A stretch of DNA of 29,255 nt. It comes from a virus. Numbering within the stretch: position 1 is the stretch's first letter; each line of letters opens with the position of its first letter. Under the pieces are notes generated by a model. That model searched no databases and was not told where the DNA came from. It was given only the letters and a program-made list of their open reading frames with translations. Below are positions 1 to 29,255 of this stretch, piece after piece. The position numbers and the translations under genes are program-made. Where the stretch lies: the IMG/VR virus record IMGVR_UViG_3300008448_000441, positions 1 through 29,255 of that record; one strand, 5' to 3'.

Positions 1-2
1 CA

Positions 3-566
3 ATGAAAACAGAAAAAACACAAGAAAAAGTATTAACTAACATTGAAAAGTTAATCGCTATCCAAAACGAGTTAAAAGTTCCAAAAGGTAATTTAAACAA
101 ATTCGGTAACTATAAGTACAGAAGTGCTGAAGATATTTTAGAAGCCTTAAAACCTATTCTTTTTAAATATAGCGCACTTTTAAGGTTGAGTGACCGAGTA
201 GTGCAAGGTGGCAATAAAATCTTTGTAAAAGCAACTGCAAGGATAATAATAGGGGATTATATTGATTTCTGTTATGGCTATGCTGAACTTTGCGAACACA
301 AAGGAATGTCAGCAGAACAAGCGACAGGCACAGCTTCAAGTTATGCTCGTAAATATGCTTTGAATGGTTTATTCTTAATTGATGAAACAGAACAAGATGC
401 TGACCATGATAACAAGAAAGTTGAGCAAAAGAAACCTGAATTAATCAAAGATAGCGAAGTGTATAAAAAAGCACAGGAATACATGATGTCAGGTGGCTCA
501 ATTGATGTTATCAAACAAAAGTATTCAGTTAGTCAAGAAGTAGAAGTTGCATTAAAATCAATTTAA
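3..566 (+). CDS. erf: ERF-family single-strand DNA annealing protein
   Basis: Likely a phage recombinase that anneals complementary single strands during homologous recombination. The protein is 187 aa. Residues 30-48 carry the FGNYKYRSAEDIL segment characteristic of the ERF superfamily, followed by a central alpha/beta core containing GMSAEQATGTASSYARKYAL, another ERF hallmark. The last ~50 residues are charged and probably a flexible or protein-binding tail. The start ATG lies two bases from the window edge, so an upstream extension cannot be excluded, but the N-terminus looks complete for the family. The exonuclease downstream is its expected partner, as in Red-like two-component systems. 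Family assignment is from motif recognition; annealing activity is inferred from the family. Confidence 0.88.
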   Translation: MKTEKTQEKVLTNIEKLIAIQNELKVPKGNLNKFGNYKYRSAEDILEALKPILFKYSALLRLSDRVVQGGNKIFVKATARIIIGDYIDFCYGYAELCEHKGMSAEQATGTASSYARKYALNGLFLIDETEQDADHDNKKVEQKKPELIKDSEVYKKAQEYMMSGGSIDVIKQKYSVSQEVEVALKSI

Positions 567-570
567 TCAT

Positions 571-587
571 GGGGACAATTTGTCCCC
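571..587. repeat. Perfect 8-bp-arm palindrome between recombination genes
   Basis: GGGGACAA-T-TTGTCCCC is a perfect inverted repeat with one central base, five bases after the erf stop and 13 bases before the exonuclease ATG. It stands out as a GC-rich block in AT-rich DNA. No T-run follows, so it is not a convincing terminator. As RNA it would form a 6-bp GC-rich stem with a 5-base loop; as DNA it resembles a dimeric repressor site. Confidence 0.6.
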
Positions 588-600
588 TACCTTTAAAAAT

Positions 601-1248
601 ATGGAATCAACAATAGAAATATACTCACCTACGTGGTGGGAAAACAGATTAGGCAATTTCACCGGAAGTGAGGTCCATCGTCTTATGACTGATCCACGTT
701 CTAAAAAAGACGTACTAAGCAAAGGTGCAGAAACTTACATACGTGAAAAAGTTTACGAAAGGTTAAGCGGACAACCTAAACAAAGTATTGATAATTATGC
801 AACTGCTTGGGGACACGAAAATGAGCCGATAGCGAAACGATATTACACTGCAAGGACTGGTAATGAGGTAATCGAATCAAAGTTGCTTATAAGCGAAAAT
901 ATCGAAGGATTAACAGGTAGCCCTGATGGCTTAGTAGGTGAGGATGGTATGATTGAAATAAAATGCCCTTTTGTTGGAAGTAATCACTTGAATTTCTTTT
1001 TTAATGAAGATACTTTTGAAAGTGAACACAATGAGTATTATTATCAAATGCAATGCTATCTTTTATTATCAGGTAGAAAGTGGTGCGACTTTATATCTTT
1101 TGATCCTCGTTTAATTCTTAACTCTGATGCTGGACTTTATATCAGAAGATGGGAAGCTAATGAGGAAGTACAGGAACGAATGATTGAAAAAGTAACTATT
1201 GCAAGAAATCTATTTAACGATTATCTAAATGCGTTTAATAAAAAATAA
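601..1248 (+). CDS. YqaJ-type (lambda Exo-like) viral recombinase exonuclease
   Basis: A probable 5'-3' double-strand DNA exonuclease that generates single-stranded ends for the ERF protein. It has 215 aa from this ATG. The PD-(D/E)XK catalytic residues are visible: GSPDG near residue 106-110 (D109) and EIKCP at 119-123 (E119, K121), with an upstream conserved acidic WGHENE at 70-75. The N-terminal WWENRLGNFTGSEVHRLM segment is typical of YqaJ proteins. A TTG at 580 would add seven residues but would run through the palindrome at 571-587; the ATG at 601 with an A/T-rich leader is preferred. The 3' end overlaps ninG by 20 bases. Family call is strong; polarity is inferred. Confidence 0.88.
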   Translation: MESTIEIYSPTWWENRLGNFTGSEVHRLMTDPRSKKDVLSKGAETYIREKVYERLSGQPKQSIDNYATAWGHENEPIAKRYYTARTGNEVIESKLLISENIEGLTGSPDGLVGEDGMIEIKCPFVGSNHLNFFFNEDTFESEHNEYYYQMQCYLLLSGRKWCDFISFDPRLILNSDAGLYIRRWEANEEVQERMIEKVTIARNLFNDYLNAFNKK

Positions 1249-1768
1249 AAAGTGTAAGGAGTGCGGTGCGGACTTCACTCCTTATAAATCAACTCAAAGA
1301 GTGTGCAGTCCTAAATGTGCTTTAATCGGTGCTGAAAAGAAAACATGGCAAGAGAAAAAAAAGATACTTGTTGAGAATCTAAGAACACGAACTGAATGGC
1401 TTGGAATTCTTCAAGTAGTGTTTAACAAGTATATCAGAACAAGGGACTCAAAACAGCCATGTATCTCATGCGATAGACCATTAGGTGTTAAATTTGATGC
1501 AGGTCATTACTTTAGTGTAGGTAGTTATCCGAACTTAAGATTTGATGAAAGCAACGTACATGGGCAGTGTGTTTACTGCAATCAACACCAACATGGTAAT
1601 CATATTGAATACGGAGTTCGACTGCCTTTAAGAATAGGTGAATATCACTACACTCGTTTAATGAATAAAAGAGGGGATGCTTTAAAACTAACACTTGATG
1701 AAATAAAAGGATTAATTAAATATTATAAACTAAAAACAAAAGAACATGGAAAAACAACTAACAACTGA
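1229..1768 (+). CDS. ninG: NinG/Rap-like recombination protein
   Basis: A 179-aa zinc-binding protein resembling lambda NinG (Rap), a structure-specific endonuclease acting on branched DNA in phage recombination. An N-terminal zinc knuckle (CKECGADF, then CSPKCA) is followed by a basic helix, a CISC pair near residue 78, and a C-terminal HNH-like block with AGHYFSVG and CVYCNQHQHGN. These elements occur in the order seen in NinG. The ATG lies inside the 3' end of the exonuclease gene (20-base overlap), implying translational coupling. The gene completes a recombination module with erf and the exonuclease. Nuclease function is by family analogy. Confidence 0.87.
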   Translation: MRLIKNKKCKECGADFTPYKSTQRVCSPKCALIGAEKKTWQEKKKILVENLRTRTEWLGILQVVFNKYIRTRDSKQPCISCDRPLGVKFDAGHYFSVGSYPNLRFDESNVHGQCVYCNQHQHGNHIEYGVRLPLRIGEYHYTRLMNKRGDALKLTLDEIKGLIKYYKLKTKEHGKTTNN

Positions 1769-2027
1769 TCAGGCAAAACTTGAATTTGAAAGCCATTTAT
1801 TAATTGGTTTATTCAAAGCAACAATTGAGCAAAGCACTCACTTAACAGGAAAGTACAAACAAAAGATGTTAGCTGACTTTAATCTATGGCAAAGAATCGG
1901 TTTTAAACTATTAGAACAACTTGAAAAAAGAAATATAACTCAAGGAGAATACTTGGATAAAATCGGAGATATTTATCACACTATGAATTCAAGCATGAGA
2001 GAAGAATTTTACAAAGGATTGGAATAA
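1746..2027 (+). CDS. Small helical protein of unknown function
   Basis: Not recognised. A 93-aa, charged, predominantly helical protein with no Cys pairs, signal peptide or membrane segment. The ATG overlaps the end of ninG by 23 bases and the stop is 18 bases ahead of the helicase-methyltransferase gene, so it belongs to the same transcription unit. Its position suggests a small accessory factor of recombination or DNA metabolism, but nothing in the sequence shows an activity. Confidence 0.7.
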   Translation: MEKQLTTDQAKLEFESHLLIGLFKATIEQSTHLTGKYKQKMLADFNLWQRIGFKLLEQLEKRNITQGEYLDKIGDIYHTMNSSMREEFYKGLE

Positions 2028-2045
2028 TTAAAAAACACAAAGAAC

Positions 2046-4229
2046 ATGAATTACACAGATTTTTTAAAAACAAAAAAGAAATCATTTTTAGAAAGTGGTT
2101 TTGAAATTAATGAGAATGAATTAAATAGTAATTTATTTGATTTTCAAAAGTACGTAGTTAAAACAGCATTAAGTAAAGGTAGATTTGCAATATTTGCAGA
2201 TTGCGGACTTGGAAAAACACTGATGCAGTTAAGCTGGTCTGAAGCTGTATTTAATCATACAAATAAGAAAGTATTAATATTAGCACCATTGGCAGTTGTT
2301 GAGCAAACAAAAGATGAAGCTAAAAAGTTTAATATAAATCTTAATTGTTTTGATATTACTAACTATGATCAATTAAAAAACATTGAAAATATTAATCAAT
2401 ATTCTGGAGTTGTTTTAGATGAAAGTTCAATTTTAAAAGGTAGAGATGGTAAATTAAGCAGTTTAATTTTATCTACATTTAAAAACACTCCTTATAAGTT
2501 AGCATGTACTGCAACACCATCACCTAATGATCATATGGAGTTAGGGCAACATTCTGAGTTTGTTGGTGCAATGAGTTATTTAGAAATGCTCGCTATGTTC
2601 TTTGTTCATGATGGCGGAGAAACATCGAAATGGAGATTAAGAAAACATGCAAAAGATCCATTTTGGAAATATGTATGTTCATGGTCTATTGCTATTGATA
2701 AACCTGAAACATTAGGATTTAATCATTTAGGTTATGATTTACCAGAAATAGAATACATTGAACATATTATACCAGTTGATAATAATACAATGACTTTATT
2801 TAATGATGTAGCAGTTTCAGCTACTGACTTACATAAAGACTTAGATAGATCTTTTGATAAAAGAATTGAAAAAACTATTGAGCTTGTAAATTCAAATAAT
2901 AAACAGTGGATTGTTTGGGGATTAAAAAATAGTGAAACAGATAAACTTGAAAAACTTTTAAATAATTCTATTAATGTTCAAGGTAGTGATACTCCTGAAT
3001 ATAAAGCTAAATATTTAAACGGATTTGCTAAAAATGAATTTCAAACATTAATAACCAAAACAAGTATTGCATCATTTGGTATGAATTACCAACAATGTAA
3101 TCAAATGGTATTTATGAGTTATGATTTTAAATTTGAAGCATTCTATCAAGCTGTTAGGCGTTGCTATCGTTTCGGGCAAAAGAACAAAGTTCAAGTACAT
3201 ATTTTAATACCTGAATCACAAACAAATGTAAGAAAAACGATATTAGAAAAACAGGAAAGACATAAAGAAATGATTACAGAAATGGCAAAATACTCAAGCG
3301 AAGCAGATTATAAATCAAATAAATCAAAAGTTATGATAAATAAAAAAGAAATTAAAACAGAAAACTATCATTTATTAAATGGTGATTGTGTACAGGAAAG
3401 TAAAAAAATAAATGATAATTCTGCTGATTTGGTTGTATTTAGTCCGCCATTTGCTGAGTTATATGTTTATTCAGATAAAGAAGAAGATATGGGAAATGTA
3501 AGCGACTATAAGCAATTTGAACAGCATTTTAAATTTCTTATTCCTGAATTAAAAAGAATATTAAAGTCAGGTCGTATTTGTGCAGTTCATTGTATGGATT
3601 TACCAATTCAAAAAGGTAAAGAGGGATATATTGGTCTTCGTGATTTTTCAGGAATGTTAATTGATTGGTTTCAAGAATGTGGTTTTATTTATCATTCAAG
3701 AGTAACTATTTGGAAAAATCCAGTAACAGAAATGCAAAGAACAAAAGCATTAGGGTTACTACATAAAACTATAAAAAAAGATAGTTCAATGACAAGAGTA
3801 GGAATACCTGATTATGTTTTATTTTTTAGAAATGAAGGAGAAAATTTAACACCAATAAAACATCAAGATACAGATCAAAGTAATTCAAATTATTTGCCAG
3901 TTGATTTATGGCAGAAATACGCTTCTCCTGTTTGGATGGATATTGATTATTCAAGAACATTGCAATATAGATCAGGAAGAGATGGTAATGATGAAAAACA
4001 TATTTGCCCTTTACAATTAGATACTATTGAGCGCATAATTCATTTATATTCAAATGAAGGTGAAACAGTATTTAGTCCATTTGGAGGTATTGGTAGTGAG
4101 GGATTTCAGGCATTAAAAATGAATAGAAAATCAATATCAATAGAATTAAAAGAGAGTTATTTTGCTATAAATCAAAAGAATCATAAAGATTGTATTGAAG
4201 AAAAAAAATCAACATTAACATTATTTTAA
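2046..4229 (+). CDS. SNF2-like helicase fused to beta-class DNA amino-methyltransferase
   Basis: One 727-aa polypeptide with two enzymes. Residues ~30-400 are an SF2/SNF2-like ATPase: Walker A CGLGKT at 53-58, Walker B-type LDES at 124-127, motif III TATPSPN at 155-161, and motif VI QAVRRCYRFGQ at 368-378. Residues ~440-727 are an S-adenosylmethionine-dependent DNA methyltransferase: catalytic motif IV SPPF at 466-469 precedes the cofactor motif VFSPFGGIG at 675-683, the order of beta-class enzymes, with the presumed target-recognition region between. SPPF leaves N4-cytosine versus N6-adenine open. The gene is visibly AT-richer than ninG, suggesting separate acquisition. No specificity subunit or nuclease lies nearby, so protective modification is more likely than restriction. 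It ends immediately before a promoter. Confidence 0.87.
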   Translation: MNYTDFLKTKKKSFLESGFEINENELNSNLFDFQKYVVKTALSKGRFAIFADCGLGKTLMQLSWSEAVFNHTNKKVLILAPLAVVEQTKDEAKKFNINLNCFDITNYDQLKNIENINQYSGVVLDESSILKGRDGKLSSLILSTFKNTPYKLACTATPSPNDHMELGQHSEFVGAMSYLEMLAMFFVHDGGETSKWRLRKHAKDPFWKYVCSWSIAIDKPETLGFNHLGYDLPEIEYIEHIIPVDNNTMTLFNDVAVSATDLHKDLDRSFDKRIEKTIELVNSNNKQWIVWGLKNSETDKLEKLLNNSINVQGSDTPEYKAKYLNGFAKNEFQTLITKTSIASFGMNYQQCNQMVFMSYDFKFEAFYQAVRRCYRFGQKNKVQVHILIPESQTNVRKTILEKQERHKEMITEMAKYSSEADYKSNKSKVMINKKEIKTENYHLLNGDCVQESKKINDNSADLVVFSPPFAELYVYSDKEEDMGNVSDYKQFEQHFKFLIPELKRILKSGRICAVHCMDLPIQKGKEGYIGLRDFSGMLIDWFQECGFIYHSRVTIWKNPVTEMQRTKALGLLHKTIKKDSSMTRVGIPDYVLFFRNEGENLTPIKHQDTDQSNSNYLPVDLWQKYASPVWMDIDYSRTLQYRSGRDGNDEKHICPLQLDTIERIIHLYSNEGETVFSPFGGIGSEGFQALKMNRKSISIELKESYFAINQKNHKDCIEEKKSTLTLF

Positions 4230-4261
4230 TTTGTAAATTGCTATAAAAAATAGTAACTTTG
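4230..4261 (+). promoter_or_regulatory. Bacteroidota-type promoter before replication genes
   Basis: TTTG at 4230-4233, a 20-base spacer and TAACTTTG at 4254-4261 match the primary-sigma promoter pattern of Bacteroidota (-33 TTTG, -7 TAnnTTTG). It begins directly after the helicase-methyltransferase stop and would start a transcript near 4267, about 100 bases before the initiator-like gene. Confidence 0.72.
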
Positions 4262-4366
4262 TATTAAGTACTACCACCATGATAAACTCATTTACAATTT
4301 GCCCTCTTTTATTTCCGATGCCTGTGGTAGGGCTAAGAAATAATTGGGGGCTTTACTTTTAATATC
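4262..4366 (+). promoter_or_regulatory. Structured leader with competing pairings
   Basis: This ~105-base leader has three GC-rich pairings that cannot all form. CTACCAC (4271-4277) pairs with GTGGTAG (4324-4330). GCCCT (4301-4305) pairs with AGGGC (4329-4333), which overlaps the first partner. GCCCTC (4301-4306) also pairs with GGGGGC (4346-4351) with one G-U. GC blocks are rare in this AT-rich DNA. An attenuator-like or translation-control role for the initiator gene is an inference. Confidence 0.35.
4279..4362 (+). CDS. Possible 27-aa leader peptide
   Basis: An ATG about 12 bases into the predicted transcript opens a 27-codon frame ending four bases before the initiator-like ATG. The peptide is hydrophobic and rich in Pro, Phe and Leu (begins MINSFTICPLLF). 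Its reading frame spans the competing pairings of the leader, so its translation could affect their folding. It is too short to judge coding by itself; it may be chance. Confidence 0.25.
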   Translation: MINSFTICPLLFPMPVVGLRNNWGLYF

Positions 4367-5005
4367 ATGATAAAAAAATCATTCATAATACATATTGATA
4401 GTTTAGGAATATTAGATGAATTAACAGATGAACAAGCTGGACAATTATTTAAACTTATTTATGAATATCATAACCCAAATAAACCCAAACAAACCCAAAT
4501 AACCCAGTTGGTTAATTTGGCTTTTTATCCTTTTAAAAGTCAATTTGAAAGGGACAATCAGACTTATAATAATGTTTGTGAAAGAAATAAAAACAATGGT
4601 TTATTAGGTGGCAGACCTAAAAATAAAAACCCAAACAAACCCAAAAAAGCCGATAGTGATAATAAGAATAAGAATGATAATAAGAATGATAATGATAATA
4701 AAAGTGTTATTAAGAAAATAAATATAAGACCATTTGTAAATATTTTACAATCTGAATTAGATAAATTAAATTCTGAATTTTCAGAACACGAAGTTAATTG
4801 GATGCTGGATAAACTAAACGACTATAAAGCAAGTAAGGGTGTTCAATACAAGTCAGATTACCATGCTATCAATATGTGGGTAAAAGATGCTTTCAGAAAA
4901 GCAAAGGTTGATTTTATAAAAGATAACAATACTTCGGAGGTTAGGATAGCAACAGCAATGAAATCAATAGAAAATATTAACTGGGATGACTATAAATTAT
5001 TATGA
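4367..5005 (+). CDS. Replication-initiator-like protein (DUF6291-type N-terminus)
   Basis: A 212-aa protein, probably the phage replication organiser. Residues 1-75 (starting MIKKSFIIHIDSLGILDELT, with a later FYPFKSQFERDN) resemble the DUF6291 domain common in Bacteroidota phages. Residues ~80-115 are a low-complexity Asn/Lys/Asp linker. The C-terminal ~95 residues end in a helical module with YKSDYHAINMWVKDAF, similar to the C-terminal domains of phage initiators and DnaD/DnaT-like proteins. The gene carries six 10-bp-phased AACCCAAA repeats, described separately, which resemble the arrangement of the lambda O gene and its internal origin. It has its own promoter and leader and overlaps the next gene by four bases (ATGA). 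The initiator role is inferred from domain resemblance plus repeats. Confidence 0.65.
   Translation: MIKKSFIIHIDSLGILDELTDEQAGQLFKLIYEYHNPNKPKQTQITQLVNLAFYPFKSQFERDNQTYNNVCERNKNNGLLGGRPKNKNPNKPKKADSDNKNKNDNKNDNDNKSVIKKINIRPFVNILQSELDKLNSEFSEHEVNWMLDKLNDYKASKGVQYKSDYHAINMWVKDAFRKAKVDFIKDNNTSEVRIATAMKSIENINWDDYKLL
4472..4507 (+). repeat. Candidate iterons, cluster 1: AACCCAAA x3 plus partial
   Basis: Exact AACCCAAA copies start at 4472, 4482 and 4492, followed by a partial AACCCAG at 4501. The 10-bp spacing equals one DNA turn. Since 10 is not a multiple of 3, each copy falls in a different codon phase (N-P-N, K-P-K, Q-T-Q), so protein repetition does not explain it. Confidence 0.65.
4628..4645 (+). 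repeat. Candidate iterons, cluster 2: AACCCAAA x2
   Basis: Two further exact AACCCAAA copies start at 4628 and 4638, again 10 bp apart and in different codon phases. They directly precede the AT-only-like stretch beginning near 4655. Confidence 0.6.
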
Positions 5006-5859
5006 GTAACATAACGACAACAAATGGATTTTCACCTTTAGAAGTTGAAGCCATGCAGAAACTACCTGAATATCAAAGGCTGTATATTCAAGTTAAAAAT
5101 GAACAGAAGATTATCCACATGGATAAACAGGATGCATTAACTAAGTTATTTGCCTTAATAATTAATACAATTGAGTTATCAGGTGAAAACAAAAAATACA
5201 ACTTAGATAATGAACAAACCAAAAAAGTGGCTAATTTTATTTATGAAACAGTTTTAGAGCAGTATAAAGGTGCAACTATGTCTGAACTGCAAAGTGCTTT
5301 TAAAATGGGTTTATTTGGTAATTTCGGGGAGTTTGTAGGTTACGGAGTAATTACCTTTGGTAAATTCATAAAAGGTTATTTTAATTCACCACAGCGTGAT
5401 GCATCAATAAAAGCTTGGTTAAAATTTCAAAATGCTCCAGTAACAGTAAATAAACCAGTGTATAAATTCTTTGAGAAGAACATGGAAATAGCAAACTACT
5501 TTTTTAATATTTGTACTGAAAAATTAAGTGAACGATTTGATACAGTAGTTAATCATGATGACAATGTAATGCATCTACCAAGTATTTATATGTTTCTATA
5601 CGATAACTTTCAAATATCATTTTCCGATGAAAGCAAAGCAATAATAAAACAAAAGGCAAAGGAACGATACCATAAATTTATAGTTAAGTCTAAAATAAAA
5701 GAATCAGACCCGAAAGGATTTGAAACGATAGTTCAGTCAGTAATTGAAAGTAATAATTTAACTTTTGAGTGGTATCTGAAAACACAGGCTTTAATATTCT
5801 TAACTTTAAAACTAAAAGAGCAGGGAAAAACATACGATAACTTAAAACCTTTAAAATGA
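5002..5859 (+). CDS. Unknown protein paired with the initiator-like gene
   Basis: Not recognised with confidence. A 285-aa soluble, helical protein whose ATG overlaps the initiator stop (ATGA), so the two are probably made together. Residues ~90-130 contain a run rich in Gly, Phe and Tyr (GLFGNFGEFVGYG, then GKFIKGYFNSPQR) that looks like a DNA- or protein-binding helical module. No Walker A motif is visible, so a DnaC-type helicase loader is not supported. By position it could be a second replication factor. No membrane segment, zinc site or catalytic motif was seen. Confidence 0.75.
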   Translation: MSNITTTNGFSPLEVEAMQKLPEYQRLYIQVKNEQKIIHMDKQDALTKLFALIINTIELSGENKKYNLDNEQTKKVANFIYETVLEQYKGATMSELQSAFKMGLFGNFGEFVGYGVITFGKFIKGYFNSPQRDASIKAWLKFQNAPVTVNKPVYKFFEKNMEIANYFFNICTEKLSERFDTVVNHDDNVMHLPSIYMFLYDNFQISFSDESKAIIKQKAKERYHKFIVKSKIKESDPKGFETIVQSVIESNNLTFEWYLKTQALIFLTLKLKEQGKTYDNLKPLK

Positions 5860-5946
5860 TGTTATGCGTTCGCCTTTTTTTTTCGTGTTGATTTTCAGCA
5901 AGTTAGAAACTATTTTAAAAATAAATCAAAAATAATTTGAAAAAAG

Positions 5947-5977
5947 TTTGCAGTTATCAAAATAGGATGTATATTTG
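5947..5977 (+). promoter_or_regulatory. Bacteroidota-type promoter with flanking inverted repeat
   Basis: TTTG at 5947-5950, a 19-base spacer and TATATTTG at 5970-5977 form the clearest promoter of the window. GTTATC (5953-5958) and GATAAC (5983-5988) form a 6-bp inverted repeat around the -7 box, a plausible operator. Transcription would start near 5984, about 23 bases before the next ATG. The gap 5860-5946 holds a weak GCG/CGC hairpin followed by T9 and no gene. Confidence 0.75.
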
Positions 5978-6006
5978 TACCAGATAACAATTAAAAAATA
6001 AACAAA

Positions 6007-6192
6007 ATGACAACTACAAACAACAAATTAGAGAAAAAAATTAAAGCTGATTTCATTTCATACTTTGGTAACGAACCAAAAGAAATTAAAATAGATGGTG
6101 AAATAGCTTATGCAGATGGTTTCTATTGCAGAATATTAAACAACAAATCAATTAAAAAAACTCACGGGATAGCTTGGAGAAGAGACAACTAA
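6007..6192 (+). CDS. Small unknown protein
   Basis: Not recognised. A 61-aa basic protein (starts MTTTNNKLEKKIKADFISYF) with an ADGFYCRIL beta-like stretch, and the first gene after the promoter at 5947-5977, with the A-rich leader usual for this host group. No membrane segment. Being first behind a strong promoter suggests an early regulatory or host-takeover product, but no motif shows this. Its 3' end overlaps the Cys-rich frame by 19 bases. Confidence 0.6.
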   Translation: MTTTNNKLEKKIKADFISYFGNEPKEIKIDGEIAYADGFYCRILNNKSIKKTHGIAWRRDN

Positions 6193-6383
6193 AAAAAGCA
6201 AAGTGTGGTTGTGAAATACCAGCCACACTAAAATTTAAAAAATCAAACAATTGCAATAACTGTAATGATACTTTTTGCTCAAAACATTTATATTCTTATG
6301 TTGATGAAAGCAATAGGGCAATAACTAAAAACTCAAAAAACTACTGTGAAACGTGCTATAAAAAAAAATACAAAAGGTGGTAA
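6174..6383 (+). CDS. Small Cys-rich zinc-finger-like protein, TTG start
   Basis: A 69-aa protein with eight Cys plus His: C-G-C near residue 11-13, CNNC at 27-30, C35, H39, and a closing CETC at 59-62. The spacing fits a two-zinc cross-brace or treble-clef fold. No ATG exists in this frame before the Cys residues; TTG at 6174 is the only ordinary start. An A7 run at 6154-6160 lies just upstream in the 61-aa gene, but a stop in this frame at 6153-6155 and poor P-site re-pairing make a frameshifted fusion less likely. Function unknown; protein or nucleic-acid binding is inferred from the Cys pattern. Confidence 0.55.
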   Translation: MEKRQLKKAKCGCEIPATLKFKKSNNCNNCNDTFCSKHLYSYVDESNRAITKNSKNYCETCYKKKYKRW

Positions 6384-6519
6384 ACGTATTGGTTCTGGTC
6401 GCAAAAAAGCCGATTACAAAACCAAAACTATTGCCTTTCGTGTTCGTGTCGAATTTGTCGAACCGATTAAAAAGATGGTCAAAGATTATGTTTCGGAGCG
6501 TCTTAAAGTTAACTCTTAA
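6346..6519 (+). CDS. Ribbon-helix-helix-like DNA-binding protein, GTG start
   Basis: A 57-aa basic protein containing KGGKRIGSGRKK followed by TIAFRVRVEFVEPIKKMVKDY, the pattern of the small phage and plasmid family in which a Gly/Lys/Arg tail precedes a ribbon-helix-helix strand and helices. The GTG at 6346 is the only start candidate before the motif, because an in-frame TAA lies at 6322-6324. It overlaps the Cys-rich gene by 38 bases. A hand count gives 38% G+C for 6376-6519, richer in CGT, GCC and GTC codons than its neighbours, which hints at transfer. Likely a small transcription regulator; the target is unknown. Confidence 0.6.
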   Translation: MKRAIKKNTKGGKRIGSGRKKADYKTKTIAFRVRVEFVEPIKKMVKDYVSERLKVNS

Positions 6520-6595
6520 CTTACATATTAGCGAATATTTATAGCGACTTATTTAACATCAAAACAATTAGAATATCAAATTATTAAAATTATTA

Positions 6596-6748
6596 ATGAC
6601 AAATATGAAAACACAAAACAACATGACTTCACTAATCAGCCAAGCTGAGTGGTGGGTAAAGAAAACACAGGTTAACCAAGTTCGTGGTAACTTTAATTGG
6701 AAATTATACATGAAACTAATTGAAATCAAACGAAATGAAAAAAAGTGA
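6596..6748 (+). CDS. Small unknown 50-aa protein
   Basis: Not recognised. The frame begins ATG-ACA-AAT-ATG; either 6596 or the ATG at 6605 could be used, giving 50 or 47 aa. It contains SQAEWWVKKTQVNQVRGNFNW and a lysine-rich helix at the end. Aromatic and basic residues give it a protein-like rather than random composition. Bases 6520-6595 hold no gene, only a direct repeat TAGCGA-N9-TAGCGA. Its end overlaps the next small frame by 14 bases. Confidence 0.4.
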   Translation: MTNMKTQNNMTSLISQAEWWVKKTQVNQVRGNFNWKLYMKLIEIKRNEKK

Positions 6749-6806
6749 TTACCAATTTATTTTATTTGCAATATTTTTAATAGTTTCTTTACTTTTGCAT
6801 AAATGA
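6735..6806 (+). CDS. Possible 23-aa single-pass membrane peptide
   Basis: A 23-codon frame starting MKKSDYQFILFAIF: a short charged head, one hydrophobic helix of ~15 residues and a HK end. It overlaps the preceding frame and ends with an ATGA overlap onto the sigma/HTH-like gene, the coupling seen throughout this window. The same bases also hold a promoter-like pair, so it may not be coding. Confidence 0.3.
   Translation: MKKSDYQFILFAIFLIVSLLLHK
6765..6797 (+). promoter_or_regulatory. Possible promoter before the sigma/HTH-like gene
   Basis: TTTG at 6765-6768, a 21-base spacer and TACTTTTG at 6790-6797 match the Bacteroidota pattern. The expected start point (about 6803) would fall on the ATG of the next gene, giving a leaderless mRNA. 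Confidence 0.4.
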
Positions 6807-7300
6807 ATATAACCGACCTGCTTACTGACAAAAAGTATTTGCAAATAAGCAGGAACGTGTGTCGAAATCATAATTTGTTACATGATTTACATTCAGAAGC
6901 TATCTTAGTTATATTAGAGAAAAAAGTAGATATTAACACTATTAGAAACTTAGAACATTACTTTTCAACTGTTGTTTGGATGACGTGGCACTCCAACAAG
7001 TTTAAAAAAAAATACTTAAATGATTTTTTGGAGTTCTTTGAATACTACGATTATGACTTAATAGATGAAAGTATTGAACATTCAGACTTTACACCAGCTT
7101 ATAACTTTATAGATCGTGAGCCGAAAACCGATACTGAATACTATGAGATTAATTTATTCAAGTTATATTTAGAATTAGGATCTATCCAGGCAGTAAGTAG
7201 AAAAACAAAGATACCTTACCAAACAGTATTTTACGATTTAAAACAAATAAAAGAGCAAATAATAAATGATAAAACTTTTAATCAAAGCGAACCTGAGTAA
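6803..7300 (+). CDS. Sigma-70-like / HTH transcription regulator
   Basis: A 165-aa protein laid out like a small sigma-type factor. Residues ~20-60 (LLHDLHSEAILVILEK, followed by WMTW) resemble sigma region 2 helices. A variable acidic middle follows, and residues ~128-160 form a helix-turn-helix (GSIQAVSRKTKIPYQTVFYDLKQI compressed around the AVSRKTKIPYQTV turn) like region 4 or a phage regulator. It sits between the early genes and the glycan/structural genes, the usual place for a middle or late activator. The next gene starts 35 bases inside its end. Whether it binds RNA polymerase or only DNA cannot be told. Confidence 0.55.
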   Translation: MNITDLLTDKKYLQISRNVCRNHNLLHDLHSEAILVILEKKVDINTIRNLEHYFSTVVWMTWHSNKFKKKYLNDFLEFFEYYDYDLIDESIEHSDFTPAYNFIDREPKTDTEYYEINLFKLYLELGSIQAVSRKTKIPYQTVFYDLKQIKEQIINDKTFNQSEPE

Positions 7301-8309
7301 CTTAAATGGACTATCGTTTCATCGGTTATACGTTCCATTCTCAAAAATAAGCGATTTAAACGAGTTTAAATGCGATGTTTATCCTGACTTATCAGTATTG
7401 AGTGATGCTGAACTAAAAGGCTATGACGCTGTAGTTTACCAACGTGAAATTGATGTAAATGGTAACTCACTTGAATTAATTAAGAAATATCATAAGTTAG
7501 GACTAAAAGTAATTTTTGATATAGATGACATGTGGGTGCTACCTCATGACCATTACTTGTATAAAGTTTACCAACAATATAAGATAAAAGAGCAAACAGA
7601 AGAAATATTAAAAGCTGTAGACTTAGTTATTACTACCACAAAAGTAATGGCAACCAGAATAAGTAAGTTTAATAAAAAAGTTGAGGTTATTCCTAACTGT
7701 TTAGATTTAGATGATCCACAATGGCAATCAAACAAGATTAAAAGTAATTTAACACGATTTGGTTATGTGGCTGGTGTATTTCATTCAAAAGACATCGGAA
7801 TCATTCAGCAACCTATTTTAAAGGCTTATAGGCATAATTTAAACGCAGGTTTTGTTTTAGGTGGTTGGAATAACAACAAAGACTATAACTTCTATGAAAC
7901 TGTTATGAGTGGCAATAACTTCGATATGTTAAAATATAGCCGGGTAAACTCTTTGCCGGTACACGAATATGGCAAGGCTTACAATTATACCGATGTATCA
8001 TTAATACCTTTACAAAATAATATTTTCACTGAGTGCAAATCAGAAATTAAACTACTTGAAGCTGGAGCACATGGAAATCCTGCAATAGTTTCAAACGTGC
8101 TACCTTATAATATGTTTCCAAAAGAAACTGCAATATTTGTAGATAACCATGATGTAAATGGATGGTTTAAAGCAATTAGAAATTTAAGCAAAGACAAAGT
8201 ATTATTTGATGAAAAAAGCAAAGCACTAACTGAATATACAAAAGAAAATTATAATATAAACATATGGAGCGAAATCAGAAAACAAATTATAAAATCGGCA
8301 TTGGTGTAA
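7266..8309 (+). CDS. GT-B fold glycosyltransferase (family 4-like)
   Basis: A 347-aa soluble glycosyltransferase, likely transferring a sugar from a nucleotide-sugar donor. The N-terminal Rossmann half includes LNGLSFHRLYVPF and FDIDDMWVLP. A linker has VITTTKVMATRI and VEVIPNCLD, the usual boundary before the donor-binding half. The C-terminal half has CKSEIKLLEAGAHGNPAIVS, which contains the conserved acidic residues of GT4-type donor sites. No membrane segment. The ATG lies 35 bases inside the regulator gene and the end overlaps the next glycosyltransferase by 46 bases, so this is the first gene of the coupled cassette. Sugar and acceptor unknown. Confidence 0.8.
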   Translation: MIKLLIKANLSNLNGLSFHRLYVPFSKISDLNEFKCDVYPDLSVLSDAELKGYDAVVYQREIDVNGNSLELIKKYHKLGLKVIFDIDDMWVLPHDHYLYKVYQQYKIKEQTEEILKAVDLVITTTKVMATRISKFNKKVEVIPNCLDLDDPQWQSNKIKSNLTRFGYVAGVFHSKDIGIIQQPILKAYRHNLNAGFVLGGWNNNKDYNFYETVMSGNNFDMLKYSRVNSLPVHEYGKAYNYTDVSLIPLQNNIFTECKSEIKLLEAGAHGNPAIVSNVLPYNMFPKETAIFVDNHDVNGWFKAIRNLSKDKVLFDEKSKALTEYTKENYNINIWSEIRKQIIKSALV

Positions 8310-8902
8310 CAACAACACCAAACAGATCAGAATACATTGATACCTGGAGGAAAAACTTTGAAAAGGTTAAGCCTAAACAATATCATTTACACATTCATGA
8401 AGATGTAAGTTATAAAGGAGTTGCTTATTCAAAGAATCAAAATCTTAAAACTTTGAAAGATTGCGATTACATTTTTCTTTTTGACGATGACTGTTACCCG
8501 GTAAAAGAGGGGTGGGCGGAATACTTTATTAATTCAAACGAACAACATTTACTATTTTTAAATGATACTCATAAAGTATTGGCACGAACAGGAAACGTAG
8601 AACACTATAATGATTGCGGTGGAGTGTTTATGTTTCTTACAAGTGAAGTATTAAGCAAAGTTGGTGCATTTGATGAAAGTTATGGTAAATATGCTTTTGA
8701 ACATGTTGATTATTCTAATAGAATATTAGGAAAAAAGAATAATTATCCAATGTTAAAAGATACAAATAAATATTTAAAAGCATTAGATTATGAGGGCTAT
8801 AATAAGTCATCTATAAGTGATAAAGATAAGGAATATTGGATTAAAAAAAATTGGAATAAATACTTTAATGAAGATATTAAATCTGTATATTTGCCATTAT
8901 GA
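8264..8902 (+). CDS. GT-A fold glycosyltransferase (family 2-like)
   Basis: A 212-aa enzyme with the GT-A plan: N-terminal IGIGVTTTPNRSEY beta-strand and loop, nucleotide-sugar/metal motif FLFDDDCYP near residue 75, and GGVFMFLTSEVL with GAFDESYGKYAFEHVDY in the acceptor/catalytic half, as in family 2 enzymes. The start is the first ATG in frame and overlaps the preceding gene by 46 bases. Base composition becomes more AT-rich after about 8640, and this continues into the HNH gene. It ends in an ATGA overlap with that gene. Substrates unknown. Confidence 0.8.
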   Translation: MERNQKTNYKIGIGVTTTPNRSEYIDTWRKNFEKVKPKQYHLHIHEDVSYKGVAYSKNQNLKTLKDCDYIFLFDDDCYPVKEGWAEYFINSNEQHLLFLNDTHKVLARTGNVEHYNDCGGVFMFLTSEVLSKVGAFDESYGKYAFEHVDYSNRILGKKNNYPMLKDTNKYLKALDYEGYNKSSISDKDKEYWIKKNWNKYFNEDIKSVYLPL

Positions 8903-9474
8903 AGTTATGTAATACATGTAAATTAACTAAAGATTATTCATCTTTTTATAAACGTGGAAAAAACTCATATCAACATAAATGTATTGATTGTGAAAAAGAA
9001 TATAAAATACTTAATAAACAAAGAATAGCCGATTATAAAAATAAACATTATAATTTAAATAAAGAAAAATATTTTGAAAGATCAAAAGAAAGTAAAAAAA
9101 GAAATCATAAAGATTGGTATAGAAAATATTATACTGCTCACCCTGAAAAAAGAATAGTTCTTAATATGAGAAGACGAATTTCAAGTGTTTTAAAAGGAGA
9201 AATAAAAAACGATACAACAATAAATTTATTAGGTTGTAATGTTGAAACTTTAAAAAAACATTTACAATTTAAGTTTACAAAAGGAATGAAATGGAGTAAT
9301 TATGGGACGTGGCATGTTGACCATATAATACCATGTGCTAAATTTGATTTAACAAAAATAGAAAATCAAAAAATATGTTTTCATTATACAAACTTGCAAC
9401 CATTATGGGCAAAAGATAATTGTAGTAAACAACACAAATTAACTGAAAGCGTACAAATGAATATTATAATATAA
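8899..9474 (+). CDS. HNH homing-type endonuclease
   Basis: A 191-aa protein with an N-terminal zinc ribbon (CNTC at 4-7, CIDC at ~28-31), a highly basic helical middle, and a C-terminal HNH nuclease core with WHVDHIIPCAKFDL and FHYTNLQPLWAKDN. This is the build of free-standing phage HNH endonucleases that spread by cutting unoccupied alleles. It interrupts a run of glycosyltransferase genes yet fits with a 4-base overlap on the left and a 1-base TAATG overlap on the right. Composition is visibly AT-richer than most of the cassette, consistent with later arrival. A role in glycan synthesis is not expected. Confidence 0.85.
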   Translation: MKLCNTCKLTKDYSSFYKRGKNSYQHKCIDCEKEYKILNKQRIADYKNKHYNLNKEKYFERSKESKKRNHKDWYRKYYTAHPEKRIVLNMRRRISSVLKGEIKNDTTINLLGCNVETLKKHLQFKFTKGMKWSNYGTWHVDHIIPCAKFDLTKIENQKICFHYTNLQPLWAKDNCSKQHKLTESVQMNIII

Positions 9475-10166
9475 TGAAAATACTTTTTAAGTTAGCAACA
9501 CGTTCAAGACCTGAAAAAGCACGTGCAAGTATTAACAACATTATAAGTAATTGTAATTCAAACCAATATCAAATATTAGTTTCAGTTGATAAAGACGATG
9601 AAACTATGCAAGGCTTTGACCATGAGCATGATTCAGTATTTATGGTTGAGGGTACTTCAAAAAATAAAATAGATGCTATAAATCGTGACATTGAACTTAT
9701 TGACGATTGGGATATTTTAATCAATACTTCCGATGACATGATTTTTTTACATCGTGGATTTGATACAATTATTCGACAAGACTTTAAAAGGCATTTGGAC
9801 CAGGTCCTACATTACTCAGATGGGAATCAACATTCTAACATTATGACAATGAGTATAATGGGTAGAGCCTATTATGAAAGGTTTGGATATATTTATCATC
9901 CTGACTATAAATCACTTTGGTGTGATTGTGAAGCCACAGAAGTTGCATGGTTAATGAATAAGTATGAATACATGGGTGACTTAAAGGTATTATTTAGGCA
10001 CATGCATCCTGCTTGGGGATTGGCTGAATACGATGAACAATATCGAAAAACAGAAAGCCAGGAACTTTGGGATAATGATTACCGAATATTTAAAGAACGT
10101 AAAGCGAGAAATTATGATATACCAGACCATTTAATAATTAACCCACCTAAATACTACAATGTATAG
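9474..10166 (+). CDS. GT-A-like glycosyltransferase
   Basis: A 230-aa protein with a family 2-type N-terminus (KILFKLATRSRPEKARASI), a sugar-nucleotide region with VSVDKDDETM, and an acidic NTSDDMIFLHRGFD motif near residue 90 standing where GT-A enzymes have DxD. Later WCDCEATEVAW and FRHMHPAWG could form the acceptor site. No membrane helix. The ATG overlaps the HNH stop by one base and the end overlaps the FkbM gene by eight. More divergent than the neighbouring enzymes, so the fold call is firmer than the activity. Confidence 0.68.
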   Translation: MKILFKLATRSRPEKARASINNIISNCNSNQYQILVSVDKDDETMQGFDHEHDSVFMVEGTSKNKIDAINRDIELIDDWDILINTSDDMIFLHRGFDTIIRQDFKRHLDQVLHYSDGNQHSNIMTMSIMGRAYYERFGYIYHPDYKSLWCDCEATEVAWLMNKYEYMGDLKVLFRHMHPAWGLAEYDEQYRKTESQELWDNDYRIFKERKARNYDIPDHLIINPPKYYNV

Positions 10167-10758
10167 TCAAAACAATGAAGAGCAAGTAATATTAGATTAC
10201 TTTGGAAATAAGATAGGTAATTTACTTGACATCGGAGCAAACGATGGGATTACTTTATCAAATAGCAGAAAGTTAATTGAATTGGGATGGGGTGGGGATT
10301 TAATAGAACCATCACCTACTGCCTTTGCAAAACTTAAAAAGTTATATTCAAGAAAGAAAAAAGTAAATACTCACAATATTGCATTATGTGATGTTAGTGG
10401 TAAAATGAAATTTTATGAAAGTGGAACTCATTTAAATAATGGAGATACTGATTTATTATCTACTTTATCATTAACAGATAAACAGAAATGGGAATCAACA
10501 ACTGAGTATACAGAAACAGAAGTAAATGCATTAACCTGGAATGATTTTCAAACAGGTAAACTTTATGACTTTATAAATATAGATGCTGAAGGTTATGATC
10601 TAATAATTTTAAAGCAATTAGATTTATTTGACTTAGGATGTTCATGCCTATGTATTGAACACAATGGCAAAATACTTAATCAGATATTAGAAGAAGTTAA
10701 AAAGTATAATATGAGAATAATATCTCAGAATTTGGAAAATGTAATTTTGGCAATATGA
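10159..10758 (+). CDS. FkbM-family methyltransferase (first of two)
   Basis: A 199-aa S-adenosylmethionine-dependent methyltransferase of the FkbM type, a family that commonly O-methylates sugars of glycans. The cofactor loop LLDIGANDGITLSNS is at ~18-32, then LIEPSPTAFAKL with the acidic ribose-binding Glu, and the FkbM signature DFINIDAEGYD at ~140-150. It overlaps its neighbours by eight and four bases. It sits beside a second, sequence-distinct FkbM gene, so the two probably methylate different positions or sugars. Substrate inferred from context only. Confidence 0.82.
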   Translation: MYSQNNEEQVILDYFGNKIGNLLDIGANDGITLSNSRKLIELGWGGDLIEPSPTAFAKLKKLYSRKKKVNTHNIALCDVSGKMKFYESGTHLNNGDTDLLSTLSLTDKQKWESTTEYTETEVNALTWNDFQTGKLYDFINIDAEGYDLIILKQLDLFDLGCSCLCIEHNGKILNQILEEVKKYNMRIISQNLENVILAI

Positions 10759-11417
10759 AAGATATTTTTAAATACATTGAAGATATTATAAATTCAAAAG
10801 ATAAATTATTAATATTTGAATTTGGAATGTGTGATGCACATCATTCATATAAAATCATGGATTTAATTCAAAGTAATAAAACTTTTGAATATTATGGATT
10901 TGAGCCTGTAGATTATTTATTTAATCAAATCAAAGATTATAAAAAAGATTATCAAAATGGTTCGTTCACTATTGTAAATAAAGCAATAGGAGATAAAGAT
11001 GGATTCGTTGATTTTTACCAAAGTGGTGGACAAAAAATAGTTGATGGGATAAACACAGAAAATTATTATGGCAGTTCATCAATCAATGAACCTAAAGAAG
11101 TTTTAACATATTGGCCAGAAATGACTTTTGAGAAAAAACAAATTGAATCTATAAAGTTTGATACTTATGTAAAAGAAAATAATTTAAATGATAGAGTAAT
11201 TGATTTTATTTGGGCAGACATTCAAGGTGCTGAGATTAATTTAATCAAAGGAGGTAAAAATACTTTTAAAAATGTAAAATATTTTTATACTGAATATTCA
11301 AATGGTAATTTATACAAAGGAGATAAAGGGTTAAAAGGTATTTTAAAGCTATTGCCTAATTTTGAAATAGAATGTGATTATCAAGGTGATGTACTTCTAA
11401 AAAATAAATATTTATGA
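10755..11417 (+). CDS. FkbM-family methyltransferase (second of two)
   Basis: A 220-aa protein with the FkbM layout but little direct similarity to its neighbour. A cofactor-binding strand LLIFEFGMCDAHHSY lacks the full GxGxG loop. It is followed by YYGFEPVDYLF and the signature DFIWADIQGAEINLIKGG near residue 155. The atypical loop (GMCDAHHS) may alter cofactor binding. Start and stop each overlap the adjacent genes by four bases (ATGA), so it is embedded in the coupled cassette. Probably methylates a glycan; inactive or altered chemistry is possible. Confidence 0.72.
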   Translation: MKDIFKYIEDIINSKDKLLIFEFGMCDAHHSYKIMDLIQSNKTFEYYGFEPVDYLFNQIKDYKKDYQNGSFTIVNKAIGDKDGFVDFYQSGGQKIVDGINTENYYGSSSINEPKEVLTYWPEMTFEKKQIESIKFDTYVKENNLNDRVIDFIWADIQGAEINLIKGGKNTFKNVKYFYTEYSNGNLYKGDKGLKGILKLLPNFEIECDYQGDVLLKNKYL

Positions 11418-11995
11418 TTTTATCAATACTTATTCCAACAGTTCCACAAAGAGCAAGACTTTATTTAGAACTAATCACAGAACTAAATAATCAAATAGAA
11501 ATGGCTAATGCCTTTGGACTTGTTGAAGTTATTACAGATGATGCACCGGTAGGAGCAAAAACAACAGGGCAAAAGAGAAACGATTTAATTAATTCAGCAC
11601 AGGGTAAGTATGTTTGGTTTATTGATGATGATGATATGATAATGCCGAATGCTATTAATAACATACTGCCTGCATTAGAACTTAATCCAGATGCTTTGGC
11701 TATCAATGGAATAATGACTACAGATGGCAATAATATGAAACAATGGTATATCAGTAAAGACTTTGAATATAGAGCAGACTTTACAAAAGGATTTGAAATA
11801 TACATAAGGCCGACAAACCACATAACACCGGTTAAAAGAGAAATAGCAAAACAAGTTAAATTTAAGAATCAATCTAACTTTGAAGATTATGAGTATTGCA
11901 TGGAACTTAAAAACTTAGGATTGGTTAAAACAGAAGTAGAAATAAAAGAAGCTGTTTATCATTACAGATATATTTCAACTAATAAATTATATTAA
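11414..11995 (+). CDS. GT-A fold glycosyltransferase (family 2)
   Basis: A 193-aa compact family 2 enzyme. It starts with ILSILIPTVPQRARLY, the typical first strand, and has the donor/metal motif VWFIDDDDMIMP near residue 72. The C-terminal FEDYEYCMELKNLG provides the acidic ED pair often seen as the catalytic base region. No membrane helix, unlike lipid-linked glycan enzymes. The start overlaps the FkbM stop (ATGA) and the end overlaps the next gene by one base (TAATG). Two antisense frames here are shadows. Confidence 0.83.
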   Translation: MILSILIPTVPQRARLYLELITELNNQIEMANAFGLVEVITDDAPVGAKTTGQKRNDLINSAQGKYVWFIDDDDMIMPNAINNILPALELNPDALAINGIMTTDGNNMKQWYISKDFEYRADFTKGFEIYIRPTNHITPVKREIAKQVKFKNQSNFEDYEYCMELKNLGLVKTEVEIKEAVYHYRYISTNKLY

Positions 11996-12696
11996 TGAAA
12001 GTAGCCTTTTGCACATACGCAAGTAAATGTTATAAGTATTCTTACGCAGATGCTGATCGTTATTTTCATTATGCAGATAGATTAAAAGAATCATTAAAAG
12101 GTGTTGACTTTTATTTATTTACTGAAAATAACCTTAAACACCCGGGACATGCAAACTTACCTTATTCATTTAAACCTTATGCTATTCAGCAACTTAGGAA
12201 AGATTATGACATAGTAGTGTGGGCAGATAGTTGTGTTTATTCAATAAAAGACTTAAACAAGTTTATTGAATACATAAATATAAATGGATTTGTATTTTTT
12301 GATAATATTGGATACACTATTGGTGATTTTACTTCTGATCAATGCCTAACTAATTTTAACATGGATAGAAAAGAATCCTTTGAACACCCTATGATAATGG
12401 CTTGCTTAATGGGATTTAACTTTAAGAATCATTTAGCTACAAAACTATTCAATGAATATTTTAAAGCTACTCAAACCTATGGAAATTATGAGGGTGACTG
12501 GACTAATGAATCAAATCAAGTTAGTAAAGATAACAGAGTAAAAGGTCACCGACATGATCAATCAGTCATGAGTATTATTTTAGCAAAAGAGAAAATAAAA
12601 CCTTTGCACCCACATTCTACATTCTTTGCCTACTTTGGTAATCCAGGTCATTTACCTCATGCAGAATCAGTTTGTTTACTTAGTCAAGGATATTAA
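11995..12696 (+). CDS. Probable glycosyltransferase
   Basis: A 233-aa protein with a GT-A-like plan: KVAFCTYASKCYKYSYADADRYF at the start, FKPYAIQQLRKDYDIVVWADS with an acidic DIVVWADS motif standing in for DxD, and GHRHDQSVMSIIL near the end, a His-Asp-Gln motif also seen in several glycosyltransferase groups. Cys and aromatic residues are frequent. It is the last enzyme of the cassette, joined by single-base TAATG overlaps on both sides. The enzyme class is inferred from these motifs and context. Confidence 0.62.
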   Translation: MKVAFCTYASKCYKYSYADADRYFHYADRLKESLKGVDFYLFTENNLKHPGHANLPYSFKPYAIQQLRKDYDIVVWADSCVYSIKDLNKFIEYININGFVFFDNIGYTIGDFTSDQCLTNFNMDRKESFEHPMIMACLMGFNFKNHLATKLFNEYFKATQTYGNYEGDWTNESNQVSKDNRVKGHRHDQSVMSIILAKEKIKPLHPHSTFFAYFGNPGHLPHAESVCLLSQGY

Positions 12697-12920
12697 TGAT
12701 ACAACTTTTAGCAACTACCTACATAATAGCAAAATACATTCCTAAGCCTAAATGGTTAATGAGAAAACCTTTCACTTGTCCGCTATGCTTAACTTATTGG
12801 AGTTTCCTAATTTATCAAATAATTAATTTTACAGGTTATTTTGATTTATTGACTATTCCTTTTACCTTTGCTTTATTGGCATCACTAATTGAACAGATAA
12901 ACGATAGGTACTTATTATGA
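12696..12920 (+). CDS. Small membrane protein with CPLC motif
   Basis: A 74-aa protein with an N-terminal hydrophobic segment (LLATTYIIAKYI), a cytoplasmic KPFTCPLCLTYWSF motif, then two hydrophobic helices (residues ~38-52 and ~50-65). The Cys-x-x-Cys next to a Trp and a membrane helix resembles DUF1360-like phage membrane proteins. It is coupled to the last glycosyltransferase (1-base overlap) and to the next gene (ATGA). It could anchor glycan enzymes or be unrelated. Its last codons contain the first GGTACTTA motif. Confidence 0.65.
   Translation: MIQLLATTYIIAKYIPKPKWLMRKPFTCPLCLTYWSFLIYQIINFTGYFDLLTIPFTFALLASLIEQINDRYLL
12907..12914 (+). promoter_or_regulatory. GGTACTTA motif, copy 1
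   Basis: Exact GGTACTTA two bases ahead of the ATG at 12917, inside the last codons of the membrane gene. One of five exact copies placed before genes in the 12.9-26 kb region. Confidence 0.45.
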
Positions 12921-13096
12921 TACAAGAACATTTATTTCCAATTACCTATAATGGTAAAGAATATTTTGAAAAAGATTGTGATGAAATGTTTTTAACATTT
13001 TTCAATGATGTTATGGCATTAAATCAAAATGGTGGTGTATACATTTCAGATGGAATGTGGGTGTATCCTGATGGCACAATGGACGATGAAAGTTAA
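12917..13096 (+). CDS. Small acidic protein of unknown function
   Basis: Not recognised. A 59-aa acidic protein (starts MIQEHLFPITYNGKEYF; ends PDGTMDDES) with several aromatic residues and a beta-prone NGGVYISDGMWVYPDG stretch. It is coupled to the membrane gene by an ATGA overlap, and the stop is five bases before the next ATG. The frame fills the whole interval and has a protein-like composition, so it is very likely real. GGTACTTA lies directly before its start. Confidence 0.65.
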   Translation: MIQEHLFPITYNGKEYFEKDCDEMFLTFFNDVMALNQNGGVYISDGMWVYPDGTMDDES

Positions 13097-13101
13097 ATAA
13101 A

Positions 13102-13299
13102 ATGATTCCACAAAACATAGCAGAGCAGTTAATCAAATGGGAGCAGATGGGTAAGAACTACTCACCTACATTCAATTGGACAGAACTAAATGAACTTGCT
13201 ATAAAGAGTGGTAACACTCCTTTTAACTTAGGATGTGGAGATTGCAGAAAACAATTACTCGAATACTTACTTGCAGTTATAAAAGAAAATGAAAAGTAA
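13102..13299 (+). CDS. Small protein with CGDC motif
   Basis: A 65-aa helical protein (begins MIPQNIAEQLIKWEQMGKNY) with one Cys pair, LGCGDCRKQLLEYLL, near residues 48-51. Similar short proteins occur in Bacteroidota phages, but I cannot name a function. One CxxC pair could bind zinc as a dimer or be redox-active. It lies five bases after its neighbour and overlaps the following small membrane gene by 11 bases. Confidence 0.65.
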   Translation: MIPQNIAEQLIKWEQMGKNYSPTFNWTELNELAIKSGNTPFNLGCGDCRKQLLEYLLAVIKENEK

Positions 13300-13450
13300 T
13301 ATAAAATTAATTAATGCAATTATTTTTACTTTATTGTTTGGAGCAATACCTTACATGTTTAATTGTAATAAATTAACATTAATTATTATATCAATACTTT
13401 TTGCTTTATTTTTAAGTTATTATTTATTTATTTATGGAGAGCGTAAATAA
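13289..13450 (+). CDS. Small two-helix membrane protein
   Basis: A 53-aa frame from ATG at 13289 (MKSNIKLINAIIF) with two hydrophobic helices, ~residues 9-23 and 30-48, a short CNK turn and a basic GERK end. It overlaps the genes on both sides by 11 and 17 bases, matching the dense local packing. Size and topology would fit a holin-like or small inner-membrane protein, but no lysis enzyme is in the window. Low-complexity AT-rich DNA can produce such frames by chance. Confidence 0.45.
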   Translation: MKSNIKLINAIIFTLLFGAIPYMFNCNKLTLIIISILFALFLSYYLFIYGERK

Positions 13451-13637
13451 CCCAAAACACTATGGAGGAAATACAACCTATGAAGCTATTAAAGTAATAG
13501 AAGCATGGGAACTAAACTTTCATTTAGGAAATGTAGTTAAGTATATAAGCAGAGCAGGTAAAAAAGACCTCACAAAGACAAAAGAAGACCTTTTAAAGGC
13601 TAAATGGTATTTAGATAGATATATTGGTACTTTATAA
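13434..13637 (+). CDS. DUF3310 family protein
   Basis: A 67-aa protein matching DUF3310 almost end to end: VNNPKHYGG, then YEAIKVIEAWELNFHLGNVVKYISRAGKK, then a KEDLLKAKWYLDR helix. The family is widespread in phages, often near nucleotide or DNA-metabolism genes, and its biochemical role is unsettled. The ATG lies within the end of the small membrane frame. The stop is six bases before the small terminase start, and its last codons (GGTACTTTA) are one base off the GGTACTTA motif. Confidence 0.85.
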   Translation: MESVNNPKHYGGNTTYEAIKVIEAWELNFHLGNVVKYISRAGKKDLTKTKEDLLKAKWYLDRYIGTL

Positions 13638-13642
13638 ATAAA

Positions 13643-14020
13643 ATGAGCGACAAATCCGACATATTAAAAGCAAAGATGTTAGATGCACTTGAAAAGCATT
13701 TAAACATTGTTACTACTGCATGTAAAGAGGTAGGAATACATCGTGATACTCATTATGAATGGTTAAAGAAAGATAAAGAGTATAAACGTAAAGTAAAAGA
13801 GATTGACAATGTAGCTTTGGACTTTGCAGAATCAGCATTGCACCAACAGATAAAAAAAGGCAATCCGTTATCTACAATGTTCTATTTAAAATGTAAAGCG
13901 AAGAAAAGAGGTTACATTGAGCAACAGGATGTTAAGATAACTGGCAATATGAAATTTAAGGCAGACTTTGGCGAAAGCAATACTATACACACCACACAAG
14001 AATCAGAAGATAATACATGA
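13643..14020 (+). CDS. Terminase small subunit
   Basis: A 125-aa protein with an N-terminal helix-turn-helix (TTACKEVGIHRDTHYEWLKKDKEYKR shape, residues ~23-48) that would recognise the packaging site, a central helical oligomerisation region (residues ~50-90) and a flexible acidic tail. This is the usual build of small terminase subunits. It directly precedes, and overlaps by 53 bases, the large subunit gene, which supports the call. The subunit would recruit the motor to phage DNA. Confidence 0.78.
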   Translation: MSDKSDILKAKMLDALEKHLNIVTTACKEVGIHRDTHYEWLKKDKEYKRKVKEIDNVALDFAESALHQQIKKGNPLSTMFYLKCKAKKRGYIEQQDVKITGNMKFKADFGESNTIHTTQESEDNT

Positions 14021-15173
14021 TGCTATAAATAATGGCAATCAAAAGTATTATGTTATCAATATAGGCAGGCAGTTTGGGAAAACCTTACTTGCTTTGAATC
14101 AACTTTTATTCTGGGCTTTAAACAATAAGAAAGTTAAATGTGCATGGGTAAGTCCTGTTTACAAACAATCAAAGAAAGTATTTGAAGAAGTTTACAAAGC
14201 ATTTGCACGAAGACCTGAAATATACCGAAAGGTAAATCAATCTGACTTAATACTCGAATACATAACAGGATCAACTATTCAATTTTTTAGTTCAGAGCGA
14301 TTTGATAACATTCGTGGTTTCACATTCGATTATCTGGTATGTGATGAGTTTGCCTTTATGGATGAAAAAGCATGGACAGAAGTATTAAGAGCAACTGTTT
14401 TAGTTAAGGGTAAAAAGGTTTTATTAATTAGCACTCCAAAAGGTAAAAACCATTTTTATCAGATGCACCAACTTGATGGCATCAACAATCAGTACAAGTC
14501 GTTTACAATGACTTCCTACGATAACCCAATGATTAACCCTACTGAAATAGACGATGCAAAGCTAACACTACCCGAAATGATATTCAGGCAGGAGTATTTA
14601 GCGGAGTTTGTAGATGGCGGTCAGATGCTATTTAACAACCGACAACACTCGAATAACAAACCATTAGGTAAATGTTATGGCGGTATAGACTTAGGCAGGG
14701 CAGATGACTACTCAGTCCTTTCAATATTCAATGAAAGAGGTGAGCAGATATTTATTGATAGATGGCGCCATAACGATTGGAACTCAATTATAAAAGCAAT
14801 AGCAAGTAAATTAAAAGAGTTTCAAGTAAACACTACCATAGTTGAGGTTAATTCGATAGGTGATGTTATATTCGAGTTACTGCAAAAGGAATGCGGAAGC
14901 TATACACGAATAGAGCCATTTATTACAACTGCATTAAGTAAAAAGGAAATAGTTGAAAGTTTAATCGTTGCCAACCAAAACAAAGAAGTGATATTTACCA
15001 ATGTGGACTGGTTAGATAAAGAGTTGGAAATGTTCACATACGAATATAACCCAAAAACACGAAACATAAAATACAGCGCACCTAATGGATTCCATGATGA
15101 TGGGGTAATGGCTACATGCCTATCATACCATTGTTACTTGCAGAATGCAAAAGGGCGATACATATTAATTTAA
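13968..15173 (+). CDS. terL: Terminase large subunit (packaging ATPase-nuclease)
   Basis: The DNA packaging motor and headful/cos nuclease, 401 aa. ATPase: Walker A GRQFGKT at 33-39, Walker B YLVCDEFAF with D126-E127, and the coupling motif STPKG at 155-159. Nuclease, RNase H-like: D241 in GGIDLGRADDY, E293 in VEVNSIG, and the HDD pair at 376-378. A TTG start at 13968 is chosen because the frame has no ATG before the Walker region and the N-terminal LYTPHKNQKII matches large terminases. The gene overlaps the small subunit by 53 bases. Somewhat short, but all motor motifs are present. Confidence 0.93.
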   Translation: MAKAILYTPHKNQKIIHDAINNGNQKYYVINIGRQFGKTLLALNQLLFWALNNKKVKCAWVSPVYKQSKKVFEEVYKAFARRPEIYRKVNQSDLILEYITGSTIQFFSSERFDNIRGFTFDYLVCDEFAFMDEKAWTEVLRATVLVKGKKVLLISTPKGKNHFYQMHQLDGINNQYKSFTMTSYDNPMINPTEIDDAKLTLPEMIFRQEYLAEFVDGGQMLFNNRQHSNNKPLGKCYGGIDLGRADDYSVLSIFNERGEQIFIDRWRHNDWNSIIKAIASKLKEFQVNTTIVEVNSIGDVIFELLQKECGSYTRIEPFITTALSKKEIVESLIVANQNKEVIFTNVDWLDKELEMFTYEYNPKTRNIKYSAPNGFHDDGVMATCLSYHCYLQNAKGRYILI

Positions 15174-15176
15174 AAA

Positions 15177-15184
15177 GGTACTTA
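15177..15184 (+). promoter_or_regulatory. GGTACTTA motif, copy 2
   Basis: Exact GGTACTTA in the 14-base gap between terL and the tail chaperone gene, three bases ahead of the ATG at 15188. Confidence 0.45.
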
Positions 15185-15187
15185 TTT

Positions 15188-15811
15188 ATGATGAAGCTAT
15201 CAATACCAAATAGTTGGCAGAATATATCAATTGAGAAATTTCCATTGATATTTGACGTTATTCGTGATGACTTAGACGATAACGAAAAGAATATCAGAAT
15301 ACTATCTATACTATCAGATGTTAATGTAAATGAAATAAAAAAGATAAACATAGAGGGTATAAAGAAATTAATTGATAAAATTCAATTTGTATTTAAAATG
15401 GAGTTTCCAAAAGAGAAACATAAATTTAAGCACAATGGATTTAATTGGGTAGTTAATTACGATATAACTAAAATAAGTGCTGGCGACTTTATATCATTAA
15501 GTAAGCTAACAGAAAACGAAGATGCTATAATTAATAATTTGCCACAAATAGTAGCAGTATTTATTCAGCCATTCAGATATAAGTGGTTTAGAGTAGATGC
15601 TATTGAAATGGATTATACAGCAAAGGTTAATCATTTAAAAAGTGTAGACGTTGGAACGATATATCCGATAGCGGTTTTTTTTTGCTCAATTATCGGCAGT
15701 TTATCAATAGATATAGAGGACTATTTGGAAAAGCAAACTCACGAGGTGAAGAAGATATTGATGAACGAACTGAACAGCAAAAGCACAATGAATACTGGGG
15801 GTGGTACATAA
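15188..15811 (+). CDS. Tail assembly chaperone, short form
   Basis: A 207-aa protein resembling the N-terminal (G-like) component of phage tail assembly chaperones, which coat the tape measure protein before tube polymerisation. It begins MMKLSIPNSWQNISIEKFPL and includes ITKISAGDFISLSKLTENED with the following NNLPQIVAVFI, a pattern I associate with Bacteroidota phage chaperones. An open frame extends back to 15116 inside terL, but the ATG at 15188, behind the GGTACTTA motif, is the better start. Near residue 163 a T9 run allows a -1 shift into the frame at 15682-15936. Without the shift, translation continues ~43 residues to the stop at 15809-15811. Confidence 0.68.
   Translation: MMKLSIPNSWQNISIEKFPLIFDVIRDDLDDNEKNIRILSILSDVNVNEIKKINIEGIKKLIDKIQFVFKMEFPKEKHKFKHNGFNWVVNYDITKISAGDFISLSKLTENEDAIINNLPQIVAVFIQPFRYKWFRVDAIEMDYTAKVNHLKSVDVGTIYPIAVFFCSIIGSLSIDIEDYLEKQTHEVKKILMNELNSKSTMNTGGGT
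15675..15683 (+). other. T9 slippery site for probable -1 frameshift
   Basis: Nine consecutive T follow GCGG. In the zero frame the ribosome reads GTT TTT TTT TGC; slipping back one base gives TTT TTT TTG CTC and enters the downstream frame. CCGATA (15665-15670) and TATCGG (15691-15696) form a 6-bp inverted repeat around the run. Confidence 0.65.
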
Positions 15812-15936
15812 CATTGGACTTAATATCAGATAACGATAGGACTAAATGGGATTATTACTTACAGATGAATATAGTTTCTTTTTTAAATTATTTAAGTTAC
15901 TTCAAAGATAAAGGCAAATGGCAGTCGGCAAATTAA
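15682..15936 (+). CDS. Tail assembly chaperone, frameshifted C-terminal part
   Basis: An 84-residue frame, -1 relative to the preceding gene and overlapping it by 130 bases. It has no ATG before residue ~64; only TTG at 15682 could start it, and that codon lies on the T9 run. After a basic linker it contains WGWYITLDLISDNDRTKWDY and IVSFLNYLSYFKDK, the helical pattern of T-like chaperone extensions. Produced by -1 slippage it would make a fusion of about 249 aa, equivalent to lambda gpGT, which bridges tape measure and tube subunits. It overlaps the next gene by 19 bases. Confidence 0.68.
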   Translation: MLNYRQFINRYRGLFGKANSRGEEDIDERTEQQKHNEYWGWYITLDLISDNDRTKWDYYLQMNIVSFLNYLSYFKDKGKWQSAN

Positions 15937-16439
15937 GTGAAAAATCACGTAAGGAATTAGATGATTTTTTTACCGATACAGAAGATAGTATTGATACATC
16001 GTTAAATGATAGTATTAATAAGTTTTTAAAAAGAGTTAAAAAAAATATTTATAAATATGGTTTTGATGCAAGTGGTAATTTATATCAGTCTTTAAAATCA
16101 TTACCTACAAAGAAACGTGATGGCTTATTAACTGCTCGTGTTGAGATAGCTGACTATTGGGAGGATTTAGAAAATGGAACTAAACCAAAAGGATATACAA
16201 AAGAAAACAGAAAACAATTACAGCCACGTATTTTAGCGTGGATAAATACAAAAGATAGTTTACTCGCAATTGCTAATGATGAAAAAGAAAAAAAGAGTTT
16301 ATCCTATGCTATTGCGACTAATATTTTAAAGAAAGGAACAATTAAAAGATTTAATTACAGAGGTAAAAAATTCTTAAGTGATGAATTACCACAATTAGAA
16401 AAAGACTTTATTGAAGAATTTTCAAAACCTGAAGAATAA
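15918..16439 (+). CDS. HK97 gp10-like tail completion protein
   Basis: A 173-aa protein with an acidic helical N-terminus, a basic KRVKKNIYKYG segment, and the core VEIADYWEDLENGTKPKGY, whose Tyr-x-x-x-Glu-x-Gly-Thr-x-Pro pattern is typical of gp10-like neck/tail completion proteins. A C-terminal helix follows. It probably sits at the top of the tail tube or joins head to tail. The start overlaps the chaperone by 19 bases and the end by one base (TAATGG) with the next structural gene. Moderately sure. Confidence 0.6.
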   Translation: MAVGKLSEKSRKELDDFFTDTEDSIDTSLNDSINKFLKRVKKNIYKYGFDASGNLYQSLKSLPTKKRDGLLTARVEIADYWEDLENGTKPKGYTKENRKQLQPRILAWINTKDSLLAIANDEKEKKSLSYAIATNILKKGTIKRFNYRGKKFLSDELPQLEKDFIEEFSKPEE

Positions 16440-17659
16440 TGGCACTACAAATATACAATACACCTAACAGCTACGCACCAGCTTACAATCAAATGATATT
16501 TACATTAAGCAGTGATAATGTAGCACAACCTAATTTTAGATACATAGCCGATGTTTACATGAATGGGAGCAGTGAATATACACGTTTGCAATGCGCACCT
16601 AATCCAACTAACAGCAGTGGTGTTTTCGATATTAGTGGAATTGCACAAAACTTTTTAAGTCAGGATGCTGATGACAATACAACCACTTTTAAACAATGTG
16701 GAAACTCAATAGCTTACTATCAAGTGCAGTTTGGTGAGCAGTATGGTGCAAGTAGTGGAATAACTAACTACACTAACCTAACGAATAGAACAGGATATTG
16801 TTTTAATGGCATATTTGATCCGTTATTATTTTTAGATTTTGCAACTAACACTTATGTTTTAAATAGTTCATCAACTCAATTCTTAACAGATAGGCCTACA
16901 TTTGAAACGAGGTCAGGTGAGAAACTTATTTTAGGTTTTATGGTTAGTGCTGAAGCTGTTGCTTACAATTTAGAAATAATTAGTTACTATGACGATGGTA
17001 CTATATTTAACACAGTAAGAACAACTAATCCTTACAATAGTTTATTAAATAGAGCAGATAGAAGTATTAATGTACGTGTTGATCATGAATGGTTAAGTAG
17101 TTTAGTTAATGCCGATTTATCGTTTGGTAGCACACCGATATTTTCAGCAACTTATGATTATTACGATGTAAGGATAAAAAGTTTAGCAGGAACAGTAGTA
17201 AGTGAAACAATTAGGATTTATCCAGGTGAAGATATTTGCAGTAAGTATTCACCGATTAGATTTAAGTTTATGAACAACTATGGTAAATACGATTACTTTA
17301 CTTTTACCAATGCAAAGACAAAAACAACTGCTATAAAACGTAACACATTTAAAAGTAATCCGAATGATTGGAGTGGGGTTAATTACAATTATAATAGAAT
17401 GAGTAGGGGAGTTGTTCAGTACGAAACTATATTAGATGATACGATTACAATTCAATCAGATTGGATAACAGAAGCTGAATCCGCATGGTTAGAGCAGTTA
17501 GTTACAAGTCCAGACGTTTATATTTACGAGGGTGTTAACTTAGTTTCAGTTAATATTACTGATTCAAGTTATTCGACTAAGTACGTTGCAAGTGAGCAGT
17601 TATTCAATCTTTCAGTTACATTCCAATATTCACAAAACAGAAAAAGACAAAGAAGATGA
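16439..17659 (+). CDS. Tail/baseplate structural protein (distal-tail-like)
   Basis: A 406-aa beta-rich protein, Tyr/Asn/Ser/Thr-heavy, no membrane helix. The C-terminal half has RFKFMNNYGKYDYFTFTNAK, then LDDTITIQSDWITEAESAWLEQL followed by SPDVYI. This pattern recurs in Bacteroidota phage tail-tip proteins. It lies directly ahead of the large tail protein (4-base overlap) and is likely a baseplate or distal tail component that organises the tip. The Dit-like label is from position and style, not a verified fold. Confidence 0.6.
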   Translation: MALQIYNTPNSYAPAYNQMIFTLSSDNVAQPNFRYIADVYMNGSSEYTRLQCAPNPTNSSGVFDISGIAQNFLSQDADDNTTTFKQCGNSIAYYQVQFGEQYGASSGITNYTNLTNRTGYCFNGIFDPLLFLDFATNTYVLNSSSTQFLTDRPTFETRSGEKLILGFMVSAEAVAYNLEIISYYDDGTIFNTVRTTNPYNSLLNRADRSINVRVDHEWLSSLVNADLSFGSTPIFSATYDYYDVRIKSLAGTVVSETIRIYPGEDICSKYSPIRFKFMNNYGKYDYFTFTNAKTKTTAIKRNTFKSNPNDWSGVNYNYNRMSRGVVQYETILDDTITIQSDWITEAESAWLEQLVTSPDVYIYEGVNLVSVNITDSSYSTKYVASEQLFNLSVTFQYSQNRKRQRR

Positions 17660-20577
17660 TACTAACAAGAATATACATTAATAATGAAGAGATAGATTTA
17701 AAAGACGATGTATCAATTCCTCTTAACTTCAACATTGCGGATATACGTGAGCCTGAAAAGAAAAGCACTACTTGGAGTAAAACTGTTGTATTACCTGGTT
17801 CTTCGTTTAACAATAATCTATTTTCAAATATATGGAATGTTAATGCAGTCATTGATAGTTCAGGCACTACTAACTTTAATCCAAACTTTAATCCGAATTT
17901 AAAAGCAAAGGCTGAAATATATTATAATAACGCTTTGCAGTTTACCGGTATTTGCCAATTACTGAATGTAAACGTAACAGATAAATACGAGGTTGAGTAT
18001 GAGGTAGCATTCTTTGGTGAACTTCAAAACATTTATCAATTCTTTACAAATAAGTTTTTGAGGGATATTGATTTAACTCAGTACGACCATAAATACACTT
18101 TACACAATCAGTATTTAAGTTGGCTTACTGATTATACCAATGGATATGTTTATCCACATATTGATTATGGATATTCAGTAAATAGTCAATTTAGAGTTGA
18201 ACATATTTTTCCTGCTATCTACATTAAGACTATTTTAGATAAAATGTTTAGTGAAGCAGGATATAGCTATCAGTCAAACTTCTTTGATAGTGAAATGTTC
18301 AAACATTTGATATTGCCTTATTCAGGTTTATCTACTTTAAAGCTAACAGCGGAGCAAGTTAGGGAACGAACAATGCGAGCAAGTAAGGTATCAACACAAA
18401 GCGTTTTAAACGATTTAGTTGCACCACAAAGCCACTTAATAAGTTTTACAGATAAAACAACACCTCCAAACTTTGATGGTGGTAGTCATTGGTATGATAT
18501 AAATGGCGGTGCTACATTTCAAACATTCGTAGTGCCTAAGTCAGGAACTTATAATTTAACAGCTTACATAAAAGCTAACATAACACATCAACCAAGTACA
18601 GCGACTGCAGAATTAACTCAATCACGTAGGCATGTAGGACAAATGGGTATATTTAAAAATACTACCCAAATGATTGCAGGCCGTAATTGTTGGATGAAAG
18701 CATTACCGGCAAATGCTAACATAGATGACTCATTTATGTTTACAGCATCAACAGGAACTACAATTTCAAGTGGCACAACTTCATTAAATAGTGAGGGAAC
18801 ATTTACACTTACTACTTATTTAGCAGAAAATGATATTTTACAATTCAAATATTTTGAAGGCACAGGAGCTTACAACTTAACTCAATCAGGTAGTGTATTA
18901 ATAGATAGTATTTATAAAAGTGGCGGTGTATTGCAAACACATAATACTACTTCAAACTTTAATATGAATTTATTGTCTGATTCATTTTTTTCTGTTTCAT
19001 TAGCCGATACTAACATTCAAGAGGGTGATGACTTAACTCTAAATACTGTTTTGCCTGACAAAGTATTACAAAGTGAGTTTTTCAATTCAATAATTAAAAT
19101 GTTTAATCTATTTGTCGAAATAGATAAGACTAATCCTAACAACTTAATAATAGAGCCAAGACCTACGTTTTATAGCAGTGGAGTTACACGTGACTGGTCT
19201 GATAAATTAGATTACTCAAAGGAAACTAAAATCATTCCAATGGGTGAACTAAATAATAAAACTTACTTATTTACTTACAAATCAGATACTGACTATTTCA
19301 ATAACCTTTACCAAACACGCTATGCAGAAGTTTACGGACAACAGAAGTATGATATTGAAAACGACTTTTTAAAAGGTGAGGTAAAAACAGAAGTTATATT
19401 CAGTCCTACTCCTTTGGTTAATACATTAGGGCATGATAGAGTTATTTCAAAGATATACAGCGTTGATAGTAGTGGATCAATTAAACCAACAAACGCAAAC
19501 ATCAGAATACTTTACTATGGCGGTTTAAAAGATACAGCATTTCAATGGTCGCACATTGCAAGTAGTGGCACTACATTAAGAAGTAACTATGCTTATGCTG
19601 GCCATTTAAACGATGTTACAAATCCTACATTCGATTTATCCTTTGGAGTGCCACGTGAAGTAAATTACACACCAACACGCTATACTGCCAACAACCTTTA
19701 TAATAAATATTGGAGGGATTATATTGAACAGATTGCGGATAAAGACTCTAAGTTATTTGTAGGTTACTTTTACTTAAATGAGTTTGACATTCAAGCCTTA
19801 GATTTTAGAGATAACTTTTATTTTGAAAATGAAGTATGGAGGTTAAATAAGATTATAGACTACGATAGAATAAACAACCAAACAACTAAATGCGAGTTTA
19901 TTAAACTTAAAACATTACCACCTTACCAAGATGATACAGGAGTTGATATAAATGGCGGTTATGAAGAAATTGACAATATTAACCCTGCACCTACTTCGAG
20001 AGTTGGCACTACTTTTAATAATAATCATGTAGCAGATGGTGCAATAGTAAGTGGATTTAATAACGTGGTTAATTCAGGTAAGGGTGTTATAGTAAGTGGG
20101 AGTGATAACTATGTAGGAGATGGTGCAACAAATGTAACGATAACAAGTTCAACAGGAGTTACTATATTAGATGGAATATCAAACGTATCTGTAACCAATA
20201 GTAGTGGATTAACAATTATTGAATCTAATGTTACTTATAACAATGGAATTAAATCAAATAACAACGTATCTTATAAACAATACATTGCTTTATTAAGTCA
20301 AACAGGAATAACTGATCCAATTGTAAATGTTTTAGAAAATACATTGTCAGGTGAAATAATATGGTTAAGAACAAACACCGGTGAGTATGAGGGTGAGTTA
20401 ATAGGTGAGTTTACTTTTAATAAAACAACCATAAATTGTAGTAACACACAACCTGGAGAAATAAGGACAAACAGACAGGATAGTGATAAAGTAAATGTTT
20501 ATACTTATGATTCAAGCGGAACACCTGCCGATGCACAATTACTTTATTCAACAATAGAAATAAGAGTTTACAATTAA
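17656..20577 (+). CDS. Large tail-tip protein with beta-helix and fibre-like end
   Basis: A 973-aa virion protein. The N-terminal ~330 residues (INNEEIDLKDDVSIPLNFNI, then KKSTTWSKTVVLPGSSFN) look like the tail-associated hub of Bacteroidota phages. A middle beta-sandwich part follows. Residues ~784-865 are a repetitive left-handed-helix-like stretch (ADGAIVSGFNNVV, GVIVSGSDNYVGDG, NVTITSSTGVTILDG, NVSVTNSSGLTII), the trimeric pattern of tail spikes. Residues 866-973 (YKQYIALLSQTGITDP, VLENTLSGEIIW) form a C-terminal domain common on Bacteroidota phage tail proteins. It probably joins tail tip and receptor-binding or trimerisation functions in one chain. Confidence 0.72.
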   Translation: MILTRIYINNEEIDLKDDVSIPLNFNIADIREPEKKSTTWSKTVVLPGSSFNNNLFSNIWNVNAVIDSSGTTNFNPNFNPNLKAKAEIYYNNALQFTGICQLLNVNVTDKYEVEYEVAFFGELQNIYQFFTNKFLRDIDLTQYDHKYTLHNQYLSWLTDYTNGYVYPHIDYGYSVNSQFRVEHIFPAIYIKTILDKMFSEAGYSYQSNFFDSEMFKHLILPYSGLSTLKLTAEQVRERTMRASKVSTQSVLNDLVAPQSHLISFTDKTTPPNFDGGSHWYDINGGATFQTFVVPKSGTYNLTAYIKANITHQPSTATAELTQSRRHVGQMGIFKNTTQMIAGRNCWMKALPANANIDDSFMFTASTGTTISSGTTSLNSEGTFTLTTYLAENDILQFKYFEGTGAYNLTQSGSVLIDSIYKSGGVLQTHNTTSNFNMNLLSDSFFSVSLADTNIQEGDDLTLNTVLPDKVLQSEFFNSIIKMFNLFVEIDKTNPNNLIIEPRPTFYSSGVTRDWSDKLDYSKETKIIPMGELNNKTYLFTYKSDTDYFNNLYQTRYAEVYGQQKYDIENDFLKGEVKTEVIFSPTPLVNTLGHDRVISKIYSVDSSGSIKPTNANIRILYYGGLKDTAFQWSHIASSGTTLRSNYAYAGHLNDVTNPTFDLSFGVPREVNYTPTRYTANNLYNKYWRDYIEQIADKDSKLFVGYFYLNEFDIQALDFRDNFYFENEVWRLNKIIDYDRINNQTTKCEFIKLKTLPPYQDDTGVDINGGYEEIDNINPAPTSRVGTTFNNNHVADGAIVSGFNNVVNSGKGVIVSGSDNYVGDGATNVTITSSTGVTILDGISNVSVTNSSGLTIIESNVTYNNGIKSNNNVSYKQYIALLSQTGITDPIVNVLENTLSGEIIWLRTNTGEYEGELIGEFTFNKTTINCSNTQPGEIRTNRQDSDKVNVYTYDSSGTPADAQLLYSTIEIRVYN

Positions 20578-20579
20578 AA

Positions 20580-20587
20580 GGTACTTA
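20580..20587 (+). promoter_or_regulatory. GGTACTTA motif, copy 3
   Basis: Exact GGTACTTA three bases after the tail-tip stop and two bases before the ATG at 20590. Confidence 0.45.
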
Positions 20588-20589
20588 AT

Positions 20590-20721
20590 ATGAAAGAATT
20601 GATTTTAAAGGTTGGTAATGATTTAAAAAAAGGTTTTAAGTCAGCGCAAGTGTTGGCAAAACTATTTAATGAAAATCAATTAAATGAAAAGATAATAAAA
20701 AAGTTAAAAGGCAATGGCTAA
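20590..20721 (+). CDS. Small basic protein before the tape measure gene
   Basis: A 43-aa lysine-rich helical frame (begins MKELILKVGNDLKKGF) that fills the gap between the tail-tip and tape measure genes and overlaps the latter by eight bases. GGTACTTA stands two bases before its ATG. Not recognised. It could be a small structural or coupling peptide for tape measure translation. Confidence 0.45.
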   Translation: MKELILKVGNDLKKGFKSAQVLAKLFNENQLNEKIIKKLKGNG

Positions 20722-22702
20722 AAAGGTAACATTAGAAATAGATGTTGATTCAACTGGTGCTGTAAAAAATTTAAAACAAGTACAACAAGAAGCTGAAAAC
20801 CTTGCTGTAAAATCAGCAGATAGTACTAAAAAAGCAAGTACATCATTTGCACAATTTGCTGGTAACTTAGTTAAATCATTAGGTATTGTTGCTTTATTGG
20901 TTAAGGCTTTTGAAGCAATAAAAGAAGCTTTTACAGGAACTCAAAGAGGTGCAGACTTGTTTAACACTGTAATGGGTACAATATCCACAATGTTAAAGGA
21001 TTTTGTAAACTTCATATTTGACAACTTTGGTAAGGTAGTAGACTTTTTTAAACAGGTATTTGAGAATCCAATTGAATCAATTAAAAAGTTAGGGGATTTA
21101 ATTAAGGAAAATTTAATCGAAAGGTTTAACTCATTACTTGACACATTTGGGTATTTAGGTGAAGCATTAAGCAAGTTATTTACAGGTGACTTTTCAGGAG
21201 CGTGGGAATCAGTAAAGAAAGCAGGAAAGGAATCAGTTGATATTATTACAGGAGTTAATAATACAGTTGATAGAACAACAAAGGCAATAGGTGAAGCAGC
21301 AGATGCTATTGCTGACTATACCAAAAAAGTATGGGATCAAAACGCTGCATTAGTTGAAGCTAAGAAACAAGCTGAAATAGCAGCAGCTTTAGCAAATAAA
21401 CTTAAAGAACAAAAGGATAGAGAAGCCGAACAATTAAGGAATATAAGGGATGAAGAACGTAACTCTATTACTGAAAGAATAGAAGCGAACAATAAACTTT
21501 TAGTTGTATTAGATGACTTAGAAAAGCAATCATTAAAGTTGGCTGATATAAGATTAAGAGAGGCAAGTTTACAGTATAAATTATCAGGTTTATCGTCTGA
21601 TTATGCAAAGTTAATACAAGCTGAAGCTGAAAAGGAAGCAGTAAGAGCAACTGTAGCAGGGCAAAGGTCTGAACAGAAAGCTAATGATTTAGCATTAAAT
21701 CGTGAATATAACGATATGCTAAAATCACAAACAGAAGCGACTGCAGAATTAGAAGTCGCAAATAAAAAGTTTGCAGCCGATACGATAAAGAATGAAATAG
21801 AAAGAATAAAAGCACAAAGAGCAGTTTTAGATGAAGAGCGAAAAATACAACTTGAAAGATTACAAAATGAGATAAATAGGCATAAGTTAGGTACTCAAGC
21901 GAGAGTTGATGCTGAAATAGCTTACAATGCTAAAAAGTTAGAATTAGATCAATCCGTAGTTTTAAAGGATCAAGAATTAAAAGATGCTGAAATAAAAAGA
22001 CTAAATGAAATTAACACATCTAAAATAAATTTAATAACAGATTTATTTCAAAGAGAGCGTGCGGCCTTAGAATTGGAATACGCTGAAAAATACAGATTAG
22101 CTTATAATGATAGTCAAAGGCTTGAAGTTTTAGAAAAAGAAAAAGCATTAAAGTTAAGGGGTATTCGACAAGCGGAAATAACCAAGTATGCTCAAATGAC
22201 TTCTGATGGATTAGGTGTATTAATGCAAATTAATGATGCATTCGATAAAAAAGATGAAGCATCAGCACGTAAAAGGTTTAAACTAAATAAAGCATTAGGA
22301 ATAGCACAAGCAACCATTAATACTTTTATGGCGGTTAATGCTGCATTAACTGCTGGTGGTAACCCTGCAAAGTTAGCAACTGGTATTCAATTTGTAGAAG
22401 CTGGATTAGCATTAGCTACTGGTATTGCCAATGTAATTAAAATAGAACAAACTAAATTTGAAGCGGGTTCAACAGGTTCAGCACCAAGTGGTGAAAGTAA
22501 CTTAGGCGCATTTAGTCAAGGTGGTGGCGGTGGCGCTCCAGGATTAACAGCACAAAACACAGTTACACAACTTAACCCAGATGGCACAGTAGCAGGGCAA
22601 GGCAATAGAGAAATGCAACCAATGAAGGCCTATGTTGTGGAATCAGAAAGTAGAGCAGTAACAGAAAGAGTTAATAAATTAAGTAACCAATCAAAAATAT
22701 AA
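20714..22702 (+). CDS. Tape measure protein
   Basis: A 662-aa protein that would fill the tail tube and set its length. The N-terminus has VTLEIDVDSTGAVKNLKQVQ, a common tape-measure opening, then a hydrophobic AGNLVKSLGIVALLVKAFEA segment (~55-80). Residues ~215-470 are long coiled coil rich in Glu, Lys, Ala and Arg. A second hydrophobic Ala/Gly region (ATINTFMAVNAALTAGG, then EAGLALATGIANVI) lies at ~530-580. The C-terminal ~80 residues are Gly/Ser/Gln-rich. By size it would specify a fairly short siphovirus tail. Unusually it lies downstream of the tail-tip gene. Confidence 0.85.
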   Translation: MAKKVTLEIDVDSTGAVKNLKQVQQEAENLAVKSADSTKKASTSFAQFAGNLVKSLGIVALLVKAFEAIKEAFTGTQRGADLFNTVMGTISTMLKDFVNFIFDNFGKVVDFFKQVFENPIESIKKLGDLIKENLIERFNSLLDTFGYLGEALSKLFTGDFSGAWESVKKAGKESVDIITGVNNTVDRTTKAIGEAADAIADYTKKVWDQNAALVEAKKQAEIAAALANKLKEQKDREAEQLRNIRDEERNSITERIEANNKLLVVLDDLEKQSLKLADIRLREASLQYKLSGLSSDYAKLIQAEAEKEAVRATVAGQRSEQKANDLALNREYNDMLKSQTEATAELEVANKKFAADTIKNEIERIKAQRAVLDEERKIQLERLQNEINRHKLGTQARVDAEIAYNAKKLELDQSVVLKDQELKDAEIKRLNEINTSKINLITDLFQRERAALELEYAEKYRLAYNDSQRLEVLEKEKALKLRGIRQAEITKYAQMTSDGLGVLMQINDAFDKKDEASARKRFKLNKALGIAQATINTFMAVNAALTAGGNPAKLATGIQFVEAGLALATGIANVIKIEQTKFEAGSTGSAPSGESNLGAFSQGGGGGAPGLTAQNTVTQLNPDGTVAGQGNREMQPMKAYVVESESRAVTERVNKLSNQSKI

Positions 22703-22704
22703 AA

Positions 22705-23754
22705 ATGGAAAATTTACCTATTTATAAATTAGTAATAGATGATAGTGATGAGTTAGGAGTGGATTATATCGCTTTAGTAGATAGTCCTGCCATAGAAAAA
22801 ACATGGTTTGCTTTTAAAGAACATAACTTTGAAAGTTATACTGACTATCCAAAACAAGCGAGTGAAAATGCTAAGATAGCTTTAAGATATGCAGAAGAAA
22901 ACGGATGGGGTGATTGCTTAGAAGCAACAGGAAAAGCAAGAGCCAATCAATTAGCAAATGGTGAAGCCATTTCACGTGATACGATTTCACGCATGGCATC
23001 ATTTGAAAGGCATAGGCAAAATAGTCAAAAGGCATTAGGTGATGGATGCGGTAGGCTTGCATGGTTAGCATGGGGAGGTGATGCGGGTATTGAATGGGCG
23101 CAAAGAAAACTTGAGCAAATTGATAGACAAGAAATGGTTGTTAATCCACGTGCCGGTGAAAGTAAAGACGAATTTATACCTCGTTGCATAGGTGTTGAGG
23201 TTGGTAACGGAATAGACCAGGAACAAGCGACTGCTATTTGTTATAGCAAATGGGAAAACAAAGGAATGAATGCACAATTTAAATTCTTTGCAAATCATGA
23301 AAGACGTTTAATATCTGGTCCACTTATGATATCGGATTTGCCAATTTATCGTGCCGATGAAAGTGGTGAGTACTATGTTGTATTTGATAAAGAGCAAATT
23401 GAAAAGATAGCACAAAGATTTTTCAAAAAAGGTTACAGCCATAATGTAAATATGATGCATGATCCTGAAAGGCAAGTGAACGGAGTGTACATGGTTGAGT
23501 CTTTTATTATTGATAAAACAAGAGGTATTAAAACACCAGAAGGCTATCCAACATTAACAGAGGGTTCATGGTTTGGAACTTTTAAAGTAGATAATAATGA
23601 AGTTTGGAATGACTTTATCCGTACAGGAGTTTTTAAAGGGTTTAGTGTTGAGGGTGCTTTTGCACATCGCAAAGTAACTGAAAAGCCAATGACTGAAATA
23701 GAAAAGATAGCAGATAGAATACAATCATTAAGACAAAAAATAAAAAATATTTAA
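22705..23754 (+). CDS. XkdF-like prohead protease with inserted modules
   Basis: A 349-aa probable head maturation protease. Residues 1-45 (LPIYKLVIDDS, VDYIALVDSPAIEKTWFAF) and 194-320 (ERRLISGPLMISDLPIYR, YYVVFDKEQIEKIAQRFF, NVNMMHD, GSWFGTF, GFSVEGAF) match XkdF-type serine protease proteins; Ser314 in GFSVEGAF and His252 are candidate active-site residues. Between them lie two extra modules. Residues ~48-140 (YPKQASENAKIALRYAEENG, KARANQLANGEAISRDTI, GCGRLAWLAWGGDAG) resemble a domain found in assorted phage structural proteins. Residues ~149-184 carry GESKDEFIPRC with ATAICYSKW. It lies before the scaffold and capsid genes, as expected. Confidence 0.75.
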   Translation: MENLPIYKLVIDDSDELGVDYIALVDSPAIEKTWFAFKEHNFESYTDYPKQASENAKIALRYAEENGWGDCLEATGKARANQLANGEAISRDTISRMASFERHRQNSQKALGDGCGRLAWLAWGGDAGIEWAQRKLEQIDRQEMVVNPRAGESKDEFIPRCIGVEVGNGIDQEQATAICYSKWENKGMNAQFKFFANHERRLISGPLMISDLPIYRADESGEYYVVFDKEQIEKIAQRFFKKGYSHNVNMMHDPERQVNGVYMVESFIIDKTRGIKTPEGYPTLTEGSWFGTFKVDNNEVWNDFIRTGVFKGFSVEGAFAHRKVTEKPMTEIEKIADRIQSLRQKIKNI

Positions 23755-23759
23755 CAATA

Positions 23760-23767
23760 GGTACTTA
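23760..23767 (+). promoter_or_regulatory. GGTACTTA motif, copy 4
   Basis: Exact GGTACTTA in the 28-base gap between protease and scaffold genes, 15 bases before the ATG at 23783, the most distant spacing of the five. Confidence 0.45.
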
Positions 23768-23782
23768 TTAAAAAGCAAAGCA

Positions 23783-24385
23783 ATGGAAAATAAAAAACAA
23801 AGTTTTAAAGAAGTGTTTTCGGATATGAAAGATTTATTCAAAGATATTTTCAAAGATGAAATATTAAATCAAAAATTTGCTGACTATAAAGCAAAAGATG
23901 GTTCAATAGTAAGAACAGATACTGAAGAGATCGCAGTAGGTTCAAAGTTGCAAGTTATAACACCCGATGGTGTTATGGATGTACCGGCAGAAGTAACTGA
24001 AATGGTTATCATGGTAGGTGAAGCAATGATGAAAATCTACGTTGAGAATGGAGTGGTAAAAGGAATGGAGCCATACATGGAAGAAGTAGAAGAAGAGATG
24101 CCACAAGAAATGGCAAATAATAAAGAAGAGTTTGAAGCAAAGTTTGCTGAGTTAAATGAAAGACTTTCAAAAATTGAATCAGCATTAGGTTTGGCTAATC
24201 AAGCAATGGAGCAAGCACAAGCTACTATCAACACTCAAAACGATTTAAACAGAAAACTATTTGCTTTAATTGAAAAGGTTGCAGGTGCTCCAAGTGTCGA
24301 ACCTAAATCAACTGCAAAGGAAAACTTTAAAAAAACAAATACAACTACTTCATTAGAAGAGTTTAGAAAATTAGCATTTAAATAA
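23783..24385 (+). CDS. Capsid scaffolding protein
   Basis: A 200-aa acidic protein with the make-up of a scaffold: a helical N-terminus, a small beta-type domain at ~45-95 (VRTDTEEIAVGSKLQVITPD, VMDVPAEVTEM), a strongly acidic linker (EEVEEEMPQEM) and a long coiled coil (residues ~115-165: EFEAKFAELNERLSKIESAL), then a basic tail (SLEEFRKLAFK) likely to bind the capsid. The adjacent protease would remove it during maturation. It ends 32 bases before the major capsid ATG. Confidence 0.75.
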   Translation: MENKKQSFKEVFSDMKDLFKDIFKDEILNQKFADYKAKDGSIVRTDTEEIAVGSKLQVITPDGVMDVPAEVTEMVIMVGEAMMKIYVENGVVKGMEPYMEEVEEEMPQEMANNKEEFEAKFAELNERLSKIESALGLANQAMEQAQATINTQNDLNRKLFALIEKVAGAPSVEPKSTAKENFKKTNTTTSLEEFRKLAFK

Positions 24386-24417
24386 CAAAAATAAATAACA
24401 ACTAAAAACAAAACAAA

Positions 24418-25383
24418 ATGGCATTTTCATTAGGCACAATGACCGCTTATATTGAAGAAAATAAAGCGGACTTAATCACCAAAGCAATCCTTGGTGCAAA
24501 AACATTAGGATTAGGAGTAGATATCAGAACAGGTATCAAATCTTCTGCAAAGATTCCAGTATTAGAATCAACTGTACCATTTCAATCACTTGCTTGTTCT
24601 TTTACCTCTTCGGGTACTACAACAATCAATCAAATTGAAATTGCAACTGTAGGTATTCAATTTTCAGAGCAATTCTGTTTAAATGACTTGAATGTATACT
24701 TTACACAAAAGTATTTACCAGCAGGATCAAATGTAGATTCAATGTCAATTGCACAACAAATCATTGACAGAAAAATAGCACAAGTAGCACGTAACGTAGA
24801 ACAAATGATCTGGCAAGGTAAAACAACTTACACTAACTCAACTGTTTTAAAACAGATGAATGGTTGGCTTGCTACTATTGATGCAGGTTCACCAGTTACT
24901 GCAACAGCATCTACTTTGAACTCAACAAATGTATTAACTATATTTGATGACATTTATTCAAAAGTTCCAGCTGCTGCAATTGCAAATGAGCCAATCGTTG
25001 CTTTCTGTGGTTATGATACTTTCAGAATTTTAGCTGCTAAGATTACTTCTACTTACGGAATTTATGGTTCTCAATACAACACTGATGGTGTTTGGAATAA
25101 TTGGGAGTTAATGTACCCAGGTACTAACATGAAGGTTATTGCCGTTAGCGGATTAAATAACGATAACCCAGTTGATACAGGTAGTTTGCCTACTCCAGCA
25201 CGTAATCGTGTTATTGCAACTTACGCTTCTAACTTAGTTTATGGAACAGATCTACAATCTGATACTGATACCATAGAAAGTTGGTTCTCTCAAGATGACC
25301 GAGTATATAAGGTCTTCGGTAGTTTTAGAGCAGGTTGTGCAGTAAAATTCATCGATCATGTAGTACAATATACAAACTCTTAA
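24418..25383 (+). CDS. Major capsid protein
   Basis: A 321-aa protein in the expected place after protease and scaffold. It opens MAFSLGTMTAYIEENKADLI, has a central ARNVEQMIWQGKTTYTNS segment resembling the HK97-fold spine and P-domain, and ends with VFGSFRAGCAVKFIDHVVQY. Codon choice here is notably uniform and the A-rich leader lacks any Shine-Dalgarno, as in highly expressed Bacteroidota genes. A GNRA-loop hairpin follows the stop. I read it as an HK97-fold shell subunit; fold not verifiable by eye. Confidence 0.78.
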   Translation: MAFSLGTMTAYIEENKADLITKAILGAKTLGLGVDIRTGIKSSAKIPVLESTVPFQSLACSFTSSGTTTINQIEIATVGIQFSEQFCLNDLNVYFTQKYLPAGSNVDSMSIAQQIIDRKIAQVARNVEQMIWQGKTTYTNSTVLKQMNGWLATIDAGSPVTATASTLNSTNVLTIFDDIYSKVPAAAIANEPIVAFCGYDTFRILAAKITSTYGIYGSQYNTDGVWNNWELMYPGTNMKVIAVSGLNNDNPVDTGSLPTPARNRVIATYASNLVYGTDLQSDTDTIESWFSQDDRVYKVFGSFRAGCAVKFIDHVVQYTNS

Positions 25384-25393
25384 TTAATTAACT

Positions 25394-25414
25394 AAGGGGC
25401 GCAAGCCCCTTTTA
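25394..25414 (+). terminator. Hairpin after the major capsid gene
   Basis: AAGGGGC (25394-25400), a GCAA tetraloop and GCCCCTT (25405-25411) form a perfect 7-bp stem ending in TTTT before AAAA. The short T-run makes it a weak terminator or an mRNA-stabilising 3' hairpin for the capsid message. Confidence 0.65.
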
Positions 25415-25428
25415 AAATACTATAAAAT

Positions 25429-25938
25429 ATGCCTTGTACAATAATTGAAGGAATCACACTTGACTGCCGACAAGGTGCTGGCGGTATCAAGAAATTATAC
25501 TTAACTGAATTTGCAAATGTAAGTTCAATCACTCAATCTTCAGGAGCAGTTACTGCAATTACTATGGCAAGTGGTAAAAAGTTTTGGACTGTTGAAGTTG
25601 AATTAGAAGATGCGCAATTAAACGAAGATGCAACTGTATCTATTGAGAATGGAACAACTTTCTACGCTCAAACACTTACATTCAGTGTTTACAAAATGAC
25701 TGCTAAAAATCGTAATATCGTTCGTCTATTAACACAAAATAGATTAATGGTTATTGCTCAAGATGCAGACGATGTATATCACTTATTAGGTGAAACGAGA
25801 GCAATGCATTTAACTGCAAGCGCATCAACAACAGGTAAAGCAATGGGTGATAAAAATGGTTATTCAATTACCTTAACCGGTAAAGAGCCATTACCTGCTA
25901 ACAAAGTAAACTCTGGCATTATTGCTGGTTTATTATAA
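25429..25938 (+). CDS. Major tail tube-like protein
   Basis: A 169-aa beta-rich protein (TIIEGITLDCRQGAGGIKKLYL at the start; NIVRLLTQNRLMVIAQDADD in the middle; DKNGYSITLTGKEPLPA near the end). This Cys-Arg-GGIK opening with a beta-sandwich body is the pattern I associate with Bacteroidota phage tail-tube proteins. It is bracketed by hairpins at 25394-25414 and 25958-25987, fitting a separately abundant transcript. An alternative is a capsid decoration protein, given its place right after the major capsid gene. Placement of a tube gene between capsid and portal is unusual. Confidence 0.62.
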   Translation: MPCTIIEGITLDCRQGAGGIKKLYLTEFANVSSITQSSGAVTAITMASGKKFWTVEVELEDAQLNEDATVSIENGTTFYAQTLTFSVYKMTAKNRNIVRLLTQNRLMVIAQDADDVYHLLGETRAMHLTASASTTGKAMGDKNGYSITLTGKEPLPANKVNSGIIAGLL

Positions 25939-25957
25939 TCTCTGTTTTATTTGGTTA

Positions 25958-25987
25958 AGAAGGTAGCCCGTAAGCTACCTTTTTTTG
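25958..25987 (+). terminator. Rho-independent terminator
   Basis: AGGTAGC (25961-25967), loop CCGTAA and GCTACCT (25974-25980) form a perfect 7-bp stem, extendable by one A-T pair, followed by a T-run to 25986. This is the strongest terminator of the window and closes the capsid/tube transcript. Confidence 0.82.
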
Positions 25988-26006
25988 TTTTAAAATAATT
26001 ATATTT

Positions 26007-26014
26007 GGTACTTA
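26007..26014 (+). promoter_or_regulatory. GGTACTTA motif, copy 5
   Basis: Exact GGTACTTA seven bases before the ATG at 26022 and 20 bases after the terminator. It overlaps a TATATTTG (26000-26007) that matches the -7 promoter box, but no TTTG lies at the right distance upstream. Confidence 0.45.
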
Positions 26015-26021
26015 TTATTAA

Positions 26022-26420
26022 ATGCAAATAATAAATAAAAATTCAAACAATTATTTGATTTTCACTTTAAGTGAAAAAGTTACTTTGACTAATCCTTATT
26101 ACTTGTTTTCATTCAAGCATCAAGTTGAAATGAATCCAATTAACTTTATTACGTTTGATGTATCTTTATACAAAGATAGATACAATAAATTTTTAATTAC
26201 TGAAACTACAGGCACTACCACATTAACAAGTGGGATTGTTTCATTAGCAGAAACAGGTTTTTATGAGTACGCTATTTATGAGCAAGTAAGTTCAACTAAT
26301 TTAGACTTAACTCAAACAGGAAATCTTTTAGAAATAGGAATGGTAAAAGTGAATAGTAATAAACCGATATACATAGAATACGATAACGAGCCGAAAACAA
26401 TTAAGACTTATGGAGAATAA
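26022..26420 (+). CDS. Beta-rich structural protein of unknown role
   Basis: A 132-aa protein with NNYLIFTLSEKVTLTNPYYLF, a central FDVSLYKDRYNKFLITET, and FYEYAIYEQVSSTNLD, a pattern seen in small virion-associated proteins of Bacteroidota phages. No membrane helix. It is the first gene after the strong terminator, with the fifth GGTACTTA motif before its start, and overlaps the portal gene by 11 bases. A neck or decoration role is possible, but there is no direct evidence. Confidence 0.6.
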   Translation: MQIINKNSNNYLIFTLSEKVTLTNPYYLFSFKHQVEMNPINFITFDVSLYKDRYNKFLITETTGTTTLTSGIVSLAETGFYEYAIYEQVSSTNLDLTQTGNLLEIGMVKVNSNKPIYIEYDNEPKTIKTYGE

Positions 26421-28302
26421 ATTATACGAAGTTATCAATCTTAAATTACAGGCACATAAAACACCTGTATTTAAAGAAGAAAAACAAAAAGAATGGATTA
26501 TCTATGGAGCAGATAGAGAGGGCGGTTATTACAATAATTACCCAGCTTACTTATTATACTTGTACAATCGTTCTTCTAAACATAACTCTTTTATCAATGG
26601 TAAGGTACTTTATATTTGCGGTGCTGGTGTTGGATTTGATTCTGATGGCTTAACACTACAAGATATAGCATTAGCAAATGACTTTATAAATAAAGAGAAT
26701 GCGAATTACGATACATTAAAAGATATAGTTAAAAAATGTGTTTTAGATAAAAAACTTTTTGGTGGTTACTATTTAGAAATTATTTGGAATAAGGCAGGCA
26801 CTAACTTTGAGATATTACATTTTCCTTATAACAATTTAAGAAAGGCAAAGGATGGGGATGGGTATTGGTATTCAAAAGATTGGAGCAAACAAAAGCAAAG
26901 TGCAGAAGATACCGATTTGGAATATATTGAATTATTCAATCCCGAAGAGCCAAAAGGCAGACAAATATTTGTCGCAAAGGAATACAGACCTGACTTAGAT
27001 GCTTACCCATTACCTGACTATGTTGCATCAACTGTTTATGCAGAGGTGGATGTTGAGTTATCCAATTACAGATTAAATGCTATAAAAAGTGGTTTCAATG
27101 CAGGTACTATTTTAAACTTTGCAAATGGCAGGCCAACAGATGAAGAGAGAGAAGTAATTGAAACAAAGCTAAAAGAAAAGTTTACATCAACAGATAGAGC
27201 GAATAGTCTATTAATTACTTTTAGTCAAACAGAAGCGAGTAAACCAACTATTGAACACTTAACACCTCAAAATGTAGACGAGCAGTTAAATGGTTTAAAC
27301 GACCAGGTAATACAAGAATTAATTATCGGACATCACATTCCAAATCCATTATTGGTAGGTATCAAAACATCGGGTGAATTAGGAACAAAGGACCAGTTAA
27401 ATGATAGTTATGAGTTGTATAAAAACACTTACATCATACCTAACCAAAGAGAAATTGAAAGAGATTTTAATTACCTTTTAAAACTTAAAGGATTTGTTAA
27501 TCGTGTTTACTTAAAAGAATTAGACCCTATTGAAGAGCAGTTACCGGTAGAAGAAAAAATAAAGGTAATGACTAAAAATGAGGTTCGTGAAATGTACGGA
27601 TTACCTCCAATAGAAGAAGAAGTAAAGCCGATTGTTTCAAGTGCTATTCATAGGTTTGATGATACATGTGAACATTCATTTGCAAGTGAAAGTGAAGTTG
27701 ATGAAATCATTGATGTATTTATGTTATTCGGAGATGATGTAACCAACTATGAAATAGTAGAAGAAGATATAAATAAAGAGTTTTCATTTGCTGAAGTTAC
27801 ACCTTTATCAACTGTTTTAAAACGTGATATTATTGCGCTATTAGAGAAAGATCCTTTATTGGATGACAAAACAATAGCCGATACATTACGAGTAAAAGAG
27901 GATAGAGTTCGTGACATCATGGATACACTTGTAAAGGATAAGCAAATTAATGTAAAAGAAAAAAACATAGGTGGACAGAAAAAAGCCATTAGAGTTCCAA
28001 CACGTGATGCTATAAAAGTGGTTAAGGATTTAGGCAGTGATGCAGAAGATTATAAAATCATGTACACTTATGAGTGGAGGCCAGGAGTAAAACCTGACAT
28101 TAGAGATTCAAGAGAATTTTGTTCAAAGTTATTAAGAGCAAATAAAATGTATAGCAGAGCGCAAATAGAACAGATTAGTAATATAGTAGGTTGGGATGTT
28201 TGGAATTATCGAGGTGGATGGTGGACACGTAAAGGCGGTAAGGTTACTACAAGATTTTGCAGACATATTTGGAGTTCAAAATTAGTAAAAGTTAAAAAAT
28301 AA
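26410..28302 (+). CDS. Portal protein with C-terminal winged-helix and MuF-like parts
   Basis: A 630-aa protein. Residues ~1-420 resemble phage portals: NRSSKHNSFINGKVLYICGAG, DKKLFGGYYLEIIWN, FNAGTILNF, and the long stem region LIGHHIPNPLLVG-type loop ending in TKNEVREMYGLPPIEEE. Residues ~467-520 add a winged-helix-like module (LLEKDPLLDDKTIADTLRV). Residues ~548-630 add a Cys-containing end (DIRDSREFCSKLLRANKMYS, GGWWTRKG, TRFCRHIWSS) reminiscent of the MuF minor head protein. The portal ring would be the packaging entry and tail attachment vertex. It is coupled to the connector gene by TAATGG. Confidence 0.8.
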   Translation: MENKLYEVINLKLQAHKTPVFKEEKQKEWIIYGADREGGYYNNYPAYLLYLYNRSSKHNSFINGKVLYICGAGVGFDSDGLTLQDIALANDFINKENANYDTLKDIVKKCVLDKKLFGGYYLEIIWNKAGTNFEILHFPYNNLRKAKDGDGYWYSKDWSKQKQSAEDTDLEYIELFNPEEPKGRQIFVAKEYRPDLDAYPLPDYVASTVYAEVDVELSNYRLNAIKSGFNAGTILNFANGRPTDEEREVIETKLKEKFTSTDRANSLLITFSQTEASKPTIEHLTPQNVDEQLNGLNDQVIQELIIGHHIPNPLLVGIKTSGELGTKDQLNDSYELYKNTYIIPNQREIERDFNYLLKLKGFVNRVYLKELDPIEEQLPVEEKIKVMTKNEVREMYGLPPIEEEVKPIVSSAIHRFDDTCEHSFASESEVDEIIDVFMLFGDDVTNYEIVEEDINKEFSFAEVTPLSTVLKRDIIALLEKDPLLDDKTIADTLRVKEDRVRDIMDTLVKDKQINVKEKNIGGQKKAIRVPTRDAIKVVKDLGSDAEDYKIMYTYEWRPGVKPDIRDSREFCSKLLRANKMYSRAQIEQISNIVGWDVWNYRGGWWTRKGGKVTTRFCRHIWSSKLVKVKK

Positions 28303-28865
28303 TGGCAACAATACTTTTAGTCACTGCGACTTACATAAAAGACTATACACCAATTGATCCTAATGTTGATGAAAAATATATCCGCATAGCAATTGAAGAA
28401 GCGCAAAAGATTCACATACGTGAATACATTGGCAGTGGTTTATACGATGAAATAATAGGGCAAGTAAACAACAACACTATAAGTGCTTTAAATACTACCT
28501 TATTAGACAATTATATTATTCCTGCTTTGAAGTGGTGGGCAGTAGTTGAGGTAATTCCATTCTTAGTTTATAAGATGACTAACAAATCAATAGTAACAAA
28601 GAATAGTGATAACAGTTCAACCATTGAGAGAACACAATTAGACTTCTTAACCAATACAGCAAGCGACAAAGCACAATACCACACACAAAGGTTAATTGAT
28701 TACTTAATGGAATACTCTGATGTATATCCATTATACGATAATCCTGGAGATGGTTTTGATACTATTATTCCACGTTCAAACAGTTATGATAGTGGCATTT
28801 GGTTAGGGCAACAAAGAGAATATATTAGCTATGAAGAAAAGTTTGAAAAAAGATATAAAAAGTAA
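28302..28865 (+). CDS. Head-tail connector protein (DUF6712-like)
   Basis: A 187-aa mostly helical protein with YIRIAIEEAQKIHIREYIGSGLYDEI at ~25-50, WWAVVEVIPFLVYKMTNKSI in the middle and RLIDYLMEYSDVYPLYDNPG near the end. These match the DUF6712 style of connector found next to portal genes in Bacteroidota phages. It would attach under the portal as an adaptor. Its start overlaps the portal stop by one base, and a small basic frame starts inside its 3' end. Confidence 0.7.
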   Translation: MATILLVTATYIKDYTPIDPNVDEKYIRIAIEEAQKIHIREYIGSGLYDEIIGQVNNNTISALNTTLLDNYIIPALKWWAVVEVIPFLVYKMTNKSIVTKNSDNSSTIERTQLDFLTNTASDKAQYHTQRLIDYLMEYSDVYPLYDNPGDGFDTIIPRSNSYDSGIWLGQQREYISYEEKFEKRYKK

Positions 28866-28965
28866 AAAGGAATTGAAGTTTGATAAAAAAGTTCAATGCT
28901 TAAAAAAGTGTTTAAATGATAACATTAAACCAGGTAATAAAGAACCTAAACAATATAGCAAATAG
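28831..28965 (+). CDS. Small lysine-rich protein
   Basis: A 44-aa frame (MKKSLKKDIKSKKELKF, with CLKKC near residue 23-27) starting inside the connector gene (35-base overlap) and running 50 bases into the next gene. Very basic. Not recognised. The heavy overlaps and simple composition leave open that it is chance in A-rich DNA. Confidence 0.35.
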   Translation: MKKSLKKDIKSKKELKFDKKVQCLKKCLNDNIKPGNKEPKQYSK

Positions 28966-29255
28966 TCACTATCAGATATCATCTTTTGGTAATGGTAGTG
29001 TAGCAGAGTTTGCAACAAGTGGCATAACAAATTATCCTGCAATGTGGGTTGATTACCAACCAGCACAGGTGCAAGGTAGAAGCTATACTCATGTAGTTAC
29101 TGTTTATATTGCAGATAGACTTATTAAAGGTAAAAAAAATGAGTTAGAAGTATTAAGTGATGTTCAGCAAATCTGTTTAGATATTATTGCACAATGCCAA
29201 TCAAATATTTATGGTAGGAGTTTGGTTAGTGATAATGTAACTTTAAATCCATTTT
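28916..29255 (+). CDS. Neck/tail-terminator-like protein, truncated by window end
   Basis: At least 113 codons, open at the window edge, so no stop is seen. It begins MITLNQVIKNLNNIANSHY and contains NYPAMWVDYQP, then VVTVYIADRLIKGKKNELEVLSDVQQICLDII. The pattern of a MW(V/I)D strand followed by an aspartate-rich SD helix is common in a Bacteroidota phage family placed after the connector, which I read as the tail terminator or neck protein. The ATG lies inside the small basic frame. Function is by position and family style. Confidence 0.6.
   Translation, partial: MITLNQVIKNLNNIANSHYQISSFGNGSVAEFATSGITNYPAMWVDYQPAQVQGRSYTHVVTVYIADRLIKGKKNELEVLSDVQQICLDIIAQCQSNIYGRSLVSDNVTLNPF

Follow-up and report, generated by a model that had tools for sequence, protein, structure and literature searches.

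Iteron plasmids, with initiators such as RepA, RepE and TrfA, carry direct repeats in helical phase beside an AT-rich region, and their iterons are approximately 17-22 bp in length and lie outside the rep gene. In lambdoid phages, origins inside initiator genes are already known, and two iterons with the AT tract make up the minimal unwinding unit of phage lambda (PMC7466680). As shown in Table 1, a similar arrangement was found in the whole 29,255-bp stretch of viral DNA analyzed here (the contig). As in the lambda O/ori-lambda/P locus, iterons lie in the middle of a putative initiator gene and are followed by an AT-rich tract, and the two linker iterons with this tract (4628-4740) match the lambda minimal unit. 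In lambda, the C-terminal half of O and the product of the next gene, P, which overlaps O by 4 bp, handle the helicase; the contig has a candidate partner gene next to the initiator with the same 4-bp overlap. In contrast, lambda has 18-bp iterons at a spacing of 20-24 bp, while the contig has a core of 5-6 bp at 9-10 bp; the contig phage has a second cluster within the N-terminal domain; and no sequence similarity of its initiator to O was found, and it is not filed as an O homologue. Helically phased direct repeats next to an AT-rich region are a likeness to iteron plasmids too, whereas the contig initiator has no Pfam match to a winged-helix Rep domain and its model is helical, without a PDB match. 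The features of the lambda-type architecture found here are iterons in a coding sequence conserved as DNA, an adjacent AT tract and co-exchange of the N-domain with the iterons.

The gene at 4367-5005 very probably (about 0.86) encodes a lambda O-like phage replication initiator and contains the phage origin within itself. The initial annotation had already proposed such a gene with an internal candidate origin in a lambda-like layout, and this is supported by the repeats of homologues, the gene context, the 4-bp overlap and the AT tract. The sequence itself has a DNA-level phased array, its location in the gene, the AT tract, a cassette exchange involving the N-domain and a context of replication genes. 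The origin reading is further supported by the phased selection, the motif scan and the PHROG matches described below.

Table 1. Features of the candidate origin locus in the contig.
Feature	Position	Strand	Basis or remark
Bacteroidota-type promoter-like site TTTG-N20-TAACTTTG	4230..4261	+	Upstream of initiator gene; putative function
Exchangeable cassette: 5′ leader, N-domain, both iteron clusters, AT tract	4264..4734	+	Comparison with L015
Putative replication initiator gene, 212 aa: DUF6291 N-domain, linker, replisome-organizer-like C-domain	4367..5005	+	PF19808, phrog_13246
DUF6291 domain with terminal basic tail NKNNGLLGGRPK	4379..4621	+	Pfam match; AlphaFold model
Iteron cluster 1: AACCCAAA x3 at 4472, 4482, 4492, 10-bp spacing	4472..4499	+	N-domain loop
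Fourth, variant iteron and inverted element AACCCAGTTGGTTAATTTGG	4501..4520	+	Counterpart of the ACCCAGTGGGTT element of homologues
Iteron cluster 2: AACCCAAA x2 at 4628, 4638	4628..4645	+	Directly after GGRPK codons
AT-rich tract with GATAnT/AATAAG repeats, candidate DNA-unwinding element	4646..4740	+	20% GC, duplex stability
Next gene, 4-bp overlap with the initiator; candidate helicase loader or partner	5002..5859	+	Conserved behind all N-domain classes

The PF19808 (DUF6291) match of the protein has an E-value of 1.6e-19 and 70.3 bits against the Pfam curated cut-off of 27.2, and residues 84-190 match the replisome organizer family phrog_13246 (E = 2e-14). DUF6291 is annotated as a family of unknown function; a literature search, limited in reach, gave no mention of the family, and no binding or replication data for it were found. 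The contig initiator has no O-like PHROG or Pfam match, and some aligned relatives match PHROGs for O-like replication initiation (678, 345, 18020), replisome organizer and primosomal protein. Sequence and fold searches of the initiator against solved structures gave nothing significant, and no known DNA-binding fold was matched. An AlphaFold model of low global confidence (pTM 0.37) has an N-domain of three helices, the last of which (residues 47-79) runs into the basic tail, followed by a disordered linker (residues 92-114) and a separate C-domain. This predicted layout is consistent with the mechanism proposed below.

The exact count bears out the five copies of AACCCAAA that had been noted in the gene: seven exact copies exist across the whole contig and five of them lie inside the gene. 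Whole-contig shuffles gave a mean of 1.57 copies and none of the 100 shuffles reached seven, and the Poisson probability of at least five copies in the 639 bp of the gene is about 4e-10. The reported 10-bp spacing stands for the exact copies of both clusters but not for the partial copy at 4501 (AACCCAG), which begins 9 bp after the copy at 4492. It was also correct that each copy within a cluster is read in a different codon phase, 0, 1 and 2 in cluster 1 and 0 and 1 in cluster 2; across the three phases, the copies are translated as N-P-K, K-P-K and T-Q. The further claim that DNA rather than protein is conserved agrees with a count of 25 repeated 8-mer pairs in the gene versus 1.6 expected when synonymous codons were shuffled with the protein fixed (0 of 300 shuffles). 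The split array, with three to four iterons and AACCCAGTTGGTTAATTTGG in the N-domain loop and two iterons in the linker, is a peculiarity of the phage type of the contig. Cluster 1, situated in the N-terminal domain and separated by about 120 bp from the AT tract downstream, is retained in relatives of the same type, and the ACCCAGTGGGTT element is found in the linker of 20 of the 28 GGRP-type homologues.

Are such phased repeats common in DUF6291 genes? DUF6291 genes were collected from IMG/VR with an N-domain-only alignment, the linker being disregarded, and together with homologues from phage databases they gave 68 non-redundant genes. Sampling of Bacteroidota genomes for PF19808 and PF14297 gave few extra loci. 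Against synonymous resampling, the linker DNA of the 68 genes repeats itself at lag 10, with a z-score of 17 for the GGRP, 23 for the GGKxK and 14 for the KR[WYH] tail class; repeats exist also at lags 9, 19-20, 29-30 and 39-40, and hardly elsewhere. The repeat score that 74% of DUF6291 linkers reached was attained by 0.9% of the coding segments taken from these loci as controls, and the procedure, applied to lambda as a positive control, recovered its known iterons (lags 20, 23 and 24). The core differs by lineage and tail class, being ACCCA, AGCAA (up to eight copies at 10-bp spacing) or ACCA. Pairs of the ACCCA type were found 41 times in linkers (plus two inverted) and 16 times in N-domains, and neither the C-domains nor 126 kb of flank contained any; pairs of the AGCAA type were found 76 times in linkers and twice in 103 kb of flank. 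The initial annotation had named loss of the phased repeats in homologues as the outcome that would speak against it; instead, the repeats persist as the protein diverges, the ACCCA cores of close homologues being kept while spacer bases change, amino-acid changes included. Phages of Vibrio, Shewanella, Pseudoalteromonas and Aeromonas, whose homologues have N-domains about 50-57% identical and unrelated C-terminal halves, also retain ACCCA repeats at helical spacing. At the DNA level, the 10-bp periodicity of the 68 genes is overwhelming, and it points to helix-phased selection.

An alternative at the protein level would be that the NPK/KPK-rich, low-complexity linker serves charge, flexibility or non-specific DNA binding and that codon bias or in-frame tandem duplication produced the DNA repeats as a side effect. 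The linker is indeed of low complexity and disordered in the model, and some homologues have in-frame 9-bp repeats. However, the copies stand in all three codon phases, lags 10 and 20 deviate from the synonymous nulls with z-scores of 5-23 in DUF6291 linkers, and cluster 1 lies in the folded N-domain. In-frame duplication cannot yield lags 10 and 20, which therefore counts against this explanation. Moreover, synonymous changes are fewer in iteron codons than in other codons of the contig and six relatives (11/108 vs 79/405, p = 0.02, with four mis-trimmed sequences left out). An in-frame control with three copies in IMG/VR gave six matches at 9 bp versus 14 at 10 bp, a comparison that separates the two readings weakly because three of the six matches are also in GG[RA]P proteins. 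A protein-level repeat was rejected on the codon phases and the synonymous nulls and is very improbable.

It was also considered whether the DNA acts through its shape rather than as sequence-specific iterons. The minus strand of cluster 1 (4472-4507) reads GGG-N6-GGG-N7-GGG-N7-GGG, four tracts that may form a G-quadruplex, and A-tracts phased at 10 bp could cause intrinsic curvature. Against this, AGCAA and ACCA arrays of homologous genes have the same 10-bp phasing without GGG tracts, and one GGG of cluster 1 is lost in a relative (L010). The G-quadruplex element was rejected since its four tracts are not conserved in homologues; curvature contributes perhaps, but it leaves the lineage-specific cores unexplained. 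A functional quadruplex or curvature in place of iterons is extremely improbable.

Another line of evidence comes from a related phage (L015) that is 98.5% identical to the contig over 2504-4263, has no similarity over 4264-4734 and is 86.7% identical over 4735-5866. Similarity breaks off just past the promoter-like site, whose TAACTTTG is kept in L015, and resumes at the end of the AT tract. The replacement cassette has another N-domain and other repeats (ACCCCCT/AGGGGGT-like). Two more relatives (L013 and L014) are 95.9% identical to the contig over 4732-5866 with an unrelated N-terminal half, a replacement of the same type as in L015, and further N-domain classes stand on related C-domains with GCGAACGCTAA or GCGAACGCATT repeats at about 11 bp. 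Since the swaps bring in a new N-domain together with new repeats, the N-domain and the iterons are inherited as a cognate unit; since related C-domains have different N-domains and repeats, the C-domain does not set the iteron type. These natural chimeras make the evolution of iteron specificity cheaply testable, because the contig and L015 differ mainly in the N-domain-iteron cassette.

Co-inheritance in a cassette and DNA-level phasing would also result if the DUF6291 protein bound its own coding sequence as an operator for autogenous control, repressing or timing the replication operon from a cognate site, with the origin elsewhere. A distance of about 210 bp separates the promoter-like site from cluster 1 downstream; the site is one of eight matches of its type on both strands of the contig. 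However, the array is located in the middle of the gene, not at the promoter, and adjoins a tract that is among the least stable of the contig; no array pairs were found upstream of the gene in ACCCA-type loci; and the neighbors in relatives are helicase, loader and primase genes. An operator in place of an origin is thus improbable, and the two roles are not exclusive, as the lambda O iterons also lie in a transcribed region.

The initial annotation had a long AT-rich tract following the repeats. The tract is real, and it adjoins cluster 2 but not cluster 1. Among 100-bp segments of the contig, the one at this tract ranks second lowest in duplex stability, and 0.02% of positions are less stable. 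In other DUF6291 genes (e.g., L205, L210 and L211), the arrays continue into (GATAnT)n hexanucleotide repeats, which encode runs of SD, DN or DT and are usually joined by GCCGAT; these repeats 3′ of the iterons are possibly a conserved unwinding element. An origin with DnaA boxes was rejected, as conserved boxes were not found next to the AT tract. The sole perfect box, TTATCCACA at 5111-5119, lies in the gene downstream of the initiator and is absent from most relatives, including L015; it is probably not a conserved part of an origin, because it is shared by close relatives only (three of the 12 checked). The cumulative GC skew, a check that had been suggested, has no extremum near 4.5 kb, which on a linear contig fragment is uninformative, neither for nor against an origin. 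An Rfam search gave no match.

The gene neighborhood was compared in the contig and its relatives. Upstream of the initiator lie genes for ERF, NinG, YqaJ exonuclease and a fusion of a helicase to a methylase. Neither Pfam nor PHROG assigns the downstream gene, and searches of its product against solved structures, by sequence and by fold, gave no significant PDB match and no recognizable loader fold. In cultured phages, the gene after the DUF6291 gene encodes replication protein P (L208), a DnaB-like helicase (L210 and L211), a COG1484 DnaC-like protein (L214) or a primase-helicase (L215). The gene that follows DUF6291 in bacterial genomes encodes, as read from its translation, a DnaC-like AAA+ protein; a DnaC-like protein also comes next in L299. 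This context bears on another explanation, that a site of some other type, for packaging, partition or recombination, lies in this gene by chance. Plasmid partition sites also contain phased iterons. However, the gene in the contig is surrounded by genes for replication and recombination, none of those next to it encoding a terminase or ParA/ParB, and the relatives adjoin helicase, loader and primase genes; such a chance location is highly improbable.

Under the origin reading, initiator protomers would use the DUF6291 N-domain with its basic tail to bind the AACCCAAA iterons. With one iteron per turn, the clusters at 4472-4507 and 4628-4645 would present them on a single face of the helix, and the resulting nucleoprotein complex may strain and open the adjoining AT-rich tract. 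The C-domain with the product of the downstream gene, or the host machinery, would then bring in the replicative helicase. I infer binding, unwinding, helicase loading and origin activity from the phage lambda O-ori-P system. I counted against the origin reading the split array, in which about 120 bp separate cluster 1 from the AT tract, the downstream gene without a recognizable loader fold, the lack of a skew extremum, the low-confidence model and the five of 28 GGRP-type genes in which a strict ACCCA pair at helical spacing is absent. What is new is a candidate origin architecture for DUF6291, in which iterons spaced by one turn occupy a shared position but vary in sequence, and an association of tail and iteron type that extends over separate N-domain families. 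This gives a candidate function to DUF6291, a family present in phages of Bacteroidota, Vibrio, Shewanella, Aeromonas and others, and the arrangement of one-turn repeats with a melting tract recurs with different sequences across many unrelated phages. Low-complexity linkers of initiators may be readable as origins, so that sequence alone could suffice to locate an origin in many metagenomic phages.

What determines the iteron type? In DUF6291, 23 of the 28 genes with a GGRP tail have an ACCCA array, versus none of the 41 without it, and all 19 genes with a GGxK tail have an AGCAA array, versus two of the 50 without such a tail. DUF1376 proteins, a separate N-domain family by Pfam, were fetched by the N-domain only; ACCCA arrays were found in nine of nine with GGRP and in none of 16 without it. 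The p-values of these associations overstate independence because the counts ignore the relatedness of the sequences, and the recurrence of the GGRP-ACCCA pairing in two separate families is a stronger argument than the p-values. The association of GGRPK with ACCCA in DUF6291 and in the unrelated DUF1376 suggests a portable tail-iteron pairing. A weak similarity (E = 0.002) was found between the tail of one DUF1376 protein and the last part of the DUF6291 profile.

DUF1376 and Lin1244_N phage initiators resemble the contig initiator in having helix-phased DNA repeats after the N-domain, some DUF1376 members having GGRPK with ACCCA. In contrast, their N-domains are separate in Pfam, and other members use the 7-bp AACCANN or the 10/11-bp GCGAACGCATT. 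In DUF1376 proteins without GGRP(K) (L370-L399), an AACCANN array read as NQEPLTxNQEPLT begins after residue ~85 (z of 18 at lag 7 and 20 at lag 14 versus the synonymous null), and 11-bp CGTGAACGAAG repeats are present as well (z of 12 at lag 11). The 7-bp array is a candidate for hidden iterons of another spacing class. Lin1244_N proteins with ANKRW tails (L410-L435) have GCGAACGCATT repeats (z of 15 at lag 10 and 10 at lag 11) in an N-domain loop (residues 40-60) and behind the tail (after residue ~105), a split layout as in the contig initiator.

Tentatively, and with somewhat less than an even chance, the short basic tail rather than the fold of the N-domain may be a portable iteron reader, with GGRPK for ACCCA, GGKxK for AGCAA and the KRW type perhaps for GCGAACG-like repeats. 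Such a tail could be combined with any N-domain (DUF6291, DUF1376 or Lin1244_N) and would travel between phage initiators together with the one-turn iterons. Linkage of neighboring DNA could explain part of the pattern from which I infer tail recognition. If the idea is true, the NPK/ETQ/KPK and ANASK linkers of many phage proteins are hidden origins.

An unbiased motif scan of IMG/VR for three phased copies gave 11 distinct matches, 10 of which lie in DUF6291 or other replication-protein-like ORFs. With two phased AACCCAAA copies, a GG[RA]P-containing ORF was found in 42 of 103 distinct matches, among the matches listed, and many of the remaining listed ones are one repeated Neisseria-like replication protein. 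Neisseria-like prophage HTH replication proteins (L047, L191 and similar) depart from the tail-iteron association, as they have two to three phased AACCCAAA copies and no GGRPK. Three phased copies in bacterial genome contigs matched non-coding tandem arrays too, so the phased AACCCAAA motif alone is not diagnostic. Long AACCCAAANN tandem arrays without a clear ORF were seen in bacterial contigs (L166-L187, e.g., L170, L184 and L186) of Deltaproteobacteria, Bacteroidales and Planktothricoides.

Two other regions of the contig were noted. The ORF at 2046-4229 is a fusion of a SNF2/DEAD-like helicase half (phrog_16, DNA helicase) to an N6/N4 DNA methylase half (phrog_67, DNA methyltransferase), and it is 98.5% conserved in L015 beside the swapped initiator cassette. 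Between the replication and packaging genes (7266-12696), reading of the translations revealed about eight ORFs resembling glycosyltransferases, HNH proteins and FkbM methyltransferases, which by this reading are an unusual cargo for a phage of this size.
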